Positions 1-64,000 of a stretch of 64,000 bases of DNA are shown here, one piece after another (the first letter of the stretch is position 1; each line of letters starts with the position of its first letter). The notes beneath the pieces were generated by a model that was not told the origin of the DNA, did no database searches, and was given only the letters and a program-made list of their open reading frames with translations. Source of the stretch: Anaerovibrio slackiae (lineage in GTDB: Bacteria; Bacillota; Negativicutes; Selenomonadales; Selenomonadaceae); contig NZ_VUNR01000009.1 of the NCBI RefSeq assembly GCF_009695585.1, positions 1 through 64,000 of the forward strand, given 5' to 3'. Made by a program: the position numbers and the translations under genes.

Positions 1-213
1 TCCTCGTCTTATTATACCACATAATACTATAAAATACTATATATTAAAACGAAAAATTTGACAGCGAGATTGCAATAATTACAAGGGCTGAGAGGCATTT
101 TTTCTGTTTAGAAGTGTCAAACTCCCGGCAGATATGCTGGATCTTGGCAGGGGCAGCGGCCCTATGAATCATGGCTATGCGTTGAAATGACTTTTCTTTT
201 TGTCAGGGTTATG

Positions 214-222
214 TGTTATAAT
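214..222 (+). promoter_or_regulatory. extended -10 promoter of the LRR gene
   Basis: TG at 214-215, one base, then a perfect TATAAT at 217-222. No good -35 box lies 16-18 bases upstream, so this would be an extended -10 promoter. Transcription would start near 229, so the GGGAGG at 223-228 would not be in the message and cannot serve as a ribosome site. The rest of bases 1-211 holds no gene that I can support. Confidence 0.5.
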
Positions 223-276
223 GGGAGGTAGTTGTTGTGATGGAAGCATGGCTGTCAGAAAGGGATATTGATTCGT

Positions 277-1317
277 ATGGAAAGAAATATAAGCGAGAAT
301 ATAGATGAAACTATCGCGTGGCACAGGCGAGCGGCGGAGGCAGGCAATGCCAAGTCCATGTTTATGCTGGGGAAGCTTTTGTTTGAGGAAAAGAATGACG
401 AGGAACAGGGCATGTACTGGCTGCATAAGGCCTATGAGAATGGCTATGCGGATGCGGCAGGCTACTGCGGTACTGACCTTTCCTATGAGCATGTGCCGGG
501 GGGCATAGCTGTGACAGGTGCACGGAAGCATGTGAGCAATCTCAGCATTCCGCCTGTTATTGACGGGGTGACTGTGGTTGCCATCGGTGAGTATGCTTTC
601 AGGTATTGCAATAATCTGCGCAGCATCAGGCTGCCGTCAGGGGTGACTGAGATAGGGCAGGGGGCTTTTTCCGGCTGCAGCGGGCTGAACAGCATTGATT
701 TGCCGGACAGCGTAAGAAAGATAGGCGTAGGTGCTTTTTACAGGTGCAGCAGCCTCAGCAGCATCAAATTGCCTTCCGGCATGACTGAGATAGACCAGGG
801 AACTTTTGCCGGTTGCAGCGGATTGTGCCGGATTGAGCTGCCAGCAGGCATAACTAAGATCGGTGCCGGTGCTTTTTCTGAGTGCAGCAGCCTGGAGAGC
901 ATTGTGCTGCCAGCCGGTGTGACTGAGATAGGCCAGGGGGTTTTTGCCGGGTGCAGCAGCCTTGAGCGTGCCCTGCTGCCGGGAGGGTTGCAGAAAATCA
1001 GCGTGGGTGCCTTCTTCAAGTGCAGAAGCCTGGAAGGCATTGATTTGCCAACAGGTATTACGGAGCTGGGGGATGGAGCCTTTTCCGGCTGTGTAAGCCT
1101 GACCAGTATAAAACTGCCGGATGGGGTGAAGAAGCTTGGCAATGGTGCTTTTGCCGGATGCATAAATCTCATTGGCATGGAACTATCACCTGCATTGGCT
1201 GAGATTGCCGAGGATTCTTTTGCAGGCTGCATGAGGCTGGATAGAAGTGTTTTGGCAAAATTGCAGGCAATCAATCCTGACGTACAGCTTACTGCCAGTG
1301 AAAAGTGTGAAAGATGA
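277..1317 (+). CDS. Sel1-repeat plus BspA-type leucine-rich-repeat protein
   Basis: A protein of about 346 residues built from two repeat types. The first 65 residues hold Sel1-like helices (HRRAAEAGNAKSMFMLGKL, then WLHKAYENGYADAAGY). From about residue 90 to the end there are nine or ten 23-residue leucine-rich repeats of the BspA/LRR_5 kind, each with the pattern LPxGVTEIGxGAFxGCxSL. Both repeat families bind other proteins; no enzyme domain is visible. No signal peptide or anchor is present, so it is probably cytoplasmic, unlike most BspA-type proteins, which are surface-exposed. A GGG-rich ribosome site ends at 264. TTG at 268 is in frame three bases later, and I prefer ATG at 277. The repeats are very alike at DNA level, so copy number could change by recombination. 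The partner is unknown. Confidence 0.8.
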   Translation: MERNISENIDETIAWHRRAAEAGNAKSMFMLGKLLFEEKNDEEQGMYWLHKAYENGYADAAGYCGTDLSYEHVPGGIAVTGARKHVSNLSIPPVIDGVTVVAIGEYAFRYCNNLRSIRLPSGVTEIGQGAFSGCSGLNSIDLPDSVRKIGVGAFYRCSSLSSIKLPSGMTEIDQGTFAGCSGLCRIELPAGITKIGAGAFSECSSLESIVLPAGVTEIGQGVFAGCSSLERALLPGGLQKISVGAFFKCRSLEGIDLPTGITELGDGAFSGCVSLTSIKLPDGVKKLGNGAFAGCINLIGMELSPALAEIAEDSFAGCMRLDRSVLAKLQAINPDVQLTASEKCER

Positions 1318-1344
1318 TATGGCATAGAATAGGAGGCGGATTTT

Positions 1345-1614
1345 ATGATTTATCCATATATGACATTGGCAGATGCAACAGAAATTGTTTATACTAACGT
1401 TTTTGAGGAAGCTGGTGTGCAGAAGGTTGAAGTGCATTTTGAGCGTCCAACGGATAAAGGATTTGAAACGGCCAGGTGCAAATTGCCGGAGTATGAGTGG
1501 ATAATTCGTGATGGCTTTTCTGATGATGAGATAAAGTTTTTTGAGGAATTTTTGCATAACAATGCACATTTATTTTATAAGTATGGTGCCTCCGGGGGGA
1601 TGAATATTGCCTAG
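1345..1614 (+). CDS. small hypothetical protein paired with a DUF4160 protein
   Basis: An 89-residue acidic protein with an AGGAGG-like site just upstream of ATG 1345. I do not recognise the family with confidence. Its size and position directly before a DUF4160 gene are like the DUF2442 or HTH partners that usually accompany DUF4160. It carries no helix-turn-helix that I can see; the sequence has a short basic/aromatic middle and an acidic C-terminal helix rich in Asp, Glu and Phe. Its last eight bases overlap the next gene, so the two are translationally coupled. DUF4160 pairs are often listed as putative toxin-antitoxin modules, but that function is unproven for most of them. Confidence 0.6.
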   Translation: MIYPYMTLADATEIVYTNVFEEAGVQKVEVHFERPTDKGFETARCKLPEYEWIIRDGFSDDEIKFFEEFLHNNAHLFYKYGASGGMNIA

Positions 1615-1885
1615 CTTATTTTCAATATTTGGCTACAAGGTTTATTTTTGGTCGAATGAAAATGATGAGCCTATACATGTGCATGTATCTAAAGGCAGGC
1701 CATCGAAAAATGCTGCAAAAATATGGCTGACCAAAAGCGGCGGCTGCATATTGGCAAGCAACCCTGAGCATATCAGCAGCAAGGAATTAGGTACTTTGCT
1801 TGAGATAATACAGGCACAGTTTTTTATGATTTGTTCAGCGTGGAAAGAGCATTTTAAGGTCGGCAGCATCAAATTTTATTGCTGA
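1607..1885 (+). CDS. DUF4160 family protein
   Basis: A 92-residue protein that starts with TTG at 1607, behind a GGGGGG ribosome site at 1594-1599 inside the upstream gene. It carries the family pattern: a short beta strand (GYKVYFWSNE), then EPIHVHVSKG with the conserved HVHV, a Lys/Trp strand (AKIWL), and a C-terminal helix. DUF4160 proteins are small and of unknown biochemical role, and are commonly encoded next to a DUF2442 or HTH gene. The eight-base overlap with the 89-residue partner supports a two-gene module. It ends just before the leuS promoter, so the pair forms its own unit. Confidence 0.75.
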   Translation: MPSLFSIFGYKVYFWSNENDEPIHVHVSKGRPSKNAAKIWLTKSGGCILASNPEHISSKELGTLLEIIQAQFFMICSAWKEHFKVGSIKFYC

Positions 1886-1904
1886 CAGCATATTTATATA
1901 TCGG

Positions 1905-1934
1905 TTGACGATAAACCGTCAAATACGATATAAT
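1905..1934 (+). promoter_or_regulatory. sigma-A promoter of leuS
   Basis: TTGACG at 1905-1910, an 18-base spacer, and TATAAT at 1929-1934. Transcription would start near 1941, giving a leader of about 75 bases before leuS. Confidence 0.75.
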
Positions 1935-1961
1935 ATGCTGTGGTTGATTCTACGAATTTAT

Positions 1962-1988
1962 GCCCTGGTTGGAGTATTCAGCCAGGGC
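1962..1988 (+). other. hairpin in the leuS leader
   Basis: GCCCTGGTT at 1962-1970 pairs with AGCCAGGGC at 1980-1988 (nine pairs, one G-U) around a nine-base loop. No clean T run follows, only a T-rich stretch before the ribosome site at 2002-2007. The leader is too short for a T-box. It may tune message stability or translation; no ligand-binding motif is visible. Confidence 0.4.
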
Positions 1989-2014
1989 CAATTTATATTT
2001 TAGGAGGCTATATC

Positions 2015-4492
2015 GTGGAGAAATATTCACCGCAAAGCATAGAAAAGAAATGGCAGTCCAAGTGGCTGGCTGAGAATGTCTACAAGACCGAGATGGACCC
2101 GGAGAAGCCGAAGTATTATTCCCTGGAGATGTTCCCGTATCCGTCCGGCAATCTGCACATGGGGCATGTGCGCAACTATTCCATCGGCGATGTGCTGGCC
2201 CGCTACAAGACTATGGAGGGGTTCAATGTCATTCATCCTATGGGCTTTGATGCCTTCGGCATGCCGGCAGAGAATGCTGCCATCAAGCACGGTGTGAAGC
2301 CTTCTGACTGGACCTACTCCAACATGGACAACATGAAGCGCCAGCAGCGTGAGATGGGCCTGTCCTATGACTGGGACAGGGCGGTGGCTACCTGCAGCCC
2401 GGACTACTATCGCTGGACCCAGTGGCTGTTCCAGCTTTTCTACAAGCGGGGGCTTGCCTACAAGAAAAAGGCTTATGTAAACTGGTGCGAGACCTGCGGC
2501 ACGGTGCTGGCCAATGAGCAGGTTATCGAGGGCAAGTGCTGGCGCTGCGATTCCGATGTGGTGAAGAAGGATTTGTCCCAGTGGTTCCTGAAAATCACTG
2601 ATTATGCCGATGTGCTTTTGAAGGACCTGGATCTGCTGAAGGGCTGGCCGGAGCGCGTAAAAATCATGCAGGAGAACTGGATTGGCCGCAGCGAGGGCCT
2701 GGAGTTCAGCCTGGATGTGCCGGAGCTGGGGGAGAAGATTGCAGCTTATACCACCCGTCCTGATACCGTGTACGGCATCACCTTCCTGGCGCTGGCGGCA
2801 GAGCATCCGCTCATTGAGAGGATTTGCCAGAACAATCCGAAGGCGGAGGAAATCAGGGCTTTCTGCAAGAAGGCCCAGAATCAGTCCGAGATGGAGCGCA
2901 CTTCCTCCGAATCCGAGAAGGAAGGCATCTTCACCGGCCTCTATGCCATCAATCCGTTCAACGGCAACAAGGTGGAAATCTGGGTTACCAACTATGTGCT
3001 GGCAGAGTACGGCACAGGCGCTGTTATCGGCGTTCCTTCCGAGGATCAGCGTGACTGGATGTTCGCTACCAAGTACAACCTGAATATCATCATCACCCTC
3101 CAGCCGAAGGACAGGGAGCTGAAGCTGGAGGAAATGACCGAGGCTTATGTGGACAAGGCCGGCGTGCTGGTAAATTCCGCTGAGTTCTCCGGCATGGACA
3201 TCAAGGCTGCCATGAAGGGCATCATGGACAAGGCAGAGGCGGAGGGCTTTGGCAAGCGCCGCGTGAACTACCGCCTCCGTGACTGGCTGATTTCCCGTCA
3301 GCGTTACTGGGGTGCACCGATTCCTGTGATTTACTGCCCGGACTGCGGCGAGCAGCTTGTGCCTGAGGACCAGCTGCCTGTTATGCTGCCGGAGGATGTG
3401 AAGTTCGAGCAGGGGGCGGTTTCGCCGCTGGCTCAGAGCGAGTCCTTCGTGAACTGCACCTGCCCTAAGTGCGGCAAGCCGGCAAGGCGTGAGACCGATA
3501 CCATGGATACCTTTATCTGTTCTTCCTGGTATTATCTCCGCTACACTGACCCGCATAACGACAAGCTGCCTTTTGACAAGGACAAGGTAAATTACTGGGC
3601 TCCTGTTGACCAGTACATTGGCGGCATCGAGCATGCCATTCTGCATCTTCTGTATTCACGCTTCTTTACCAAGGTGCTGAGGGATGCAGGCATGGTGGAC
3701 TTCTCCGAGCCGTTTACCAACCTCTTGACTCAGGGCATGGTGCTGAAGGATGGCAGCAAGATGTCCAAGTCCAAGGGCAACGTGGTTTCCCCGGAGGAGA
3801 TTATCGCCCAGTATGGCGCGGACACGGCCCGGCTCTTTATCCTGTTTGCGGCTCCTGTTGACCGTGACCTGGATTGGAGCGATGAGGGCGTTGCCGGTGC
3901 TTCACGCTTCCTGAAGCGTGTATGGCGCATCATGGAGACCTTTGAGGCTCAAATCAAGGCCGGTCAGGATGAGTATGATGTCAGCAGCCTGACTGAGGAG
4001 GAAAAGGAGCTGCGCCGCGTGCTCCACACCACCATCAAGAAGGTGACGGAGGATATTCGCGACCGCTTCATGTTCAACACCGCCATCAGCTCTATTATGG
4101 AGCTGGTGAACGCCTTCTATGCTTTCCAGAACAGCGAGACCATCAACGGCAACCTGGTCCGGGAGGTTTCCGTGGCTATTATCAAGCTGCTGGCACCGTT
4201 TGCGCCGCATATTACCGAGGAGCTGTGGAGCATCCTCATCGGAGAGGGCAGCGTGCATCAGCAGAAGTGGCCTGAGTGCGACGAGGCGGCTACGGTCAAG
4301 GCAGAGGTGCAGATTGTCTTGCAGATCAATGGCAAGGTCCGTGACCGCATCATGATTGCTACCGGCATCAGCCGTGAGGAGATGGAGGTAGCTGCCAAGG
4401 CCAATGCCCGCGTGCAGGAGCTGACCGCCGGCAAGGCCATTGTCAAGATGATTTGCGTGCCTGACAAGCTGGTAAATATTGTGGTAAAGTAA
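2015..4492 (+). CDS. leuS: leucyl-tRNA synthetase
   Basis: Class I aminoacyl-tRNA synthetase that charges tRNA-Leu in the cytoplasm. The start is GTG 2015, behind AGGAGG at 2002-2007; an in-frame GTG at 1940 is rejected because it lies at the promoter. The product has 825 residues, normal for bacterial LeuRS. The HIGH motif appears as HMGH at residues 48-51 (in [14 protein letters not shown]), and KMSKS near residues 582-586 ([11 protein letters not shown]). Two zinc-type Cys pairs (CETCG, CWRCD) fall near residues 160-180 and two more (CPDCG, CPKCG) further on. The inserted editing domain CP1 lies between, with TTRPDT visible. The anticodon-binding domain and C-terminal domain are complete. 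A strong terminator follows, so it is monocistronic. Confidence 0.98.
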
Positions 4493-4516
4493 ATTTCATT
4501 TATCGTGGGAATTTTG

Positions 4517-4549
4517 GGTGTGCCCTGCTTTGGCGGGGCGCACCTTTTT
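4517..4549 (+). terminator. leuS intrinsic terminator
   Basis: GGTGTGCCC and GGGGCGCACC form a G/C-rich stem with loop, followed directly by TTTTT at 4545-4549. Confidence 0.85.
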
Positions 4550-4657
4550 ACATGGCAAGCTTTGTGCGTTTGCTGCACTTTTTTATGCAAAAATTTTGCC
4601 GGCAATGTACGCGAGAGAAGGAAAAAATTACCATTGTACTTGTGTAGTGGAAAAAAC

Positions 4658-4686
4658 TTGACATGTGTTCAGCCTACGTTTACAAT
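4658..4686 (+). promoter_or_regulatory. sigma-A promoter of sstT
   Basis: TTGACA at 4658-4663, a 17-base spacer, TACAAT at 4681-4686. It is a near-consensus promoter about 50 bases upstream of the sstT start. Confidence 0.85.
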
Positions 4687-4738
4687 ATTATGGCGCTTGG
4701 GTTATTATAATATTATTTTATGGAGGAGTTCTTTTATT

Positions 4739-5965
4739 ATGATGAGTGCAACTTTTGCAAAATGGCAGAGCATCAGCCTGATTTTGCGCATCGTAATCGG
4801 CATGGTGATCGGTGCGGTTTTTGCGCTGACTTTGCCTGAGAATACCGTGGTGCCGATTTTTGGTACCTTGTTTGTAGGCCTGCTGAAGGGCGTTGCGCCG
4901 GTGCTGGTATTTGTGCTGGTTATCAGCGCACTGGCCAATGCTGCCGGTGATATCGGCGGCCGCTTCAAGAATGTAATTTTCCTGTATGTGCTGGGCACCC
5001 TGCTGGCTGCTGCTACGGCTGTGGCTGCCAGTGTACTGTTTCCAGTGACCATGAAGCTTACTGATGCGGCAAACAATGCGGCACCGGATGGCATCGGGCA
5101 GATTATTACCACTATTCTCACCAATGTGGTGGCAAATCCTGTTTCTGCCGTTATGACCGGCAACTACCTGAGCATCCTCTGCTGGGCGATTATTTTCGGC
5201 ATGGGCTTCAAGAAGCTGGCTTCCAAGGAAACCCGCAATGTAGTGGCTGATTTTGCCGCTGTTGTGTCCAAGGCAGTGTTCTGGATTATCCAGATGGCTC
5301 CGTTTGGTATTATGGGCCTGGTATTCTCCGCAGTTTCTGAGAACGGCCTGGCTATTTTCATTGATTATGGCATGCTGCTGCTGGTATTGGTAGGCTGCAT
5401 GTTTACCCTGGCTTTTATCGTCAACCCGATTATCAGCTTTGTGTTCCTGAAGCGCAATCCTTATCCTCTGGTGCTGCGCTGTCTGAAGGAGAGCGGCGTG
5501 ACTGCCTTCTTTACCAGAAGCTCTGCGGCAAATATCCCTGTCAATATGGAGCTCTGCAAGAAGCTGGGGCTGGACGAGGACTTTTATTCTGTATCTGTTC
5601 CGCTGGGTGCTACCATCAACATGGAGGGCGCAGCTATTACCATCACTGTCATGACTATGGCAGTTGCCCATACCCTGGGCATCAGCGTTGATATACCTAC
5701 CGCTATTGTATTGTCTGTACTGGCTACGGTAGGTGCCTGCGGTGCTTCCGGCGTGGCCGGCGGCTCCCTGCTGCTGATTCCTATGGCCTGCTCCCTGTTC
5801 GGCATCAGCAACGATATTGCCATGCAGGCTGTAGGTGTAGGCTTCATCATCGGCGTGGTGCAGGATTCCTGCGAGACGGCCCTCAATTCCTCTACTGATG
5901 CCCTGTTTGCAGCTACTGCTGAGTATCATGACCGTCTGAACAAAGGCGAGAGCATCGAGTTGTAA
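4739..5965 (+). CDS. sstT: serine/threonine:Na+ symporter, SstT type
   Basis: A 408-residue inner-membrane transporter of the dicarboxylate/amino acid:cation symporter family (DAACS), closest by eye to SstT, the Na+-driven serine/threonine importer (E. coli SstT has 414 residues). The start is ATG 4739 with GGAGG at 4722-4726; a longer in-frame reading upstream would cross the promoter and is rejected. Eight membrane segments and two re-entrant loops are expected: the conserved TRSSAANIPVNMELCKKLG and the later GATINMEGAAITI loop are both present, as is the QDSCETALNSSTD helix that forms the substrate/sodium site. It stands alone with its own promoter. Substrate assignment rests on overall similarity; a glutamate/aspartate carrier of the same family is less likely. 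Confidence 0.9.
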   Translation: MMSATFAKWQSISLILRIVIGMVIGAVFALTLPENTVVPIFGTLFVGLLKGVAPVLVFVLVISALANAAGDIGGRFKNVIFLYVLGTLLAAATAVAASVLFPVTMKLTDAANNAAPDGIGQIITTILTNVVANPVSAVMTGNYLSILCWAIIFGMGFKKLASKETRNVVADFAAVVSKAVFWIIQMAPFGIMGLVFSAVSENGLAIFIDYGMLLLVLVGCMFTLAFIVNPIISFVFLKRNPYPLVLRCLKESGVTAFFTRSSAANIPVNMELCKKLGLDEDFYSVSVPLGATINMEGAAITITVMTMAVAHTLGISVDIPTAIVLSVLATVGACGASGVAGGSLLLIPMACSLFGISNDIAMQAVGVGFIIGVVQDSCETALNSSTDALFAATAEYHDRLNKGESIEL

Positions 5966-6040
5966 AAGTTAAGAGTTTAATTTCGCACAAATGCAAATTT
6001 AATTATTATCATTTGTTCATACAAAAACGACAAAAATACA

Positions 6041-6070
6041 TTGCACCTGTAAAGGAATCTGGTGTATAAT
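6041..6070 (+). promoter_or_regulatory. promoter of the chemotaxis receptor gene
   Basis: TTGCAC at 6041-6046, an 18-base spacer, and TATAAT at 6065-6070. It gives an untranslated leader of about 120 bases. Confidence 0.7.
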
Positions 6071-6116
6071 CTTACATTGAGAAGTGTAACCTTATGCTTA
6101 CTTTATGGGTAGATTT

Positions 6117-6153
6117 TGCAGTCTGGGAAGGGGATTTCTCAGGCTGCTTTTTT
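6117..6153 (+). terminator. terminator-like hairpin inside the receptor gene leader
   Basis: GCAGTCTGGG at 6118-6127 pairs with CTCAGGCTGC at 6138-6147 (two G-U pairs), and a run of six T follows at 6148-6153. It lies between the promoter and the start codon of the gene it would stop. That is the layout of transcription attenuation, but no known riboswitch motif is recognised in the roughly 40 bases ahead of it. Confidence 0.6.
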
Positions 6154-6196
6154 CTAAATGTAAGATGGCAGAAGGATTTGTGGAGGAGGTTTTTTC

Positions 6197-7384
6197 ATGT
6201 CGTCGAAAAATTATACGCCATTGTTGTCAACAATTTCAGGGGTAATGGCTATCTTGGTAGCCATAATAGCAATAGCTTCTGATGCGATGCCTGCTGTCCT
6301 GGTATACGCATTGCTGATAGTTGAGGGGCTGCTTCTGATTACTTTGGCACGGACAAATGGCAAGCTGCTGGCCATGGTGGAGGAGGATTCTGCCCCGCAG
6401 GCGGTGGCGGTGTCCCATGGTCAGTCTGGTGATGGAACGGTGGCAAAGTATCAGGCTTTTATCAAGAAGATGGCAAATATCTCTCAGCAGCTGGCGGCTT
6501 CTTCGGAGGAGCTTACTGCCAATACCCAGCAGTCAGCTGACAGCGCCATCAAGATTGCCGAGCATGTGGGTTCTGTCAGCCAGGGCATGGAGGATCAGGT
6601 CAAGGATTTGAACACTTCCATGGAAGCAATCGATGGTATTTTCAACGATATTATAGCCATGACCGAGAAGGCGGATACTGCCAGGCAGTCTGCGGAGGAT
6701 ATGGCAACCACTGCTCATGAGGGGGCATACCAGATGGAGCAGGCTGTGGAGATGATGGGCAGCATCGAAAAGAGCGTGCACGAGTCTGCCAACATGGTCA
6801 ACCGGCTGGGTGAGCAGTCCGAGGCCATCGGGCAGATTGTGGAGTCTGTTTCTTCTATTGCTGACCAGACAAATCTGCTGGCACTGAATGCGGCTATTGA
6901 GGCGGCCCGTGCCGGTGAGGCAGGCAAGGGCTTTGCGGTAGTAGCGGAGGAGGTCCGCAAGCTGGCGGCAGAGTCCCAGGAGGCAGCCAAGCATATCAAG
7001 GAGAATATTACCTCCATCCAGCAGGCTACCCAGGACACTGTAAAGGCTATGGAGCAGGGCACTGCCGAGGTTGCCAGAGGTACTGAGTCCATCCGCCAGG
7101 TGGGCAGCCAGTTTGGCACTATTATTGAGAAAATCGATCATATTCAGGGGCAGATGAACGGCATTACCAGTGCGGTGGATGTGGTATCCCAGGGGGCGGA
7201 GAAGATTGTCTTTGCTGTGGATTCTATGGATGAAATCAGCCGCAAGGTTAATGAAAGCACCAAGGTTATTTCCGGGGAAACCCAGCAGCAGTCTGCTTCC
7301 AATGAGGAGATTGCGGCAGCTTCCCTTGCTTTGGCAAATCTGGCTGAGGAAATGCAGACCGAGGTTACCAATTTCCGGGTTTAA
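6197..7384 (+). CDS. methyl-accepting chemotaxis protein without a sensor domain
   Basis: A 395-residue chemoreceptor. ATG 6197 follows GGAGGAGG. Two hydrophobic helices (about residues 10-28 and 33-52) are joined by only a few residues, so there is no periplasmic ligand-binding domain. A linker leads to the long cytoplasmic signalling coiled coil. The hairpin tip that binds CheA and CheW is intact near residues 222-262 ([20 protein letters not shown], then [15 protein letters not shown]). Receptors built this way sense the membrane state or an internal signal, or take input from a partner protein. The only other chemotaxis gene in the window is the distant cheR at 44.2 kb. It has its own promoter and an attenuator-like hairpin, and lies just upstream of the Pel locus. 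Confidence 0.93.
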
Positions 7385-7417
7385 TTATTTTGTAAATTTC
7401 AGTTTGTCGTAGTGCCG

Positions 7418-7468
7418 GTTTGTTACTTCGTGCACATACTGACTAAAATGGTTTGATACTTCGTGGAC
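7418..7468 (+). repeat. 19-bp direct repeat beside palindrome A
   Basis: GGTTTGTTACTTCGTGCAC at 7418-7436 and GGTTTGATACTTCGTGGAC at 7450-7468 match at 17 of 19 positions. The second copy ends exactly where the large palindrome begins. Confidence 0.7.
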
Positions 7469-7654
7469 TCTGTTCAGACATTATAAAGGGACAGGTAGCG
7501 GCAGTACCCATAGAAAACTCGCTCTCGCTCTTAGCACAGCCTCGCGCTTCTAAGCTCCTGCATCGCTTACGCTCGCACTCGCTAAGAAGCGAGGCTGCAC
7601 TCAAGGTTTTCTTTGGGTACATGCCGCACCTGTCCTTCTTTTTGTCTGAACAGA
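7469..7654 (+). repeat. large hairpin repeat element, copy A (186 bp)
   Basis: The element opens with TCTGTTCAGACA (7469-7480) and closes with its exact complement TGTCTGAACAGA (7643-7654). The next 38 bases on each side also pair almost throughout (for example GGGACAGGT with ACCTGTCC, and GTACCCA with TGGGTAC). A G/C-rich inner stem (CAGCCTCGC with GCGAGGCTG) surrounds a terminal loop. Only the left arm carries an unpaired TCGCTCTCGCTC insert. The same design occurs at 52544-52687 and, inverted, at 56994-57175. It holds no credible gene. The intergenic span 7385-7874 contains this element, the direct repeat before it, a riboswitch-like leader and the pelD promoter. Confidence 0.85.
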
Positions 7655-7690
7655 TATGCACATAATAATCCAACTGCATTCAATTAGTAT

Positions 7691-7770
7691 GCAACTGTAG
7701 CAACTAATTCTGACTTTACGAGCAAGCCTGAAAAGGGGAAGCCTGGAGACTGACGAAACTTGCTACTGCC
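7691..7770 (+). promoter_or_regulatory. possible 3' half of a cobalamin-type riboswitch in the pelD leader
   Basis: In order: GCAACTGTAG (7691-7700), ACGAGCAAGCCTG (7718-7730), GGGGAAG (7735-7741) and AGCCTGGAGACTG (7740-7752). These resemble the CAACTGTAA, ACGAGCGAAGCC, GGGAAGG and AGCCAGGAGACCTG blocks of cobalamin riboswitches in the right order. The spacing is compressed, the blocks are imperfect and the 5' half is not seen. AGCAAG and CTTGCT can also pair. Treat it as a structured leader of uncertain identity. Confidence 0.25.
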
Positions 7771-7828
7771 GACCGCTGTATAAACTGAAATTTTTTTAAA
7801 ATTCTATTCATGTGCTGCCATAATAGTA

Positions 7829-7834
7829 TATAAT
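7829..7834 (+). promoter_or_regulatory. candidate -10 box of the pel operon
   Basis: TATAAT at 7829-7834, 40 bases before pelD. No convincing -35 box stands upstream, so activation or a weak promoter is possible. Confidence 0.35.
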
Positions 7835-7874
7835 ATAAAGCAAGTATTATTTTTATGGGGATTAGGGCTGTGTT

Positions 7875-9968
7875 ATGAGTAACAATAAAAATGCTTTTAG
7901 GAGAAGTGTTCTTTTTGCTGGCACTAGGGGCTTTATGAGGGAAATCCTGAAGGAAAAGCTGCAAAAGGAAGGCTGGGATGTAGTTGGTGCAGGAGAGGAC
8001 AGCTTCAAGCTGTACAATCCTCAGATTGTGGTGTATTTTGCCGGCAGGGACTGCGGGCAGGATATGCTGCAGGTTCTGTATGATGCCAGGCAGTACAAGG
8101 CAGGGCGGTTTTTGTATGTGACCAGTGCCGGGGCGCGGCAGGCATACTCAGAGGAGTTCGTGCTGGCATGGAGCCGGGAGCATGGCGTGCAGTCATCGGT
8201 GGTTATTTTGCCGGAGGTCTTCGGCAAGGGCATCGCCAGCGAGGACAGCGTTATTGCCCGGTTCTTTTGTGCTGCCTGTGAGCAGGAGAAGTTCCAGCTC
8301 CATGGCCGTGATGATGTGGCGGTGCCCGTGCTGTACAGCGAGGATGCCGCCCATGCTATATTGATGATTATCCAGCAGGAAATAAAGCAGGAGCGGATTG
8401 CAGTTTCCTCGGAGGAAGCCATGAGCTTCATGCAGGTGGTGCTGACTGTGAACGGGTTTGTCAATCTGCCCCAGGTGGATATTCTGGGGCAGGGCAATGA
8501 GTTTTGCTGGACCGCTGCAAAGAGCGGGGCAGATGGCGGAGCAGAGGGGGAAGATCTGGCAGGGCAGGCTGCGGCAGAAGCTTATGAGCTGAAGTTAAAG
8601 CCCAAGTACCGTGCCGCTGAAATGCTGAAGCCTGTCTATGAGTGGTATGCCACCCATGGGGGAGCCGGTGCGGCGGACGCAGGCAGCCAGGCGGGAACGG
8701 CTGCTGGCGGTGACAGGGAGCCTGAACAGGCTTCTGAAAAGGAAAATAGCAGACTGGAAAAATATAAGCCCTATCTGGAAAACATAGGGCTTTTTGTGGT
8801 GATTGTAATTCTCAGCCTGTTGCAGGGCAAAACCCCTGTCAATAGCGCCACCGGGCTGGATATTGCCTATATCTACATCATTATCATGGGCATCCTCTAC
8901 GGCAAGAAGCAGTCATTGCCTGCTGTGCTGCCCTCCATGGCTCTTTTGACCTGGGGGCTTCTCAACCAGCACGGTGAGATTTCCAGCATTTTCTATGTGC
9001 CGGAGAATATCTTCCACTATTCCACCTATCTGTTCCTGGGTGTCTTCACCGGCTATATCAGCGACAGCTGGCGCAGCCAGATTGATTCCCTGGGGTACAA
9101 GCTGAATCATTTTGCCAGAAGGTACAGCTTCTTGCAGGAGAATTATCAGAAATCCATAGAGATAAAGGACAAGCTCTATCATCAGATCATCAACTCCGAT
9201 GACAGCATCGGCTGGCTGTACGGCATTATTCGCCAGCTGGATACTGTCGAGGTGGAGGACATCTTCACCCAGGCGGCAGCGGTGACAGGCCGCATCATGG
9301 GCACCCAGAACGTGGCCATCTACGTGATGGGCAAGGACCAGTTCTACCTGCGCCAGAAGGTGCGCCTGGGGGACAGGACTGCCCAGCTGCCTCATTCCAG
9401 GCGGACGGAGGACAATCCCTACATCATGGACATGCTGGCCAACCACCATCTCTTTGTCAACCACGGCTTGCAGCTGGGGCTGCCTGATTTGGCGGCACCG
9501 ATTATCTACGATGGCAGGATGATTGCAGTCATCGAGATTTATGGCATGAATTTTGAGCAGTGGAGCATCTATCAGCAGAACTTGCTGTCGGTGACTTCCC
9601 GATTGATTTCCATGGCCATGGGCAAGGCGTACCTCTACGAGGAAGGCATCCAGAGCCGCCGCTTTGTGCCTCAGACCAGGATTTTGCAGCCGGAGGAGTT
9701 CGCCAAGCTGGAAAAGGGGCTCAGAACCCGTGCTGCCTTGCAGGAGAATGTCAGGAACGTGCTGCTGGAGCTGTCCTGTGCCGGTATGAGCTATCAGGAG
9801 CTGGACAGCAGGCTGTCAGGGGCTATCCGCCAGGAGGATGCGGTGGGGCTCAAGGAAGACAGGGTATTTTTGCTGCTGCATGATGTGGATGATACGGGCA
9901 TGCAGCTGGTACGGCAGCGGCTTTTGCATCGAGGCATAGAGGTATTGGAGAGCAGGGAGCTGGTGTAG
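7875..9968 (+). CDS. pelD: PelD-like c-di-GMP receptor with an N-terminal SDR domain
   Basis: A 697-residue inner-membrane protein, first gene of the Pel locus. Residues 1-215 look like a Rossmann-type extended SDR or NAD-epimerase domain (VLFAGTRGFMREIL, then FLYVTSAGA) lacking a clear YxxxK. A low-complexity linker leads to about four membrane helices (residues 297-400), a short coiled coil, a GAF domain (about 430-570) and a degenerate GGDEF domain (about 600-697). In P. aeruginosa, PelD binds c-di-GMP through an RxxD I-site in a dead GGDEF domain and so switches on polymer export. Here RQED at residues 652-655 sits at the I-site position, and the GGDEF signature is replaced by KEDRVF. It would therefore bind, not make, c-di-GMP. 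pelE starts one base after its stop. Confidence 0.85.
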   Translation: MSNNKNAFRRSVLFAGTRGFMREILKEKLQKEGWDVVGAGEDSFKLYNPQIVVYFAGRDCGQDMLQVLYDARQYKAGRFLYVTSAGARQAYSEEFVLAWSREHGVQSSVVILPEVFGKGIASEDSVIARFFCAACEQEKFQLHGRDDVAVPVLYSEDAAHAILMIIQQEIKQERIAVSSEEAMSFMQVVLTVNGFVNLPQVDILGQGNEFCWTAAKSGADGGAEGEDLAGQAAAEAYELKLKPKYRAAEMLKPVYEWYATHGGAGAADAGSQAGTAAGGDREPEQASEKENSRLEKYKPYLENIGLFVVIVILSLLQGKTPVNSATGLDIAYIYIIIMGILYGKKQSLPAVLPSMALLTWGLLNQHGEISSIFYVPENIFHYSTYLFLGVFTGYISDSWRSQIDSLGYKLNHFARRYSFLQENYQKSIEIKDKLYHQIINSDDSIGWLYGIIRQLDTVEVEDIFTQAAAVTGRIMGTQNVAIYVMGKDQFYLRQKVRLGDRTAQLPHSRRTEDNPYIMDMLANHHLFVNHGLQLGLPDLAAPIIYDGRMIAVIEIYGMNFEQWSIYQQNLLSVTSRLISMAMGKAYLYEEGIQSRRFVPQTRILQPEEFAKLEKGLRTRAALQENVRNVLLELSCAGMSYQELDSRLSGAIRQEDAVGLKEDRVFLLLHDVDDTGMQLVRQRLLHRGIEVLESRELV

Positions 9969-9969
9969 G

Positions 9970-10866
9970 ATGAGTGATGAGCTGTTGTTGATATGCATGG
10001 GCTGCCACCTGCTGCTGACAGGGGCAGTGTATCTGGCAGTGGCCATGAAGGCTGACAGGCGGCAGGCACTGGCCGAGGCCGGTATCGTGCTTTTGCTGCC
10101 GGGGGCAGGGGTTCTGGCTGTGGGCATCACCAGGCTTTTGTACAGCCTGCGGTTTATGCAGAACAGGATTGATCCCCACAAGCTGATGAACAGAAACAAT
10201 GTATTTACCAACCTTATCAGCTACGATGAGAATGTCATTCCCCTCCACGATACATTTTTGGTGGAGGATGTGCAGATAAAGCGCAAGGTGTTCCTGGATG
10301 CTGTCAAGCAGAATGTGCTGGACAATCCCAAGGTGCTGCGCATGGCTACCTACGATACGGACAGGGAGATAGCCTACTATGCAGTGTCCATGATTTCCGG
10401 GCATATTGAGGAGCTGGAGGGACAGCTGGCAGAGCTGGAGTCGGAGCTTCGGCAGGAGGCGGTGCCGGAAAAGGTCAGGGAGTATGCAGGCCTTCTGGCG
10501 GATTATCTGTCCCAGGATTTTGTGGATGCCCTTACCAAGAAGGAAAAGGGCAGGATTTATGTGGAGGTTCTGGCCAGGCTTTTGCAGGAGGAACCTGAGA
10601 ATGATGAGTATATGCAGGCAAAAATCAATCAGGAAATTTTTTTGGAGGATTATGGTGAGGCTGAAAGGGATTGCCATAGTTTTCAGCAGGCATTTCCTGA
10701 CCGGGAGGAGCCGTATATCCTCTACATGAAGCTGTATCACGCCATGAGGCAGCCGGAGCTGATGGAGAAGAAGCTGGCAGAGCTGAAGGGCAGCCGGGCA
10801 AGGCTGTCACCGGATGCTCTGCGGATTTTGCGTTACTGGGGAGGGGCGTTCCGTGAAGGGCTTTAA
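9970..10866 (+). CDS. pelE: PelE-like membrane/TPR protein
   Basis: A 298-residue protein. Two hydrophobic helices at about residues 3-22 and 33-55 are followed by a soluble helical region rich in Glu and Leu, with TPR-like periodicity from about residue 170 to the end. PelE is a small inner-membrane protein with cytoplasmic TPR-like repeats that helps assemble the PelD-PelE-PelF-PelG complex. Identification rests on this architecture and on its place between pelD and the PelA deacetylase gene, since PelE sequences diverge strongly. It starts at ATG 9970 immediately after pelD, and its last 14 bases overlap the next gene, so it is clearly part of one operon. Confidence 0.75.
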   Translation: MSDELLLICMGCHLLLTGAVYLAVAMKADRRQALAEAGIVLLLPGAGVLAVGITRLLYSLRFMQNRIDPHKLMNRNNVFTNLISYDENVIPLHDTFLVEDVQIKRKVFLDAVKQNVLDNPKVLRMATYDTDREIAYYAVSMISGHIEELEGQLAELESELRQEAVPEKVREYAGLLADYLSQDFVDALTKKEKGRIYVEVLARLLQEEPENDEYMQAKINQEIFLEDYGEAERDCHSFQQAFPDREEPYILYMKLYHAMRQPELMEKKLAELKGSRARLSPDALRILRYWGGAFREGL

Positions 10867-12673
10867 AAAGGAAATATGGGTGACGTTTTTTATTGTGGCG
10901 GCACTGGGCGTCTTTTTTCAGCTGAACCGCCTGGATGTCTTTCTGCACATCAATCCCTGGAGCAATAACGCCTCTATGGGGGAGGCTGCCGGCAAAGAGG
11001 ATTATGCAGGGCTGCCCAGGGAAAGGGTGCTGGTCATCTATGATGCCGGCGAGGTGCAGAGCGTGCTGCGGCGGCACATGATTGAGAAAATCCTGACGGA
11101 GCAGAAGAAGGAGGCTGTGCGGCTGCCCCTGCACAAGGCGGAGGGGCTGCCGGAGGACCTTGGCGGCATCGTGGTGGCTACCAACAGGCTGAAGGATATC
11201 CCCTGCCTGCCGGAAATAGAGCAGTATGTGGCAGAAGGGGGCACGGTGCTGGTGCTGAGCCAGCTGCAGGATGATCTTTTGACGGACAGCCTCCGGCAGA
11301 AGCTGGGTGTCCTGTCCGTGGGGCAGGAGCACAATGCCTATGGTGTCAGGGTGCCGGGCAGCATGTATATAGGCCTGCAGGGCTTCGGCTTTGATTCTGC
11401 CGTCTACAGCACCTCCATTGCGGAGGTGAGGCTTTCCCCTGAGTCGGAGGTGGAGGTGACCTCTGCTGACGGGCAGCCTGTGGTCTGGTCCCACAGGGAC
11501 GGCAAGGGCAGGTATTTTGTCTGCAACAAGCGGGAGCGTGACGACAAGAACAGCTATGGCATGTATACCGCCATGCTGGGGCAGCTCCATGAGGATTATG
11601 CCTATCCTGTGATGAATATGAAGCTGTACTTTATTGATGATTTTCCTTCGCCGGTGCCGGAGGGCAAGTTTGAGCGGATTTATCAGGAAACAGGCATGAA
11701 CACAGCGGATTTTTATCGCAAGCTGTGGTGGCCGGAGATGCTGAACAATGGAGACAAGTACAATGTAAAATATACCGGGCTGGTGATTGAGACCTACGGC
11801 AGCCAGGTGAAGGGTGAGTTTGCTCCCCTGTCTGACGGCTCGGCGCGGCTGGGGCTGATTGTCTACGGCAGGGAGCTTCTGAAGGCCGGCGGTGAGCTGG
11901 GCATCCACGGCTACAACCATCAGTCCCTGGCCCCTGCGGGCTACGGCCAGGACCATCTGGGCTACAATACCTGGGAGAGCCAGGGGGATATGGAGGAATC
12001 CCTCAGGGAGCTGAAGCGTTATATCGAGGAGGTATATCCCGGCTATGAGATTCACTCCTATGTGCCGCCCTCCAATATCCTGAGCCCGGAGGGGAAGCAG
12101 GCACTGAAGAATGTCTTCCCTCATCTCAGGGTGTATGCTTCCCTGTATAACGGCCTGGCTACCGCCAAGGAGTATTTTCAGAATTTCCGGGTGAATCCTG
12201 ATGGCACCTGCGAAATTCCCCGGGTGTCCTCAGGCTATGTGCCCCTGCCGGAGGATGTGTGGGAAAATTATAACGTGATAAACTACAACGGCGTGTTTTC
12301 ACATTTTGTGCATCCTGATGAGATGTTCTATGAGGAAAGCCAGAACCTGACCTGGGAGATGATGAAGAAGGGCATGGGGGATTTCCTCTCTGATGTGAAT
12401 ACCAGATTTGGCTGGCTGGAGCCTGCCACTGCCTCCGAGGGGGCGGACATCATGGAGAATTATTTTGCCATGGATTACCGGCTGGAGCGCAGCCCGGAGG
12501 GGCTGAAAATCCACTGCTGGAATTTCAGCCGCCCTGTGACCTTTATCCTGCGGAGCCGCAAGGGGATTGTGTCCGTGCAGGGAGGCAGGGTGCAGAAGGT
12601 GCAGGAGGATGCCTATGTGCTGACTGTGGAGCAGCCGGAATTTGCCGTGGAATGGGCAGGTGAACAGCAATGA
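10853..12673 (+). CDS. pelA: PelA deacetylase half (DUF2194 type)
   Basis: A 606-residue extracytoplasmic protein with an N-terminal signal anchor (about residues 8-25). The start is GTG 10853 with GGGGAGGGG at 10838-10846. Residues 45-240 form a Rossmann-like domain (VLVIYDAG; VATNRL; GGTVLVLSQL) like the central region of PelA. Residues 260-500 carry the polysaccharide deacetylase fold, with FIDDFPSP as the metal-binding Asp region and HGYNHQS as the HxxxH motif. A beta domain ends the protein. PelA partly removes acetyl groups from Pel, a GalNAc-rich polymer, making it cationic. P. aeruginosa PelA also has an N-terminal glycosidase; here that activity is missing from this gene and appears as a separate gene at 17862-18872. 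It overlaps pelE by 14 bases and pelF by 4. Confidence 0.85.
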   Translation: MKGFKKEIWVTFFIVAALGVFFQLNRLDVFLHINPWSNNASMGEAAGKEDYAGLPRERVLVIYDAGEVQSVLRRHMIEKILTEQKKEAVRLPLHKAEGLPEDLGGIVVATNRLKDIPCLPEIEQYVAEGGTVLVLSQLQDDLLTDSLRQKLGVLSVGQEHNAYGVRVPGSMYIGLQGFGFDSAVYSTSIAEVRLSPESEVEVTSADGQPVVWSHRDGKGRYFVCNKRERDDKNSYGMYTAMLGQLHEDYAYPVMNMKLYFIDDFPSPVPEGKFERIYQETGMNTADFYRKLWWPEMLNNGDKYNVKYTGLVIETYGSQVKGEFAPLSDGSARLGLIVYGRELLKAGGELGIHGYNHQSLAPAGYGQDHLGYNTWESQGDMEESLRELKRYIEEVYPGYEIHSYVPPSNILSPEGKQALKNVFPHLRVYASLYNGLATAKEYFQNFRVNPDGTCEIPRVSSGYVPLPEDVWENYNVINYNGVFSHFVHPDEMFYEESQNLTWEMMKKGMGDFLSDVNTRFGWLEPATASEGADIMENYFAMDYRLERSPEGLKIHCWNFSRPVTFILRSRKGIVSVQGGRVQKVQEDAYVLTVEQPEFAVEWAGEQQ

Positions 12674-14097
12674 GGATATGTTTGTTGGTGGAGGGCTCCT
12701 ATCCATATGTGGTGGGGGGCGTGTCCTCCTGGATACAGATGCTGATGGAGGGCTTTCCTGAGTATGAGTTCTTTATCTACGCCATGGGGGCGGAGGCAAA
12801 GGACAGGGGAAAGTATAAATACAAGTTCCCGGCAAATGTGACGGGGATTCAGGAGGTTTTTCTGGATGAAATCCTCAGCTGCAAGTCGCCTTCCTTGCAG
12901 GAGAATATTTTGTCTGAGGCGGAGAGAAACTGCATCTATGACCTGGTCATGGGGGAAAAGCCTATTGATATAGGTGCCATGGCGGAGATTTTCCAGCACA
13001 AGGGCAAAATCCGCAGCCCCCTGGCGATTTTTATGAGCAGCGATTTTTTTGATATTATCAGCCAGGTGTACAGGAAAAGGTACAGCTACCTGCCCTTTAC
13101 GGATTTTTTCTGGACTATGCGCTCCATGCTGCTGCCGCTGTTTTATTTTCTCCATCAGCCCCTGCCGGAGGCGGATGTGTACCACAGCGTGGCAACGGGG
13201 TACTGCGGCATTATCGGCAGCCTGGCAGCCAGCGTGCAGAAAAAGCCGTTTTTGATTACGGAGCACGGCATCTACTCCCGGGAGAGGGAGACGGAAATCG
13301 TCAAGTGCGGCTGGGCCAAGGGTGATTTCAAGTCCGTGTGGATTCAGTATTTTTATAATATTGCCAAGCTTGCCTACCGCTCGGCGGACATGGTGGTGAC
13401 GCTCTTTGAGCAGAACGCGATTATCGAGCAGGAGCTGGGCTGCGACCCGGCCAAGATAAGGATTGTGCCCAATGGCGTCCGCATGGAAAGGTTCCGGCAT
13501 ATCGGGGAGCTGCAGCAGCATGAGGGCCCGCTGGTGATTGGGGGCGTGGTCAGGGTGGTGCCTATCAAGGATATCATAACTATGCTGCGGGCGTTCCTGC
13601 TGGTGCAGCAGGTGTTCCCTGATGCGGTGCTGAAGGTTATCGGCCCCTACGGGGAGGACAAGGAATACTATGAGATGTGCCGCCAGACGGTGGAGACCTT
13701 GCAGCTGAGGAATGTGGAGTTCACGGGCTCTGTGAATGTGGCGGAGTATCTGCCCAAGCTGGATATCATGGTGCTGTCCAGCATCAGCGAGGGGCAGCCC
13801 CTGGCGGTGCTGGAGGGGCAGGCGGCAAGGCGTCCCTTCGTGACTACCAATGTGGGCTGCTGCCGGGAGCTTATCTACGGCGCTACCGGGGATGAGCTGG
13901 GCACGGCCGGTGCCGTGGTGGCGCCGATGGATTACCGCCAGATGGCCAAGGAAATCATCCGCCTGGGCAGGGATTTTGAGCTGAGGCGCAGGATGGGCAA
14001 CATCGGCTATCAGCGGGTGGAAAATGGGTATACTTATGAGAATTTTATTAACTCCTATCGGGAGATTTATGGCAAGTATGAGAGGCCGGGAGATTGA
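12670..14097 (+). CDS. pelF: PelF glycosyltransferase
   Basis: A 475-residue cytoplasmic GT4-family glycosyltransferase that polymerises Pel from UDP-sugars. The N-terminal PelF signature is clear (MRICLLVEGSYPYVVGGVSSW), the acceptor-side domain carries ITEHGIYSRERE, and the nucleotide-sugar domain has the conserved SSISEGQPLAVLEG with the GT4 ExxxxxxxE arrangement. The usual length is about 500 residues. It starts inside the end of the deacetylase gene (ATGA overlap). The last codons and the gap after them are made of 28-bp tandem repeats, so the C terminus may vary between strains. It is the most confidently identified member of the cluster and anchors the naming of its neighbours. Confidence 0.93.
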   Translation: MRICLLVEGSYPYVVGGVSSWIQMLMEGFPEYEFFIYAMGAEAKDRGKYKYKFPANVTGIQEVFLDEILSCKSPSLQENILSEAERNCIYDLVMGEKPIDIGAMAEIFQHKGKIRSPLAIFMSSDFFDIISQVYRKRYSYLPFTDFFWTMRSMLLPLFYFLHQPLPEADVYHSVATGYCGIIGSLAASVQKKPFLITEHGIYSRERETEIVKCGWAKGDFKSVWIQYFYNIAKLAYRSADMVVTLFEQNAIIEQELGCDPAKIRIVPNGVRMERFRHIGELQQHEGPLVIGGVVRVVPIKDIITMLRAFLLVQQVFPDAVLKVIGPYGEDKEYYEMCRQTVETLQLRNVEFTGSVNVAEYLPKLDIMVLSSISEGQPLAVLEGQAARRPFVTTNVGCCRELIYGATGDELGTAGAVVAPMDYRQMAKEIIRLGRDFELRRRMGNIGYQRVENGYTYENFINSYREIYGKYERPGD

Positions 14098-14148
14098 TGG
14101 CAATTATGAGAAGCCGGAAGATTGATGGGAAATATGAGAGGATGGAGG
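14071..14148 (+). repeat. 28-bp tandem repeat across the pelF stop codon
   Basis: Units at 14071-14098, 14099-14126 and a partial third to 14148. The unit begins GGCAAGTATGAGAGGCCGGG and ends AGATTGAT, and the TGA inside it is the pelF stop. Units differ at a few positions. Confidence 0.8.
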
Positions 14149-14158
14149 TGAAGGGCTG

Positions 14159-15616
14159 ATGGCAGGTATCGGATTTGAGCTGAAAAGGCTTTTTGACAGG
14201 CGTACCCTGACGGGGCAGACTATGGCATATGGCTATTCCGCCATTATTACGGCGGGGCCCTTTGCCCTGCTGACCTCCATGGTGCTTTTGATTCAGCTGC
14301 TGTTTGTGCAGTACGGGGTGGCAAAGGGGGCAGGGCAGCTGTATACTGCCTCGGTGATTTATCCCTTTGTGTTTTCCCAGCTGCTCACCTGCGGCTTTGC
14401 CATGGTGATTACCAGGTATCTGGCGGACAAGCTTTATCAGGGGGAATATGAGAATGTGACTGCCTCCTGCTACGGCATTATTTTTATTTCCCAGCTTCTG
14501 GGGGCGGTGGCGGCGGTGGCTTTTTACTGGGACAAGCCCCTGGCTTTTGAGCTGAAGCTGGCTGCCTATGTGTTCTTTATGGAGATGTCGGCAGTGTGGC
14601 TGCAGGGGGTGTACCTGACGGCCCTGAAGGACTACAAGTCTATTTTCCTCAGCTATGGGGGCGGCGGCGCCATCAGCGTGCTGCTGGCATGGGCGAATTT
14701 GCATTTTGCCTTTATGGAGCCGGTGCTGGGCTCCATGGTGGCCATGTGCATCGGCACGGGGGTGATTGTGTGCTGCTTCATGGTGCAGATTGCCAGGTAT
14801 TTCGGCTATCCGGCAGAGGGGATGAATTTTGAGTTTTTGCCGTATTTCGAGGTGCACTACAGGCTGTTCGGGGTGGCGTTTTTCTATACCCTGGCTATTT
14901 ATGCGGCGAATTTCATCATCTGGCAGGGCCCCTGGGGGGTGACTGTGGCGGATACCTATCTGTATTCCCCCAGGTATGATGTGGTGACTTTTTATGCTTT
15001 TTTGTCCATCCTGCCTACCATGATTATGTTCGTGGTATCCATGGAGCTGAAGTTTTATGAGCAGTATGCGGTGTATTTTACCTATATTACCCAGAAGGGG
15101 AATTTTCAGGATATTGAGGACGCCAGGAAGGAGCTCCTGCATACCCTGTGGACGGAGTTCAAGAACATCATGGAGTTCCAGCTGGTGTTCAGCCTGATGT
15201 TCCTGGCGGCAGGGGGGTATCTCCTGTCCATGGGGGGCGTCAGCTATCAGGATGTGAATATCTACAGGATCCTGGTGCTGGGGGCGTTTTTTAATGCGGT
15301 GCTGCAGGTGGTCTATACCCTGCTGCTGTACCTGGAGGACCAGCATGGGGCCCTGATGATTGCCGGGGCGTTCCTGCTTTCAAATATGGTGCTGGGCATT
15401 GGCGGACTGTGGCTGGGGGAGGCAAGCTACGGCTTTACCTTTTTCCTGTCGGCACTTTTGGCCTGTGCTGTGGCGGTGATGAGGCTGCAGCATTTCTGCC
15501 AGCGGATCAGCTATTATGTATTTTGCGGCAGGCCGGTGTTTTTTGAGGCGCCCCACGGGGTGTTCTCCCGGCTGGCGGCGTTTTTGTACAGGGACAGGCA
15601 GGAGAGAAATGCCTGA
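14159..15616 (+). CDS. pelG: PelG polysaccharide transporter
   Basis: A 485-residue protein with about 12 membrane helices, of the MOP/PST flippase superfamily. It begins MAGIGFELKRLF, a typical PelG start, followed by the first helices (YGYSAIITAGPFALLTSMV). In the known Pel system PelG moves the polymer across the inner membrane together with PelD, PelE and PelF. The length matches the family (about 456 in P. aeruginosa). ATG 14159 follows GGAGG within the repeat-derived gap after pelF. The following 82-base gap (15617-15698) is again composed of short GGAAT/GGATGG-rich duplications and supplies the AAAGGAGG site of the next gene. Confidence 0.9.
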   Translation: MAGIGFELKRLFDRRTLTGQTMAYGYSAIITAGPFALLTSMVLLIQLLFVQYGVAKGAGQLYTASVIYPFVFSQLLTCGFAMVITRYLADKLYQGEYENVTASCYGIIFISQLLGAVAAVAFYWDKPLAFELKLAAYVFFMEMSAVWLQGVYLTALKDYKSIFLSYGGGGAISVLLAWANLHFAFMEPVLGSMVAMCIGTGVIVCCFMVQIARYFGYPAEGMNFEFLPYFEVHYRLFGVAFFYTLAIYAANFIIWQGPWGVTVADTYLYSPRYDVVTFYAFLSILPTMIMFVVSMELKFYEQYAVYFTYITQKGNFQDIEDARKELLHTLWTEFKNIMEFQLVFSLMFLAAGGYLLSMGGVSYQDVNIYRILVLGAFFNAVLQVVYTLLLYLEDQHGALMIAGAFLLSNMVLGIGGLWLGEASYGFTFFLSALLACAVAVMRLQHFCQRISYYVFCGRPVFFEAPHGVFSRLAAFLYRDRQERNA

Positions 15617-15698
15617 TGGCAGGGAATTGGGATGGAATGGATTTTGATGGAGTGTATTTTGCTGAAAAAGATTTTGCCGGAAAGGAGGGACAGGGCTG

Positions 15699-17762
15699 AT
15701 GAGAATGTCACGGGTTAAGAGGCGGCGGCTGAATCTGCAGCGGCGGCGCGAGAGGATGCACTGCCGGAAGAAGGCGGCTGCGGCTCTTTTGACGGGGCTG
15801 GCTGCCGGTGCGCCCCTCCGGGCGGATGCGGTTACCCTCAATGTGCTGCAGGATATTTATGGCGATTTTGATTATATGGAGAATAATCTTGCCAATATCC
15901 GTGCCTTTGATTTGGCGAAGGAGTATGTGGGGGAGGCGGCGAAGAACGCGGCACTGTCCCAGAGCTATCTGGAGGAGGCGGAGGGCATCTGCCGGGAGGC
16001 TGCCGGGAACCTGCGCATGGCGGAGGAAAACAGGCAGCAGGCGGAGGAGCAGGTGCGCCTGACGGCAGAGGAGCTGCAGAAAACCCGGGCTGAGCGGATA
16101 AGGCTCACGGAGCAGGCGGTGGCCAGCCAGCAGGCGGTGGCAGACTACCTGCCGGTGTGGTATGAGGCCCGGGCGGAGCTGCAGCAGAGGCTGGATGTGC
16201 AGCAGGCGGCAGCCCTGGAGCGGCCTGCGGAGGCGGCTGCCGCGGAAGATGGCGGCTTGTCCCTCCGGGAGAGGCAGCGGGCTGAGTGGATTGAGGCGGC
16301 CTGGGAGGAAGCCGGTTTTGAGAACAGCCGCCTGCCGGAGCTGGAGATGCGCTTTGCTGCTTCGGCAGCGGCTGGCAGCACCGGCGATGGGGCTGATGGG
16401 CTCAGCGAGGCACAGGCTGCCATTGATGCCTACTGGGCGCGGATGGAGCAGCTGGAGGCGGAGGCTGATGCGGCCAGGGAGTATTTTGACAGCGTCAGCG
16501 AGCGGCTGGATGAGCTGAAGGAGCAGTGCCGGGAGGCGGAGGAAGCGGAGGCTGACTGCCGCAGGTATGTGCTGGAGCTGGAGAGGGAGCTGGCGAGAAA
16601 TAAGCAGGATGTGCTGGACTGCCAGCAGGATGTGGCTATCTGCCAGAATGAGCAGGCAGAGGCCAACAAGGCGTGCTTCCAGGCTCTCTTGGAGCGCAAT
16701 GACAGCTTTGAGGCAGTGATAGAGGCAAAGGCTTCCCTGCTGCACTTGGGGGATGGCTCCGGCGCCCAGAACAGGCTGGGGTACTACAGCTGGCAGGGGG
16801 CGGCAGCGGGCCATCAGCTGTATGATGCCTATTCCTGCTACTGGGCAGGCTATGGCAGGGAGCTGTCCATCAGCAATGCCTATGTGTATTCCCATACAGG
16901 GCTGGCTGATGGCGAGATGAGCGGCCTGACAGATACTACGGTCAGTGCCATGTATGCCAACAAGCATCCTGTGTATGATGTGCGCTACGGCCTGGATGTC
17001 AACCTGCCTACAGGGGAGAGCAGGATGCACGATAATGCAGTGGTGCCGGATTATCTGGCTCCCTATGGCAGCCTCGGGGAGGGGTGGAATTTTACGCCCA
17101 GGCTGGAGGTAGCAAGGCATGTGGATAAATACACGGCATGGACCTGGCGCAGTGCCTATGCCTTCAGGGGCAGCTATGCAAATTCCTGGGATGATCCTGC
17201 CTCGGTGGTGCATCCCGGCAGTATCTGGTCCAACGAGCTGGAATACCTGCATACGGATGAAGCCCGGCAGTACATGGTGAAGCTGCAATATACGAAAAAT
17301 AGCCGTTCCTCTATGACCGGGGCGGTGAACAATTACAGCTTTACCGAGGGGGACGGCATGGCAGGCAGGGGGTATTTCCGCAGCTGGTTTACGAAGCTGG
17401 ATTCCTGGGCTGTGTACAGTGCCTGGTCATATGACCGGGCGGCTGCCTACGATGATGCCGCCATGGGGGGCGCCGGTGTGCACCGCCTCTACTACGGGGG
17501 CGGCTGGTTCCACAGGTTTGATGACAGGCGGCAGCTGCGGCTTTTTGCCAACTGGCTGAGGGCGGAAGGGGCGGCCTATGATCCCCTGACGCGGCAGTCA
17601 TACAGCTCCGGCAGGCGGTTCTCTGTGTCCCTGGGCTATGACTGGCGCCTGGATGACAGGAACAGCCTGTCCCTTGATGTGGAAAGGGCTGTGATGCGCC
17701 AGCAGGGTGATGCCAATTATCGGGGCTGGGGCGTGATGATGAGCTATAACAGGAGTTTTTGA
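15699..17762 (+). CDS. coiled-coil outer-membrane beta-barrel protein of the pel cluster (PelB substitute?)
   Basis: A 687-residue exported protein. A very basic N-region (RVKRRRLNLQRRRERMHCRKK) precedes a hydrophobic stretch and an ADA cleavage site; ATG 15756 is an alternative start. Residues 50-345 are almost all helical, Ala/Glu/Gln/Arg-rich heptads with no TPR pattern, that is, a long periplasmic coiled coil. Residues 350-687 alternate aromatic and polar residues in amphipathic strands with Gly-rich turns and end in SYNRSF; a terminal Phe is the usual barrel-assembly signal. I do not recognise a named family. In P. aeruginosa the barrel PelB, with a TPR periplasmic domain, and the lipoprotein PelC export the polymer. 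Neither is visible here, and this gene sits between pelG and the PelA hydrolase, so I infer it is the export porin. Confidence 0.75.
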   Translation: MRMSRVKRRRLNLQRRRERMHCRKKAAAALLTGLAAGAPLRADAVTLNVLQDIYGDFDYMENNLANIRAFDLAKEYVGEAAKNAALSQSYLEEAEGICREAAGNLRMAEENRQQAEEQVRLTAEELQKTRAERIRLTEQAVASQQAVADYLPVWYEARAELQQRLDVQQAAALERPAEAAAAEDGGLSLRERQRAEWIEAAWEEAGFENSRLPELEMRFAASAAAGSTGDGADGLSEAQAAIDAYWARMEQLEAEADAAREYFDSVSERLDELKEQCREAEEAEADCRRYVLELERELARNKQDVLDCQQDVAICQNEQAEANKACFQALLERNDSFEAVIEAKASLLHLGDGSGAQNRLGYYSWQGAAAGHQLYDAYSCYWAGYGRELSISNAYVYSHTGLADGEMSGLTDTTVSAMYANKHPVYDVRYGLDVNLPTGESRMHDNAVVPDYLAPYGSLGEGWNFTPRLEVARHVDKYTAWTWRSAYAFRGSYANSWDDPASVVHPGSIWSNELEYLHTDEARQYMVKLQYTKNSRSSMTGAVNNYSFTEGDGMAGRGYFRSWFTKLDSWAVYSAWSYDRAAAYDDAAMGGAGVHRLYYGGGWFHRFDDRRQLRLFANWLRAEGAAYDPLTRQSYSSGRRFSVSLGYDWRLDDRNSLSLDVERAVMRQQGDANYRGWGVMMSYNRSF

Positions 17763-17765
17763 TTA

Positions 17766-17857
17766 AGTGGGAAATTGACAGGAATTTGACAGGAATTTGT
17801 GGCTGGAAGGGATTTTGTGGCTGGAAGGGAATCTAACAGGAGTTTTGGGATGGAAGG
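17766..17857 (+). repeat. short tandem duplications before the PelA hydrolase gene
   Basis: TTGACAGGAATTTGACAGGAAT (two copies of an 11-base unit, TTGACAGGAAT) is followed by two copies of TTGTGGCTGGAAGGGATTT-like units, and then by AACAGGAG and GGATGGAAGG. Several units carry ribosome-site-like GGAAGG; the last serves the downstream start. Confidence 0.7.
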
Positions 17858-17861
17858 TAGA

Positions 17862-18872
17862 ATGAAGATTGTTTTGCTGTGTGCCTGTGCGGCCATCCTG
17901 CTGGCGTGTATCAGCGTCTATGCCGCTGGCGGCAGGAAGGCGGCAGCCGGGGCGGATGAGTCTGTTGCCTATCGCCGGGAGATGGCGGGGCTGATTGGGA
18001 AAATCAAGGAGTATGGGGTGTCCGGGCGGGGCAGTGAGTTTTTTGTCATCGCCAACGGGGGCGCCGGGCTGATGGAGCCTAACGAGCTTTTGCCGGAGGC
18101 GGATTATGGCAGTCTGCTGCAGGGGCTGGATGGCGTGATGGCTGAGTCGGTGAATTTTGGCTGGGACATGGAAATGGACAAGGCTATGCCCCCGGAGGAA
18201 CAGGACAATTATCATAGGCTGCTGGACAATGCCCGCAGGGCAGGGGTGGTGCCCCTGGTGCTGGATTATGCCCGGGAGCCGGGGAACGTGCAGCGTGCCT
18301 ACCGGGAGGACAGGAGCCTGGGCTATCTGGGCTGGGTGTCCGGGCGCCGGGAGCTGGACAGGCTGCCTGAGGGGCTTCCCCACAGTGATAATGACCTGCC
18401 CTGCCCTGAGCTGAAAAAGGCGCGGAACTATCTGGTACTGCTGAATCCTGAGGCTTTTGCCTCCCGGGAGGCCTATGTGCAGGCCCTGGCTGCCAGCAAC
18501 TACGATTTGCTCATCGTGGATGCATACTACGGTGATAGCCCTTTGACAAGGCAGGAGGTGGCTCTCTTGCAGCACAAGCCATCAGGGGCAAGGCGGCTGG
18601 TGGCTGCCTACATGAGCGTGGGGGAGGCGGAGGAATACCGCCCTTACTGGCAGGAGGATTGGAAGGAAAATCCGCCTGCCTGGCTGTGGGAGCGCAATGA
18701 GGACTGGGAGGGAAACTTCCGGGTGCGCTACTGGCAGAAGGATTGGCAGGACATGCTGATGGGAGGTCCTGACAGCTATCTGGACATTATTCTGGCTGGT
18801 GGTTTTGACGGGGTGTTTCTGGATGTGGTGGATGTGTTTTATAGCTTTGAAAGCTTGTCAAATGGCGAATAA
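17862..18872 (+). CDS. PelA hydrolase half: endo-alpha-1,4-polygalactosaminidase-like lipoprotein
   Basis: A 336-residue exported glycosidase of the TM1410/GH114-GH166 fold. The start ATG 17862 follows GGAAGG at 17852-17857. The N terminus is a signal peptide with a lipobox LLAC at residues 13-16, so it may be lipid-anchored. The barrel-type features include VVPLVLDYAREPG, LLIVDAYYGD, AAYMSVGEAEEYRPYW and the C-terminal GVFLDVVDVFYSFE, with the acidic residues expected of the active site. In P. aeruginosa this domain is the N-terminal part of PelA, cuts alpha-1,4 GalN/GalNAc chains and controls polymer length and release. Here it is detached from the deacetylase and placed last in the cluster. 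It ends about 40 residues shorter than I would expect, without obvious damage. Confidence 0.82.
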   Translation: MKIVLLCACAAILLACISVYAAGGRKAAAGADESVAYRREMAGLIGKIKEYGVSGRGSEFFVIANGGAGLMEPNELLPEADYGSLLQGLDGVMAESVNFGWDMEMDKAMPPEEQDNYHRLLDNARRAGVVPLVLDYAREPGNVQRAYREDRSLGYLGWVSGRRELDRLPEGLPHSDNDLPCPELKKARNYLVLLNPEAFASREAYVQALAASNYDLLIVDAYYGDSPLTRQEVALLQHKPSGARRLVAAYMSVGEAEEYRPYWQEDWKENPPAWLWERNEDWEGNFRVRYWQKDWQDMLMGGPDSYLDIILAGGFDGVFLDVVDVFYSFESLSNGE

Positions 18873-18917
18873 ATTGTTAGAATATGGGTTAGAGAATTTT
18901 TGAGATTTCAGGCCGCT

Positions 18918-18946
18918 GCCATGGCTGGGAATTTTTCAGCCGTGGC
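18918..18946 (+). other. hairpin after the pel cluster
   Basis: GCCATGGCTG pairs with CAGCCGTGGC (ten pairs, one G-U) around a nine-base loop. No T run follows, so it is not a classic terminator; it may protect the 3' end of the pel message. Confidence 0.4.
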
Positions 18947-18998
18947 GCAGGTGATTGTTCGGGGATTATTTTGGGGTTGTTTTGCGGAGGTGTTTGAT

Positions 18999-19346
18999 AT
19001 GTCAGCGTTGACTGATAAGCTGGCTGCTTATGGCTGCAATATAGATGAGGCAATGGGAAGGTTTTTGAACAATGAGGCTTTTTATGCCAAGTGCTATGGA
19101 AAGTTCGTGGCTGACAAGAGCTTTGCCAGGCTGGGGGAGGCATTGCAGGCAGGTGATGTGAAGGGTGCCTTTGAGGCTGCCCATGACCTGAAGGGCATCA
19201 GTGCCAATATGGGCATTACCCCTGTCTATGAGCTGATTGTGGGCATGGTGGAGGTGCTGCGTGCCGGGAGGATGCCTGAGGATGCCATGGAGACATATCA
19301 GAGGCTGATGGAGATGCACGCTGACCTGGAATCTTTTGCAGGGTAA
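18999..19346 (+). CDS. stand-alone HPt phosphotransfer protein
   Basis: A 115-residue all-helical protein with the histidine phosphotransfer signature: AAHDLKGISANMG, where the His in HDLKG is the phospho-acceptor and the Gly/Ala-rich helix follows. Start ATG 18999 with GGAGG at 18986-18990; the longer in-frame reading from 18900 is rejected because it has no ribosome site. HPt proteins relay phosphate between hybrid histidine kinases and response regulators. No kinase or regulator lies nearby, so it is an orphan here. Its position right after the Pel cluster and before a tRNA cluster suggests, but does not prove, a link to Pel control. Confidence 0.85.
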   Translation: MSALTDKLAAYGCNIDEAMGRFLNNEAFYAKCYGKFVADKSFARLGEALQAGDVKGAFEAAHDLKGISANMGITPVYELIVGMVEVLRAGRMPEDAMETYQRLMEMHADLESFAG

Positions 19347-19461
19347 AAATTTTTGGTGGCAGTATTGAAAAATGCTTGCATTTGTTTTTGAGTGCTGGTA
19401 TAATTACAAATGTTGTGCAGGAAAGAGCTGAGACGGGCTTTTGAAAAAGATGAAAAAATTC

Positions 19462-19490
19462 TTGACAAGAGTTGTGAAATGTGGCATAAT
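19462..19490 (+). promoter_or_regulatory. promoter of the tRNA cluster
   Basis: TTGACA at 19462-19467, 17-base spacer, CATAAT at 19485-19490, about 14 bases before the first tRNA. Confidence 0.8.
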
Positions 19491-19504
19491 ATTTCTTGCG
19501 TTGT

Positions 19505-19581
19505 CGGGGCGTAGCTCAGTTTGGTAGAGCACCTGGCTTGGGACCAGGGGGTCGTAGGTTCGAATCCTGTCGCTCCGACCA
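19505..19581 (+). tRNA. tRNA-Pro (UGG)
   Basis: A 77-base cloverleaf with encoded CCA. Acceptor CGGGGCG pairs with CGCTCCG, the anticodon loop is CTTGGGA with anticodon TGG, and the T-loop is GTTCGAATC. It is identical to the copy at 19703-19779. Confidence 0.97.
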
Positions 19582-19588
19582 TTTTTAC

Positions 19589-19665
<77 letters not shown>

Positions 19666-19702
19666 GTTTGTGATTTTGATAAATTTTATATAGATTCAGT
19701 AT

Positions 19703-19779
19703 CGGGGCGTAGCTCAGTTTGGTAGAGCACCTGGCTTGGGACCAGGGGGTCGTAGGTTCGAATCCTGTCGCTCCGACCA
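19703..19779 (+). tRNA. tRNA-Pro (UGG), second copy
   Basis: Base-for-base identical to the tRNA-Pro at 19505-19581. It has no promoter of its own and is probably processed from the same transcript. Confidence 0.97.
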
Positions 19780-19793
19780 GTTTGCAAGGCAGA

Positions 19794-19821
19794 GGCTTCT
19801 CAGTGATGAGAGGCCTTTTTT
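19794..19821 (+). terminator. terminator of the tRNA cluster
   Basis: GGCTTCTCA pairs with TGAGAGGCC around a four-base loop, followed by six T. Confidence 0.85.
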
Positions 19822-20154
19822 GCGTTTTCATTTTTGCTCAGCCAGGATGGTGGGGGGATTTTTTTTAGCTTGGTGCGCGGTCAGGCTGTCCTGATTATTT
19901 GTTGTACATTTTTTCGCGGCAAAATGGAAGGAAGTGCGAAAAAAGCCGGAATTTTTTTCTGGGGAAGCCGGGCAGGGTAAATGAATTTTGCTGATGGCCA
20001 GATAAGGTAATTACTTTTAGTTATCAAAAAATGTTGGACAAATAAATTTTACATATCAAACCCTAAAATGTATTTATGGAAGGTATATTGTTCCAACGGT
20101 GAAAAACAGTTTAAGTTATTTCTAAAAACGATAAAACAAGATGAAAACCTTTAC

Positions 20155-20183
20155 TTGACTGAATTTATTTATAGTGGTATTCT
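20155..20183 (+). promoter_or_regulatory. candidate promoter of the propionate operon
   Basis: The 510-base gap 19822-20333 has no gene. It holds TTGACT at 20155-20160, a 17-base spacer and TATTCT at 20178-20183 with an extended TG. The leader after it contains CGATAAC (20239-20245) able to pair with GTTATCG (20274-20280). The rest is AT-rich, with no recognised element. Confidence 0.5.
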
Positions 20184-20333
20184 TTTAATAAGGCTAAATA
20201 TGTACTATGAATTTCACAATAACTATTTTATAAAGTGGCGATAACTTTAGGTTATGAACTGAGCTGGCTAAGGGTTATCGGGGTGAAGTTCATGGAAAAA
20301 TTCTAGGTAATATAAACAGGGGAGGATTTATTG

Positions 20334-21839
20334 ATGATTGATATTCTCAATCGCGTACGCAACAAGGAATTACAGGCGAAGATCGTTACTGCTGAGGAAG
20401 CAGCAGCTTTCATCAAGCCGGGCATGAATGTTGGTACCAGTGGTTTTACTCCATCCGGTTATCCGAAGGCTGTGCCTCTGGCATTGGCAGCCCGCATGGA
20501 AAAGGAGCACTTCCAGATTAACCTCTGGACCGGCGCTTCTACCGGTGATGAGGAAGATGGTGCTTTGGCAAGAGCAAACGGCATCAAGTTCCGTATGCCA
20601 TACCAGACCAACAAGGATATGAGAAATGCAATCAACAGCGGCAAGATTGACTACTGCGATTTGCATCTGTCCGAGTCTGCTCAGTTGGCTCGCTACGGAT
20701 ACATGGGCGGCAAGATCGATGTGGCTATCGTTGAGGCTTGCGCTATCACCGAGGAAGGCAATATTATCCCGACTACTTCCATGGGCAATACTGCTTCTTA
20801 TGTGCAGACTGCTGACGTGGTTATCGTGGAGGTAAATACCAGCCAGCCGCTGGAGCTGGAGGGCATGCACGACGTATATGTTCCTCTGGATCCGCCAAAC
20901 CGCCTGCCAATCCCGGTTGTAAAGCCGAATGACAGGATTGGTACTCCTTATATCCCATGCACTCCGGACAAGATCAAGTTTATCGTGCCTTGCGATATTC
21001 CTGACCGGGTTCGTCCGCTGGGCGAGATTGATGAGAACTCCAGGAAGATGTCCCAGAACTTCATCCATCTGCTCCATGATGAGGTGAAGGCTGGCCGCAT
21101 GCCGAAGAACCTGCTGCCTCTCCAGTCCGGCGTAGGCGCTGTGGCTAACGCTGTTATCAGCGGTTTCGTTGAGTCTGACCTGAAGGATCTGTCCGTGTAC
21201 ACCGAGGTTATCCAGGACGGCATGTTTGACCTGATTGATGCAGGCAAGCTGAACTTTGCCTCCGGTACTTCCCTCAGCCCGTCTCCGGAAGGCCTGAAGC
21301 GTTTCTATGACAATATCAAGGAGTACAGGAAGCACATCGTGCTCCGCCCTCAGGAGGTTGCCAACAGCCCTGAGGTGGCACGCCGCATCGGCGTTATTGC
21401 CATGAATACCGCCATCGAGTGCGATATTTACGGCAACGTAAACTCTACCCATATCATGGGTACCAAGATGATGAATGGTATCGGCGGTTCCGGCGACTTC
21501 GCCCGCAACGCATACCTGACCGTATTCTTTACAGTTTCAACTGCAAAGGGTGGCGCTATTTCCTCCATCGTGCCTATGTGCTCTCATATTGACCACACCG
21601 AGCATGATGTGGATATTATTGTTACCGAGCAGGGCCTGGCAGACCTCCGCGGCCTGTCCCCTCGCCAGAGAGCAAAGGTTATCATTGAGAACTGCGCACA
21701 TCCTGATTATAAGCCAATGCTGATGGATTATTATGAGAGGGCTCTGGCAGCAACCAAGAGCGCTCATACTCCTCACATCCTTGAGGAGGCACTCTCCTGG
21801 CATGAGAGATTCCAGGCAACCGGCACCATGAAGAAGTAA
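20334..21839 (+). CDS. acetyl-CoA hydrolase/transferase family CoA transferase (propionyl-CoA:succinate type)
   Basis: A 501-residue cytoplasmic class I CoA transferase of the Cat1/ScpC family. ATG 20334 follows GGGGAGG at 20319-20325. The N-terminal half has the GxGxP-like region (GTSGFTPSGYPKAVPLAL); the catalytic glutamate should be the E in SVYTEVIQDGMFDL, and GGSGDFARNAYL with a C-terminal TEQGLADLRGLSPRQRA is typical. The enzyme passes CoA between succinate/acetate and propionyl-CoA. As the first gene before mutase, MeaB, epimerase and decarboxylase, the likely reaction is propionyl-CoA plus succinate to propionate plus succinyl-CoA, closing the cycle as E. coli ScpC does beside its mutase. 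Exact acid specificity cannot be read from sequence. Confidence 0.9.
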   Translation: MIDILNRVRNKELQAKIVTAEEAAAFIKPGMNVGTSGFTPSGYPKAVPLALAARMEKEHFQINLWTGASTGDEEDGALARANGIKFRMPYQTNKDMRNAINSGKIDYCDLHLSESAQLARYGYMGGKIDVAIVEACAITEEGNIIPTTSMGNTASYVQTADVVIVEVNTSQPLELEGMHDVYVPLDPPNRLPIPVVKPNDRIGTPYIPCTPDKIKFIVPCDIPDRVRPLGEIDENSRKMSQNFIHLLHDEVKAGRMPKNLLPLQSGVGAVANAVISGFVESDLKDLSVYTEVIQDGMFDLIDAGKLNFASGTSLSPSPEGLKRFYDNIKEYRKHIVLRPQEVANSPEVARRIGVIAMNTAIECDIYGNVNSTHIMGTKMMNGIGGSGDFARNAYLTVFFTVSTAKGGAISSIVPMCSHIDHTEHDVDIIVTEQGLADLRGLSPRQRAKVIIENCAHPDYKPMLMDYYERALAATKSAHTPHILEEALSWHERFQATGTMKK

Positions 21840-21857
21840 TAGGGGGTTTTTTGAATT

Positions 21858-23504
21858 ATGAGCAATGAGAAAATTCAGGCTGGATTAGATAAGTACAATG
21901 CCAGCGTAGAAAAGGCAATTTCCCGCTTCCCGGAGCGTCCAAACCTGCCGGAGCAGCGTCTGTACACTCCATTGGACATCAAGGATACCGACTATGCTGA
22001 TGAAATCGGCTATCCTGGCATGTATCCTTATACCCGCGGCGTGCAGCCTACCATGTATCGTGGCCGTTTCTGGACCATGCGCATGTATGCAGGCTTCTCC
22101 ACTGCTGCTGAGTCCAACAAGCGTTATCGTTACCTGATTGAGTCCGGCGCTACCGGCCTCTCCTGCGCATTTGACCTGCCAACCCAGATTGGTTATGACT
22201 CTGATGATCCTATCTCTGAGGGCGAGGTTGGCAAGGTAGGCGTTGCTATCGACTCCCTGGCTGATATGGAAATCCTCTTTGACCAGATTGACCTGGGCAA
22301 GGTTTCCACCTCCATGACCATCAATGCTCCGGCTTCCGTACTGCTGGCTATGTACATTGCAGTAGCTGAGAAGCAGGGCGTGCCTGCAGACCAGCTGAAG
22401 GGTACTATTCAGAACGATATTCTGAAGGAGTATGCTGCACGTGGTACTTATATCTTCCCTCCACGTCCTTCCATGCGTCTGATTACCAACATCTTTGAGT
22501 ATTGCTCCAAGAATGTACCGAAGTGGAATACTATTTCCATCTCCGGCTACCATATCCGTGAGGCTGGTTCCACTGCTTCCCAGGAAATCGCATTTACCAT
22601 TGCTGATGGTATTGCATACTGCGAGGCTGCTATCAAGGCCGGCCTGCACATCGATGATTTTGCCGGCCGTCTGTCCTTCTTCTGGAACGCTCACAACAAC
22701 GTTCTGGAGGAGGTTGCCAAGTTCCGTGCTTCCCGCCGCGTATGGGCAAAGGTTATGAAGGAGCGTTTCCACGCTGAGAAGCCAAAGTCCATGATGCTGC
22801 GCGTTCACACCCAGACTGCTGGCTCCATGCTGACTGCTCAGCAGCCTAACAACAACATCATCCGTGTTGCTCTCCAGACTGCTGCTGCTGTTATGGGCGG
22901 TACCCAGTCCCTCCACACCAACTCCCGTGATGAGGCATTGGCCCTGCCAACTGAGGAATCCGTAATGATCGCTCTGCGTACTCAGCAGATCGTGGCTTAC
23001 GAGTCCGGCCTGGCTGATGTAATCGATCCTCTGGCTGGCTCCTACTATGTAGAGGCCCTCACCAACAAGATTGAGAAAGAGGCCTGGGAGTACATCAACA
23101 AGATTGATGAAATCGGCGGTGCTGTTGCTGCTATCGAGAAGGGCTACATCCAGAAGGAAATCCAGGATTCTGCTTATAAGTGGCAGATGGATGTTGAGTC
23201 CGGTGCAAAGACCATCGTTGGTGTTAATAAGTTCCAGATTGAGGAAGAGCCTCCTAAGGGCCTCCTGAAGGTTGATGCTTCCGTTGGCGTTGCTCAGTGC
23301 GAGCGTCTGGCTGCTATGAAGGCTAAGCGTGACAATGAGGCTGTAAAGGCTGCATTGGCTGACCTGAAGGCTGCTTGCCAGGATGAGAATGAGAACCTCA
23401 TGCCGCACATTCTGAATGCTGTACGCACCTATGCTACTCTCGGTGAGATCTGCGGCGTAATGCGTGAAGTATTCGGTGAGTATGAAGCTCATGTAAATCT
23501 GTAA
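21858..23504 (+). CDS. methylmalonyl-CoA mutase, catalytic (large) subunit
   Basis: A 548-residue TIM-barrel subunit of the B12-dependent mutase that converts succinyl-CoA to (R)-methylmalonyl-CoA. Typical blocks are [20 protein letters not shown] near residues 56-75 (substrate-binding Tyr/Arg), [30 protein letters not shown], and [19 protein letters not shown]. The C-terminal cobalamin-binding domain of the single-chain enzyme is absent and is encoded by the next gene, as in archaea and several Firmicutes. The 18-base gap to the CoA transferase and the 20-base gap to the B12 subunit, both with GG-rich ribosome sites, show one operon. Codon use is strongly biased, which suggests high expression. 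Confidence 0.95.
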
Positions 23505-23524
23505 TATTGTGGAGGTAAAGTAGA

Positions 23525-23917
23525 ATGGAAAAGCGCGTTAGAGTATTAGTAGCAAAGCCGGGTCTTGATGGTCATGACCGCGGTGCCAAGGTTGTTGCCC
23601 GTGCACTGCGTGATGCAGGCTTTGAGGTTATTTATACCGGTCTCCGCCAGACTCCTGAGCAGATTGCTGAGGCAGCCCTGCAGGAGGACGTAAATGTTAT
23701 TGCAATGTCTATCCTCTCCGGTGCTCATCCGCACCTGTTCCCTAAGGTTGTGAACCTGGTTCGCGAGAAGGGCATGGATGACGTGCTGATCATCGGCGGC
23801 GGCGTTATTCCTGAGACCGATATTCCGGCTCTGAAGGAAGCAGGCGTTGCAGAGGTATTCACTCCTGGTACCCCGACCAGTGCTATTGTTGATTTCATCA
23901 AGGCTAACGTAAAGTAA
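23525..23917 (+). CDS. methylmalonyl-CoA mutase, cobalamin-binding subunit
   Basis: A 130-residue protein that is only the B12-binding Rossmann domain. The base-off/His-on motif DxHxxG is present as DGHDRG at about residues 16-21, followed by the SILSGAH and GGGVIPETD segments that line the nucleotide tail. It pairs with the upstream 548-residue subunit to make the heteromeric mutase. ATG 23525 follows GGAGG. A 105-base gap to meaB contains a stem with a T-rich loop at 23955-23987. Confidence 0.95.
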
Positions 23918-23954
23918 GTCCTTGATAGTGTCGGATAGATAATTTGGCGTTTGA

Positions 23955-23987
23955 GGCTGCGGCTCCTTTTTTTGGGGGGCTGCAGCC
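23955..23987 (+). other. hairpin with T-rich loop between the mutase and meaB genes
   Basis: GGCTGCGGCTCC pairs with GGGGGGCTGCAGCC across a loop of seven T. Because the T run is in the loop, not after the stem, it is not a terminator. It could trim or stabilise the operon message. Confidence 0.4.
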
Positions 23988-24022
23988 GAGGATGCCGGTG
24001 TGCAGGTTATTGGTGGTGCAAA

Positions 24023-25045
24023 ATGGACATTGTAGAAGAACTGTTAAAAGGCAACCGGCTAGCTTTATCCCGTGCTATCACTGCCATCGAAAACGAGTAT
24101 GATGAGGCTGTGGATATTATGAAGCGGCTGTATCCTCATACAGGCCATGCCTTTGTCCTGGGTATTACCGGCCCTCCGGGCGCCGGCAAGAGTACCCTGA
24201 CTGACAAGCTGGCAAAGGCCTATCGTGCCCAGGGAAAGACTGTTGGTATTATTGCTATTGACCCTACGAGCCCATTTACCGGTGGTGCTATCTTAGGTGA
24301 TCGTATTCGCATGAACGGCCTGACCATGGACGAGGGTGTTTTCATTCGTAGTATGGGAACCCGCGGCAGCCTGGGTGGCTTGTCACATAAGACTGCTGAT
24401 GCCATAAAGGCTATGGACGCCTTCGGCAAGGATGTTATCTTTGTAGAGACCGTAGGCGTGGGACAGTCTGAGGTTGATATAGTAAAGGCTGCAGATACAA
24501 CAATGGTCGTATTGATTCCGGGCATGGGCGACGACATTCAGGCCATCAAGGCAGGTATCCTGGAGATTGGTGATGTGTTCACCATCAACAAGGCTGACCA
24601 TGATGGGGCTGACAAGCTCGTCCGTGAGCTGAATATGATGCTTGACCTTGATGCCCACGGCATGCAGGCGGAGCAGACCTCCACGGAGAAGGCTCTGGCT
24701 GACCAGTTCCATCATCTGAACGTGGCGAAGCATGCAGAAGGTATGGCTTGGCGGCCTCCTATCCAGAAGGTTATTGCCAGCCAGAATGAAGGTATCACTG
24801 AAACCATTGAGAACATCGAAAAGCATTTCAAGTACATTAGTGAGACGGGCATTTTGCAGCAGCGTCGCACCCAGCGTACCAAGAACGAGATGCTGGATGT
24901 TCTTCATAGCAATATTGGCAAGTATATTACCGGCAAGCTGAGTGCAACCGGCAAGCTGGATGAGTATGTAGCTCAGATTAAGGCAAGGGAGACCGACCCT
25001 TATACTGTGGTTGCCAATATCATGCAGGATATGTTAAAAGAGTAA
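24023..25045 (+). CDS. meaB: MeaB/ArgK GTPase, methylmalonyl-CoA mutase chaperone
   Basis: A 340-residue G3E-family P-loop GTPase that guards and reloads methylmalonyl-CoA mutase during catalysis. Walker A is GPPGAGKST near residues 49-57; the Mg/switch segments DPTSPFTGGAILGDRIRM and ETVGVGQSEVDI follow, and the base-specificity motif is NKADHDGAD. The start is ATG 24023; an in-frame upstream start at 23951 would add a hairpin-encoded Cys/Gly-rich stretch and is rejected. The C-terminal dimerisation helices are complete. Placement between mutase and epimerase is the standard arrangement. Confidence 0.95.
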   Translation: MDIVEELLKGNRLALSRAITAIENEYDEAVDIMKRLYPHTGHAFVLGITGPPGAGKSTLTDKLAKAYRAQGKTVGIIAIDPTSPFTGGAILGDRIRMNGLTMDEGVFIRSMGTRGSLGGLSHKTADAIKAMDAFGKDVIFVETVGVGQSEVDIVKAADTTMVVLIPGMGDDIQAIKAGILEIGDVFTINKADHDGADKLVRELNMMLDLDAHGMQAEQTSTEKALADQFHHLNVAKHAEGMAWRPPIQKVIASQNEGITETIENIEKHFKYISETGILQQRRTQRTKNEMLDVLHSNIGKYITGKLSATGKLDEYVAQIKARETDPYTVVANIMQDMLKE

Positions 25046-25068
25046 TTTTTATTTAGGGGGTATGCTAA

Positions 25069-25491
25069 ATGGCATTCAAGATTTTAGGTGTAGATCATAT
25101 TGGTGTTGCTGTAAACGATTTGGAGGAGACTCAGAATTTCTGGACTGCTATCGGCCTTCCTTGCACCGGCCAGGAGACTGTTGCAGAGCAGAAGGTTACC
25201 ACTACCTTCAATCCTACTCCGAACGGCTCCGAGATTGAGCTGCTGGCTGCTACCGAGCCTGACAGCCCTATCGCCAAGTTCATTGAGAAGAACGGCGGCC
25301 GTGGCGGTATCCAGCACATCGCTCTCCGGGTTGACGACCTGCCTGCAGCTATTGCTGACCTGCAGGAGAAGGGCATCAAGATGATTGACACCAAGCCTCG
25401 CAAGGGTGCCGGCGGTGCAGATATTGCCTTTGTTCATCCGAAGTCCACTTATGGCGTGCTCTTGGAGCTCTGCCAGCATGAGGACAGATAA
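25069..25491 (+). CDS. mce: methylmalonyl-CoA epimerase
   Basis: A 140-residue glyoxalase/VOC-fold enzyme that interconverts (R)- and (S)-methylmalonyl-CoA. The metal ligands follow the family pattern: His in VDHIGVAV near residue 9, a middle Gln/His pair in GIQHIALRVDD and the late Glu in VLLELCQHE. Length is normal. It sits between meaB and the decarboxylase alpha gene, linking the mutase (R form) to the decarboxylase (S form). Confidence 0.95.
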   Translation: MAFKILGVDHIGVAVNDLEETQNFWTAIGLPCTGQETVAEQKVTTTFNPTPNGSEIELLAATEPDSPIAKFIEKNGGRGGIQHIALRVDDLPAAIADLQEKGIKMIDTKPRKGAGGADIAFVHPKSTYGVLLELCQHEDR

Positions 25492-25535
25492 TAGAATCCA
25501 GCCAAGGTTTTATGGGGCTGTTTAGGAGGTAAAAA

Positions 25536-27071
25536 ATGGCTACAGTTCAGGAAAAGATTGAACTTATGAAGGAAAAGAAAGCCCACATCGAGATGGGCGG
25601 TGGCGAGAAGCGCATTGCAAAGCAGCATGAGAAGGGCAAGATGACTGCCCGTGAGCGTATTGCCAAGCTGTTTGATGAAGGCTCTTTCGTTGAGCTGGAT
25701 GCTTTCGTAAAGCATCGCTGCACCAATTTCGGCCAGGAGAAGAAGGACCTGCCGGCTGAGGGCGTTGTTACCGGCTATGGTACTGTTGATGGCCGCCTGG
25801 TTTATGCTTTTGCACAGGACTTCACCGTAGAGGGCGGTTCCCTGGGTGAGATGCATGCCAAGAAGATCTGGAAGGTTCAGGATCTGGCTATGAAGATGGG
25901 TGCTCCTATTGTTGGCATCAATGATTCCGGTGGTGCCCGTATTCAGGAGGCTGTAGATGCCCTGTCCGGCTATGCAGGTATCTTCTACCGCAATACCGCT
26001 GCTTCCGGCGTTATCCCTCAGATTTCCGTAATCATGGGACCATGCGCTGGCGGTGCTGTGTATTCCCCTGCTATTACCGACTTCATCTACATGGTTGACA
26101 AGAGCTCCCAGATGTTCATCACCGGCCCTGCCGTTATCAAGTCCGTAACCTATGAGGAGGTTACTGCTGAGGCTCTGGGCGGTGCCATGACTCACAACAC
26201 CAAGTCCGGCGTGGCTCATTTCGTGGCTGCCAACGAGGACGACTGCATCCAGCAGATCCGTTATCTCTTGAGCTTCCTGCCTAGCAACAACATGGAGGAG
26301 ACTCCTATCGTTGCTACCAATGATGACCCTGACCGCATGGAGGAGGCACTGAACACCATTATTCCTGATAACCCGAATGCTCCTTATGACATGAAGGAAA
26401 TCATCAGGATGCTGGTTGATGATGGCCAGTTCTATGAGGTTCATCAGCATTTCGCTACCAACATCATCTGCTGCTTCGCTCGTTTCGATGGCCGCACTGT
26501 TGGTATTATTGCCAACCAGCCGAAGGTTATGGGCGGCTGCCTGGATATTGATGCATCTGATAAGTCTGCACGCTTTATCCGCTTCTGCGATGCCTACAAC
26601 ATTCCGCTGGTAAATCTGGTTGACGTGCCGGGCTTCCTGCCAGGCGTTGGCCAGGAGCATGGCGGCATCATCCGTCACGGCGCCAAGATGCTGTATGCTT
26701 ACTCTGAGGCTACTGTGCCAAAGGTTACTGTTATCACCCGCAAGGCTTATGGCGGTTCCTACATTGCTATGTGCTGCCGCGAGCTGGGTGCTGACCAGGT
26801 TATGGCTTGGCCTACTTCCGAGATTGCAGTTATGGGCCCTGCCGGTGCTGCCAACATCATCTTTAAGCGTGATGAGCCTGAGCAGAAGGCAAAGAACACC
26901 CAGGCTTATGTGGATGAGTTTGCAACTCCGTACAAGGCTGCTGAGCGCGGTTATGCCGACATGGTTATTGAGCCGGCTGAAACCCGTCCTCTGATTATTA
27001 CCGCCCTGAATGCTTGTGCAAGCAAGCGTGAGGCTATGCCTGCCAAGAAGCATGGCAATATTCCATTGTAA
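25536..27071 (+). CDS. mmdA: methylmalonyl-CoA decarboxylase alpha subunit (carboxyltransferase)
   Basis: A 511-residue carboxyltransferase with two crotonase-type domains. Recognisable segments are KMTARERIAKLFDEGSF, GGSLGEMHAKKI, the oxyanion GGARIQEA and GPCAGGAVYSP loops, and in the second half DVPGFLPGVGQEHGGIIRHG and RKAYGGSYIAMCC. It moves CO2 from (S)-methylmalonyl-CoA to biotin on the carrier subunit, giving propionyl-CoA. The same family includes propionyl-CoA carboxylase beta; the operon context (a biotin carrier without biotin carboxylase) favours the Na+-pumping decarboxylase of Veillonella type. The membrane beta subunit and the small delta subunit are not in this window. Confidence 0.92.
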   Translation: MATVQEKIELMKEKKAHIEMGGGEKRIAKQHEKGKMTARERIAKLFDEGSFVELDAFVKHRCTNFGQEKKDLPAEGVVTGYGTVDGRLVYAFAQDFTVEGGSLGEMHAKKIWKVQDLAMKMGAPIVGINDSGGARIQEAVDALSGYAGIFYRNTAASGVIPQISVIMGPCAGGAVYSPAITDFIYMVDKSSQMFITGPAVIKSVTYEEVTAEALGGAMTHNTKSGVAHFVAANEDDCIQQIRYLLSFLPSNNMEETPIVATNDDPDRMEEALNTIIPDNPNAPYDMKEIIRMLVDDGQFYEVHQHFATNIICCFARFDGRTVGIIANQPKVMGGCLDIDASDKSARFIRFCDAYNIPLVNLVDVPGFLPGVGQEHGGIIRHGAKMLYAYSEATVPKVTVITRKAYGGSYIAMCCRELGADQVMAWPTSEIAVMGPAGAANIIFKRDEPEQKAKNTQAYVDEFATPYKAAERGYADMVIEPAETRPLIITALNACASKREAMPAKKHGNIPL

Positions 27072-27182
27072 TAAATAAGGCTTTTTAGCCGCGTTGTGCA
27101 AGCGGCGTGAAGTTATATTAAGCTGAATTAAGCGATAATGAAGGATACGTTGTATCATTGAAAGTTTGTGGAGGTATATTAG

Positions 27183-27587
27183 ATGAAAAAGTTCAACATT
27201 ACTGTAAACGGCACCGCTTATGAGGTTGAGGTTGAGGAAGTAAAGGCAGCTGGCGCAGCTCCTGCAGCTCCAAAGGCTCCTGCAGCTCCTGCACCTGCTC
27301 CTGCAGCTCCGGCTCCTGCACCAGCAGCAGCTCCTGCAGCACCAGCAGGCCCGGCAGCAGCTCCTGCAGCTGGCGAGTCCGCTGTAAACGCTCCAATGCC
27401 AGGCAAGGTAATCAAGCTGGTTGCTTCCGTTGGCCAGGCAGTAAAGGCTGGCGAGGTAGTTCTCATTCTTGAGGCTATGAAGATGCAGAACGAGATCGTT
27501 GCTCCTGTTGATGGTTCCGTAAAGGCTATCAATGTTGCAGCAGGTCAGGCTGTACAGGCTGGCGAGGTTCTGGCTGTTATCGGCTAA
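27183..27587 (+). CDS. mmdC: biotin carboxyl carrier subunit of methylmalonyl-CoA decarboxylase
   Basis: A 134-residue carrier protein. A short N-terminal strand region (FNITVNGTAYEVEVEEV) is followed by a 40-residue Ala-Pro swinging-arm linker, then a biotinyl domain with the canonical EAMKMQNEI (the Lys is biotinylated) near residues 97-105. It shuttles carboxyl groups from the alpha subunit to the membrane pump. The linker is encoded by GCTCCTGCA-like codon repeats, so its length may drift. It lies 111 bases after mmdA, where Veillonella has the small mmdD gene; here the gap holds only a GCCGC/GCGGC hairpin and a small inverted repeat. Confidence 0.93.
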   Translation: MKKFNITVNGTAYEVEVEEVKAAGAAPAAPKAPAAPAPAPAAPAPAPAAAPAAPAGPAAAPAAGESAVNAPMPGKVIKLVASVGQAVKAGEVVLILEAMKMQNEIVAPVDGSVKAINVAAGQAVQAGEVLAVIG

Positions 27588-27627
27588 TGCTTGCTGATTT
27601 CTGATAATTCATAATTGATAATTGAGG

Positions 27628-27669
27628 TGTCCATGTCAGGGCTGTATAGTCCCGGCATGGGCATTTTTT
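27628..27669 (+). terminator. terminator of the propionate operon
   Basis: GTCCATGTCAGGGCT pairs with GTCCCGGCATGGGC (minor bulges), followed by ATTTTTT. Confidence 0.75.
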
Positions 27670-27702
27670 CTGCAAATTTATGTTTTCTGGCAGGGGAAAT
27701 AA

Positions 27703-27711
27703 TGGTATAAT
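27703..27711 (+). promoter_or_regulatory. extended -10 promoter of fabK
   Basis: TGG directly before TATAAT at 27706-27711. The -35 region is weak. Confidence 0.55.
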
Positions 27712-27749
27712 ATTGTTATGTTTTCTATTAGTTAGGAGGTAATTGTATT

Positions 27750-28694
27750 ATGGCAAAGAGCATTTGTGAGGTTTTGGGCATAAAGTATCCTGTTATTCAG
27801 GGAGGCATGGCTTGGATTTCTGATGCGGTAATGGCAGCTGCTGTTTCCAATGCAGGGGGAGCCGGGATTATTTCCTGCGGCGGCCGCACTACGGAGTATG
27901 TAAGGGATGAAATCAGGAAGTGCCGTGAGCTGACGGACAAGCCTTTCGGCGTGAATGTGATGCTGATGGCACCTAACAAGGATGAGATTGTGGAGGTTAT
28001 CTGCCAGGAGAAGCCTGCTTTTGTTACATTGGGGGCAGGCAATCCTGTGCCTTATGTGGAGCCTTTGCATGAGGCAGGCATCAAGGTGATTCCTGTAGTG
28101 CCAAATGTGAAGCTGGCCAAGCGGCTTCAGGATAACAATGCGGATGCCATCGTGGTGGAGGGCATGGAGGCTGGCGGCCATATCGGCGTGCTGACTACCA
28201 TGGCATTGATGACCCAGGTTATCCCGGAGGTGGAAATTCCTGTGGTGATGGCTGGCGGCATCGCTGATGGCAGGGGCATTGCGGCAGCCCTGCTGATGGG
28301 GGCAGCTGGCGTGCAGATTGGCACCCGCTTCCTGATTGCCGAGGAATGCCCTGTCCACGAGAACATGAAGCAGAAGCTGATTGAGGCGGTGGATACGGAT
28401 ACTATCGTGACAGGCCAGACCATCAAGAGTGCTGTCCGGGGCGTGAAGAACAAGTTCTCCACCGAGTATCAGGCCTTGGAGTTCTCCGGCAAGGCTGACA
28501 AGGAAACCCTTTTGAAGATGGCTACCGGCACCAACAAGCTGGCTGCCGTGGACGGTGATGTGGAGAACGGCATGGTGCAGGCTGGTCAGAGCCTGACGCC
28601 TTTGAAGAAGATTGAGCCGATGGCTGTGATTATGGAAAATCTCATGGCTGAGGCTAGGGCAACCCTGGCAGGCGCAGCAGAGATTAAAATTTAA
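27750..28694 (+). CDS. fabK: enoyl-ACP reductase II
   Basis: A 314-residue FMN-dependent TIM-barrel enzyme that reduces enoyl-ACP in fatty acid synthesis. It matches the FabK pattern throughout: YPVIQGGMAWISD at the start, KPFGVNVMLMAP, EGMEAGGHIGVLTT with the catalytic His, VVMAGGIADGRG and AVQ/GVQIGTRF. Nitronate monooxygenases share this fold, but the GMEAGGHIG and the 314-residue length point to FabK. ATG 27750 follows TAGGAGG. It has its own promoter and terminator, and no other fatty acid gene is near. Confidence 0.88.
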   Translation: MAKSICEVLGIKYPVIQGGMAWISDAVMAAAVSNAGGAGIISCGGRTTEYVRDEIRKCRELTDKPFGVNVMLMAPNKDEIVEVICQEKPAFVTLGAGNPVPYVEPLHEAGIKVIPVVPNVKLAKRLQDNNADAIVVEGMEAGGHIGVLTTMALMTQVIPEVEIPVVMAGGIADGRGIAAALLMGAAGVQIGTRFLIAEECPVHENMKQKLIEAVDTDTIVTGQTIKSAVRGVKNKFSTEYQALEFSGKADKETLLKMATGTNKLAAVDGDVENGMVQAGQSLTPLKKIEPMAVIMENLMAEARATLAGAAEIKI

Positions 28695-28793
28695 GATTGT
28701 GTTGCTGCTAGTTTTTAGAGAAGCTGTGCGCATGGTGCTTGTGTATCGTGTTGATGCCATACTTGTTCAGCTATGTAAGTAATGTGTGATGAG

Positions 28794-28830
28794 CCGTCCG
28801 CTGAAGGTGATTTTTGGCGGGCGGTTTTTT
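28794..28830 (+). terminator. terminator T1 (first of three related terminators)
   Basis: CCGTCCGCT (28794-28802) pairs with GGCGGGCGG (28816-28824), followed by six T. The surrounding 40 bases match terminator T2 at 30286-30322 almost exactly. The rest of the gap 28695-28944 shows nothing recognisable. Confidence 0.85.
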
Positions 28831-28944
28831 CGCAGGGCTGGTGCAGTCTGGCCTGTGAGGCGTGACAAGGCAGGCTGCATAGATATTTATAGATGATAAT
28901 ATATGTTTATTATTGGTGATTGATGATTGATGGGGGTAAGGCTT

Positions 28945-29889
28945 ATGGGGGAAAAGGATATTGCACAGAAAAATTTTGAGTCGTATAATGATGTTGTAGC
29001 AGATATCGTTAATGGCAGCCTGTTTGAGGGCAGGGAAATTATCAAGGCGGAGAGCCTGGTGGATGCCCAGCCGTTTTCCCAGTATAAGGCAGCTGATGGT
29101 ATTCTTCGCCAGCAGGAACGGGATGTGGCAAAATATTGCATGGATCTGAATTGCAATTTGCGCCTGGCCCTGGTTGGTGTTGAAAACCAGATGGTTATTG
29201 ATCTGGATATGCCAATCAGGGTTATGGGCTATGATGGTGTTTCTTATCGGGATGAGCTTAATCAGGATGAGATTGTGGTGGACAAGCGTACCGGCAGGAG
29301 GCGTAAGGTGCGTGGCAAACGCTATCCGGTGATAACTCTGGTGCTGTATTTTGGCAAAAGGCCCTGGAAAAAGCCTCTGTGCCTTTATGAGGTGATTGAT
29401 GTGCCAGAGGTTTTGAAGCCCTTTGTGAATGATTTCAAGCTAAATCTTATAGATGTGCCAAGGCTTACGCCTGAACAGGTGAAGAAGTATAAAGGTGATT
29501 TTCAGATTATTGCTGATTATTTTGTGCAGCTGAGCAGGCATGGTGAATATGTACCGCTCAATAAGTCAATTCAGCACACTGACAGCTTTTTGAAGCTGAT
29601 GTCGGTATTGACCCGTGACAAGCGTTATGTTGCAGTGCTGGATGATTTGGCTGATGGACAGGAGGGAGTTAGGATGTGCGAGGTATTGGATAGAGTTGAG
29701 GCGCGTGGAGAGGCGCGTGGAGAGGCGCGTGGAAGGGCAGCAGGAGAGCTGGCTGGAGCAGAGAAAAGTCGGATAGAGATGATTCAGAATATGCTAAGGG
29801 AAAATATCAGCATAGAGGTAGTAGCCAAGGTTGCCAGGATGACAGTTGAGCAGGTGGCAATGATTGGCAAAAAGGCAGCTATATTGTAA
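28945..29889 (+). CDS. Rpn-family PD-(D/E)XK nuclease/putative transposase
   Basis: A 314-residue protein of the recombination-promoting nuclease type common in Firmicutes. The start is ATG 28945, with GGGGG at 28932-28936; ATG 28930 is in frame. The nuclease core is in the first 120 residues: RQQERDVAKYC, then LRLALVGVENQMVIDLDMPIRV, whose Glu-x-Gln and Asp are the expected catalytic set. The middle (LNLIDVPRLTPEQVKKYKGD) and the C-terminal helical domain follow the family. Three copies of a 12-bp unit give EARG repeats near residues 252-263. Rpn proteins promote RecA-independent DNA exchange in E. coli. The 3' end is partly duplicated immediately downstream. Confidence 0.8.
   Translation: MGEKDIAQKNFESYNDVVADIVNGSLFEGREIIKAESLVDAQPFSQYKAADGILRQQERDVAKYCMDLNCNLRLALVGVENQMVIDLDMPIRVMGYDGVSYRDELNQDEIVVDKRTGRRRKVRGKRYPVITLVLYFGKRPWKKPLCLYEVIDVPEVLKPFVNDFKLNLIDVPRLTPEQVKKYKGDFQIIADYFVQLSRHGEYVPLNKSIQHTDSFLKLMSVLTRDKRYVAVLDDLADGQEGVRMCEVLDRVEARGEARGEARGRAAGELAGAEKSRIEMIQNMLRENISIEVVAKVARMTVEQVAMIGKKAAIL
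29698..29733 (+). repeat. 12-bp tandem repeat inside the Rpn gene
   Basis: Three perfect copies of GAGGCGCGTGGA at 29698-29709, 29710-29721 and 29722-29733. They encode EARG repeats in frame, so slippage would change protein length by four residues. The downstream fragment has fewer copies. Confidence 0.9.
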
Positions 29890-29911
29890 GCAAGCTAGTG
29901 TGCATGGTGTT

Positions 29912-30210
29912 TTGACAGTTTTTTTAGGTTAATGCTGGTATTGACCTGTGATAAGCGTTATTTTGAAGTGCAGGATGATTTGGCTGATGGACAGGAGGGA
30001 GTTAAGATGTGCGAGGTATTGGATAGAGTAGAGGCGCGTGGCGAAGCTCGCGGAAGGGCAGCAGGTGAGCTGGCTGGCGCAGAGAAAAGCCGGGTAGAAA
30101 TGATTCAGAATATGCTGAAGGAAAATATCAGCATCGAGGTAGTAGCCAAGGTTGCCAGGATGACGGTTGAGCAGGTGGCATTGATTGGCAAGAAAGCAGC
30201 TATATTGTAA
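29912..30210 (+). pseudogene. duplicated 3' fragment of the Rpn gene
   Basis: The last 90 or so codons of the upstream Rpn gene are repeated with scattered changes (LTCDKRYFEVQDDLADGQEG against LTRDKRYVAVLDDLADGQEG), ending in the same GKKAAIL. DNA similarity begins at about 29912, before the in-frame ATG 29932. The nuclease core is absent. The ribosome site ahead of 29932 is weak. It could still be made as a small helical protein of 92 residues, but I treat it as a remnant. The copy has one fewer EARG repeat than the parent. Confidence 0.75.
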
Positions 30211-30285
30211 AAAAGCTTGGGCATAAGGATTTGTGTATCATTTTTGTGTTAGCCCTGTGCCATAGATAAGGAAATGTGTGAGGAG

Positions 30286-30322
30286 CCGTCCGCTAAAGGT
30301 GATTTTTGGTGGACGGTTTTTT
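30286..30322 (+). terminator. terminator T2
   Basis: CCGTCCGCT (30286-30294) pairs with GGTGGACGG (30308-30316), followed by six T. The loop AAAGGTGATTTTT and the upstream bases are nearly identical to T1. Confidence 0.85.
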
Positions 30323-30353
30323 ACAAAAAATTTGTTGGGTGGTGAAGTTAGTT

Positions 30354-31520
30354 ATGAGAGCGTATATAGGCTATATAGAAATAAATAAGGTACGTCATTT
30401 GCGTGATATAAAAATACAGTTGCCTGATGGAAAACATCTGATTTTTACTGGTAAAAATGGTAGTGGAAAAACAAGTGTATTAGAATATTTGAGAGATTTT
30501 TTAACCCAATATGTTACTCTAAATGACTATGAAATAATAGGGGATAACTATTCTGGAAAGGCAATGGAGAAACAGCGGAATATTCCAAATAAAAATATAG
30601 ATTTTTGTGCTGTGTTTTCTGATCATAATGTAATTTTGAAGAAATCATGTAAAGGCGAATTTATCATTGCGTATTATCCGGCAGAACGCCAGTATAAAAT
30701 ATCTAATGAAAAGCATATAGAAAAAGTTGTTTTTCAAGATAAGTATGCTATTGATGATAATCCGGGGAAATATTTCGTTAAATACCTTTTGGATATGAAA
30801 TCAAGCCAGGCTTTGTATGCAACCAGTGGCAAGCATGAGCGTGCCGATGAAATCAGCAGGTGGTTTGAGAATTTTGACCGTATTTTAAAACGGATTTTTG
30901 ATAACCAGAGTGTGCATCTGGAATTTGATATTGAAACTTATGCTTTTTATATCATGGAGGAGGGCAGGGAGCCGTTTGCTTTTGATGCCTTGTCCAGTGG
31001 CTATGCCGCTGTTTTGGATATTGTGACAGACCTGATGATACGTATGGAGCATAAGGCAAAGAACAAATATGACCTGGAAGGGATTGTTTTAATAGATGAG
31101 ATAGAAGCTCATCTTCATTTGTCATTGCAAAAAAACATTTTGCCTATGCTGACGGAACTTTTCCCGAATATTCAGTTTATTGTCAGCACCCATTCGCCAT
31201 TTATCCTGAATTCCATCTCTAATGTTGTCATTTACGATTTCGAAAATAAGACTTTGGTGAATACGGAGGAAGGATTATCCAATATTCCTTATAAGGGTGT
31301 TGTAGAAGGGTATTTTGGTGCTTCCCAGCTTTCAGATGAGCTGAAAAAGAAATTTGCCAGATATCAGGAGCTGTATGGCAAGGAGAAGCTGACAGATGAT
31401 GATGTCAACGAAATTATGCATTTGGAAAGTTATCTTGATAAAATTCCTGATTATTTGGCACTGGATATTATGGCAGATTATCAGAAAATGAAGCTGGAAT
31501 TGCTGGATAGGGTAGAATGA
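30354..31520 (+). CDS. AT-rich AAA family ATPase (SMC/OLD-like), defence-type
   Basis: A 388-residue ABC/SMC-like P-loop ATPase. Start ATG 30354 after GGGTGG; an in-frame upstream reading overlaps the terminator and is rejected. The Walker A is TGKNGSGKTS near residues 33-42; SSGYAAVLDIV resembles the signature; Walker B with catalytic Glu is VLIDEIEAHLH near residues 242-252; and STHSPFILNSI carries the switch His. ATPases of this AAA_15/AAA_21 kind are usually one half of a two-gene phage-defence unit with an HNH, TOPRIM or similar nuclease. The base composition is much more AT-rich than the flanking housekeeping genes, which suggests transfer. The next reading frame is a 29-codon stub, so the partner seems lost. 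Confidence 0.8.
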   Translation: MRAYIGYIEINKVRHLRDIKIQLPDGKHLIFTGKNGSGKTSVLEYLRDFLTQYVTLNDYEIIGDNYSGKAMEKQRNIPNKNIDFCAVFSDHNVILKKSCKGEFIIAYYPAERQYKISNEKHIEKVVFQDKYAIDDNPGKYFVKYLLDMKSSQALYATSGKHERADEISRWFENFDRILKRIFDNQSVHLEFDIETYAFYIMEEGREPFAFDALSSGYAAVLDIVTDLMIRMEHKAKNKYDLEGIVLIDEIEAHLHLSLQKNILPMLTELFPNIQFIVSTHSPFILNSISNVVIYDFENKTLVNTEEGLSNIPYKGVVEGYFGASQLSDELKKKFARYQELYGKEKLTDDDVNEIMHLESYLDKIPDYLALDIMADYQKMKLELLDRVE

Positions 31521-31521
31521 T

Positions 31522-31611
31522 ATGGTGAAATGTGAGTTTGCTTCCTTCAAGCGTGATTACATTAGGGATAATTTGGAGAAATATGAGAATTTGCTTGTGT
31601 TTTTGCAGTGA
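31522..31611 (+). pseudogene. broken partner of the AAA ATPase (29-codon stub)
   Basis: ATG 31522 begins one base after the ATPase stop and reads MVKCEFASFKRDYIRDNLEK, then nine more residues before TGA. In two-gene ATPase defence units the nuclease partner starts exactly here. Another frame at 31669-31725 reads SEWFKDESDMNCNVHPI before a stop, possibly the remains of the distal end. Neither piece is long enough to name. I infer a deleted nuclease gene. Confidence 0.4.
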
Positions 31612-31700
31612 GTGTTGCCAAGTTTAACCTAATCTGCTTCATTAAGTGCCTAAGCGTTAGGAGTGAGTGGTTCAAAGATGAAAGTGATATGAATTGTAAT

Positions 31701-31739
31701 GTCCATCCTATATAAATTGTATTTTGGTGGACGGTTTTT
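31701..31739 (+). terminator. terminator T3
   Basis: GTCCATCC pairs with GGTGGAC (one-base bulge), followed by GG and five T. The distal arm TTTTGGTGGACGGTTTTT is shared with T2. Confidence 0.65.
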
Positions 31740-31771
31740 CGTGAGATTGCTACAGGTTGGAGGTGAGTGTG

Positions 31772-33346
31772 ATGGGGACATATTTTAATCCTGATAACGG
31801 AAGCTTTAAGCAGGCAGTTAGAAGCTTTATTTATGTAGATAAGACGGAATTGATACGCCATACCAACAGGGTGCTGGGAACGGAGTATAAGTGCATTGCC
31901 CTGAGTCATGCCAGGCGGTTTGGCAAATCCCAGGCGGCAGGTATGCTTGATGCTTATTACAGTCTTGGCAGTGATTCCAGAGAGCTGTTTGCTCCCTTTA
32001 GGATTGCTGAGGATAGGGATTTTGCGAAGCATTTAAACAAATATAATGTCATCCACCTGGATATATCTTCCTTTGAGGGGACATATCAGGACAATATTGT
32101 AGCCGGTATCAAGAAAGTGCTTTATAATGATATTAAGAGAAGTTTGCCTGATATTATTGAGCTGGATAATCCAATTGCTACTATTCTTAATGATGTTTAT
32201 AAGCAAACAAATCGCCAGCTGGTAATCATCATTGATGAGTGGGATTGCGTGGTGCGCAACTATGGTGACAAGCCGGAGGTAGTGCATTTATATCTGCAAT
32301 TCCTGCATGATTTGTTCAAGAGCGAGGAGTCTAAGTCCTTTTTGGCTCTGGCTTATATTACCGGCATATTGCCTATAAAGAAAATAGAAAATGAGTCTGC
32401 ACTGAATAATTTTGCGGAATATACCATGCTGGACTCAAAAAATCTGGCACAGTACTTCGGGTTTACTGAGGCAGAGGTAAGAGAGCTGTGTGAAAGGTTT
32501 GAGATGGATTTTGATTCGGTCAAAACATGGTATAATGGCTACCTGATAAATGGGTTGCACATGTATAATCCAAATTCAGTGTATAGTGCTATGTTTAATC
32601 AATCGCTGGATTCTTACTGGCGCAATACATCATCTTTCACGATGATTAATCGCTTTATTACCTTGAATTTTTCCGGGCTGAAGGATGATGTGCTGAATAT
32701 GCTGGCAGGCGGCAGGGCTGATGTGAATGTTATTCACTTTAAAAATGATTTCTTGGGAATTAATTCCAAGGATGATGCACTGACTGCCTTGATACATCTG
32801 GGCTACCTGGGCTATGATGCGGAACGCAAAGAGGCATATATGCCTAATTATGAAGTGGCTACAGCCTTTCAATCGGCTCTTCAGACAGGGCAGTGGAAGG
32901 AGATTGCTGAAGCTATTTCTAATTGTGATAAATTGCTATGGGCAACAATAGATAAAGACTCGGATAAGGTGGCGGAGATGATAGAGGTTGCTCATGAAAG
33001 CTACACATCCGTGTTCAAGTATAATGACGAAAATTCGCTGAGCTGTGTATTGACGATGGCATATTTCACTGCTCCTGCTTATTACACGGTTATCAGGGAA
33101 CTGCCAAGCGGTAAGGGCTTTGTGGATTTTGCCTTTTTGCCGCGCCGTGAGTCAGGCAACAGGCCGGCAATTCTGGTGGAGCTCAAGGTGGATAAAACTG
33201 CGGAAACGGCAATCAGGCAGATATTGGAACGCAGATATATGGGTGTCTTGCAGCAGTATAAGGGTGAGATTATTATTGTGGGGCTAAGCTATGATAGGGA
33301 AAGTAAGCATCATACCTGTGAGATCAGGAGCATAAAAAATATGTAA
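31772..33346 (+). CDS. AAA-ATPase-like / PD-(D/E)XK nuclease fusion protein
   Basis: A 524-residue protein of the pfam09820-pfam08011 type. Start ATG 31772 with GGAGGTGA at 31759-31766. The N-terminal ATPase half has the characteristic ARRFGKS (P-loop variant, near residues 49-55) and Walker B IIIDEWD. The C-terminal nuclease half has GFVDFAFLP followed by AILVELKVDK, giving the D and ExK of PD-(D/E)XK enzymes, and an RRYMGVLQQYKG helix. Many anaerobes carry tens of these; their function is unknown, with both mobile-element and defence roles proposed. It lies between terminator T3 and a bidirectional terminator, so it is a single-gene unit. Confidence 0.85.
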   Translation: MGTYFNPDNGSFKQAVRSFIYVDKTELIRHTNRVLGTEYKCIALSHARRFGKSQAAGMLDAYYSLGSDSRELFAPFRIAEDRDFAKHLNKYNVIHLDISSFEGTYQDNIVAGIKKVLYNDIKRSLPDIIELDNPIATILNDVYKQTNRQLVIIIDEWDCVVRNYGDKPEVVHLYLQFLHDLFKSEESKSFLALAYITGILPIKKIENESALNNFAEYTMLDSKNLAQYFGFTEAEVRELCERFEMDFDSVKTWYNGYLINGLHMYNPNSVYSAMFNQSLDSYWRNTSSFTMINRFITLNFSGLKDDVLNMLAGGRADVNVIHFKNDFLGINSKDDALTALIHLGYLGYDAERKEAYMPNYEVATAFQSALQTGQWKEIAEAISNCDKLLWATIDKDSDKVAEMIEVAHESYTSVFKYNDENSLSCVLTMAYFTAPAYYTVIRELPSGKGFVDFAFLPRRESGNRPAILVELKVDKTAETAIRQILERRYMGVLQQYKGEIIIVGLSYDRESKHHTCEIRSIKNM

Positions 33347-33385
33347 TATACAGTTTTTTAGGCAATTTTTTCCAGCATACAACAA

Positions 33386-33437
33386 AAACGCTCTTATTGA
33401 CCTGGTAATGAAATCAGGCAATAAGAGCGTTTGTTTT
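33386..33437. terminator. bidirectional terminator
   Basis: AAACGCTCTTATTG pairs with CAATAAGAGCGTTT across a 19-base loop. A T-rich stretch follows on the plus strand and AAAA precedes it, giving T on the minus strand. It serves both the AAA/nuclease gene and the convergent DUF1858 gene. Confidence 0.85.
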
Positions 33438-33471
33438 TTGTAATACTAGCTTATGGCTTGCTGGTCAGGCA

Positions 33472-33672
33472 TTACTGCTGAGGAACGACGTCGTTCAGGG
33501 CGGTGATCAGCTCGTCGATGTCGATGCCGTGAGCCATGGCGCCCTGCTCGATGTTCTCGAAGTGGGCAGCGGCGCAGCCGATGCAGCCCATGCCGGCCTG
33601 CATGAATACAGGTACGGTGTCAGGGTAGTTGGTAACAACCTCCATGATGGACATTTCTTTGGTGATAGTCAT
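33472..33672 (-). CDS. DUF1858 domain protein (small CxxC redox protein)
   Basis: A 66-residue protein that is a single DUF1858 domain. The motif GCIGCAAAHFENIEQGA gives two cysteines in a CxxC. The N terminus (ITKEMSIMEVVTNYPDTVPVF) is typical. These domains occur alone or fused near hybrid-cluster proteins and metabolic enzymes and are thought to be redox-active or metal-binding; the exact role is not known. AGGAGG lies just upstream on the minus strand. It has its own promoter. Confidence 0.88.
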   Translation of the reverse strand: MTITKEMSIMEVVTNYPDTVPVFMQAGMGCIGCAAAHFENIEQGAMAHGIDIDELITALNDVVPQQ

Positions 33673-33726
33673 ATAAAAAATCCTCCTTAAAGATTTGCTC
33701 GTTATTTGTCTTCTCCAGACGGAAAT

Positions 33727-33755
33727 ATTATATCACAGATTGAGTTTTTGAGCAA
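33727..33755 (-). promoter_or_regulatory. promoter of the DUF1858 gene
   Basis: On the minus strand TTGCTC (33755-33750), a 17-base spacer, TATAAT (33732-33727). Confidence 0.75.
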
Positions 33756-33801
33756 AAAATGTATAATAGAAGGACAGGCAGGAAATTTGCCGGTTGGTGT
33801 G

Positions 33802-33829
33802 TATAATTAAAGAAATGATAATCATTTTA
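33802..33829 (+). promoter_or_regulatory. -10 box and Fur box ahead of the deacetylase gene
   Basis: TATAAT at 33802-33807 is followed by AATGATAATCATT at 33814-33826, the exact 13-base core of the Fur box consensus. It would cover the transcription start, the classic repressing position. The -35 region is poor. Confidence 0.6.
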
Positions 33830-33856
33830 ATGTAATTTTAATATTTGGGGGATATA

Positions 33857-34729
33857 ATGGACATGTTGAAAGATAAATTTAAAGAAAAATTGCAGAGGCT
33901 TTCCAGCAGGGAGCTGATCTATGGGCTGGTGGCGGCTGTGGTCTGCCTGGTGGTGGCCATGGCGGTGCAGCTGCAGCCGGAGAAGCAGGAGGCGGCAGCT
34001 ATGCCGGTGGCACAGGTGACGGTGCAGGATGATCCCCGGACGGTGATGGTGCTGAACTACCACAAGGTGGTGGATGAGCACATGTCCTTGTCCGTACCGC
34101 TGGCGGATTTTGAGCAGCACATGAAGTGGCTGAAGGAGTATGGCTATACCAGCATTACGCCGGAGGAATTGTATGAGTTCATCGTCAATGGCAGTGAGCT
34201 GCCAGAGAAGCCGGTGCTGATTACCTTTGATGATGGCTATAAGGACAACTATACCAATGCCTATCCGATTATGAAGAAGTACGGCTTCAAGGGGACAATC
34301 TTTGTGGTGACGGGCTTTTTGGGGGTGTATGACAACTATATGACCTGGGAGCAGGCAAAGGAGCTGGCAGATAATGGTTTTTCCATTGAATCCCATACCT
34401 ATAGCCACAAGTCCATGACGGAGGCAAGCGATGAGGAGATTTCCAAGGAGCTTACCAAGTCAAGAGATACTATCAAGAACAAGCTGGGGATTGATGCTGA
34501 TTTTATGGCTTATCCTACCGGCACATATAATCTCCATATAGCGGAGCTGGTGCAGAAGGCAGGCTACAAGGGGGCTTTTACGATTAAGTATGATAATGTC
34601 AGCAGGGAAAGCAATGTGTACGCCCTGGAGCGTGTACCTATTTTCCATACGGAAAATACCAATAAGGATTTTTTGGAGCGTATTCAATATCTGCCGCTGC
34701 TGTACAAGTACGGCTGGGTTAAAAATTGA
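33857..34729 (+). CDS. polysaccharide deacetylase, membrane-anchored
   Basis: A 290-residue NodB-domain enzyme. Start ATG 33857 with GGGGGA at 33846-33851. An N-terminal anchor (about residues 18-40) places the catalytic domain outside the cytoplasmic membrane. Motif 1 is TFDDGYKD (first Asp catalytic, second metal-binding), motif 2 is ESHTYSHKS (HxxxH), and the later MAYPTGTYN corresponds to motif 3. The closest described relatives are PgaB/IcaB-like and peptidoglycan deacetylases. No polymer synthase is next to it; it could act on peptidoglycan or on an exopolysaccharide such as the Pel product. The Fur box upstream suggests iron control. Confidence 0.88.
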   Translation: MDMLKDKFKEKLQRLSSRELIYGLVAAVVCLVVAMAVQLQPEKQEAAAMPVAQVTVQDDPRTVMVLNYHKVVDEHMSLSVPLADFEQHMKWLKEYGYTSITPEELYEFIVNGSELPEKPVLITFDDGYKDNYTNAYPIMKKYGFKGTIFVVTGFLGVYDNYMTWEQAKELADNGFSIESHTYSHKSMTEASDEEISKELTKSRDTIKNKLGIDADFMAYPTGTYNLHIAELVQKAGYKGAFTIKYDNVSRESNVYALERVPIFHTENTNKDFLERIQYLPLLYKYGWVKN

Positions 34730-34805
34730 TGCCCTGTATGATGACAGGAAGCAAAAAGCTTCTGTTGTGTTTTGGTGTTTAGCTTTAATTGAAAATCAGG
34801 TGCGA

Positions 34806-34909
34806 TTTAAGTAAGATTTTAGTGAGGCTTAAGTAAGGTTTTAATGAGGTTTAGGTGAAATTTGAGTAGATTTTAAGTGAATTTTTAAGTGAAATTTAGT
34901 TGAATTTCA
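34806..34909 (+). repeat. 11-bp phased degenerate repeat array
   Basis: Nine to ten units of the type TTTAAGTGAAT, TTAAGTAAGGT, TTTAATGAGGT, TTAGGTGAAAT run head to tail with an 11-base period in the 205-base gap before the RND operon. Direct repeats at about one helical turn are typical binding sites for OmpR/PhoP-type response regulators. Confidence 0.7.
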
Positions 34910-34934
34910 GGACGGATGCTGGAGATGGTAATTT

Positions 34935-36215
34935 GTGAGACATCAGATACAAAATCTGAGGAATAGGAAGATGTTGACAGCAGGAGTGATTTGCCTGCTG
35001 TTGATTATTTTTATGGTGGCTTACCGGGTGTCAGAGCAGCAGGCTGGCGGCCCGAAGAAGCAGGAGCTGACGCAGGTAGAGGTATACAGACTGCAGCGGG
35101 GGGATTTGGCAAAGCATATTTCCCTGACGGGGCAGACTGTTTCGGATGCCAGCATTACCTTGTCACCAAAGTATGCCGGCAGGGTAACGGCGGTGAATGT
35201 GGAGCTGGGGGACCGGGTGAAAGAGGGACAGATTCTGCTGGTGCAGGATACGGAGGACCTGGATATTGCCATCGGGCAGGCCCGGGCGGAGGCCGAGGCG
35301 GCAGGAGCTGATGCGGTGACTACCCAGGCTGGCTACTATGCCGACTTCCTCAAGGCCGAGGCGGCCTACGATATTCAGAAGCAGCATTATGACCGGCAGC
35401 AGTATTTGTACTCCATCGGGGCCATTTCCCAGGATACCCTGGACTCTGCCCGTGACCAGTATGTGACGGCCAAGGCTGCCTATGACTCCCTGGCCAACCA
35501 GTCGGAGGGAGGCGGCACTCCTGCCAGTGTCCGTTCCAAGGAGCTGGCAGCCGTCAAGAGCAGGTACAATGTGAAGGCACTGGAAAAGCAGCGCAGTGAC
35601 ATGTTTCTCCGGGCGCCCCGGGACGGGGTAATCAGCTACCGGAATGCCGAGGTGGGGGGCTATCTTACCGCAGGTTCCAAGGTGCTGACGCTGGTGGATA
35701 ACAGCCATATTTATGTGGATTGCAGCCTGTCGGAAAATGATGCGGCCGTGCTGGAGCCGGGCATGGATGTGAATGTTACTATTGATGCCATGGGGCAGGA
35801 CTTTACCGGCAAGCTGGTCTTTGTCAGCCCTGCCATGGGTGATGACAGCAAAACCTTTATGGTGCGTATTTCCCTGGATGCTGACAGGTCGGCAATCAAG
35901 TCCGGGCTCTTTGCCCGCTCTGCCATAGATATTTTGCAGAAGAAGGACACGCTGTTTGTGCCCAAGGAAGCAATCCTGACAAAAAATGGACGTACATCCG
36001 TGTATGTATATGATGAGAATACGGGCACAGTGCAGGAAAAGCAGGTGACTATCGGCCTGATGAATGATAAGGAGGCTGAGATTGTAGAAGGCCTTTCGGA
36101 AGGGGAGCTGGTTGTGACTTCCGGCCAGGACAGGCTGCAGAATGATATGAGGGTAAAGGTCAAGGAGACTGCCGCGAAGCAGGAGGATAGTGCCGGGGAG
36201 GCTGGAGAGTCATGA
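34935..36215 (+). CDS. RND efflux membrane fusion protein (HlyD/AcrA type)
   Basis: A 426-residue periplasmic adaptor. The start is GTG 34935 with GGAGATGG at 34921-34928. A membrane anchor at residues 13-31 is not followed by a lipobox. The order is the standard one: a barrel-sandwich hybrid half (LTGQTVSDASITLSPKYAG, then VNVELGDRVKEGQILL), a coiled coil of about 100 residues, the return lipoyl half (FLRAPRDGVISYRNAEVGGY), a beta-barrel (VTIDAMGQDFTGKLVFVSPA) and a membrane-proximal domain. It connects the inner-membrane pump to an outer-membrane channel. Its stop overlaps the start of the pump gene by four bases. No TolC-like gene is in the window. Confidence 0.93.
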   Translation: MRHQIQNLRNRKMLTAGVICLLLIIFMVAYRVSEQQAGGPKKQELTQVEVYRLQRGDLAKHISLTGQTVSDASITLSPKYAGRVTAVNVELGDRVKEGQILLVQDTEDLDIAIGQARAEAEAAGADAVTTQAGYYADFLKAEAAYDIQKQHYDRQQYLYSIGAISQDTLDSARDQYVTAKAAYDSLANQSEGGGTPASVRSKELAAVKSRYNVKALEKQRSDMFLRAPRDGVISYRNAEVGGYLTAGSKVLTLVDNSHIYVDCSLSENDAAVLEPGMDVNVTIDAMGQDFTGKLVFVSPAMGDDSKTFMVRISLDADRSAIKSGLFARSAIDILQKKDTLFVPKEAILTKNGRTSVYVYDENTGTVQEKQVTIGLMNDKEAEIVEGLSEGELVVTSGQDRLQNDMRVKVKETAAKQEDSAGEAGES

Positions 36216-39200
36216 ATCTTACACGATTTTCCATTAAGCGTCCCATCGGCATTTCCATGATTGTGCTGTTTTTTGTGGTGCTGGGCATGTTCAGCTTTTA
36301 CCGTATAGGCGTGGAGCTGCTGCCTGCCCTGAATACGCCTTATGTTTCAGTCTTTGTCCGCTATCCGGGGGCCAATGCCGAGTCGGTTGAGCAGCAGGTG
36401 ATTAAGCCTATTGAGGATGCCCTTTCTTCCCTGTCCAATGTGAAGACCATGAATTCCTCTGCCCGCTACGAAAGCGGCAGGGTGGGGCTGGAGCTGGAAT
36501 TTGATGCAGATGCGGACCAGGCGGCTATTGATGCCACCAAGAAGGTGGAGAGCATCCGCTATCAGCTGCCGGATGAGGCAGAGGAGCCGGTGGTTATCAA
36601 GCACGATGAAAATGACCAGCCTATTGTGGAGATTGCTGTTACGGCGGATATGCCCCTGTCGGGGCTCTATGCCAAGGTGGATAACCAGTTTGCGGATGTT
36701 ATCCAGCAGGCAGGCGGCGTCTCGGAGATTGAGGTCCGGGGCGGCGTTGACCGGGAAGTGGCCGTAGAGGTGGACCGGGGCAGGATGGCGGCTTATCAGC
36801 TGACCATGAATGATATTGTCAGCGCCATCAGGAATGAGAATCAGCTGCTGCCATCCGGTACGATTTATACAGATACTTCCCGGTCTGATGTGCGGATGAT
36901 TGCCCAGTACAGGCATGTGGAGGACATTGAAAAGCTGTTTGTGCAGAATACTGTCAAGCAGCAGGTGCCCCTGACGGCGGTGGCGGATATTCGCCATCAG
37001 GATGCCAGGACTGCCCGCATCGGCAGGGTGAACGGCAGGGCGGCTGTCAATCTGGAAATCTACAAGAATAGTGATGCCAATGTGGTGGAAACCTCAAGGA
37101 ATATCCACGAGAAGCTGGCGGAGCTGAGGGAGAAGAATCCTGATTATACCTTTACGGTGGTCAGCGATGATGCGGATTATGTGAATACTGCCCTGCACAA
37201 TACGCTGGGAACATTGGTGGAGGGCCTGTGTACCACGGGGCTGGTGCTTTTCCTGTTCCTGCGGGGCTGGCGTTCTACGGCAGCGGTTATGGTGGCTATT
37301 CCTACTTCCCTGATTGCCACCTTTTTCGTTATGTACATAGCCGGTTTTACCTTCAACATGATGTCCCTGATGGGCATGACCCTGTGCATCGGTATTCTGG
37401 TGGATGATTCTATCGTGGTGCTGGAAAATATCGTCCGGCATCTGCAGATGGGGGAGCAGCCTGCTGAGGCGGCGGAAAGGGGACGTAATGAAATCGGCAT
37501 GGCAGCTATTGCCATTACTTTGTGCGATGCGGTGACTTTTTTGCCTATTGCCTTTATGTCCGGCATGACAGGCCAGTTTTTCCGCCAGTTCGGACTGACT
37601 ATTGTCTTTGCCGGCATGTTTTCCCTGTTTGTGTCCTTTACCCTGACGCCTATGCTGGCTTCCCAGCTCTTTAAAAAGGGCTGGCAGGTGCCAAAGCACA
37701 GGCTGTGGGATTTTATGGACAATGTGGAGCGCTGGGCGGTGGTGCATTATGAAAGGCTGCTCCGCAAGAGCTTTCATCATCAGAAGGCGGTGCTGCTGTC
37801 TGCCCTGGGGCTTTTTGCGGGGGTAATCACGCTGGTGCCTACCAGCGTAATCGGTACGGAGTATATGCCTCGTTCTGACGAAGGCAGCTTTCAGATTATG
37901 GTGGAGCTGCCGGTAAGCCGTACCGTGGAGGAAACGGACAAGGTGCTGAAGGTGCTGGAGGACAAGCTGGATACAGTGCCGGAGGTGAAGTATTATCTCA
38001 CTCGTGGCGGCGGCAGTAATGCCTACGAGGGGCGCATCAAGGTGCAGCTGGTGAACCGCAGCGACCGCAGCCGCAGTATCTGGGATGTGACCAATGAGCT
38101 GCGGCAGTTTGTGAAAAATAATGATTTTAATGGTGCTAATATCCGCATTATGGAAACCCAGACCTCGGTGGCAGGCGTGTCCGGCGGTGGCGGCCCCGGC
38201 AATGGGGGCGCACTGAGGATTGAACTGCGGGGCAGTGACAATGAGAAGCTGATTGCAGAGTCAAACCGCATCATGGAGATGCTGAAGGAAAAGGGCAATG
38301 GCATTTCTGATGTAAGCAGCACCTATACGGAGGGGCTGCCGGAGCTGCAAATGACCGTGGACAGGGAAAAAATCCGTACCATGGGGGTGTCCCTGGGGGA
38401 TATTGATAGTGCTATGAGCTCGGTGATTTCCGGCCGCAGTGCCGGAACCCTGGTGAATGATCCCCTGAATGAAAATCAGGATACTGATATCAAGGTACGC
38501 TTCAAGGGGGCAGATGGCTACAAGGTGTCGGATATTTCCGCCATCCCTGTATCTACAGGCGATAGGACTGTTTTTCTGGGGGATGTGGCTGATATAAAAT
38601 ATGGCACCGGCCCTGTGACCATCCGCCGTGTGGATAAGCAGCGGGCCATCTCTATCAGTGCCAATATCGGGGCAAGGCCCCTGAATGAGGTGATTCAGGA
38701 GGTGGAGGCTGATTTGCAGGGGATGCAGCTGGATGAGACTGTCAGCTACAGATTTAAGGGGCAGGCCACCAATATGAATGATACCTATCAACAGCTGGTT
38801 ATGGCCCTTTTGATGGCCATGGTGCTTATCTACATGCTGCTGGCAGTGCTGTATGAGTCGGTGCTGACGCCTTTTATCCGTATGTTTTCCCTGCCGCTGG
38901 GGCTGATTGGCTCCCTTTTGTTCCTGCTCTTTACGGGCAATACCCTGAATTTGTACTCCATGATTGGCATACTGGTGATGGACGGCGTGGTGGCAAAGAA
39001 CGGCACCCTGCTGCTGGATTATACCATGACCTTGCAGGAGCGGGGCTATTCGGCCTGGAATGCCATTATTGAGGCAGGCAAGGTGCGCCTGAAGCCGATT
39101 TTTATGACGACTATTACCATGATTGTGGGCATGCTGCCTACGGCCCTGGCTATGACGGAGGGGGCGGAGACACGTGTCAGCATGGCCTGGGTTATTATCG

Positions 39201-39334
39201 GCGGCTTGATTACCTCTACGATTTTTACGTTAATTGTCATACCAATTATCTTCATGTTTTTTGAGAATTATCCGCCTCGTACCTGGGGAAGCCTGTTCAG
39301 GCGCAAATGTTTTTCAAAGGCAAATATATCTTGA
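36212..39334 (+). CDS. RND efflux pump, AcrB/MexB-like (HAE1)
   Basis: A 1040-residue proton-driven inner-membrane pump. The family layout is intact: helix 1 (SMIVLFFVVLGMFSFYRIG), a large periplasmic porter domain, helices 2-6, a second porter domain, and helices 8-12. The proton-relay Asp pair is visible in helix 4 (GILVDDSIVVLEN), and the conserved Lys lies in helix 10 (GVVAKNGTLLLDYT). MFP and pump overlap by ATGA. The substrate cannot be read from sequence. As the pump needs an outer membrane, it supports the diderm assignment. Confidence 0.95.
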   Translation: MNLTRFSIKRPIGISMIVLFFVVLGMFSFYRIGVELLPALNTPYVSVFVRYPGANAESVEQQVIKPIEDALSSLSNVKTMNSSARYESGRVGLELEFDADADQAAIDATKKVESIRYQLPDEAEEPVVIKHDENDQPIVEIAVTADMPLSGLYAKVDNQFADVIQQAGGVSEIEVRGGVDREVAVEVDRGRMAAYQLTMNDIVSAIRNENQLLPSGTIYTDTSRSDVRMIAQYRHVEDIEKLFVQNTVKQQVPLTAVADIRHQDARTARIGRVNGRAAVNLEIYKNSDANVVETSRNIHEKLAELREKNPDYTFTVVSDDADYVNTALHNTLGTLVEGLCTTGLVLFLFLRGWRSTAAVMVAIPTSLIATFFVMYIAGFTFNMMSLMGMTLCIGILVDDSIVVLENIVRHLQMGEQPAEAAERGRNEIGMAAIAITLCDAVTFLPIAFMSGMTGQFFRQFGLTIVFAGMFSLFVSFTLTPMLASQLFKKGWQVPKHRLWDFMDNVERWAVVHYERLLRKSFHHQKAVLLSALGLFAGVITLVPTSVIGTEYMPRSDEGSFQIMVELPVSRTVEETDKVLKVLEDKLDTVPEVKYYLTRGGGSNAYEGRIKVQLVNRSDRSRSIWDVTNELRQFVKNNDFNGANIRIMETQTSVAGVSGGGGPGNGGALRIELRGSDNEKLIAESNRIMEMLKEKGNGISDVSSTYTEGLPELQMTVDREKIRTMGVSLGDIDSAMSSVISGRSAGTLVNDPLNENQDTDIKVRFKGADGYKVSDISAIPVSTGDRTVFLGDVADIKYGTGPVTIRRVDKQRAISISANIGARPLNEVIQEVEADLQGMQLDETVSYRFKGQATNMNDTYQQLVMALLMAMVLIYMLLAVLYESVLTPFIRMFSLPLGLIGSLLFLLFTGNTLNLYSMIGILVMDGVVAKNGTLLLDYTMTLQERGYSAWNAIIEAGKVRLKPIFMTTITMIVGMLPTALAMTEGAETRVSMAWVIIGGLITSTIFTLIVIPIIFMFFENYPPRTWGSLFRRKCFSKANIS

Positions 39335-39387
39335 CATGCATGGGGTTTTTTTATATATTAACTAATATAGGAAATTTGTCTAACGTA

Positions 39388-39462
39388 TTATGGCAGTATT
39401 GCATCATTATAGCGTTGCAACGTTATTGCATTGCTGCGCTGCAGTATTGCACTGTTATTTGT
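39388..39462 (+). repeat. degenerate ATTGCA-rich repeats upstream of fprA
   Basis: GCAGTATTGCA, GTTGCAACG, TTATTGCATTGC, GCAGTATTGCACTG and related strings fill most of the 150-base gap. No clear promoter stands out. GCAGTATTTTG strings recur at 47570-47605. Confidence 0.5.
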
Positions 39463-39486
39463 GCTTGGAAAGGTGGTTAAAGTTTA

Positions 39487-40656
39487 ATGTTACCTGTAGA
39501 AGTGAAGAAGGATATTTACTGGGTTGGTTCTATGGATTACTCCATGCGCAGCTTCCATGGCTACAGCACGGAGAGAGGTTCTACATATAATGCTTATCTC
39601 ATCATGGATGAGAAGATTACATTGATTGATACGGTGAAGGCTCCTTTCTGCCTGGAGATGCTGGGGCGCATCCGCAATATTGTGGACCCGGCCAAGATTG
39701 ATTATATCGTGTCCAACCATGTGGAGCCGGACCATTCCGGCGGTATTCCTTTTATGTCCCAGCAGTGCCCTAATGCCAGGATTGTCACCAGCGACCCGAA
39801 TGGGCTCAAGGGGCTGACCGGCCGCTATGGGGAGAAGGATTATGTGACTGTGAAGGCGGGGGATACCCTGTCCATCGGCAAGCGCACCCTGGCCTTTGTG
39901 ACTACCCCTATGCTGCACTGGCCTGACAGCATGGTGACCTACTGCCCGGAGGAGGAGATTCTGTTCTCCAATGACGGCTTTGGCCAGCATCTGGCAACTA
40001 CTGAGCGTTTTGCTGACGAGGTGGACCTTACCGAGGTTATGCATCAGGCAAAGAAATACTACGCAAATATCCTGATGCCGTATGGCATGCAGGCCCAGAA
40101 GGCAGTGGAGGCTCTGGCAGGGCTGAAAATCAGCATGATTCTCACCGGCCATGGCGTGTCCTGGCGCACCAATATTGCGGATATTGTGCAGGCTTATCAG
40201 GACTGGAGCAGCTTCAAGAAGTCTGATAAGGCTGTAGTGGTATTTGATACCATGTGGCATACTACCGAGATTATGGCCAAGAATGTGGCAGATGCTTTCT
40301 ACCATATTGGCGTGAAGCCGGTGCTGTTTGATTTGCGCACCGACCATATCTCCGATGTGATGACGGAGCTTCTGGATGCCAAGTACATTGCTGTGGGCTC
40401 TCCAACCCTCAACAATAACATGATGCCTAGCGTAGCCGGTTTCCTGTGCTACATGAAGGGGCTGGCACCGAAGGGCTTGAAGGGCTTTGCCTTTGGCTCC
40501 TATGGCTGGGGCGGCCAGAGCATCGGCCAGGTGGAGGAAGGACTGAAGGAGTGCAAGGTGGAAATCTGCCTGCCAATGCAGAAGATTATGAACACCCCGA
40601 ATCCAAAGGTGCTGAAGGAGCTGCAGAATGCCGTTATGGGCTTGAAGGAAGCATAA
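39487..40656 (+). CDS. fprA: A-type flavoprotein (flavodiiron protein)
   Basis: A 389-residue cytoplasmic enzyme that reduces O2 to water (and sometimes NO), protecting anaerobes. ATG 39487 follows AAAGGTGG. The N-terminal metallo-beta-lactamase domain has the di-iron ligands in HVEPDHSGG (H-x-E-x-D-H), the following His in MLHWPDSM, DGFGQH, and LTGHGVSW. The C-terminal flavodoxin domain starts about residue 250 (VVFDTMWHTTEIMAKNV) and has GSPTLNNNMMPSV and SYGWGG for FMN binding. There is no fused rubredoxin. It is a single-gene unit ending at a bidirectional terminator. Confidence 0.95.
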   Translation: MLPVEVKKDIYWVGSMDYSMRSFHGYSTERGSTYNAYLIMDEKITLIDTVKAPFCLEMLGRIRNIVDPAKIDYIVSNHVEPDHSGGIPFMSQQCPNARIVTSDPNGLKGLTGRYGEKDYVTVKAGDTLSIGKRTLAFVTTPMLHWPDSMVTYCPEEEILFSNDGFGQHLATTERFADEVDLTEVMHQAKKYYANILMPYGMQAQKAVEALAGLKISMILTGHGVSWRTNIADIVQAYQDWSSFKKSDKAVVVFDTMWHTTEIMAKNVADAFYHIGVKPVLFDLRTDHISDVMTELLDAKYIAVGSPTLNNNMMPSVAGFLCYMKGLAPKGLKGFAFGSYGWGGQSIGQVEEGLKECKVEICLPMQKIMNTPNPKVLKELQNAVMGLKEA

Positions 40657-40736
40657 TTCATCAGTCCGTCGATTGGTGCAGGTGAGCGTGAGCTGGCTGA
40701 TGGCTTGCAGAAGCTGAGAGATTTTTCTAAAAAAAG

Positions 40737-40773
40737 AGGAGCAGTACCGCGGGGTATTGCTCCTTTGTTTTTG
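40737..40773. terminator. bidirectional terminator between fprA and lgt
   Basis: AGGAGCAGTACC pairs with GGTATTGCTCCT, with TTGTTTTT on the plus side and a run of A before it that gives T on the minus strand. It ends both convergent genes. Confidence 0.88.
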
Positions 40774-40848
40774 TGTGGCATTTATGTTTTTGTGTTGTTT
40801 TTGTGCGGCGGTTATATTTTGTGCTGCTCTTATGCAGCATTTGTGTTT

Positions 40849-41646
40849 TTAAGTTGTTTTATGAGTTTTTTTGCCCTGCTGCTTTTCCCTGTAGGCACAG
40901 TAGATGAAGGCTGCCAGTGCCAGGGCAAAGGCGATGACGCTGGTCATCTGGGCGGATTTGAAGATGCCCAGCACCAGCTCCGTGTAGTCCCCCCGCAGGT
41001 ACTCAAGGCAGAAACGAGCGGCAGAGTAGAGCATGACATAGAGGGCAAAGGCCTGTCCTTTGGCGTGGGGAAAGGCGCGGTACAGGAGCAGGAGGCCGAA
41101 GATGAGAAAATCCAGCTGGCCTTCCCAGATTTCGGCAGGCCACAGGGGCTGTGCTCCGTAGGTGTGGTAGGCAAGGGTGGTCTGGGGATAGAGGATGCCG
41201 AAGCTTCCGCCGGTAGGTGCCCCAAAGGCATCGCCGTTCAGCAGGTTGGCGCAGCGTCCCAGCCCCTGGCCGAAGATGATGGCAGGGGCGCAGATATCCA
41301 TCATAGCCAGGATATCGATTTTGTGCTGGCGGCAGTACAGGATGCCGGTGATGACACCCAGGATAACGCCTCCCTGGATTGCCATGCCCCCCTGCCACAC
41401 GTTGAGGATTTCCGTCAGGTGGTGCTGGTAATAATCCCAGTCAAAGAAGAACACGTCCCAGAGCCGTGCCCCCAAAAGGCCGCTCAGGCCGCAGTAGATG
41501 CCGATATCTGCCACATGCTCATGGTAGCGTCCGTCCTGCCTGGCCAGAAAATACGCCACGCCGGTGGCGATGATGATGCTGATGCTCAGCACCAGCCCGT
41601 AGGCCCGGATGGGGAAATCTCCTATATAAAATAGATATTGATGCAT
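40849..41646 (-). CDS. lgt: prolipoprotein diacylglyceryl transferase
   Basis: A 265-residue inner-membrane enzyme with seven helices that attaches diacylglycerol to the Cys of prolipoproteins. The Lgt signature is seen as GQGLGRCANLLNGDAFG, with the catalytic Arg, plus PTGGSFGILYP and the late RFCLEYLRGDY. Two in-frame ATGs lie six bases apart. AGGAGG at 41660-41655 is only two bases from the first but eight from the second, so I choose 41646. It would lipidate candidates such as the PelA-hydrolase protein at 17.9 kb. Confidence 0.94.
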   Translation of the reverse strand: MHQYLFYIGDFPIRAYGLVLSISIIIATGVAYFLARQDGRYHEHVADIGIYCGLSGLLGARLWDVFFFDWDYYQHHLTEILNVWQGGMAIQGGVILGVITGILYCRQHKIDILAMMDICAPAIIFGQGLGRCANLLNGDAFGAPTGGSFGILYPQTTLAYHTYGAQPLWPAEIWEGQLDFLIFGLLLLYRAFPHAKGQAFALYVMLYSAARFCLEYLRGDYTELVLGIFKSAQMTSVIAFALALAAFIYCAYREKQQGKKTHKTT

Positions 41647-41664
41647 GTTCATGACCTCCTGATG

Positions 41665-41749
41665 CCTTATAAGACATGTCGCGTAAGGGCTGCCCTATAA
41701 AGCTTGTCACATAAGATTTGCCATATAAGGCTTGCCATAAGGGTATAAT
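41665..41749 (+). repeat. 14-bp degenerate tandem repeat between lgt and the small toxin locus
   Basis: Units of exactly 14 bases from 41680: CGCGTAAGGGCTGC, CCTATAAAGCTTGT, CACATAAGATTTGC, CATATAAGGCTTGC, CATAAGGGTATAAT, with a 15-base related unit before them. The last unit supplies a TATAAT (41744-41749) suited to be the -10 box for the rightward small gene. The whole gap 41647-42084 holds this array, the toxin locus and the antisense promoter. Confidence 0.75.
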
Positions 41750-41815
41750 TCCTGTACAATGTATCGAGATAGGTGTACCAGCACGGTAGGCGGCTAATCC
41801 TGCTCCCGTAAGGGG

Positions 41816-41893
41816 GTGGTGCCTATAACATTGTACGATTTTTTGACACTAGTATTCCTGGTGACGATTTGTATAGTGGCTATCAAGGCATAA
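41816..41893 (+). CDS. 25-residue hydrophobic peptide, candidate type I toxin
   Basis: Two adjacent GTG codons (41816, 41819) follow AAGGGGG at 41810-41816. The reading frame is VPITLYDFLTLVFLVTICIV then AIKA and stop: a short polar start with Tyr-Asp, one membrane helix, and a single Lys near the end. This is the build of the small holin-like/type I toxins of Firmicutes. A strong hairpin (AACCGCC at 41898-41904 with GGCGGTT at 41922-41928) begins four bases after the stop, and a minus-strand promoter at 41987-42015 would make an RNA covering the 3' end. In addition CGGC and TGCTCCC in the leader (41791-41807) can pair with GGGAGCAGCCG at 41947-41957 near the 3' end, close to the ribosome site. 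The evidence is structural; no homologue search was possible. Confidence 0.55.
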   Translation: MVPITLYDFLTLVFLVTICIVAIKA

Positions 41894-41980
41894 GAAAAAC
41901 CGCCTGCAGCTTCCAAACTTAGGCGGTTCTTCCTGAACTGTTCAATGGGAGCAGCCGTTTTACCGGTATGCCTCTTCCTT
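41894..41980 (-). ncRNA. candidate antisense RNA (type I antitoxin)
   Basis: A minus-strand transcript starting about 41980 would be some 85 bases long. It would end at the hairpin GGCGGTT-type stem (41928-41898), which on this strand is followed by TTTTTCTT, a good terminator. It is complementary to the 3' untranslated part of the small toxin message, including the GGGAGCAGCCG segment that can pair with the toxin leader. The convergent, 3'-overlapping layout is like txpA/ratA and bsrG/SR4 of Bacillus subtilis. Confidence 0.45.
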
Positions 41981-41986
41981 ATAATC

Positions 41987-42015
41987 ATTATACGTCATGG
42001 ATAAGGAAAATGCAA
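41987..42015 (-). promoter_or_regulatory. promoter of the antisense RNA
   Basis: On the minus strand TTGCAT (42015-42010), a 17-base spacer, TATAAT (41992-41987). Confidence 0.65.
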
Positions 42016-42084
42016 GTTAATTAGCATCAGGCGGGAAAATAAGCCCTGCGCATGATGTTTATTTTTTTAGAGGGAGCAGAAGAT

Positions 42085-42759
42085 ATGAAGATAATTGCAG
42101 GCCTGGGCAATCCCGGCAGCGAATACGCCAGGACGAAGCATAATGTAGGCTGGATGCTGGTGGATGCCCTGGCGGAAAGGCTGGGGGCCGGTGACTGGCG
42201 GCAGCATGAAAAGGGACTGGTGGCAGAGGCGCGGATTGGCGCGGAAAAGGTGCTTTTGGTGAAGCCTCAGACCTATATGAATAACAGCGGCGAGTGCATA
42301 GGGCCGCTGATGCGCTGGTACAAGCTGGAGCCGGAGGATGTGATTGCTGTCCATGACGATATGGATATTCCGGCAGGCATGGTGCGCATCAGGAAAAAGG
42401 GCAGTGCCGGGGGGCATAACGGCATCAAGTCATTGATTGCCCATATTGGCTCGGAGAAGTTCGGCAGGGTGCGGATTGGCGTGGGACGTCCGCTGCCGGG
42501 CTGGAGCGTTATCAATCATGTGCTGGCTCCTTTCAGCGATGAGGATGTGCTGAAAATCCGGGAAGCCATAGAGTATCTTTTGCCGGCGGTGGAGTGCATT
42601 GTCAGCGAGGGCTATGATATGGCCATGAACAAATATAACCCGAAGAAGGAAAAGAAGGCAAAGAAGGAAAAGAAGGCAAAGAAGGAAAAGCAAGCAGCCT
42701 GTGATGGAAATGGACAGGCAGGTACAGGAAGCGAAGGAGGCGAAGGGGAAAATGGCTAA
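42085..42759 (+). CDS. pth: peptidyl-tRNA hydrolase with a lysine-rich tail
   Basis: A 224-residue cytoplasmic enzyme that frees tRNAs from dropped-off peptides. Start ATG 42085 (MKIIAGLGNPGSEYARTKHN) with AGGGAG upstream; an earlier in-frame ATG at 42052 is rejected. The catalytic His is in KHNVGW, and YMNNSGE, HDDMDIPAG and GSAGGHNGIKS are the standard motifs. The enzyme proper ends near residue 186. The tail that follows repeats KKEKKA, encoded by 18-bp tandem units at 42643-42690, then a Gly/Glu-rich end. It overlaps the radical SAM gene by eight bases. Confidence 0.95.
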   Translation: MKIIAGLGNPGSEYARTKHNVGWMLVDALAERLGAGDWRQHEKGLVAEARIGAEKVLLVKPQTYMNNSGECIGPLMRWYKLEPEDVIAVHDDMDIPAGMVRIRKKGSAGGHNGIKSLIAHIGSEKFGRVRIGVGRPLPGWSVINHVLAPFSDEDVLKIREAIEYLLPAVECIVSEGYDMAMNKYNPKKEKKAKKEKKAKKEKQAACDGNGQAGTGSEGGEGENG

Positions 42760-44047
42760 GAAAGGCAAAAAGCAGGGGGGCAGAAATCTGCCGCCAGCCA
42801 ATGGGGCAGGCTGTGAGATAACGGCTCTTTACGCAGATGAGAACGGCGAGATTTTTGATGCGCCGGGCATGGGAGCTGTGGGCAGGAGCGGCAGCCAGCT
42901 GCGGCCTCTTACCCCGGAAGACCTTATTCCCCTGCCGGAAAGTGCTGACCTGATGTTCCTGCCGGACAGGCAGGCCATGGGAGTTGCCGGGGACGGGGAG
43001 ATGATGCCCCTTACCGGCAATGCGGTGGCTGCCATCCTGCCGGCAGGCTATACCCGTACCCTGCTGCCGGGCTTTCAGCGGCTGGAGGATGCCGGGCAGC
43101 TGCCACTCTACGGCTATACGGCAGTGGCTGTGTACAAAGACGAGCTGTATGCCGCTGCCATCTACACGGATGAAAACCACAAGTGGGACCCGGCAAACTA
43201 CAACACCCATGACCTGAAAAAGCTGGTCAGGAAGGTAAAGAAGGATTTGCCGGATAATCCCCTGGTGGAGCACCTGGCCAACTGCTCCCTGGAATGGCAC
43301 TGCTGCACGGCGGAGAATCTCTTTTACCGCCGCTGGGAGTGCGGTATACCTACCTCCCCTGTGTGCAACGCCAACTGCTTCGGCTGCATTTCCCTGCAGC
43401 CTGCGGAGTGCTGCCCCTCCCCTCAGAGCCGCATCAAATTCCGTCCCACCCCGGAGGAAATCGCGGCCATCGGCATCTATCATCTGGAATCCGCCCCGGA
43501 GGGAATCATCAGCTTCGGCCAGGGCTGCGAAGGTGAGCCCTCCCTGGCGGCAGACAACATCAGTGCAGGCATCAGGCTCATCCGTGCCAGGACCGGCAGG
43601 GGGCAGATAAATATCAACACCAACGCAGGCTATACGGAGGGCATCAGGAAGATTGTGGATGCGGGCCTTGATACCATGCGCGTCAGCATCATCAGCGCCA
43701 TTCCTGAGAGCTATGCTGCCTATTACAGGAGCAGCTACCGGCTGGCGGATGTGAAGGCGTCCATCAGCTATGCCCTGGACAAGGGGATTTATGTGTCACT
43801 GAATATGCTGTATTTCCCTGGGTTCAATGACCGGGCAGAGGAACTGGCTGCCTGGAAGGAGTTTTTCCGGGAGCTGCCGGTGCAGATGATTCAGGTGCGG
43901 AACCTGAATATTGACCCGGATGCCTTTTTGGCGATTATGCCGGAGCAGCAGTCGGAGTGCGTGGGCACAAGGGCGTTTTTGCAGGAGCTTCACCAGGCTT
44001 ATCCTCAGCTGGTGATTGGCAGCTTCAGCCATTATGTGGAGAAATAA
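42752..44047 (+). CDS. radical SAM protein
   Basis: A 431-residue protein. Start ATG 42752, eight bases inside pth, with AAGGGG at 42743-42748. After about 190 residues of N-terminal region unlike any domain I can name, the 4Fe-4S site appears as CNANCFGC (CX3CX2C). The SAM-binding and barrel strands follow: ISFGQGCEGEPSL (the GGE-like motif), INTNAGY, MRVSIISAIPE, and VSLNMLYFPG. The C-terminal part lacks extra cysteine clusters. The family resembles uncharacterised Negativicutes and Clostridia radical SAM proteins. Translational coupling to pth is the only contextual clue, so the substrate is unknown. Confidence 0.85.
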   Translation: MAKKGKKQGGRNLPPANGAGCEITALYADENGEIFDAPGMGAVGRSGSQLRPLTPEDLIPLPESADLMFLPDRQAMGVAGDGEMMPLTGNAVAAILPAGYTRTLLPGFQRLEDAGQLPLYGYTAVAVYKDELYAAAIYTDENHKWDPANYNTHDLKKLVRKVKKDLPDNPLVEHLANCSLEWHCCTAENLFYRRWECGIPTSPVCNANCFGCISLQPAECCPSPQSRIKFRPTPEEIAAIGIYHLESAPEGIISFGQGCEGEPSLAADNISAGIRLIRARTGRGQININTNAGYTEGIRKIVDAGLDTMRVSIISAIPESYAAYYRSSYRLADVKASISYALDKGIYVSLNMLYFPGFNDRAEELAAWKEFFRELPVQMIQVRNLNIDPDAFLAIMPEQQSECVGTRAFLQELHQAYPQLVIGSFSHYVEK

Positions 44048-44175
44048 AATCAACAAGGTATAAAAAATAGGAAAAAGGTTACAGATTAAAAATTTTTTTC
44101 GTAAAAAAAGGATTTTTAGCACCTTGTGTTGAATATAGTAAGTACATATGCAGAATGAAATCGGAGGGGTATGAA

Positions 44176-44955
44176 ATGGACGAGAGAGACTGGGAAGATT
44201 TTAAGGCGAAGCTGAAGCGAAAGACGGAGATAGACCTTGATTTATACAAGGCACCGCAGATGCAGCGGCGCATCATGAATCTGGCACGCCGCAACGGCTA
44301 CGATAAATACAGTGCTTATTTTGACAAGGTGGTGCAGGACAAGGACGATTTTGCGGCTTTTATTGAGTACCTGACCATCAACGTGTCGGAGTTTTTCCGT
44401 ACGCCAGACAAGTTTGCCAAGCTGGAGACGGATGTTATTCCTGACCTTTTAAAGCGTTCCTCCAAGCTGAATATCTGGAGCGCAGGCTGCTCCATCGGGG
44501 CGGAGCCTTATTCCCTGGCCATGATTATGAAGGATTTGACGCCGAACCAGCGCCATCGCATCCTTGCCTCTGACCTGGATATTGAAATCCTCGCCAAGGC
44601 AAAGGCCGGGGTGTATTCGGAGAACGAGATAAAGGCCATGAGCGAGGCCCGCAAGCAAAAGTATTTTACCAAGCAGGGGGATAAGTATGCCGTCAGCTCC
44701 GAAATCAAGAGCTGCATTGAGTTCAAGCGCCACAACCTGCTGAAGGACAATTTTGAGAGCGGCTTTGATCTGATTTTGTGCCGCAACGTGGTTATCTATT
44801 TTACGGAGGAAGCCAAGGATCAGCTGTATGCCAATTTCTTCAAGGCATTGAAGCCGGGGGGGATTCTCTTTGTAGGTGCTACGGAGGCGATTTTGAATTT
44901 CCGCAAGCTGGGCTACACCAGTTACCAGCCATTCTTCTATCAGAAGCCGTTATGA
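44176..44955 (+). CDS. cheR: chemotaxis protein methyltransferase CheR
   Basis: A 259-residue SAM-dependent glutamate methyltransferase that tunes chemoreceptors. Start ATG 44176 after GGAGGGG at 44164-44170; ATG 44155 is in frame but lacks a site. The N-terminal four-helix domain (residues 1-70, with RRIMNLARRNGY) contacts receptors. The methyltransferase domain has IWSAGCSIGAEPYSLA (SAM loop; CSTGEE is usual), LASDLDIEIL, and CRNVVIYF. The C-terminal pentapeptide-tether domain is normal. It is isolated from other chemotaxis genes and may be expressed with the next gene, 20 bases away. Confidence 0.94.
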   Translation: MDERDWEDFKAKLKRKTEIDLDLYKAPQMQRRIMNLARRNGYDKYSAYFDKVVQDKDDFAAFIEYLTINVSEFFRTPDKFAKLETDVIPDLLKRSSKLNIWSAGCSIGAEPYSLAMIMKDLTPNQRHRILASDLDIEILAKAKAGVYSENEIKAMSEARKQKYFTKQGDKYAVSSEIKSCIEFKRHNLLKDNFESGFDLILCRNVVIYFTEEAKDQLYANFFKALKPGGILFVGATEAILNFRKLGYTSYQPFFYQKPL

Positions 44956-44975
44956 CGTTATAAGGAGAAAGTATA

Positions 44976-45986
44976 ATGATAGCTAATCCCACCATTGAGC
45001 AGATGAGCAGGGAGGACATGTCTGCTCTGCAATTGAAAAAACTGAAAAAGCAAATGCATTGGGCTATGGAGAAAAGTGCTTTCTACTACAAGAAGTTTAC
45101 CGGCCAGGGGCTGAATGGCCAGTCAATCCAGTCCCTGGAGGATTTGCAGAAGCTGCCCCTGACTACCAGTGAGGAGATAGACGGTACTACCGTGTACAAC
45201 CTGCTGACTCTGCCCCTGAGTGCCGTGCTGCGGATTTCCCGCATCGGCTTCAGCAAGCCTGTTATCAAGATGTATACCAACGGCGACCTGGCTTATCAGA
45301 TTGAGATGATGACCAGGGTGATGGTGGCTCAGGGAGTGCATGGTGCTACTGTGGTAGGGCTCTTGGGGGAGGCCTCTGACAGCCGTCTGATGGATGTGCA
45401 GTATGCCCTGGAAAACATGGGCGTGACGGTTATTTTGCTGGGCAATAATCAGGAGAGCATCAAGGATTTGATTACTACCTGCCATATTGATGTGCTGGTC
45501 AGCGACTTCAAGCAGGTGACACAGCTGGTGGTGATGCTGCAGGCCAGCGGCATTTCAGCAGATGATTTGTTTCTGCCGAAGATTATCTGCATGGAGGAAG
45601 GGCTGCAGAACCCGAACCATTATTATATCCAGCAGCGGCTGAAGGCGAAGACTACTACCCTGTACAATTCCCCGGTAATGGGCTGCGGCGGTATTATCTT
45701 TCCGTGCAGCGAGGGCAGCGGCTATCATGTGCAGGAGGATTATTTTTATCCTGAGATTCTGGAGTATGGTACTGACAAGCTGATTACGGAGCCTCACAAG
45801 GTGGGAGAGCTGGTGCTGACCGCCCTGGCTGCCGAGGCGATGCCGATTTTCCGCTATCGCACGGGGCAGGCGGTGATGCGCCTGGATGATGAGTGCCCTT
45901 GCGGCAGGACGCTGATGCGGCTGGCATCCCCTACGGAGTATGCCGGTGTGGTATGGCAGGCAGTGCAGGATAAATCAGGAGTGTGA
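44976..45986 (+). CDS. PaaK-like adenylate-forming family protein lacking ATP and lid motifs
   Basis: A 336-residue protein related to phenylacetate-CoA ligase, which is normally about 430-440 residues. The N terminus (LKKLKKQMHWAMEKSAFYYKKF and LEDLQKLPLTT) and the late GELVLTAL, FRYRTGQ and CPCGRTLMRL match PaaK. However, the ATP-binding SSGTTG loop is replaced by ISRIGFSKPV, the central Gly/Glu acyl-site motif is not seen, and the C-terminal lid domain after CPCGRT is missing apart from about 20 residues. It is probably not a working ligase. It sits between cheR and the ABC-F gene with close spacing. A binding or regulatory role is possible. Confidence 0.75.
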   Translation: MIANPTIEQMSREDMSALQLKKLKKQMHWAMEKSAFYYKKFTGQGLNGQSIQSLEDLQKLPLTTSEEIDGTTVYNLLTLPLSAVLRISRIGFSKPVIKMYTNGDLAYQIEMMTRVMVAQGVHGATVVGLLGEASDSRLMDVQYALENMGVTVILLGNNQESIKDLITTCHIDVLVSDFKQVTQLVVMLQASGISADDLFLPKIICMEEGLQNPNHYYIQQRLKAKTTTLYNSPVMGCGGIIFPCSEGSGYHVQEDYFYPEILEYGTDKLITEPHKVGELVLTALAAEAMPIFRYRTGQAVMRLDDECPCGRTLMRLASPTEYAGVVWQAVQDKSGV

Positions 45987-45990
45987 TGTA

Positions 45991-47547
45991 TTGAGTATTT
46001 TAAATGTAGAGCATGTATCCCATGGCTTTGGGGGGAGGACGATTTTTGAGGATGCCTCCTTCCGGCTGCTGAAGGGGGAGCATATTGCCCTGATTGGCGC
46101 CAATGGCGAGGGCAAGTCAACCTTCCTTTCTATCATTACGGGGCAGATGACTCCCGATGAGGGCAAGGTGGAATGGGCGAAGCGGGTAACTACCGGCTAT
46201 CTGGATCAGCATGCGGTGCTGAAGCCGGGCATGACCATCCGGGATGTGCTGAAAACGGCCTTTGACGAGATGTACAAGCTGGAAAAGGAAATGCTGGACT
46301 GCTATGACAGGATGGGGGAGGCATCACCGGAGGAAATCGACAGGATGATGGCTGATGTGGGGGATATTCAGGACATTCTGGAGGCTCACAGCTTCTACAC
46401 CCTGGACAGCAAGATTGAGGAAGTTGCCAGCGGCCTGGGGCTCCGGGATATCGGCCTGGACAAGCCGGTGGATGCTCTCTCAGGCGGCCAGCGCACCAAG
46501 GTGCTGCTGACGAAGCTGTTGCTGCAGAGCCCGGATATCCTCATCCTGGACGAGCCTACTAACTTTTTGGATGTGGAGCATATCGAATGGCTGAAGAATT
46601 ATCTGCAGAACTACGAGAATGCCTTTATCCTGGTATCTCATGATGTGCCTTTCCTCAATGCCGTTACCAACGTGATTTATCATGTGGAAAATGCCACCTT
46701 GACACGCTATACCGGCAGCTATGAGAAGTTTCAGGAGATGTATGCCATCAAGCGGCGGCAGGAGGATGCCGCCTATGAGCGGCAGCAGGCGGAGATTGCC
46801 AAGGAAAAGGATTTTATCCAGCGGAACAAGGCCAGGGTGGCTACCCGTGGCATGGCAAATTCCCGTCAGAAGCGGCTGGACAAGATGGAGCTTTTGGAAA
46901 AGCGCACGGAAAAGCCGAAGCCTCACTTCCATTTTCAGATGGACCGCACGCCAAGCCGCTTCGTGATTGAGGCCAAGCGGCTTGTTCTCGGCTATGACAC
47001 ACCGTTGACCAATCCTGTGGACTTGCAGCTGGAGCGGGGCAGGAAGGTGGCCATCCGGGGCGTCAACGGCCTGGGCAAGACCACCCTGCTGAAAACCCTG
47101 CTGGGGCAGATCAAGCCTATTGCCGGAAAAATCGAGCTGGGTGAGTTTGTAAGTCCCGGCTATTTTGAGCAGGAGTCCAACCGGGGCAACGACAACACCG
47201 CCATCGAGGAAATCTGGCAGGAATATCCCGGCATGACGGAGTTCGAGGTCAGGGCGGCACTGGCGGCCTGCGGCCTTACCAATGAGCACATCACCAGCAA
47301 GATGATGGTGCTCTCCGGCGGTGAGGCGGCCAAGGTGCGCCTGTGCAGGATCATGCAGAAGCCGGTAAACCTTCTGGTGCTGGACGAGCCTACCAACCAT
47401 CTTGATGTGGATGCCAAGGCGGAGCTGAAGCGCGCCCTGAAGGAATACAAGGGTGCCATCCTGCTGGTGTCCCATGAGCCGGATTTTTATGAAGACTGGG
47501 TGGACAGCGTGTGGAATATTGAGGGCTGGACCACCAAGATTATCTGA
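45991..47547 (+). CDS. ABC-F family ATPase (ribosome-associated)
   Basis: A 518-residue soluble protein with two ABC ATPase domains and no membrane helices. The start is TTG 45991 with AGGAG at 45977-45981; a longer in-frame reading lacks a ribosome site. Domain 1 has GANGEGKST (Walker A), LSGGQ and LILDEPTNFLD; the linker of about 80 charged residues (residues 245-325) is the P-site tRNA interaction motif; domain 2 has GVNGLGKTT, LSGGE and LVLDEPTNHLD. ABC-F proteins act on stalled ribosomes or give antibiotic resistance. It lacks the arm insertion of EttA as far as I can tell, and resembles the YkpA/YbiT group. A terminator follows at 47698-47735. Confidence 0.9.
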   Translation: MSILNVEHVSHGFGGRTIFEDASFRLLKGEHIALIGANGEGKSTFLSIITGQMTPDEGKVEWAKRVTTGYLDQHAVLKPGMTIRDVLKTAFDEMYKLEKEMLDCYDRMGEASPEEIDRMMADVGDIQDILEAHSFYTLDSKIEEVASGLGLRDIGLDKPVDALSGGQRTKVLLTKLLLQSPDILILDEPTNFLDVEHIEWLKNYLQNYENAFILVSHDVPFLNAVTNVIYHVENATLTRYTGSYEKFQEMYAIKRRQEDAAYERQQAEIAKEKDFIQRNKARVATRGMANSRQKRLDKMELLEKRTEKPKPHFHFQMDRTPSRFVIEAKRLVLGYDTPLTNPVDLQLERGRKVAIRGVNGLGKTTLLKTLLGQIKPIAGKIELGEFVSPGYFEQESNRGNDNTAIEEIWQEYPGMTEFEVRAALAACGLTNEHITSKMMVLSGGEAAKVRLCRIMQKPVNLLVLDEPTNHLDVDAKAELKRALKEYKGAILLVSHEPDFYEDWVDSVWNIEGWTTKII

Positions 47548-47697
47548 GGACAGGCTTATGCCTGCTGGCAGTATTTTGCTATTATGTTGCAGCAGTATTT
47601 TGTCATTACCGAATGTGCCGTAAAGCCCCTGCCTTTAACCATGGGAAGTATGTCAAGTTGCCGGCAGAGGCCGTATATCATTTGAGTTATGGTGAGT

Positions 47698-47735
47698 AAC
47701 CGCATCACAGCTGTTAGCCTGTGGTGCGGTTTTTT
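47698..47735 (+). terminator. terminator after the ABC-F gene
   Basis: AACCGCATCACAG pairs with CTGTGGTGCGGTT (one G-U) and six T follow. It stands between the ABC-F gene and the P-type ATPase remnant. Confidence 0.88.
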
Positions 47736-47759
47736 GCTGCAAAAAAATAATTTTGCAGA

Positions 47760-47782
47760 TAAAAATCATTTTCATTAGCAAT
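47760..47782 (+). promoter_or_regulatory. Fur-box-like site ahead of the truncated P-type ATPase
   Basis: GATAAAAATCATTTTCATTA resembles two of the three GATAAT-type hexamers of a Fur site. It is weaker than the one at 33814. Confidence 0.3.
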
Positions 47783-47796
47783 AATCGGAGAAGGAA

Positions 47797-48660
47797 ATGC
47801 TGCTGCTGGCGGCATCAGCGGAGCAGCATTCGGTGCATCCATTGTCCATTGCCATTCAGAAGTATGTGCAGGCACAGCAGTGGACGGTGCCGCAGCACAG
47901 GTCCTCCCGGACGATTGTGGCACGGGGCATGGCCGCCGTGGTGCCTGAGTTCGAGGGCTTTTCCGGCGGTGATGTGCTGGTGGGCAGCTGCAAGCTGATG
48001 CAGGAGCGGGGTGTTGAGGGCATGGAGCTTATTCACCCTGAGGATATCTCCATGGGTTACATCTATGTGGCACGAAACGGTATGCTGCTGGGGGTTATCG
48101 GCATCAAGGATCCTATCCGTCCCCTGATGAAAAAGACACTGAATCAGATGCGCCGTTACGGTGTGGATGAGATTGTCATGCTGACCGGTGATTCGGAGGC
48201 AGTGGCGGCCCAGGTAGCAAGGGAAATGGATATTGATTCCTATCATGCAGAGGTGCTGCCGGAGGATAAGGCAAATTATGTCATGCAGCTGAAAAAGCGG
48301 GGGACAGTGATGATGGTGGGGGATGGTATCAATGATGCTCCGGCTCTTGCTTTTGCCCATGTGGGAACCACCCTGGGGAGCCGTCAGACAGATCTGGCAG
48401 CGGAGACCTCGGCTGTTACTATCCGCTCTGAGGATCCGACACGGCTGATTGAGGCACTGCAGCTGGGCAGGCGCACCATGGGGCTGATACATCAGAACTT
48501 CACAGCCACCATCACCGTCAACTCAGCTGCCATGTTGCTGGGTGCCCTTGGCGTGATTACACCTCTCTGGGCAGCTATTATACACAATACTGCCACCTTG
48601 GCAGTGGTGCTGAACAGTGCCAGGATATTGGCACCGGCTCAGAAAAAACTTTTGAGATAA
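47797..48660 (+). pseudogene. 5'-truncated heavy-metal P-type ATPase
   Basis: A 287-residue frame holding only the back part of a P1B-type ATPase. It has the nucleotide-binding domain with the HP motif (QHSVHPLSIAI), then TGDSEAVAAQVA, MVGDGINDAPAL, and the last two membrane helices (FTATITVNSAAMLLGALGV). The DKTGT phosphorylation loop, the metal-binding CPx helix and helices 1-6 are absent, so it cannot pump. Upstream there is an unrelated terminator, so no split first half exists nearby. A GGAGAAGG site stands just before ATG 47797, so the fragment may still be translated. Deletion of the 5' part is the simplest explanation. Confidence 0.8.
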
Positions 48661-48779
48661 AGTTGCTGAAGTTCATCAAAAAGCTGTGCAACAAATGAAA
48701 CAAAAATAATCAAGATATACCCAAAAGATAATCAAGAATGAAATTCATGCAAATTTCATGAAACAAGATGTAACAAAAA

Positions 48780-48834
48780 AGCCATAAGTTGTGCAACGAA
48801 ACATGATGAAGTTGCACAACTTATGGCTATATTT
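48780..48834. terminator. bidirectional terminator with a 17-bp perfect stem
   Basis: GCCATAAGTTGTGCAAC (48781-48797) pairs perfectly with GTTGCACAACTTATGGC (48811-48827). T-rich sequence follows on the plus strand and AAAAAA precedes it for the minus strand, so it serves the P-type remnant and the LacI gene. Confidence 0.88.
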
Positions 48835-48907
48835 TCAGGCTAAATTCATAAAAATGGTGAAGTTTTGAATGAGATTTACACAAAAGTTCACCATTTTTGC
48901 ATCTTTA

Positions 48908-49969
48908 TTATTCTTTTGGCGCCTGACAGCTCTTTCTTTCTACCAGGTAGTGAGGCACGATAATCTTGGTGGCGGTCATATATGGATGCTCAATCAGGTT
49001 GATGAGCTGGCTGGCCGCCTCCACCCCCAGCTGGCGGGAGTTGATGTCGATGGTGGTCAGGGGCGGATTGGCCAGCTTTACCATGATGGAGTTGTTGAAG
49101 GTGATGATGGACAGGTCCTCCGGCAGCTTCAGCCCCATTTCATGGCACAGCTGCAGCGTTGCCATAGCTACTGTATCGTCCACAATGATCAGAGCTGTAG
49201 GGCGATTGCTGCCCATCAAAAGCTTTGCCAGGGCCGAGGTTTCATCCAGGGGCATGGAGATGCCGTACAGCATGTATTCCTCAGGCACATCCAGCCCGTT
49301 CTGCATCATGGACAAGCGGAAGCCTGCGTGGCGCTCGTAGGCGAATATCTGGGAGATGTTGTCGCAGACGAAGGCAATGCGCTTGTGCCCCAGGGAAATC
49401 AGGTAGTTGGCGGCCTCCTGGCCTGCCACCAGATTGTCGTTATCTACATATATGGTGTCATTGACATAGGCGCTGGCCTTGCCGATGACCACGAAGGGGA
49501 TTTCCTTTTCGTGCATGTAGGAAATCAGCGGGTCCTCCAGGGCGGAGTAGAGGAAGACGAAGCCCTGCACCCGCTGCCGGGAGGTCAGCTTCTTCACATA
49601 TTCCAGCATCTGCTCGTAGGTTTCCCCGGAAACCACGATGGTGGAGTAGTTCTGCTCCATGGCCTCCTGGCTGATGCCACGGATGGAACGGGTGACGAAG
49701 GGGTTGTCGTAGCCCTTCTGTGCCTGGGGGCGCATGATGATGCCGATTGTCTGGGGCTTGCCGGAGCTGTTCCTGCTGCCGGAAGGACCTGTTTCCGTGT
49801 CTGCTGCACCCGAGCCGGAGGAGGTGACCTGATAGCCCAGCTGGGCGATTGCCTGCCATACCTTCTCCCTGGTTTCTGCGCTGATGGCGGGATTGTTGTT
49901 GCAGGTTCTGGATACCGTTGCAGGGGAAACTCCTGCCAGAGCCGCTACGTCGCGGATTGTTACTGCCAT
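48908..49969 (-). CDS. LacI-family regulator of the starch/maltodextrin genes
   Basis: A 353-residue DNA-binding repressor. The start is at 49969 with AAAGGAG upstream on the minus strand; the longer reading from 49996 is rejected. The LacI headpiece is textbook: VTIRDVAALAGVSPATVSRT (helix-turn-helix) and the hinge region. An unusual Gly/Ser/Asn-rich insertion (SGSGAADTETGPSGS) follows at residues 52-70 before the periplasmic-binding-protein-like core (TIGIIMRPQ onwards). It is transcribed away from the PTS gene, and malQ, porin and amylase follow on that side, so it is most likely a MalR-like maltodextrin sensor. The effector is inferred, not shown. Confidence 0.88.
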   Translation of the reverse strand: MAVTIRDVAALAGVSPATVSRTCNNNPAISAETREKVWQAIAQLGYQVTSSGSGAADTETGPSGSRNSSGKPQTIGIIMRPQAQKGYDNPFVTRSIRGISQEAMEQNYSTIVVSGETYEQMLEYVKKLTSRQRVQGFVFLYSALEDPLISYMHEKEIPFVVIGKASAYVNDTIYVDNDNLVAGQEAANYLISLGHKRIAFVCDNISQIFAYERHAGFRLSMMQNGLDVPEEYMLYGISMPLDETSALAKLLMGSNRPTALIIVDDTVAMATLQLCHEMGLKLPEDLSIITFNNSIMVKLANPPLTTIDINSRQLGVEAASQLINLIEHPYMTATKIIVPHYLVERKSCQAPKE

Positions 49970-50143
49970 AAATAGGCTCCTTTCACATGTGTACATCTAT
50001 AATATTGCGTAGCTTTCACTTTGATTGGCAGCAGGTAGCTATGCTGCAGCCATTATATGGAGGGAAAATGAAACTTTGTCCAATTTCTTTCATATACAAT
50101 GTATCACATTTCAAAAAAAATTTCAAGTTTCATGAAAAAAGTG

Positions 50144-50222
50144 TTGCATTATTTGCAGAAATGTGGTTTAATATAGCTACAGGGTTTCAGAAACAAGAAA
50201 CACTTCGTGGAGGAAGCGTTTC
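50144..50222 (+). promoter_or_regulatory. promoter and operator-like palindromes of the PTS gene
   Basis: The 296-base divergent region holds TTGCAT (50144-50149), a 17-base spacer and TTTAAT (50167-50172). Downstream lie the palindromes GTTTCAGAAAC (50184-50194) and GAAACACTTC/GAAGCGTTTC (50197-50222). The GGAAGCGTTTCA part is close to a catabolite-response (cre) site. They are candidate sites for the divergent LacI-type repressor or CcpA. Confidence 0.6.
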
Positions 50223-50265
50223 AAAGACGCTGAAATTTCCCTAGTAAAGAGAAGGAGTAGATATT

Positions 50266-52482
50266 ATGGCAAAGTCGATTTTGACGGCGGTATATTCACC
50301 GCTGAACGGCAAAGTGGTTCCATTGGCAGATGTGCCGGATCCAGTCTTTTCCGGCAAAATCCTCGGTGATGGCGTAGCCATCATCCCAAGCGATGGCCGC
50401 ATTTGCAGCCCTGTAGATGGTACCTTGACCACTATTGCAGAGTCCGGTCACGCATTTGGCTTCCAGACAGAGGACGGGATTGAGCTTCTCGTGCATGTAG
50501 GCCTGGAAACAGTAAGCCTTAAAGGTGTTCCTTTTACTATAGAAGTAGAAGCAGGCACCAAGGTAAAGGCTGGTGACCCAATAGCCCGTGTTGACCTTGA
50601 TTACCTCAAGGAGCACAATATTGAGTCCGTAACACCTGTTATTTTCTGCGGTGGCCCAGAGGGCAATCTGAAAAACATTGCAATTGGTGAGACTGTTGCA
50701 CCAGGCAAGAAGCCTGTTTATCAGATTGAGTGCCAGGCAGAGGGTGCTCCGGAGCCTGCCAAGGCAGCAGCTCCGAAGAAGGCTGAAGCAAAGCCTCAGC
50801 CGGTGGCTAAGAAAGAGGAGAAAAAGGAGAATAAGGAATCAATGATTAACTTTGATTTGCTGCAGAATCTTGGTAAAGTTCTGCTGACAGTAGTAGCGGT
50901 AATGCCTGCCGCAGGTCTGGCATTATCCATCGGTAAGGTGTTCCAGCTGTGGTGCGGTGATATCAGCGCCATGATGACTCTGGGACAGGTTCTTGAGAAT
51001 ATGGGTTGGGCAATCATTGCTAACCTTCATATTTTGTTCGCTATCGCAATCGGTGGTTCCTGGGCAAAGGAGCGTGCCGGCGGTGCATTCGCAGCTATTA
51101 TCGCATTCTGCCTGATTACCCGTATTACCGGTTCCATCTTCGGTGTTTCCGGTGACATGCTGGGCAACCCTGATGCAGTTGTTTATTCCCTGTTTGGCCA
51201 GGAGCTCCTGGTAAAGGATTACTTCGTTAGCACTTTGGGTGCACCTTCCTTGAACATGGGTGTATTCGTAGGTATTATCTCCGGTTTCGTAGGCGCAACT
51301 GCTTACAACAAGTATTACAACTTCCGTAATCTTCCTGATGTACTGGCATTCTTCAATGGTAAGCGTTTTGTTCCGATGGTAGTTATTGCATACTCTGCAA
51401 TCATCTCCATCATCATGGCTCTGGTATGGCCTGCTATTCAGGGCGGTATCAACAGCTTCGGTATCTGGATTGCAAACTCCTCCGATACTGCACCGCTGCT
51501 GGCACCATTCATCTATGGTACTCTGGAGCGTCTCCTGCTTCCATTCGGTCTCCATCACATGATTACTATCCCTGTAAACTACACCGCTCTCGGCGGTACC
51601 TATGTAGTACAGACCGGTCTCGGTGCCGGTACTACCGTATATGGCCAGGATCCGCTGTGGCTGGCTTGGATTAACGACCTGATTAACTTCCTCAAGGCTG
51701 GCGATACTGCTTCTTATGAGCAGCTGCTGGCAACTGTAACCCCTGCCCGTTTCAAGGTTGGCCAGATGATTGGTGCATCCGGTCTGCTGATTGGTTTCGC
51801 ATTTGGTATGTATCGTCGTGTAGATGCTGACAAGCGTCACCTCTACAAGTCCATGTTCATCTCTACTGCACTGGCAGTATTCCTGACCGGTGTTACCGAG
51901 CCTATCGAGTTCATGTTCATGTTCTGTGCAGTTCCTCTGTATATCTTCTACGCTATTCTGCAGGGCTGTGCCTTCGCAATGGCTGGCGTGATTGACCTCC
52001 GTCTCCATTCCTTTGGTAACCTGGAGTTCGTATCCCGTCTTCCTATGGTAAGCAATGCCGGCCTGATGGGCGATGTTGTAAACTTCGTAATCACTGTTAT
52101 CGTGTTCTTCATCATTGGTGCTGCTGTTTCCTACTATGCAATCGGCAAGTTCCAGTTCGCTACCCCGGGCCGTCTTGGCAACTACTCTGACTCCGAGTCT
52201 GATGAGGCTGCTGAGAAGGGTTCCTCCAAGAAGTCCTCTGGTGCTGACGATGGCCAGGCTGAGCGTATCATCGCTCTGCTGGGCGGTCGCGAGAACATTG
52301 AGCTGGTTGACTCCTGCTTCACTCGTCTCCGTGTAACCGTAAAGGACAGCTCCAAGGTTGCTGACCTGGCAGCTTGGAAGGCTGAGGGTGCTCAGAGCCT
52401 GTTCGTAAAGGGCAATGGTATTCAGGCTGTATATGGTCCTAAGGCTGATGTACTGAAGTCTGATATCAATGACATTCTTTAA
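50266..52482 (+). CDS. PTS sugar transporter, IIA-IIC-IIB fusion (glucose/maltose family)
   Basis: A 738-residue phosphotransferase permease. Residues 1-150 form the IIA(Glc) domain, with the phospho-His in LLVHVGLETVSL. A Lys/Ala/Pro-rich linker follows. Residues 195-630 are the IIC membrane domain (LGKVLLTVVAVMPAAGLALS; LLLPFGLHHMITIPVNYT; GVTEPIEFMFMF). The C-terminal IIB domain carries the phospho-Cys in LVDSCFTRLRVTV. A IIA-IIC-IIB order is less common than IIC-IIB-IIA. Context with malQ and a secreted amylase suggests maltose or short maltodextrins; glucose or GlcNAc cannot be excluded. Codon bias indicates high expression. Confidence 0.92.
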   Translation: MAKSILTAVYSPLNGKVVPLADVPDPVFSGKILGDGVAIIPSDGRICSPVDGTLTTIAESGHAFGFQTEDGIELLVHVGLETVSLKGVPFTIEVEAGTKVKAGDPIARVDLDYLKEHNIESVTPVIFCGGPEGNLKNIAIGETVAPGKKPVYQIECQAEGAPEPAKAAAPKKAEAKPQPVAKKEEKKENKESMINFDLLQNLGKVLLTVVAVMPAAGLALSIGKVFQLWCGDISAMMTLGQVLENMGWAIIANLHILFAIAIGGSWAKERAGGAFAAIIAFCLITRITGSIFGVSGDMLGNPDAVVYSLFGQELLVKDYFVSTLGAPSLNMGVFVGIISGFVGATAYNKYYNFRNLPDVLAFFNGKRFVPMVVIAYSAIISIIMALVWPAIQGGINSFGIWIANSSDTAPLLAPFIYGTLERLLLPFGLHHMITIPVNYTALGGTYVVQTGLGAGTTVYGQDPLWLAWINDLINFLKAGDTASYEQLLATVTPARFKVGQMIGASGLLIGFAFGMYRRVDADKRHLYKSMFISTALAVFLTGVTEPIEFMFMFCAVPLYIFYAILQGCAFAMAGVIDLRLHSFGNLEFVSRLPMVSNAGLMGDVVNFVITVIVFFIIGAAVSYYAIGKFQFATPGRLGNYSDSESDEAAEKGSSKKSSGADDGQAERIIALLGGRENIELVDSCFTRLRVTVKDSSKVADLAAWKAEGAQSLFVKGNGIQAVYGPKADVLKSDINDIL

Positions 52483-52543
52483 TAAAGATAGAGACATTCT
52501 GTAACAAGTAGTATTAATAGTAATTTCGTTAGGATTGGGTAAT

Positions 52544-52687
52544 AGCGGTCCGACGATGCCATGCCAGGCACGCTCGCGCTATTATCCACGCCTAGCGGTA
52601 CTAAGCTCTCGCTGCGCCTAACGGCTTGCGAGTCGCTAAGTACCGAGGCGCGTCTCAATGCCTGGTCATGGCAACCGCCGGACCGCT
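52544..52687 (+). repeat. large hairpin repeat element, copy B (144 bp)
   Basis: AGCGGTCCGACGA at the left faces GCCGGACCGCT at the right; inside, TGCCATG, CCAGGCA and GGTACTAAGC each meet their complements, with a G/C-rich terminal loop. As in copy A, only the left arm has an unpaired CGCTCGCGCTATTATC insert. The outer TGTTCAGAC of copies A and C is not present. The 312-base gap 52483-52794 holds this element and little else. Confidence 0.75.
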
Positions 52688-52794
52688 TTGCGTCAGTGCC
52701 TATCAAAACATATATTATACATGTAACAGATTACAACGTATCTGTGACTAAGTTATGACTGTTATATAGTATCAGTTTGGAGGTTTGCAATATC

Positions 52795-53646
52795 ATGAGG
52801 CTTTTGAGTATTAACACCCATAGCATTATTGAGAAAAATTATGATGAAAAGACAAAGAACTTCCTTGAGCATATTGCCAAGCTCCAGCCTGATATTATCG
52901 CTATGCAGGAAGTCAATCAGACTGCTGATTTTCCTGAGGCTGTGCCTGTGCTGCAAAATGGCAGGTGCAGGAATGGCAAAGAGTCACGGCATCTGAAGGC
53001 TGACAACCATGTAGCCCTTGTGGCCGCTGAGCTGAGGAAGCAGGGTCTGGACTATAACTGGACCTGGCTGCCTATGAAGCTGGGCTACAGCAAGTATGAT
53101 GAAGGGCTGGCTATTCTTAGCAAGAAGCCTATAGCCGAGACCAATGTGGTGCTTTTGAGCAAGGATGCTGACTATAGCAACTGGCGTACCCGCTACGCCC
53201 TGGGTGTGCGTCCTGCCGGTATGGAGGACTGGTTTTATACAGTGCATCTTGGCTGGTGGACTGACGAGGTAGAGCCTTTTGAAGGGCAGTGGCAGAAGCT
53301 TCAGAATGAGGTTATTGCCCACAAGCATGAGGGCAGGATATTCCTTATGGGTGACTTCAACAGCCCGGCGGAGGTTCGCGGCGAGGGGTATGACCTGATT
53401 GCCGGCAGCGGCTGGCATGATACATACCTGCTGGCTAAAGATAAGGACTCTGGCGTTACTGTCCAGGGTGTTATAGATGGATGGAGAGATAAGCTGTCCG
53501 AGGCGGACATGCTGAATGGAATGCGCATTGATCACATCTGGTGCAATGAGCAGGCAGACGTAGAAAAGAGCAGAGTCTGCTTCAACGGAAATAACGAGCC
53601 TGTGATTTCGGATCACTATGGCGTGGTAATTGATTTGGAGGACTGA
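52795..53646 (+). CDS. endonuclease/exonuclease/phosphatase family hydrolase
   Basis: A 283-residue DNase I-fold metal-dependent phosphoesterase. Start ATG 52795 after GGAGG at 52779-52783. The family motifs are present: INTHS near the start, DIIAMQEVNQT with the metal-binding Glu, LMGDFNSP (Asp/Asn pair) and the C-terminal ISDHYGVV with the catalytic Asp-His. Members cleave DNA, inositol phosphates, sphingolipids or nucleotides; the substrate is not evident. The gene lies five bases before malQ, so it is co-transcribed with sugar genes. Without a signal peptide it acts inside the cell, perhaps on a sugar phosphate. Confidence 0.85.
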   Translation: MRLLSINTHSIIEKNYDEKTKNFLEHIAKLQPDIIAMQEVNQTADFPEAVPVLQNGRCRNGKESRHLKADNHVALVAAELRKQGLDYNWTWLPMKLGYSKYDEGLAILSKKPIAETNVVLLSKDADYSNWRTRYALGVRPAGMEDWFYTVHLGWWTDEVEPFEGQWQKLQNEVIAHKHEGRIFLMGDFNSPAEVRGEGYDLIAGSGWHDTYLLAKDKDSGVTVQGVIDGWRDKLSEADMLNGMRIDHIWCNEQADVEKSRVCFNGNNEPVISDHYGVVIDLED

Positions 53647-53651
53647 AAACG

Positions 53652-55145
53652 ATGAAACGTAGTGCAGGAATTTTAATGCCTGTCAGCAGCTTGCCATCCA
53701 AGTACGGCATCGGCTGCTTTGATGAAACCGCTTACAGATTTATTGATTGGCTGAAGGAAGCCGGTCAGACTTATTGGCAGATTTTGCCGCTGGTGCCTAC
53801 CAGCTATGGCGATTCACCGTATCAGTCTTTTTCTACCTTTGCAGGCAATCCATACTTCATCAGCCTGGACTGGCTTACCAGTGAGGGGCTGCTGACCGCA
53901 GAGGAGACTGCTGCTGTTGATTTTGGCAGCAAGGATGATGATATTGACTATGCAAAGCTGTACGAGGGACGCTATCCGCTGCTCCGCAAGGCTTATGAGC
54001 GTAGCCATATCAACGATAATGGCGATTTTCATCGTTTTGTCAATGAGAATTCCTGGTGGCTGGAAGACTATGCCCTGTTCATGGCATTGAAGGATTTCTT
54101 CGGCGGCAAGTGCTGGAACGAGTGGCCTGAGGATATCAAGCTCCGTTACGGCTATGCCATTGAGCATTACAGAAACAAGCTTTACTTTGATATTGAGTTC
54201 CAGAAGTTCCTGCAGTACAAGTTTGACTGCCAGTGGAAGGACTTGAAATACTATGCCAACAGCCAGGGCATTCAGATTGTAGGCGATATTCCGATTTATG
54301 TTGCCATGGACAGTGCTGATGTGTGGTCACATCCTGAGCTGTTCCAGCTGGATGACAAGAGCAATCCTGTTGCTGTGGCAGGCTGTCCGCCGGATGGCTT
54401 CTCCGCTACCGGCCAGCTGTGGGGCAATCCGCTTTATCGCTGGGATTACCATCGCGAGACCGGCTTTGACTGGTGGATGAGCCGCGTATGGTATGCCTTC
54501 AACATGTATGATGTTCTGCGTATCGACCACTTCCGTGGTTTTGATGAATATTACAGCATTCCGTATGGTGCCAAGGATGCAACCAACGGACATTGGGAAA
54601 AGGGCCCGGGCATGGATTTGTTCAATACAATGAAGTGGCGCCTGGGTGACAGAAGGGTAATCGCCGAGGATTTGGGCTTTATGACCGATACCGTGCGTCA
54701 GCTGGTAAAGGACAGCGGCTTCCCAGGCATGAAGGTGCTGGAGTTTGCTTTTGACTCCCGCGACACCGGTGCAGCAAGTGATTATCTGCCGCATAACTAC
54801 ATTGAGAACTGCGTAGTCTACACCGGTACTCACGACAACGAAACCCTCCAGGGCTGGTTCAAGAGTATCAACAAGCAGGAAATGCAGATGGTGAGGGACT
54901 ATCTGTGTGATGCTAAGACTCCTATTAAGGATTTACATAAACCGATGATTGCGGCTGCAATGCGCAGCAATGCAGCTACCTGCATCATTCCGATGCAGGA
55001 CTACCTGGGATTGGATAATTCCGCCAGAACCAACCAGCCTTCTACTGTAGGCCAGAATTGGAGATGGCGCGTGTCCGGCAAGGCTCTCACCAGCAAGCTG
55101 GCACAGGAAATCCGCCACACTGCCGAGACCTTCGGCAGGCTGTAA
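53652..55145 (+). CDS. malQ: 4-alpha-glucanotransferase (amylomaltase)
   Basis: A 497-residue GH77 enzyme that transfers maltodextrin chains and releases glucose in the cytoplasm. Recognisable parts: RSAGILMPVSSLPSKYGIG at the start, QILPLVPTSYGDSPYQSFST, GDIPIYVAMDSADVW, VLRIDHFRGFDEYYSIP (Asp nucleophile), IAEDLGFMT (acid/base Glu), and GTHDNETLQGW. The length is normal. It follows the phosphoesterase gene by five bases and completes maltodextrin use after PTS or other uptake. Confidence 0.96.
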   Translation: MKRSAGILMPVSSLPSKYGIGCFDETAYRFIDWLKEAGQTYWQILPLVPTSYGDSPYQSFSTFAGNPYFISLDWLTSEGLLTAEETAAVDFGSKDDDIDYAKLYEGRYPLLRKAYERSHINDNGDFHRFVNENSWWLEDYALFMALKDFFGGKCWNEWPEDIKLRYGYAIEHYRNKLYFDIEFQKFLQYKFDCQWKDLKYYANSQGIQIVGDIPIYVAMDSADVWSHPELFQLDDKSNPVAVAGCPPDGFSATGQLWGNPLYRWDYHRETGFDWWMSRVWYAFNMYDVLRIDHFRGFDEYYSIPYGAKDATNGHWEKGPGMDLFNTMKWRLGDRRVIAEDLGFMTDTVRQLVKDSGFPGMKVLEFAFDSRDTGAASDYLPHNYIENCVVYTGTHDNETLQGWFKSINKQEMQMVRDYLCDAKTPIKDLHKPMIAAAMRSNAATCIIPMQDYLGLDNSARTNQPSTVGQNWRWRVSGKALTSKLAQEIRHTAETFGRL

Positions 55146-55248
55146 TCCCACTTAAATTTGCCCCTTTATTTTCAATATATATGACACCTTGCAGGTGCCT
55201 GCTTACATTAACACCCCGTATCCGGGTGTCTGCAAAAAAGAAAAGCCG

Positions 55249-55298
55249 AAAAGCCGTCTCCGTGTGTGTGAACGGGGGCGGCGGGGGGGCTTTTTCAA
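55249..55298 (+). terminator. terminator after malQ
   Basis: AAAAGCCGTCTCCGT pairs with ACGGGGGCGGC and GGGGGGGCTTTTT through G-U and a small bulge, ending in a T run. A smaller hairpin, ACACCC/GGGTGT, lies at 55211-55229. The 347-base gap 55146-55492 also carries the leader of the porin gene; nothing else is recognised. Confidence 0.6.
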
Positions 55299-55492
55299 AC
55301 CAAATTTGGCGCACTCAGGCATTTTCTGCCTGTGAATGTCCGGAAAAGCGTGTGTCTCTGGCTATGCTTGATGGGAACAAGGAAGCATTAGGCGACGATG
55401 TGGACGAGTTCTTTTCCGGTCATTATAGATGAAGCCCTTGCTTTGCGTGGCAGGGGAAGAAAACGTATCTGTTTTATTAGGAGGAGAATTTG

Positions 55493-56869
55493 ATGAACAA
55501 GAAGATTTTGAGCGCAGCCGTTGCCATGGCTTTGGCAGCAGGCATCAGCGGCACTGCTATGGCAGCAGAAGGCAGCTTGGCAGACGTACCAAAGGATCAC
55601 TGGTCCTATCAGGCTGTAGACCAGCTGGTAAAGGACGGTATCATCGAGGGCATGCCTGATGGTACTTATGCTGGTGACCGCGCCATCAGCCGTTACGAGA
55701 TGGCTGTTATCGTAGCCCGTGCTACCGATAAGATGGAAGCTGCTAACATTGCAGACCGCGCTCTCATTGAGAAGATGCAGGCAGAGTACGGCTCCGAGCT
55801 GAAGACTCTCGCTGCTGATGTGCAGGATCTGAAGAACGAAGTTGGTAAGGTTAAGTTCAATGGTTTCTTCCGTGCCCAGTATGACCATGATGACAAGGAT
55901 GTTAAGGGTGTAGATCGTAGCAACGACCGTTTCTATCTGGATTTGCGCGGTGACTACAAGGTAAACGATACTTGGACTGTAAAGACCCAGATTGAAACCC
56001 ACCATCGTTACAGCGATGACGGTAGCTACAACACTGGCTTCAGCAAGTATTCCCAGAAGACCTGGTCCGGCCATGATGGTAACATCAAGCGTGTATGGGT
56101 AGAAGGTAACTTTGACAACGGCGCATGGGTGAACGTAGGTCGTGCGTGGAGAGGCTTGGGCTTCCAGAACGTACTCCTCGGTACTGAAACCGATGGTGTA
56201 CAGGCAGGTATTCCAATTAAGGGCACCGGCCTGACTGCAAGTGCAATCTATGCTTCTTCCACTGGCACCAGCGATAAGGAATCCATCTACGGTATTGGTA
56301 CCTGGGGTTCCATCGGTCACAGCGTAGACATCAATTTGAACTATGTAAAGAGTGACATGAGCAAGGGTGACAAATATCAGACTGGTGAGATTGCTGGCCT
56401 TGATCCTGTAAATCCGTTTAAGCATAATGCTGCTGGTACTATTTATGAACCAAATTATGTTTACAAGACTGTTGATGTGACTCGTGACAATGCATTTGTT
56501 GTATCTGCTGCTGCTGATGTTGCTAAGAATGTACGTCTCATCGGTGACTATGTTCAGACCAATGCAGATAACAATAACAAGTCCGCTGCAGTTCGTTTGA
56601 ACTACAAGGGCACCAATCTGCAGGATCCAGGTTCCTTCGGCCTGTATGCTCGTTACTTCAAGTATGGCGAGAATGGTACTATCGCCGGTGATGATGAGTG
56701 GGGTTCTACTCCATTCGGCAGCAAGGGCTGGATTGTAGGTTTTAAGTATGTTCCTACCAAGAATGTTGAGTGGGAAACCCTGTTCAGCCAGCAGAAGTGT
56801 GACTATGCTAGCGGTGATAAGGCATTTGACCGTAGCCTGCTCCGCACTCAGGTTGACTTCCACTTCTAA
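55493..56869 (+). CDS. SLH-domain outer-membrane porin (OmpM/Mep45 type)
   Basis: A 458-residue exported protein. Start ATG 55493 with AGGAGG upstream. Signal peptide about 1-24 (AMA then AEG), an S-layer homology domain at about 27-80 (LADVPKDHWSYQAVDQLV, then GDRAISRYEMAVI), a short coiled coil to about 120, and a beta-barrel ending in QVDFHF with terminal Phe. In Negativicutes such proteins bind polyamine-modified peptidoglycan through SLH and tether the outer membrane while acting as porins. Its position between malQ and the amylase suggests that it passes maltodextrins, but OmpM-type porins are usually general. Codon bias is extreme, as expected for a major surface protein. Confidence 0.93.
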   Translation: MNKKILSAAVAMALAAGISGTAMAAEGSLADVPKDHWSYQAVDQLVKDGIIEGMPDGTYAGDRAISRYEMAVIVARATDKMEAANIADRALIEKMQAEYGSELKTLAADVQDLKNEVGKVKFNGFFRAQYDHDDKDVKGVDRSNDRFYLDLRGDYKVNDTWTVKTQIETHHRYSDDGSYNTGFSKYSQKTWSGHDGNIKRVWVEGNFDNGAWVNVGRAWRGLGFQNVLLGTETDGVQAGIPIKGTGLTASAIYASSTGTSDKESIYGIGTWGSIGHSVDINLNYVKSDMSKGDKYQTGEIAGLDPVNPFKHNAAGTIYEPNYVYKTVDVTRDNAFVVSAAADVAKNVRLIGDYVQTNADNNNKSAAVRLNYKGTNLQDPGSFGLYARYFKYGENGTIAGDDEWGSTPFGSKGWIVGFKYVPTKNVEWETLFSQQKCDYASGDKAFDRSLLRTQVDFHF

Positions 56870-56903
56870 TCTAATTAAGAAGTCCATAATATCTATTTAT
56901 ACA

Positions 56904-56949
56904 GGGAACTGTTCGATGCCCCTCAGGGCAAGGGGCAGTTCCCCCTTTT
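56904..56949 (+). terminator. terminator after the SLH porin gene
   Basis: GGGAACTG and TGCCCC pair with GGGGCA and CAGTTCCC, followed by CCTTTTA. Confidence 0.75.
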
Positions 56950-56993
56950 ACTTTTTGCAGATATGGAGTACGAATTTAAGTAATCTGCAGCTA

Positions 56994-57175
56994 CTGTTCA
57001 GACAAAAAGGCAAAGGACATGATATGTGCCCAGCGAAAACCTTTGTTCAGCCTCGTTACTTCATTCATCAGAGTGCGCAGCACGATAGATGAATGTTAGT
57101 AACGTGAGGCTGAATGAGGAGCGAGAGTGTGTTTTTGATGGGCACTATCATGGCCCTGCCTAAAGGTCTGAACAG
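56994..57175 (-). repeat. large hairpin repeat element, copy C (182 bp, inverted)
   Basis: CTGTTCAGAC at 56994-57003 faces GTCTGAACAG at 57166-57175. Inside, CATGATA, GTGCCCA, AAAAAC, TTCAGCCTC, GTTAC and ATTCATC meet their complements on the other arm. The unpaired insert (ACACTCTCGCTCCTC, read on the minus strand) lies on the right arm, so this copy is inverted relative to A and B. On the minus strand GTGCCCATCAAAAAC matches GTACCCATAGAAAAC of copy A. It fills most of the gap between the porin and amylase genes. Confidence 0.82.
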
Positions 57176-57249
57176 AAAGCACAGTGTATGCACTAACAAA
57201 TACTGTGTTTGCACGAACTTTAACGAATAAGAAAGAAGGAGTATCAAAC

Positions 57250-60200
57250 ATGAACCGCAAGCAGATTTTAAAGCGCTCAGTGGGGATGGCGCTTTCCCTG
57301 ACCTTATTGGCTGCACCATCAGCCCTTGTAACCGCACCAACAGCCTTCGACAGCCTCTCATTGCTGAGGATAGCACATACAGAGGCCGCCAGTGCAGTAG
57401 GTGCAGGCGATGTAGTATTAGTAGGCAGCCTTCAGGATGAGCTGGGAGCTGCTTCTGACTGGAATCCTGCCGATGGGGCAACCTTATTCCAGCCGGCTGG
57501 CAACGGCAAATACATCTTCACCGGCAAGCTGGCCGCAGGCAACTACGACTTCAAGATTGCCATCGGCGGCAGCTGGGATGAAAACTACGGCAAGGACGGC
57601 GTCAAGGACGGCCCAAACATTGCCCTGAGGCTTCTCCATGACCACGAAGTAACATTTACCTACGATGCCGCAACCCACATCGTAACATATGACTACGAGG
57701 ACATGGCAGAAGAACAGGCAGCATTGGCCTCCGCCGGCCGCAGCTTCGTAGTAACAGGCACTGTCCAGACCCGTGCCGGTGGCGCCAAGGACTGGGACCC
57801 TGCCGACAAAACCACTGAGATGAAGGATATCGGCAACGGCTTCTACGCCTACACCATGGACTTGCCAGCAGGCCCTTACTTCTACAAGATTTCCGTCAAC
57901 GGCAGCTGGGCAGAGAACTACGGCCTCAACGGCAATTTCGATGGAGCCAACGTACAGCTCACCCTTGACAAGCCGGAAAAAGTTACCTTCTATTACAATG
58001 ACATTACCCATAAGATTCAGGACAGCCACAGCTACAAAATGCTGAAGGATGCAGAGCTCCCAGTTTTGGGCGGCGATTTTGCAGCCCTGGAGGGTGACAA
58101 GGTAATGCGCGACCTCCTGATGGACAAGTTCTATCAGACCACCCTGGATGTAAAGGCAGGCACTTACACTGCCGAAATCAAGCAGAAGGGGCAGAAGGCA
58201 ATAAAGCAGCAGGTAACAGTCCGCCAGGACGGCAAGGCAAGCTTCTACTATGACTTTGCCGGCAAAAAGCTCATCGTAGACGATGGCAGCATCCATCCTG
58301 ACAAGGTAGTACATGACACCTGGGATACCGCATACCGCGCTCCGTTCCAGCCAGCCAAGGTAGGGGAGGCTGTCAAGCTCTCCATCCGCACCCAGCAGGG
58401 TGATGTGCAGAACGCCAAGCTGGTACTGACCAAGGCGGAGATTACTGCCAACGGCGGTGACGAGTACAACCCTGATTATGCCGCAGGCAAGACCGTAACT
58501 TACGACATGCAGAAGACTGGCACTGAGGATGGCAGCGATATCTGGTCTGTAACCATTACCCCGGAGGAAAACGGCATGTACGGCTATACCTTCCTGCTGA
58601 ATGATATGCTTCAGTACGGTGATGACGCCCGTCCTGGCAACATCGGTGCTACAGCACTGCGTGGAGCCAAGCCGTTCCAGCTGACAGTGTATACTGCTGA
58701 CTACCATACCCCGGACTGGGCAAAGGAAGCCATCACCTGCCAGATTTTCCCTGATCGCTTCTTCAACGGTGACAAGTCCAACGACAACGCCCGTACCACT
58801 GCCAGGGGCAATCAGCCAATCCAGCACAGGGATTGGAATGATATTCCGGCAAACCATAGCAAGACTCCTGACAAGGATGGAGATACCCAGGATTGCAACG
58901 ACTTCTTCGGGGGCGACCTGGCAGGTATCACCCAGAAGCTGGATTATCTGAAGGATTTGGGCATTACCGCCATCTATGTGAACCCGATGATGAGCGCCTG
59001 CTCCAACCATCGCTACGATACAGTAGATTATGGCACTATTGACCCTCTGCTGGGCAACATGGAGGACTTCCAGCAGCTGGTGGCTGAGATGGACAAGCGT
59101 GGCATGCACCTGATTATGGATGGCGTGTTCAACCATGTAGGCGATGATTCCATTTACTTTGACCGCTATGGCAAGTATCAGTGGGTAGGCGCCTATGAGT
59201 TCTGGTCCCGTGTTTATGACCTGATGAACACCAAGGGCATGAAGGAAGCTGCAGCCAAGGAAGAAGCCAGGAAGCAGCTCATTGCCGAGGGACAGGTATT
59301 CAGCCCATATCAGTGGGAGAACTGGTTTGAAATCAAGAATCAGAAGGCCGTAGACGAGATGGGCGAGAAGTACGCTTACCATGATTGGCAGGGCTACTCC
59401 AGCCTGGTACCGTTCAGTGACAAGGATTTGCTGAATGAGCAGTCAAGCCTGGGTGAGTATCTCCTCTATGGGGACAATGCCGTAATCACCAAGTGGTTCA
59501 AGGATGGCTTGTCCAGCTGGCGCCTTGATGTGGCCAAGGAGATTCCGGCAGAGTTCTGGCGTAATGTCCGCAAGACTGTAAAGCAGATCAAGACCACCAA
59601 GGGCGAGGAGCCGCTGCTGCTGGGTGAAATCTGGCAGGATGGTACCCAGTTCCTGACCGGTGACCAGTTTGACTCCGTTATGAACTACAAGCTGTCCTTT
59701 GCCGTAGGCGATTTGTTCCTGAACAGGGGCGATGCCAAGGCGGCAGATGACGAGCTGAAAATTCTCCAGCAGAATTATCCGCGGGAGGCACTTTATGACC
59801 TGATGAACATCGTGGATTCCCATGATACCGTCCGTGCCATCTACAAGTTCGGCGGCGGTCAGGAGTCTGTAGCGCAGGCTACCTTGAAGGACTTTGACTA
59901 TGAGCTGGGCAAGGCAAGGCTGAAGCTGTCCGCAGCATTCATTCTGGGCTATCCTGGCATGCCGACCTTCTTCTATGGCGATGAGGCAGGGGTATACGGC
60001 AGTGCCGACCCTGATTGCCGCCGCACCTATCCGTGGGGCAATGAGGACAAGGAGCTGATTGCTTACTACAAGCAGGTAATGGGTGTGCGCAATGCCCACA
60101 AGCAGCTCTTTGCTCATGGCGATGTAAACACCCTGAAGGCAGAAGGCGACATTTTTGCCTATGCCCGTACCAATGGCAGCGAGGCAGCAGTTGTAGCACT

Positions 60201-60363
60201 GAACCGTGGCAAGGCACAGCAGGTGGTTATTCCTGCCGGTCAGTTTGCTGATGGCACTGTTTTCGCAGATGCCCTTGACAGCAGCTTCCAGGCAGCTGTT
60301 TCCGGCGGCCGGCTGGTGGTAGATTTGGGTGAGAACCAGGCCCGCATGATGATTAAGAAATAA
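57250..60363 (+). CDS. secreted GH13 alpha-amylase/pullulanase-type enzyme with two X25-like modules
   Basis: A 1037-residue exported glycosidase. Start ATG 57250 with AAGGAG at 57235-57240. Signal peptide about 1-46 (LTLLAAPSALVTA core). Two homologous modules of about 95 residues (near 58-155 and 170-268) have the SDWNPADGATLFQPAGNGKY and GNYDFKIAIGGSWDENYG patterns of pullulanase X25 domains. A CBM34/neopullulanase-like domain follows, and then the GH13 barrel: DGVFNHVG (region I), WRLDVAKEIP (region II, Asp nucleophile), LLGEIWQDG (region III, Glu) and IVDSHDT (region IV). A C-terminal beta domain ends it. It should cut starch or pullulan outside the cell and feed the porin, PTS and MalQ. 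No SLH or other cell-wall anchor is seen. Confidence 0.92.
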   Translation: MNRKQILKRSVGMALSLTLLAAPSALVTAPTAFDSLSLLRIAHTEAASAVGAGDVVLVGSLQDELGAASDWNPADGATLFQPAGNGKYIFTGKLAAGNYDFKIAIGGSWDENYGKDGVKDGPNIALRLLHDHEVTFTYDAATHIVTYDYEDMAEEQAALASAGRSFVVTGTVQTRAGGAKDWDPADKTTEMKDIGNGFYAYTMDLPAGPYFYKISVNGSWAENYGLNGNFDGANVQLTLDKPEKVTFYYNDITHKIQDSHSYKMLKDAELPVLGGDFAALEGDKVMRDLLMDKFYQTTLDVKAGTYTAEIKQKGQKAIKQQVTVRQDGKASFYYDFAGKKLIVDDGSIHPDKVVHDTWDTAYRAPFQPAKVGEAVKLSIRTQQGDVQNAKLVLTKAEITANGGDEYNPDYAAGKTVTYDMQKTGTEDGSDIWSVTITPEENGMYGYTFLLNDMLQYGDDARPGNIGATALRGAKPFQLTVYTADYHTPDWAKEAITCQIFPDRFFNGDKSNDNARTTARGNQPIQHRDWNDIPANHSKTPDKDGDTQDCNDFFGGDLAGITQKLDYLKDLGITAIYVNPMMSACSNHRYDTVDYGTIDPLLGNMEDFQQLVAEMDKRGMHLIMDGVFNHVGDDSIYFDRYGKYQWVGAYEFWSRVYDLMNTKGMKEAAAKEEARKQLIAEGQVFSPYQWENWFEIKNQKAVDEMGEKYAYHDWQGYSSLVPFSDKDLLNEQSSLGEYLLYGDNAVITKWFKDGLSSWRLDVAKEIPAEFWRNVRKTVKQIKTTKGEEPLLLGEIWQDGTQFLTGDQFDSVMNYKLSFAVGDLFLNRGDAKAADDELKILQQNYPREALYDLMNIVDSHDTVRAIYKFGGGQESVAQATLKDFDYELGKARLKLSAAFILGYPGMPTFFYGDEAGVYGSADPDCRRTYPWGNEDKELIAYYKQVMGVRNAHKQLFAHGDVNTLKAEGDIFAYARTNGSEAAVVALNRGKAQQVVIPAGQFADGTVFADALDSSFQAAVSGGRLVVDLGENQARMMIKK

Positions 60364-60406
60364 GCTTTGGTTTATTTAGTTAATTACAGTGAATAAGAGA
60401 TAAAGA

Positions 60407-60450
60407 AAACTCCCCCATGCAGCTTAAACAAGCTGCATGGGGGAGTTTTT
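60407..60450. terminator. bidirectional terminator between amylase and mqnA
   Basis: AACTCCCCCATGCAGCTT pairs perfectly with AAGCTGCATGGGGGAGTT around four bases, with T and A runs on either side. Confidence 0.92.
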
Positions 60451-60461
60451 TGCAAGTCAAT

Positions 60462-61304
60462 TTACCGCTGCACATCGGCCATGCGGATGCGCGGACGGCG
60501 GGGTATCAGCTTCTGCTCATAAGCCAGGTCGTAGAATACCTTGAGGTTGTCCAGGTATTCCTCAGTCAGGTTCCATTTGATGACATTGAGATATTCTGAT
60601 ACCTGCCGCTCAGTGAACGGCTTTTTGTCAATGATGGAGGCGATAGCCTCTTTTTTATTTTTCCAGCCCTCTTGCAGGGAGCGGTAGAGGCGGTCGTAGA
60701 TGAACTGCACGCCCTCAGGATTTGCCTGGGCAAAGCTCTTGTGCACCGTCCATACCGCATAGACCATGCAGCGGTCGGTGAGCTTTTTCCACTCCCGTCC
60801 CAAGTCGTAGTAATAGTATTTGTCCTTCTGCTGGTGATGGTACACATAGAGGGCATCATCACCGATGAGCAGGGAGGCCGTGGCATCGTTTGGCACTGGA
60901 TGGGCAGGGGTGAGGTTCCTGGTATAATAGCGGGGTGAAGCATCGTATGCCTTTGCCATGATGATTTTCAGCAGGCAGTGAGCCGTGGCGGACTGGGCGG
61001 TAAGGATGATTTTATCCTCGTTGATTTCCTCGATTGGCTTTTTTGACACCAAAAGAATGCTCCGCACCTCGCCATCTGCCCTGACGCACAGGTCAGGCAG
61101 TACCAGCAAATCCTCATAATTCCGAGCATATACAATAGAGGAGACCTCGCTGGCATCGACGCGGCCTGTGAGCAGGTCATTGTTCATTACAGCCGGAACA
61201 CCGTTCCTCAGCTCCAGCCCTTCCTTCAGGTTAAGATTGTTAAGACCGTAGGTCAGGGGCAGTACATTGAGAAAATGTATATGCCCCAAACGTGGTTTAT
61301 TCAT
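60462..61304 (-). CDS. mqnA: chorismate dehydratase MqnA (futalosine menaquinone pathway)
   Basis: A 280-residue protein of the periplasmic-binding-protein fold. It starts at 61304 (MNKPRLGHIHFLNVLPLTYG) with GGAGGG upstream on the minus strand; a longer reading has no site. MqnA removes water from chorismate to give 3-enolpyruvylbenzoate, the first step of the futalosine route. The conserved IHFLNVLPLTYGL, VSSIVYARN, TATAHC-like SATAHCLLK and LIGDDAL segments are present. MqnD is similar in fold but begins differently. No other mqn genes are close by. Its minus-strand end is the shared terminator at 60407-60450. Confidence 0.82.
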   Translation of the reverse strand: MNKPRLGHIHFLNVLPLTYGLNNLNLKEGLELRNGVPAVMNNDLLTGRVDASEVSSIVYARNYEDLLVLPDLCVRADGEVRSILLVSKKPIEEINEDKIILTAQSATAHCLLKIIMAKAYDASPRYYTRNLTPAHPVPNDATASLLIGDDALYVYHHQQKDKYYYYDLGREWKKLTDRCMVYAVWTVHKSFAQANPEGVQFIYDRLYRSLQEGWKNKKEAIASIIDKKPFTERQVSEYLNVIKWNLTEEYLDNLKVFYDLAYEQKLIPRRPRIRMADVQR

Positions 61305-61425
61305 GAAATCCCTCCGATTGGCAGAAAATACTCTGCAATATTTCACATGTTTAATATTATACACTTTTTTTATCTGTTTGTTTAGGAAAATATCATTGTA
61401 TACATGGATATTTTTTTGCAAAGAA

Positions 61426-61454
61426 AAATCCCTGCCGGCTATCAGCAGGGATTT
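61426..61454 (-). terminator. terminator of the SpeD-like gene
   Basis: AAATCCCTGC and GCAGGGATTT form the stem; on the minus strand it is followed by TTCTTTG after a run of T. Confidence 0.8.
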
Positions 61455-61459
61455 GGTGG

Positions 61460-61909
61460 TTACTTGCGGGTAAGGATTTTGATTACCTTGTTGCCGGTAT
61501 TGCGGATTTTGCGGATAGGTGCAGTCCTGGTCTTGTACTTGGGCTTCATGTCAGTGACAGAGCCGAAGTCACCGCGCTTTAACAGGGTAGTCTTTGTCTT
61601 TTCCGGATTGAAAAGTTTGCGGAAGGTGTTAAAGAGCAGCTCCGGGGTAGCATTCTGCTGGCACAGGAAGGTGTCGGCAGAGATGTAGCGCAGCTCCGGG
61701 AAGGCATGCACGGTCATGTGGCCTTCGTTAAAGAGAATCATGATGGCAGCGTGTCCGTCCGGCAGCAGCTGATGCATGCCGGAAACAACCTCCAGCTTGC
61801 TTTCTGCAAGGATGGTTTTCAGTTTATCCACAAGCTGCTCCATGTCAGTGAAGCAGGACTCTTTGCATTTGTACATATCGATGGTGAGATGACGGGCTAG
61901 GATTTTCAA
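61460..61909 (-). CDS. SpeD-like protein lacking the pyruvoyl-forming serine
   Basis: A 149-residue homologue of S-adenosylmethionine decarboxylase. TTG at 61909 is chosen because AAGGGG lies about eight bases upstream, and the product then begins like SpeD (KILARHLTIDMY). GTG 61918 is possible but has no spacing. Active SpeD self-cleaves between Glu and Ser in an ESHLxIHTWPE motif, and the Ser becomes the pyruvoyl cofactor. Here the motif reads NEGHMTVHAFPE: the Ser is Gly, so no pyruvoyl group can form. The His and the later Cys (ADTFLCQQ) are kept. A basic tail of about 45 residues, rich in Lys, Arg and Thr, is added. I infer a catalytically dead binding or regulatory protein. Confidence 0.8.
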   Translation of the reverse strand: MKILARHLTIDMYKCKESCFTDMEQLVDKLKTILAESKLEVVSGMHQLLPDGHAAIMILFNEGHMTVHAFPELRYISADTFLCQQNATPELLFNTFRKLFNPEKTKTTLLKRGDFGSVTDMKPKYKTRTAPIRKIRNTGNKVIKILTRK

Positions 61910-62120
61910 TTGATACACCCCTTATTCTTTATATTCATTACTATTATACGATATTGGCTAAATGAAGTAAAGAGCAGGGGATTATTCTCTAAAAGATTGG
62001 GAAATTCTGTTCAAATATTTTGCCAGCTATGGATTTTTCGGCTTGTCAGCGGTTATAATATACATATATGCGGCTATCATAGGCATATGTATGGAAGAAA
62101 ACGCTTCGTGCGGTGATAGA

Positions 62121-62154
62121 GCAATAGAGCAATAAAGCAATAAAGCAATAGAAA
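62121..62154 (+). repeat. 8-bp tandem repeat upstream of uvrC
   Basis: GCAATAGA, GCAATAAA, GCAATAAA, GCAATAGA in tandem, 25 bases before the uvrC start, with related GCGATAG on the edge. The gap 61919-62178 also holds TATAAT at 62054-62059, a likely -10 box. Confidence 0.8.
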
Positions 62155-62178
62155 GCGATAGTCAGGAGCAGGAAATGC

Positions 62179-63654
62179 ATGATAAATGAGATAATTGCGG
62201 AAAAGCTTGCCCTGCTGCCCAACAGTCCCGGCGTGTACATCATGAAGGATGCGGAGGGGACGATTATTTATGTGGGCAAGGCAGTGGTGCTGAAAAATCG
62301 TGTCAGCCAGTATTTTCAGAACAATAAAAGCCATTCAGCCAAGGTGAAGGCAATGGTGGCGCGGATTGCGGATTTTGATATTATCATGGTGGGGACAGAG
62401 GTGGAGGCACTGATTCTTGAGTGCAAGCTTATCAAAAAATATCGTCCCAAGTATAACATCAGCCTGAAGGATGACAAGATGTACCCTTATCTGAAGGTGA
62501 CCACCAAGGAGGATTTTCCCCGGGTATTCATTACCAGAAAGCTGGTGAAGGACGGTTCGCGGTATTTCGGCCCCTATACGGATGCCGGGGCCCTGAAGGA
62601 CTGCCTGAAGCTTTTAAAGAGGATGTTTCCCCTGCGCTCCTGCCGCAATCTGAGGCCGGGGCAGTCCTGCCTGGAGTACCACATCAGGCGGTGCCTGGCG
62701 CCCTGCCTGGGCAAGGTCAGCCGTCAGGAGTACAGGAGCATGATACGGAAGGTGTTACTGTTCCTGGATGGCAGGACGAAGCAGGTGGAGGCGGAGCTGA
62801 AGTCCCAGATGGAGGCGGCGGCAGAGGAGCTGGAGTTTGAGCTGGCAGCCAGGCTTCGGGACCAGCTGCTGGCGGTGCAGAAGCTGTCGGAGATGCAGAA
62901 GCTTGTGGCAAAGCCCCGGGATGATGAGTTCGTCATTCAGGAAAAGGTTCATGCCCAGACCATCGGGGCGATGGAGGAGCTGGGGGAATATCTGGGGCTG
63001 GCAGTGCCGCCTTATCGCATGGAGTGCTTCGATATTTCCCACAATCAGGGCTCGGAAACCGTGGCATCCATGGTGGTCTTTGAAGGGGGCACGGCAAAGA
63101 AGTCTGACTACCGCCGCTTCAAGATCAGGAGTGCCGAGGGCAAGCCGGACGATTTCAAGTCCATGCGTGAGGTGACCATGCGGCGGTACGGGGCAGAGGA
63201 TGCCGATATGCCTGATTTGATTGTCATTGACGGCGGCAAGGGGCAGCTGAGCTCCGCTCTGGAGATTATCCGGGGGGCAGGGCATCTTGATGTGCCGGTG
63301 GTGGGGCTGGCTAAGCGGGAGGAAGAAATCTTCTGCGAGGGAGAGTCAGAGCCGGTGATTCTGCCCCGGGACAGCCAGGCATTGTTCCTCATCCAGCGCA
63401 TTCGGGATGAGGCTCACCGCTTCGCCATCACCTATCACAGAAAGCTCCGGGGCAAGAGGAACCTGGTCTCCGTCCTGGACCACATCGAGGGAATAGGGCC
63501 GAAAAGGCGGCAGCTCCTGTATGAGCACTATGGCACCATAGACAGGATACGGGAGGCTGCTGCGGAGGAAATGGCAGCCATACCCGGCATGAACAGGCCT
63601 TCGGCGGAAGCCGTATATAACTTTTTCCGGGCACAGGAAAAGCTCACAAACTAG
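62179..63654 (+). CDS. uvrC: excinuclease ABC subunit C with an internal deletion
   Basis: A 491-residue UvrC; the usual length is about 590-620. The N-terminal GIY-YIG nuclease (GVYIMKDAEGTIIYVGKA, residues 19-36) that makes the 3' cut is intact, as is the Cys-rich region (CRNLRPGQSCLEYHIRRCLAPC). The UVR motif (LEFELAARLRDQL) that binds UvrB follows. The roughly 100 residues normally found between the UVR motif and the RNase H-like domain are missing: DDEFVIQEKVHA leads straight into the MEELGEYLGL helix. The RNase H-like nuclease has its catalytic Asp in FDISHNQG and VIDGGKGQ and its His in DEAHRFAITYHR. Tandem helix-hairpin-helix motifs end the protein. Confidence 0.93.
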   Translation: MINEIIAEKLALLPNSPGVYIMKDAEGTIIYVGKAVVLKNRVSQYFQNNKSHSAKVKAMVARIADFDIIMVGTEVEALILECKLIKKYRPKYNISLKDDKMYPYLKVTTKEDFPRVFITRKLVKDGSRYFGPYTDAGALKDCLKLLKRMFPLRSCRNLRPGQSCLEYHIRRCLAPCLGKVSRQEYRSMIRKVLLFLDGRTKQVEAELKSQMEAAAEELEFELAARLRDQLLAVQKLSEMQKLVAKPRDDEFVIQEKVHAQTIGAMEELGEYLGLAVPPYRMECFDISHNQGSETVASMVVFEGGTAKKSDYRRFKIRSAEGKPDDFKSMREVTMRRYGAEDADMPDLIVIDGGKGQLSSALEIIRGAGHLDVPVVGLAKREEEIFCEGESEPVILPRDSQALFLIQRIRDEAHRFAITYHRKLRGKRNLVSVLDHIEGIGPKRRQLLYEHYGTIDRIREAAAEEMAAIPGMNRPSAEAVYNFFRAQEKLTN

Positions 63655-63687
63655 CAAATCAATGCCGGCTTGTGAGCTTTTATTTTT
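63638..63687. terminator. bidirectional terminator between uvrC and lactate permease
   Basis: AAAAGCTCACAA, which overlaps the last uvrC codons, pairs with TTGTGAGCTTTT, followed by ATTTTTTG. Confidence 0.82.
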
Positions 63688-63759
63688 TGTCTGTTTACTT
63701 GTTAATTACCGGCAGCCCTGCCGGAGGAATGACGAATGCATGGTGCAATGGCACGGCAC

Positions 63760-64000
63760 TTAGCCGGCTATGCCCAGATTCATCAGCAGCAACATGACGC
63801 CGATAACAATCAGGTAGTATACGAACCAAGGTCCCACCGTGGTTTTCAGTATCTTGCCTTCGGCGCCTACGATGCCAGTGGTAGCGCACACTGCTACGAT
63901 GTTGTTGATGCAGACCATGTTACCAATAGCACCGCCCTGATTCTGGAGTGCCACGATAACGATATGAGGAATGTTCAGGATGTCTGCGGTAGCAAACTGC
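63760..64000 (-). CDS. lctP: L-lactate permease, C-terminal end (partial)
   Basis: The reading frame runs off the window edge; only about 80 C-terminal codons are visible. They read FATADILNIPHIVIVALQNQ, GGAIGNMVCINNIVAV and a final membrane helix, the well-conserved end of LctP/LldP-type lactate:H+ symporters. Lactate is the usual carbon source for the propionate route found at 20-27 kb, so the gene fits the metabolism of the window. The start, promoter and true length cannot be seen. Confidence 0.85.
   Translation of the reverse strand, partial: QFATADILNIPHIVIVALQNQGGAIGNMVCINNIVAVCATTGIVGAEGKILKTTVGPWFVYYLIVIGVMLLLMNLGIAG

Follow-up and report, generated by a model that had tools for sequence, protein, structure and literature searches.

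How does a diderm Firmicute release Pel exopolysaccharide through its outer membrane when its pel operon is of the Gram-positive type? Published surveys have taken Firmicute pel operons to be Gram-positive, and have counted the missing outer-membrane gene as a loss (PMC7112168, PMC7112194). The window analysed here, 64,000 nucleotides long, raises this question. It belongs to a 3.0-Mb genome whose nearest named relatives are Anaerovibrio (A. lipolyticus, L104, and an Anaerovibrio MAG, L105), and which we regard as diderm because it encodes OmpM-like SLH-barrel proteins. At positions 7875–18872, a Gram-positive-type Pel operon is followed by a gene for a 687-residue protein and then by one for a GH114 hydrolase. 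We propose, with a probability of roughly 0.8, that the 687-residue protein serves the Pel system as its outer-membrane exporter, and that it belongs to an undescribed family serving synthase-dependent polysaccharide operons across the Negativicutes.

Gene content of the Pel locus

ORFs together with Pfam and NCBIfam matches gave the order pelD (SDR + GAF), pelE, DUF2194 deacetylase, pelF, pelG, the 687-residue gene and GH114:

7875..9968, + strand: PelD-like protein of Gram-positive type, 697 aa, with N-terminal SDR/epimerase domain, membrane segments and GAF domain (Pfam Epimerase 1e-7, GAF 7e-6; homologues take this position in most of the pel loci inspected)
9970..10866, + strand: PelE-like membrane/helical protein, 298 aa (assigned from homologues and gene position in Negativicutes pel loci; without a Pfam family)
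10814..12673, + strand: PelA-type deacetylase (DUF2194), 619 aa (PF09960, E 2e-123)
12670..14097, + strand: PelF glycosyltransferase, 475 aa (NF038011, E 2.4e-114)
14159..15616, + strand: PelG inner-membrane transporter, 485 aa (PF16933, E 1.2e-129)
15699..17762, + strand: proposed outer-membrane exporter, 687 aa, predicted coiled coil plus 16-stranded barrel (ATG shortly 3' of AGGAGG; model; orthologues)
17799..18872, + strand: GH114/PelA-hydrolase-like protein, 357 aa (PF03537 2e-12, TIGR01370 3e-37)

The initial annotation had placed pelD, pelE, a PelA deacetylase, pelF and pelG in tight succession. Every ORF was present, the family matches PF09960, NF038011 and PF16933 confirmed the deacetylase, pelF and pelG, and neighbouring genes of the operon overlap or lie no more than about 80 bases apart. 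As in Bacillus cereus pelDEADAFG (PMC7112168), the order is pelD-pelE-pelADA-pelF-pelG, PelD carries an SDR fusion of the kind described for Gram-positive pel operons, and the PelA hydrolase is separate. Unlike in that monoderm operon, which has no such gene, a gene for a predicted outer-membrane barrel comes next. The 697-residue PelD-like protein gave no match to PF16963, the GGDEF family for c-di-GMP binding in PelD, at E values up to 1, while Cupriavidus PelD matches at 9e-47.

The GH114 gene had gone unnamed, although the coordinates given for the locus take it in. Both PelA functions are thus encoded, in separate genes (deacetylase DUF2194, 2e-123; hydrolase GH114, 2e-12), and in most relatives the GH114 gene either adjoins the barrel gene or precedes pelD. 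Its TIGR01370 match covers only model positions 51–175 of 315, at the C-terminal end of the protein; since the GH114 proteins of relatives are similar in length, this perhaps reflects an unusual family layout rather than local truncation. Downstream of the operon lie a small Hpt-domain protein (18972–19346), whose position is kept in Anaerovibrio-like relatives, and three tRNA genes (19505–19776), the first and third of which are near-identical copies.

Predicted structure and conservation of the 687-residue protein

Full-length orthologues of the protein (87, 61 and 61% identity within the genus, falling to some 25% in the class at large) rule out a chance ORF, and their presence in many genomes led us to set aside an assembly artefact. 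Pfam and NCBIfam scans returned no family that describes the protein, the matches being coiled-coil noise. Its parts are as follows:

15699..15830, + strand: Arg-rich n-region (MRMSRVKRRR) and signal-peptide-like segment, residues 1–44, with AxA at 42–44 (sequence)
15846..16742, + strand: two long helices, residues 50–173 and 237–348, with a low-confidence tip at 174–236 (AlphaFold2, helices pLDDT about 80–96)
16755..17756, + strand: predicted 16-stranded beta-barrel, residues 353–686 (barrel-only model pLDDT 87, pTM 0.81)
17007..17087, + strand: third extracellular loop, joining strand 5 to strand 6, residues 437–463, PTG...GxGW, candidate gate (P437, G439 and G462 in 25/25 members)

An AlphaFold2 model built on 11 natural sequences (overall pLDDT 78) has 16 strands between residues 353 and 686, and the barrel-only model gave 16 again. 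A coiled coil of 300 residues and a barrel of about 340 residues ending in Phe, with 14–18 strands expected on modelling, had been read from the sequence. The prediction bears this out, with long helices over residues 50–348, a confident 16-stranded barrel over 353–686 and a final Phe. No TPR family was matched in Pfam; two very long helices are predicted instead. One caveat here is that only 11 sequences underlie the modelled pairing of these helices, and that the tip is poorly predicted.

Conservation was assessed in an alignment of 25 members of the barrel family. The most conserved stretch is the loop that joins strands 5 and 6; the topology of the model would place it outside the cell, where it may act as a gate. 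Y363, W365, Q373, D412, N435, Q524, Y573 and Y674 are also conserved, and by alternation their side chains probably face the lumen. The same reasoning assigns 13 Asp/Glu and 14 Lys/Arg to the lumen side, which is not clearly anionic, unlike that of PelB. Among members the coil varies in length between about 210 and 330 residues, while the barrel is nearly constant at about 335–400. In Selenomonadaceae, an Arg-rich motif, RM(S/T)Rx, precedes the signal-like segment in one to four copies (15699–15730 here). It was seen at the N-termini of barrel proteins in L093, L094, L068, L067, L096 and L098, and no other ORF of these six loci holds at least two copies.

Relation to known exporters

Single PelB and PelC queries, run without a control, found no match, and the searches were hence repeated with PF24604 (the PelB C-terminal barrel family) and a four-sequence PelC profile alongside a control record. 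PF24604 matched neither the 687-residue protein nor anything else in this genome (control record, E 4e-65), and it passed the cut-off in none of 300 Negativicutes genomes. The PelC profile, which remote forms could escape, found none in this genome (control record, E 4e-56). In these profile searches, the earlier remark that PelB and PelC are not recognisable at the locus also held for the whole genome. The BcsC domain (BCSC_C, PF05420), which matches the E. coli positive control, was likewise absent from all 300 genomes.

BcsC, PgaA and AlgE also provide barrels for synthase-dependent polymers, the role inferred here, and the predicted fold is similar. They use TPR scaffolds, as in the AlgK/E exporter, whereas the 687-residue protein has a coiled coil. 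PelB, BcsC and PgaA barrels have 16 strands (PMC12141448). With P. aeruginosa PelB/PelC (PMC12141448) the protein shares its Pel operon context, a single-chain 16-stranded barrel (here predicted) and a large N-terminal, presumably periplasmic, helical domain. It differs in that no TPR repeats, PF24604 match or PelC partner were found, a coiled coil taking their place, and in that the sequence profiles are unrelated.

In a Foldseek search with the whole model, BcsC ranked first, and PelBC, AlgE and PgaA were also among the top 40. For the barrel-only model, VIA-align placed PelB second (Z 19.5, rmsd 4.0 over 253 residues); BamA, CdiB, TpsB proteins and porins score like PelB, with Z differences of about 1–3. 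Because porins, BamA, CdiB and PelB score equally, the fold comparison indicates a predicted 16-stranded outer-membrane barrel and not its cargo.

These matches bear on ancestry. Descent from PelB, BcsC or PgaA, with the TPR superhelix swapped for a coiled coil and the barrel diverged past sequence recognition, would make the protein an exporter that is no independent invention. The identical strand number and the high fold-match ranks of BcsC and PelB are consistent with such descent, but hhalign against a PelB barrel alignment gave a probability of 7%, a profile search of PDB chains with the barrel alone returned no match, and unrelated 16-stranded barrels score equally. We consider this origin unlikely. 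Other kinships were also considered: a degraded PelB was set aside; PDB profile matches of the whole protein to SMC and tropomyosin were coiled-coil noise; and OmpM ancestry was rejected, with no SLH match and an hhalign probability under 1%.

Co-occurrence and coupling with pelG

In a survey of 300 Negativicutes genomes, PelG being counted over the Pfam cut-off, the barrel protein was present in all 47 pelG-positive genomes compared to 9 of the 253 pelG-negative ones; 244 have neither (Fisher P about 3e-46, uncorrected for kinship). The gene is thus far from absent in Negativicutes pel loci. Weak matches in about 60 genomes (under about 42 bits, nearly all in the coil) are other coiled-coil proteins and were left uncounted; G165 was dropped as a homologue on the same grounds.

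The barrel gene lies directly downstream of pelG, on the same strand, in 42 of the 47 genomes. It is also adjacent to pelG in G227 and G256, where the matches are fragmented, and of the remaining three, G261 and G218 have it on another contig and G194 has it rearranged. The two genes overlap by 4 bases in L064, L084, L086, L093 and L096. In L087 (G149, 10713–14544), a 476-codon ORF splits the barrel gene, the two halves of which together match the whole protein; this resembles an insertion within the gene.

In G010 (L083, 10170–13574), a single frame of 1,135 codons runs without interruption through pelG and the barrel gene, which could be truly fused or a coupled pair. If real, this frame would encode a single chain that combines an inner-membrane transporter with an outer-membrane barrel. 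Such a frame would suit a trans-envelope bridge, with an uncleaved N-terminus in the inner membrane and the barrel in the outer, as proposed for the elongated MlaD of Veillonella parvula (PMC10665443). That precedent is from the same class and also joins a periplasm-spanning part to an outer-membrane barrel, and the Arg-rich motif in one to four copies at Selenomonadaceae N-termini points the same way. However, the short hydrophobic segment and AxA site suit a cleaved signal peptide, and the modelled helix pair would put residue 50 beside the barrel. V. parvula MlaD, moreover, has an MCE domain and an inner-membrane anchor and transports lipids, whereas the 687-residue protein has no MCE match and no similarity to this genome's own MlaD, which is encoded elsewhere; MlaD ancestry was rejected on these grounds. 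A bridge thus appears quite improbable to us. A cleaved N-terminus would make it a simple outer-membrane protein, an uncleaved one a bridge of the V. parvula MlaD kind (PMC10665443).

The same family in other synthase operons

The barrel family also adjoins three other synthase-type operons, namely Bacillus yda-like, PgaC-like and cellulose-synthase-like. Protein families were assigned by scans of one or two loci per type and extended to the other loci by BLAST clustering. In G049 and G064, GGDEF, DUF2334, GT2 and BcsB-like genes, which we take to match ydaJKLMN domain by domain, are followed by the barrel gene. The layout is that of Bacillus ydaJKLMN (PMC13274460), plus the barrel. In G053, G153 and G213, the barrel gene accompanies PgaC-like GT2 and polysaccharide-deacetylase genes, and in G153 and G010 it adjoins a BcsA-like GT2 with PilZ, an MBOAT acyltransferase, an AlgX-like protein and a GH5 cellulase. 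Two full-length homologues, in L068 (G251, 8079–10394) and L070 (G001, 7334–9295), have no synthase recognised in the stretch inspected.

In a tree of the barrel domain, the yda-type members and the bcs-type members each formed a supported pair, inside a set that also holds pel types. This nesting argues for partner switching within one family, and the occurrence of the family in four synthase contexts makes it look like the general route through the outer membrane for synthase-made polymers of Negativicutes. Co-occurrence, predicted fold and the absence of PelB and PelC thus support the distinct outer-membrane solution for Pel put forward in the initial annotation; its specificity for Pel does not stand, since the family is also found in yda-, PgaC- and BcsA-like operons.

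Might the protein instead be a surface anchor or retention protein, which binds or tethers the finished polymer while export proceeds through another, unrecognised channel? Operon linkage alone suits any outer-membrane accessory, and the coiled coil resembles tethers such as Negativicutes OmpM, itself an outer-membrane barrel with a periplasmic helical part, in general layout. OmpM, however, has an SLH domain, which the 687-residue protein lacks, as well as a short helical part and no profile similarity to it. The operon holds no other outer-membrane candidate, the PelB and BcsC families are absent class-wide, and the barrel stays associated with four different types of synthase. These data make an anchor distinctly improbable. 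It is highly improbable that the operon simply carries along an ordinary porin or a stabiliser of the outer membrane: structural scores to general porins do equal those to PelB, BcsC and AlgE, but the 47/47 co-occurrence, the conserved adjacency with translational overlap and the four synthase contexts argue against it.

Pel loci outside the class show further arrangements. In a fusobacterial locus (Cetobacterium, L101, 10409–13424), PelG has a 240-residue tail bearing a lipobox-like LLFLSGC and tyrosine/glycine-rich repeats, and is followed by an unrelated putative outer-membrane protein of 305 residues (P0002), which we compared with the 687-residue protein and found not homologous; this is possibly another export solution. 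On a Sulfitobacter plasmid (L124, 10825–16900), pelF and pelG adjoin a Wza-type polysaccharide export (OPX) gene with no PelB annotated, which suggests a further outer-membrane route for PelFG polymers.

Proposed route of the polymer and implications

As an exporter, the 687-residue protein would complete the following route. Polymer would be made in the cytosol by PelF, pass the inner membrane via PelG with PelD and PelE, and be partially deacetylated in the periplasm by the DUF2194 enzyme. We infer that the protein sits in the outer membrane, its paired helices docking towards PelG/PelE at the inner membrane. At 1.5 Å per residue, helices of 112–124 residues would span about 17–18 nm from the barrel, and may stand in for PelB's TPR superhelix as scaffold. 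The polymer would then exit through the single-chain 16-stranded barrel, where the conserved third loop may gate passage, and GH114 may trim or release it. As indirect evidence, PelF/PelG are noted in strains of biofilm-forming S. sputigena, of which ATCC 35185 builds robust biofilm; the non-biofilm strain ATCC 33150 lacks both proteins (PMC13339959, 2026).

The open-access papers found on Gram-positive pel operons and Gram-negative PelBC describe no outer-membrane partner for Negativicutes; subscription papers and preprints lie outside this search, and the novelty of the exporter family is provisional. The finding is broader than the locus that led to it, being a family of probable polymer exporters spread across the class, whose scaffold and barrel cannot be traced in sequence to known ones. 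Diderm Firmicutes appear to push Pel and several other polymers through the outer membrane by a coiled-coil-plus-barrel protein. More tentatively, and at somewhat less than even odds, this family, unrelated in sequence to PelB, BcsC and PgaA, could provide every synthase-dependent polysaccharide of diderm Firmicutes (Pel, cellulose-like, PgaC-type and yda-type) with a common way out through the outer membrane; it could bridge towards, and even be fused to, the inner-membrane transporter, and its loss or gain would mark the monoderm/diderm transition of these operons.

Polymer exit in diderm Firmicutes had been a blank, and a conserved candidate exporter family would now fill this gap with a non-TPR scaffold serving several unrelated synthases. 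One practical setting is that of Selenomonas biofilms in the mouth. The barrel family may also serve as a marker of whether an outer-membrane part was lost from monoderm operons or gained by diderm ones.

Follow-up and report, generated by a model that had tools for sequence, protein, structure and literature searches.

The locus examined here lies in the window, by which we mean the whole 64,000-nucleotide stretch of Anaerovibrio slackiae DNA that was analysed. It encodes a homologue of SpeD that has glycine at the position of the pyruvoyl-forming serine, and the question is what such a protein can still do and why it is kept. The coordinates given for the gene in a preliminary description proved correct, and the open reading frame and the alignment of starts place it on the minus strand (Table 1). 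An alternative GTG start exists at 61918 (ORF 61918-61460), but the TTG is preferred because it agrees with both the upstream AAGGGG and the starts seen in relatives. The terminator that the gene had been said to own was recovered as a terminator-like hairpin. The next gene downstream (60462-61421, minus strand) encodes a menaquinone-biosynthesis family protein (PF02621, 212 bits) for which NCBIfam gave no name. The SpeD-like protein itself scores 68.4 bits with Pfam AdoMet_dc (PF02675; cut-off 25) and 69.4 bits with NCBIfam TIGR03330, under the equivalog cut-off of 75.65.

Table 1 Features of the tailed SpeD-like gene and its flanks, in window coordinates
Feature	Position	Strand	Basis or remark
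CDS, tailed SpeD-like protein, 149 aa	61460..61909	minus	TTG start at 61909, stop at 61460; Shine-Dalgarno-like AAGGGG, alignment with relatives
Terminator-like hairpin, then T-rich stretch	61426..61454	minus	Downstream of the gene
Promoter-like site TTTACT-17-TATAAT	61943..61971	minus	Upstream; consensus match only, 4 found versus 2.2 expected
Conserved basic tail, residues 106-149 (about 44)	61463..61594	minus	Motif KRGDFG..DMKPK.K...P.RKIRNTG.KVI..L
Predicted cationic amphipathic helix, residues 138-148	61466..61498	minus	Model (low to middling confidence) and hydrophobic moment
Codon of Gly63, position of the pyruvoyl-forming serine	61721..61723	minus	Sequence and alignment
Codon of His68, conserved active-site histidine	61706..61708	minus	Sequence and alignment
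Codon of Cys83, conserved active-site cysteine	61661..61663	minus	Sequence and alignment
Codon of His53	61751..61753	minus	Nearly always Gly in the Ser grade; His in 80 of the 126 distinct members without Ser

The cleavage-site stretch of the window protein reads N-E-G-H-M-T-V-H. Gly63 in Glu62-Gly63-His64, where Glu-Ser-His should stand, had already been noticed in the preliminary description, as had the retention of the active-site His and Cys, which the alignment bears out for His68 and Cys83. The changes extend beyond the serine, a point that had been missed: Ala is found at the equivalent of Thermotoga maritima Ser55 and Leu at the equivalent of Phe49, while Glu72 is retained. We take Ser55 and His68 to be processing residues and Cys83 to be catalytic in class 1b SpeD, and Phe49 and residue 72 presumably have roles in ligand binding. 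Measured against class 1b SpeD, the window protein has the fold and the AdoMet_dc domain, with Gly63 in place of the pyruvoyl serine; the residue set is incomplete as a whole, since His68 and Cys83 are present and Ser55 has become Ala. The earlier claim that no cofactor arises without Ser gains support from PDB entry 1tmi, whose title describes T. maritima S63A as a non-processing mutant. Judged from its sequence, the window protein would form no pyruvoyl group, would stay uncleaved and would not decarboxylate AdoMet.

A second SpeD homologue in a genome could be a working decarboxylase of the SpeDA/SpeDC type. In its available text, PMC10407285 describes SpeD homologues that have turned into ornithine or arginine decarboxylases, again in genomes with a second homologue, and the available part of PMC9992855 treats the same topic for phages. 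These proteins resemble ours in having moved beyond AdoMet decarboxylation, but as far as that text of PMC10407285 goes they are pyruvoyl-dependent, whereas the window protein has Gly63 instead of the serine, and a tail. We therefore regard ornithine or arginine decarboxylation by the window protein as extremely improbable. The accessible text of PMC10407285 also describes a V. vadensis C-terminal domain incapable of self-cleavage; the terms “Negativicutes” and “Selenomon” are absent from its main text.

The intact SpeD fold that had been proposed for the protein is confirmed by an AlphaFold2 model built from 55 sequences (mean pLDDT 85, above 90 over most of the core), which matches T. maritima SpeD (TM0655; 1tlu and 1vr7) with a VIA Z of 15.9 over 117 residues, an rmsd of 2.3 to 2.5 and a Foldseek E of 2e-9. 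This comparison spans residues 1-133, with the last helix barely covered, and the non-processing mutant 1tmi is among the structures matched. The two proteins share the fold, the strand order, His64, His68, Asp79 and Cys83. They differ in that the window protein lacks the pyruvoyl serine, has Ser55 and Phe49 replaced, has Asp for Glu at position 11 and carries an additional conserved basic tail. Other matches of the model include chain 6bm7_E of the T. brucei AdoMetDC/prozyme complex (Z 9.2) and, with Z 11.5, the N-terminal part of human spermine synthase (3c6k). The spermine synthase N-terminal domain has no pyruvoyl group; it has a SpeD-like fold but is part of a larger enzyme. A Pfam match to Peptidase_M27 in 4 of 55 members (E down to 3.5e-4) was dismissed as spurious, the fold being clearly that of SpeD.

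The basic tail, described earlier as some 45 residues long, comprises about 44 residues with a net charge of +11 in the window protein and is kept across the family, where the average net charge is +10.6 for the tail and –3.6 for the core. Across 156 distinct members, a set that leaves out L040 (cut by a contig end) and the untailed SpeDs L003 and L061, the tail holds 2.92 bits of information per column versus 2.12 for the core. This stronger conservation adds weight to the view that the tail is important. Three residues, the tail’s R112 and P123 and the core’s D79, are invariant in the 117-row subset described below. In the AlphaFold2 model, ten-residue blocks of the tail have pLDDT values of 56 to 75. 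When treated as a helix, the 18-residue C-terminal stretch has a mean hydrophobic moment of 0.546 and a net charge of +5.1, and in 91.7% of the 156 sequences its amphipathicity exceeds that of shuffled versions of the same stretch (p<0.05). A tail-only profile (A3) hit 14 of 14 Negativicutes genomes versus 1 of 384 others in a phylum-wide draw; the lone match outside the class (E 9.5e-4, 27 residues) is taken as chance. In each of 31 relatives examined, the one strong tail match of the genome lay within the tailed gene. Searching the PDB with the tail returned nothing beyond one chance-like match, and a Pfam search with 11 tails gave as its best result only Phage_Hfq (E 0.14, in 4 of the 11).

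Is the glycine a peculiarity of this genome? Residue 63 is Gly in 115 of the 156 distinct members, which answers the question raised earlier of a co-conserved Gly in relatives; the others have Ser (30), Ala (4), Cys (3), Phe (2), Thr (1) or His (1). The site drifts among Ala, Cys, Phe and Ser in families f4, f33, f34 and f35. With the 30 Ser-bearing rows and the remainder of the 13 rows of these four families removed, Gly63 is found in 115 of 117 rows and position 63 ranks eighth of 148 columns by conservation. The preliminary description had held that relatives with Ser would indicate a sequencing error or a single-strain loss. Such relatives do exist, but only in other families of the class. 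In the tree, Gly is present in all rows of the family to which the window protein belongs, and this distribution points to an old, clade-wide change; error and single-strain loss are accordingly rejected.

Against 11 untailed SpeDs as outgroup, the tailed proteins form one clade (SH-aLRT 98 in a tree built without the column of site 63; 100 in another tree). Most Ser members make up an early-branching, short-branched grade. The ancestor would therefore have been tailed and Ser-bearing, with the serine lost later. Parsimony gives 6 changes between Ser and non-Ser, and the exact count of serine losses is left loose by quick trees with long branches (rows L056 and L057); the evidence is firmer for the order of events, in which the tail came before the loss of serine, than for how often that loss took place. 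Of the 30 Ser members, which include L209 of Lucifera butyrica, 26 have the serine flanked as E/K-S-H; these also have His68, and most of them Cys83. In the Ser grade, 22 of 26 have Thr at position 55. Going by these residues, part of the family may still consist of active decarboxylases. The one member of the Ser grade that was scanned individually (L009, 1390-1839) scores 144 bits against the TIGR03330 cut-off of 75.65, and its genome, G053, also has a long SpeD. Ser-bearing tailed proteins may thus be named AdoMet decarboxylases, an annotation trap.

A whole-protein profile (A1) found a relative in 357 of 380 Negativicutes genomes and in 228 of 234 good ones. Among 80 of the 157 relatives, the named ones come from Anaerovibrio, Selenomonas, Mitsuokella, Megamonas, Lucifera, Pelosinus and other Negativicutes; families f4, f15, f33, f34 and f35 are, at a guess, from Veillonellales and Acidaminococcaceae. 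The window protein belongs to the tailed family by its KRGDFG..DMKP motif and its position in the single clade. In the phylum-wide draw the same profile matched 266 of 398 genomes. Among the matches listed, alignments outside the class end near position 113 to 126 of 151, and three non-class matches go beyond this, but only where the translation runs through stop codons. The tailed SpeD-like family, as a rule with one copy per genome, is a mark of the class Negativicutes. Matches at 23 to 29% identity also occur in four phage records, and in three of them the alignment stops at residue 113 or 114. In the fourth, MT839461.1 (1072-1470; a 4.3 kb “Bacteriophage sp.” from human faeces), an unannotated stretch matches residues 4-136 at 25% identity; this record may be a bacterial fragment carrying a tailed member.

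This persistence bears on the idea that the protein is a decaying SpeD remnant without function, kept by chance. The drift of the site in f4, f33, f34 and f35 is what such decay might look like. However, the gene is kept in nearly every genome of the class examined, its tail is strongly conserved and dN/dS is about 0.1: the window gene gave 0.08 and 0.11 against two relatives, and its tail 0.05 and 0.04 (two pairs, no control gene). Functionless decay is therefore very improbable, though slightly less so than ornithine or arginine decarboxylation.

The genome of the window also encodes a long SpeD with an intact KSH site (TIGR03331, 401 bits) and SpeE, and a precedent for a dead paralogue next to a working enzyme is the T. 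brucei prozyme, described in the available text of PMC5201418. By analogy, the tailed protein would bind and activate the long SpeD of the same cell. The prozyme is likewise a dead AdoMetDC paralogue of matching fold, and here too a dead paralogue accompanies an intact AdoMetDC gene. The tailed protein, however, does not occur only with this supposed target. Long SpeD is present in 224 of the 380 genomes of the class: 214 have both proteins, 143 the tailed protein only, 10 long SpeD only and 13 neither (153, 75, 1 and 5 in the 234 good genomes). Three genomes without the tailed protein were identified by their absence from the list of positives. Among 43 hand-picked genomes, 31 have SpeE; each of the remaining 12 encodes the tailed protein but lacks long SpeD, and 11 of them reach 90% completeness or more. 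A dedicated activator would be expected to disappear along with the enzyme it activates, and the retention of the tailed protein in at least 12 genomes without either long SpeD or SpeE disfavours both a dedicated SpeD activator and a supplier of SpeE. We consider a prozyme-like role improbable and a separate origin from the T. brucei prozyme likely, and the link to spermidine synthesis is weakened.

The supply of dcAdoMet to an orphan SpeE was considered separately and rejected, because those 12 of 43 genomes keep the protein without SpeE and because genome G031 has a carboxyspermidine-type route. In G031, which has no long SpeD, locus L248 (285-6291) encodes in a row a PLP decarboxylase, SpeE, a carboxynorspermidine-synthase-like protein, NspC and agmatine deiminase. 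Several relatives have SpeE and no AdoMet decarboxylase, and the SpeE in them may use something else.

Comparison of 157 loci, which include the same genome more than once, revealed no operon or neighbourhood common to the whole class. A gene read from its translation as lgt, for a putative prolipoprotein diacylglyceryl transferase, is the immediate upstream neighbour, in the same orientation, in 51 of the 157 loci, usually within 100 bases (for example L181, L153 and L163); the window locus does not have this arrangement. Neighbours in other families, named by the same reading, are apparently FabK-like, FprA and rubrerythrin; RecD2, HAD and pentapeptide proteins; or CtsR-McsA. Because they differ between families, the neighbours give no function. 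A general linkage to rRNA or tRNA genes, suggested by contig ends, was rejected, as rRNA stands beside the gene in only 3 of 20 long-contig stretches. These three are L260, L261 and L268, where about 7 kb at most separates the gene from an rRNA operon; their genomes all measure 4 Mb or more.

Two alternative readings concern the old pocket. His68 is retained in 115 and Cys83 in 102 of the 126 non-Ser members. The protein might be a sensor, with AdoMet, dcAdoMet or a polyamine as the ligand of the pocket and the tail as the signalling output. Retention of the fold and of His68 and Cys83 (with Glu72 in the window protein) fits this, and Gly63 would leave room for a ligand. Phe49, however, is mostly lost (kept in 13 of 126 non-Ser members), position 72 is variable (Asp 39, Glu 38 and Gln 13 of 126), and a scan of 40 loci turned up no SAM riboswitch to link the gene with AdoMet. 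We hold such a sensor to be unlikely, if the most credible of the alternatives. New chemistry at the same place, with Gly63, His53, His68 and Cys83 forming a metal site or another non-pyruvoyl active site, is less likely still. In its favour, Gly63 is constrained rather than drifting in most of the family, and position 53 changes from Gly in 24 of the 26 Ser-grade members to His in the majority of non-Ser members; the fold of a phage SAM lyase also matches the model weakly (Z 6.5, where values under 8 may be chance). Against it, 46 of the 126 non-Ser members lack His53. The four residues occur together in 71 of the 156 members, and this set may reflect a rebuilt pocket or simply shared ancestry.

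We conclude that the tailed protein is probably a class-wide pseudoenzyme of the class 1b SpeD fold, independent of AdoMet decarboxylation, and that the tail is likely its working part. T. maritima SpeD is a homodimer. In the mechanism that we propose, the family ancestor would already have had the tail while still carrying the serine; loss of the serine in most lineages would have left the protein uncleaved, with no pyruvoyl group and no AdoMet decarboxylation. Selection would then preserve the core fold, which like T. maritima SpeD presumably forms a homodimer, and would act most strongly on the tail, with its strand-like extension and the cationic amphipathic helix at its C-terminal end. 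The core would hold two tails side by side for binding to something anionic. RNA is the likeliest candidate and the inner membrane the next, and the old pocket would serve as structural core or as a ligand site. The binding of RNA or membrane by the tail is a tentative proposal to which we give somewhat less than an even chance, and the choice between the two is hampered by the fact that a cationic amphipathic helix fits RNA and lipid alike. Two observations weigh against the pseudoenzyme reading itself: the Ser-bearing members are perhaps active decarboxylases, and plain scaffolding has no need of the His68 and Cys83 that most non-Ser members keep.

A broader scenario joins several of these elements. 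Early in the history of Negativicutes, a SpeD duplicate would have gained a conserved cationic tail, later given up its pyruvoyl chemistry in most lineages and become a core protein of the whole class. A pocket rebuilt around Gly63/His53/His68/Cys83 would read AdoMet, a polyamine or a metal, and the tail would anchor the dimer to RNA or to the inner membrane; there may be a connection with the unusual polyamine-bearing envelope of the class. Negativicutes peptidoglycan carries polyamines such as cadaverine and putrescine, according to the available text of PMC10628300. As a whole we find this combination rather unlikely, falling between the sensor and the new chemistry in probability.

Literature searches confined to open-licence papers found nothing on the tailed family. 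Among related cases, the available text of PMC3686867 reports a Leishmania AdoMetDC relative, ADL, without autocatalytic cleavage, which it describes as unique to trypanosomatids. In the accessible portion of PMC6529473, a V. parvula “s-adenosylmethionine decarboxylase proenzyme”, Vpar_0438, changes 18-fold in coaggregates; it may be either the tailed protein or the long SpeD.

The tailed protein is thus a nearly class-wide gene that is uncharacterized in the literature searched. Its Ser-bearing members can score as AdoMet decarboxylases, but in most lineages, including that of the window, the protein would not be one, and counts of PF02675 matches overestimate the AdoMet decarboxylases of Negativicutes. 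With serine, glycine and drifting lineages all extant, the family offers a clean natural case of the passage from enzyme to pseudoenzyme.
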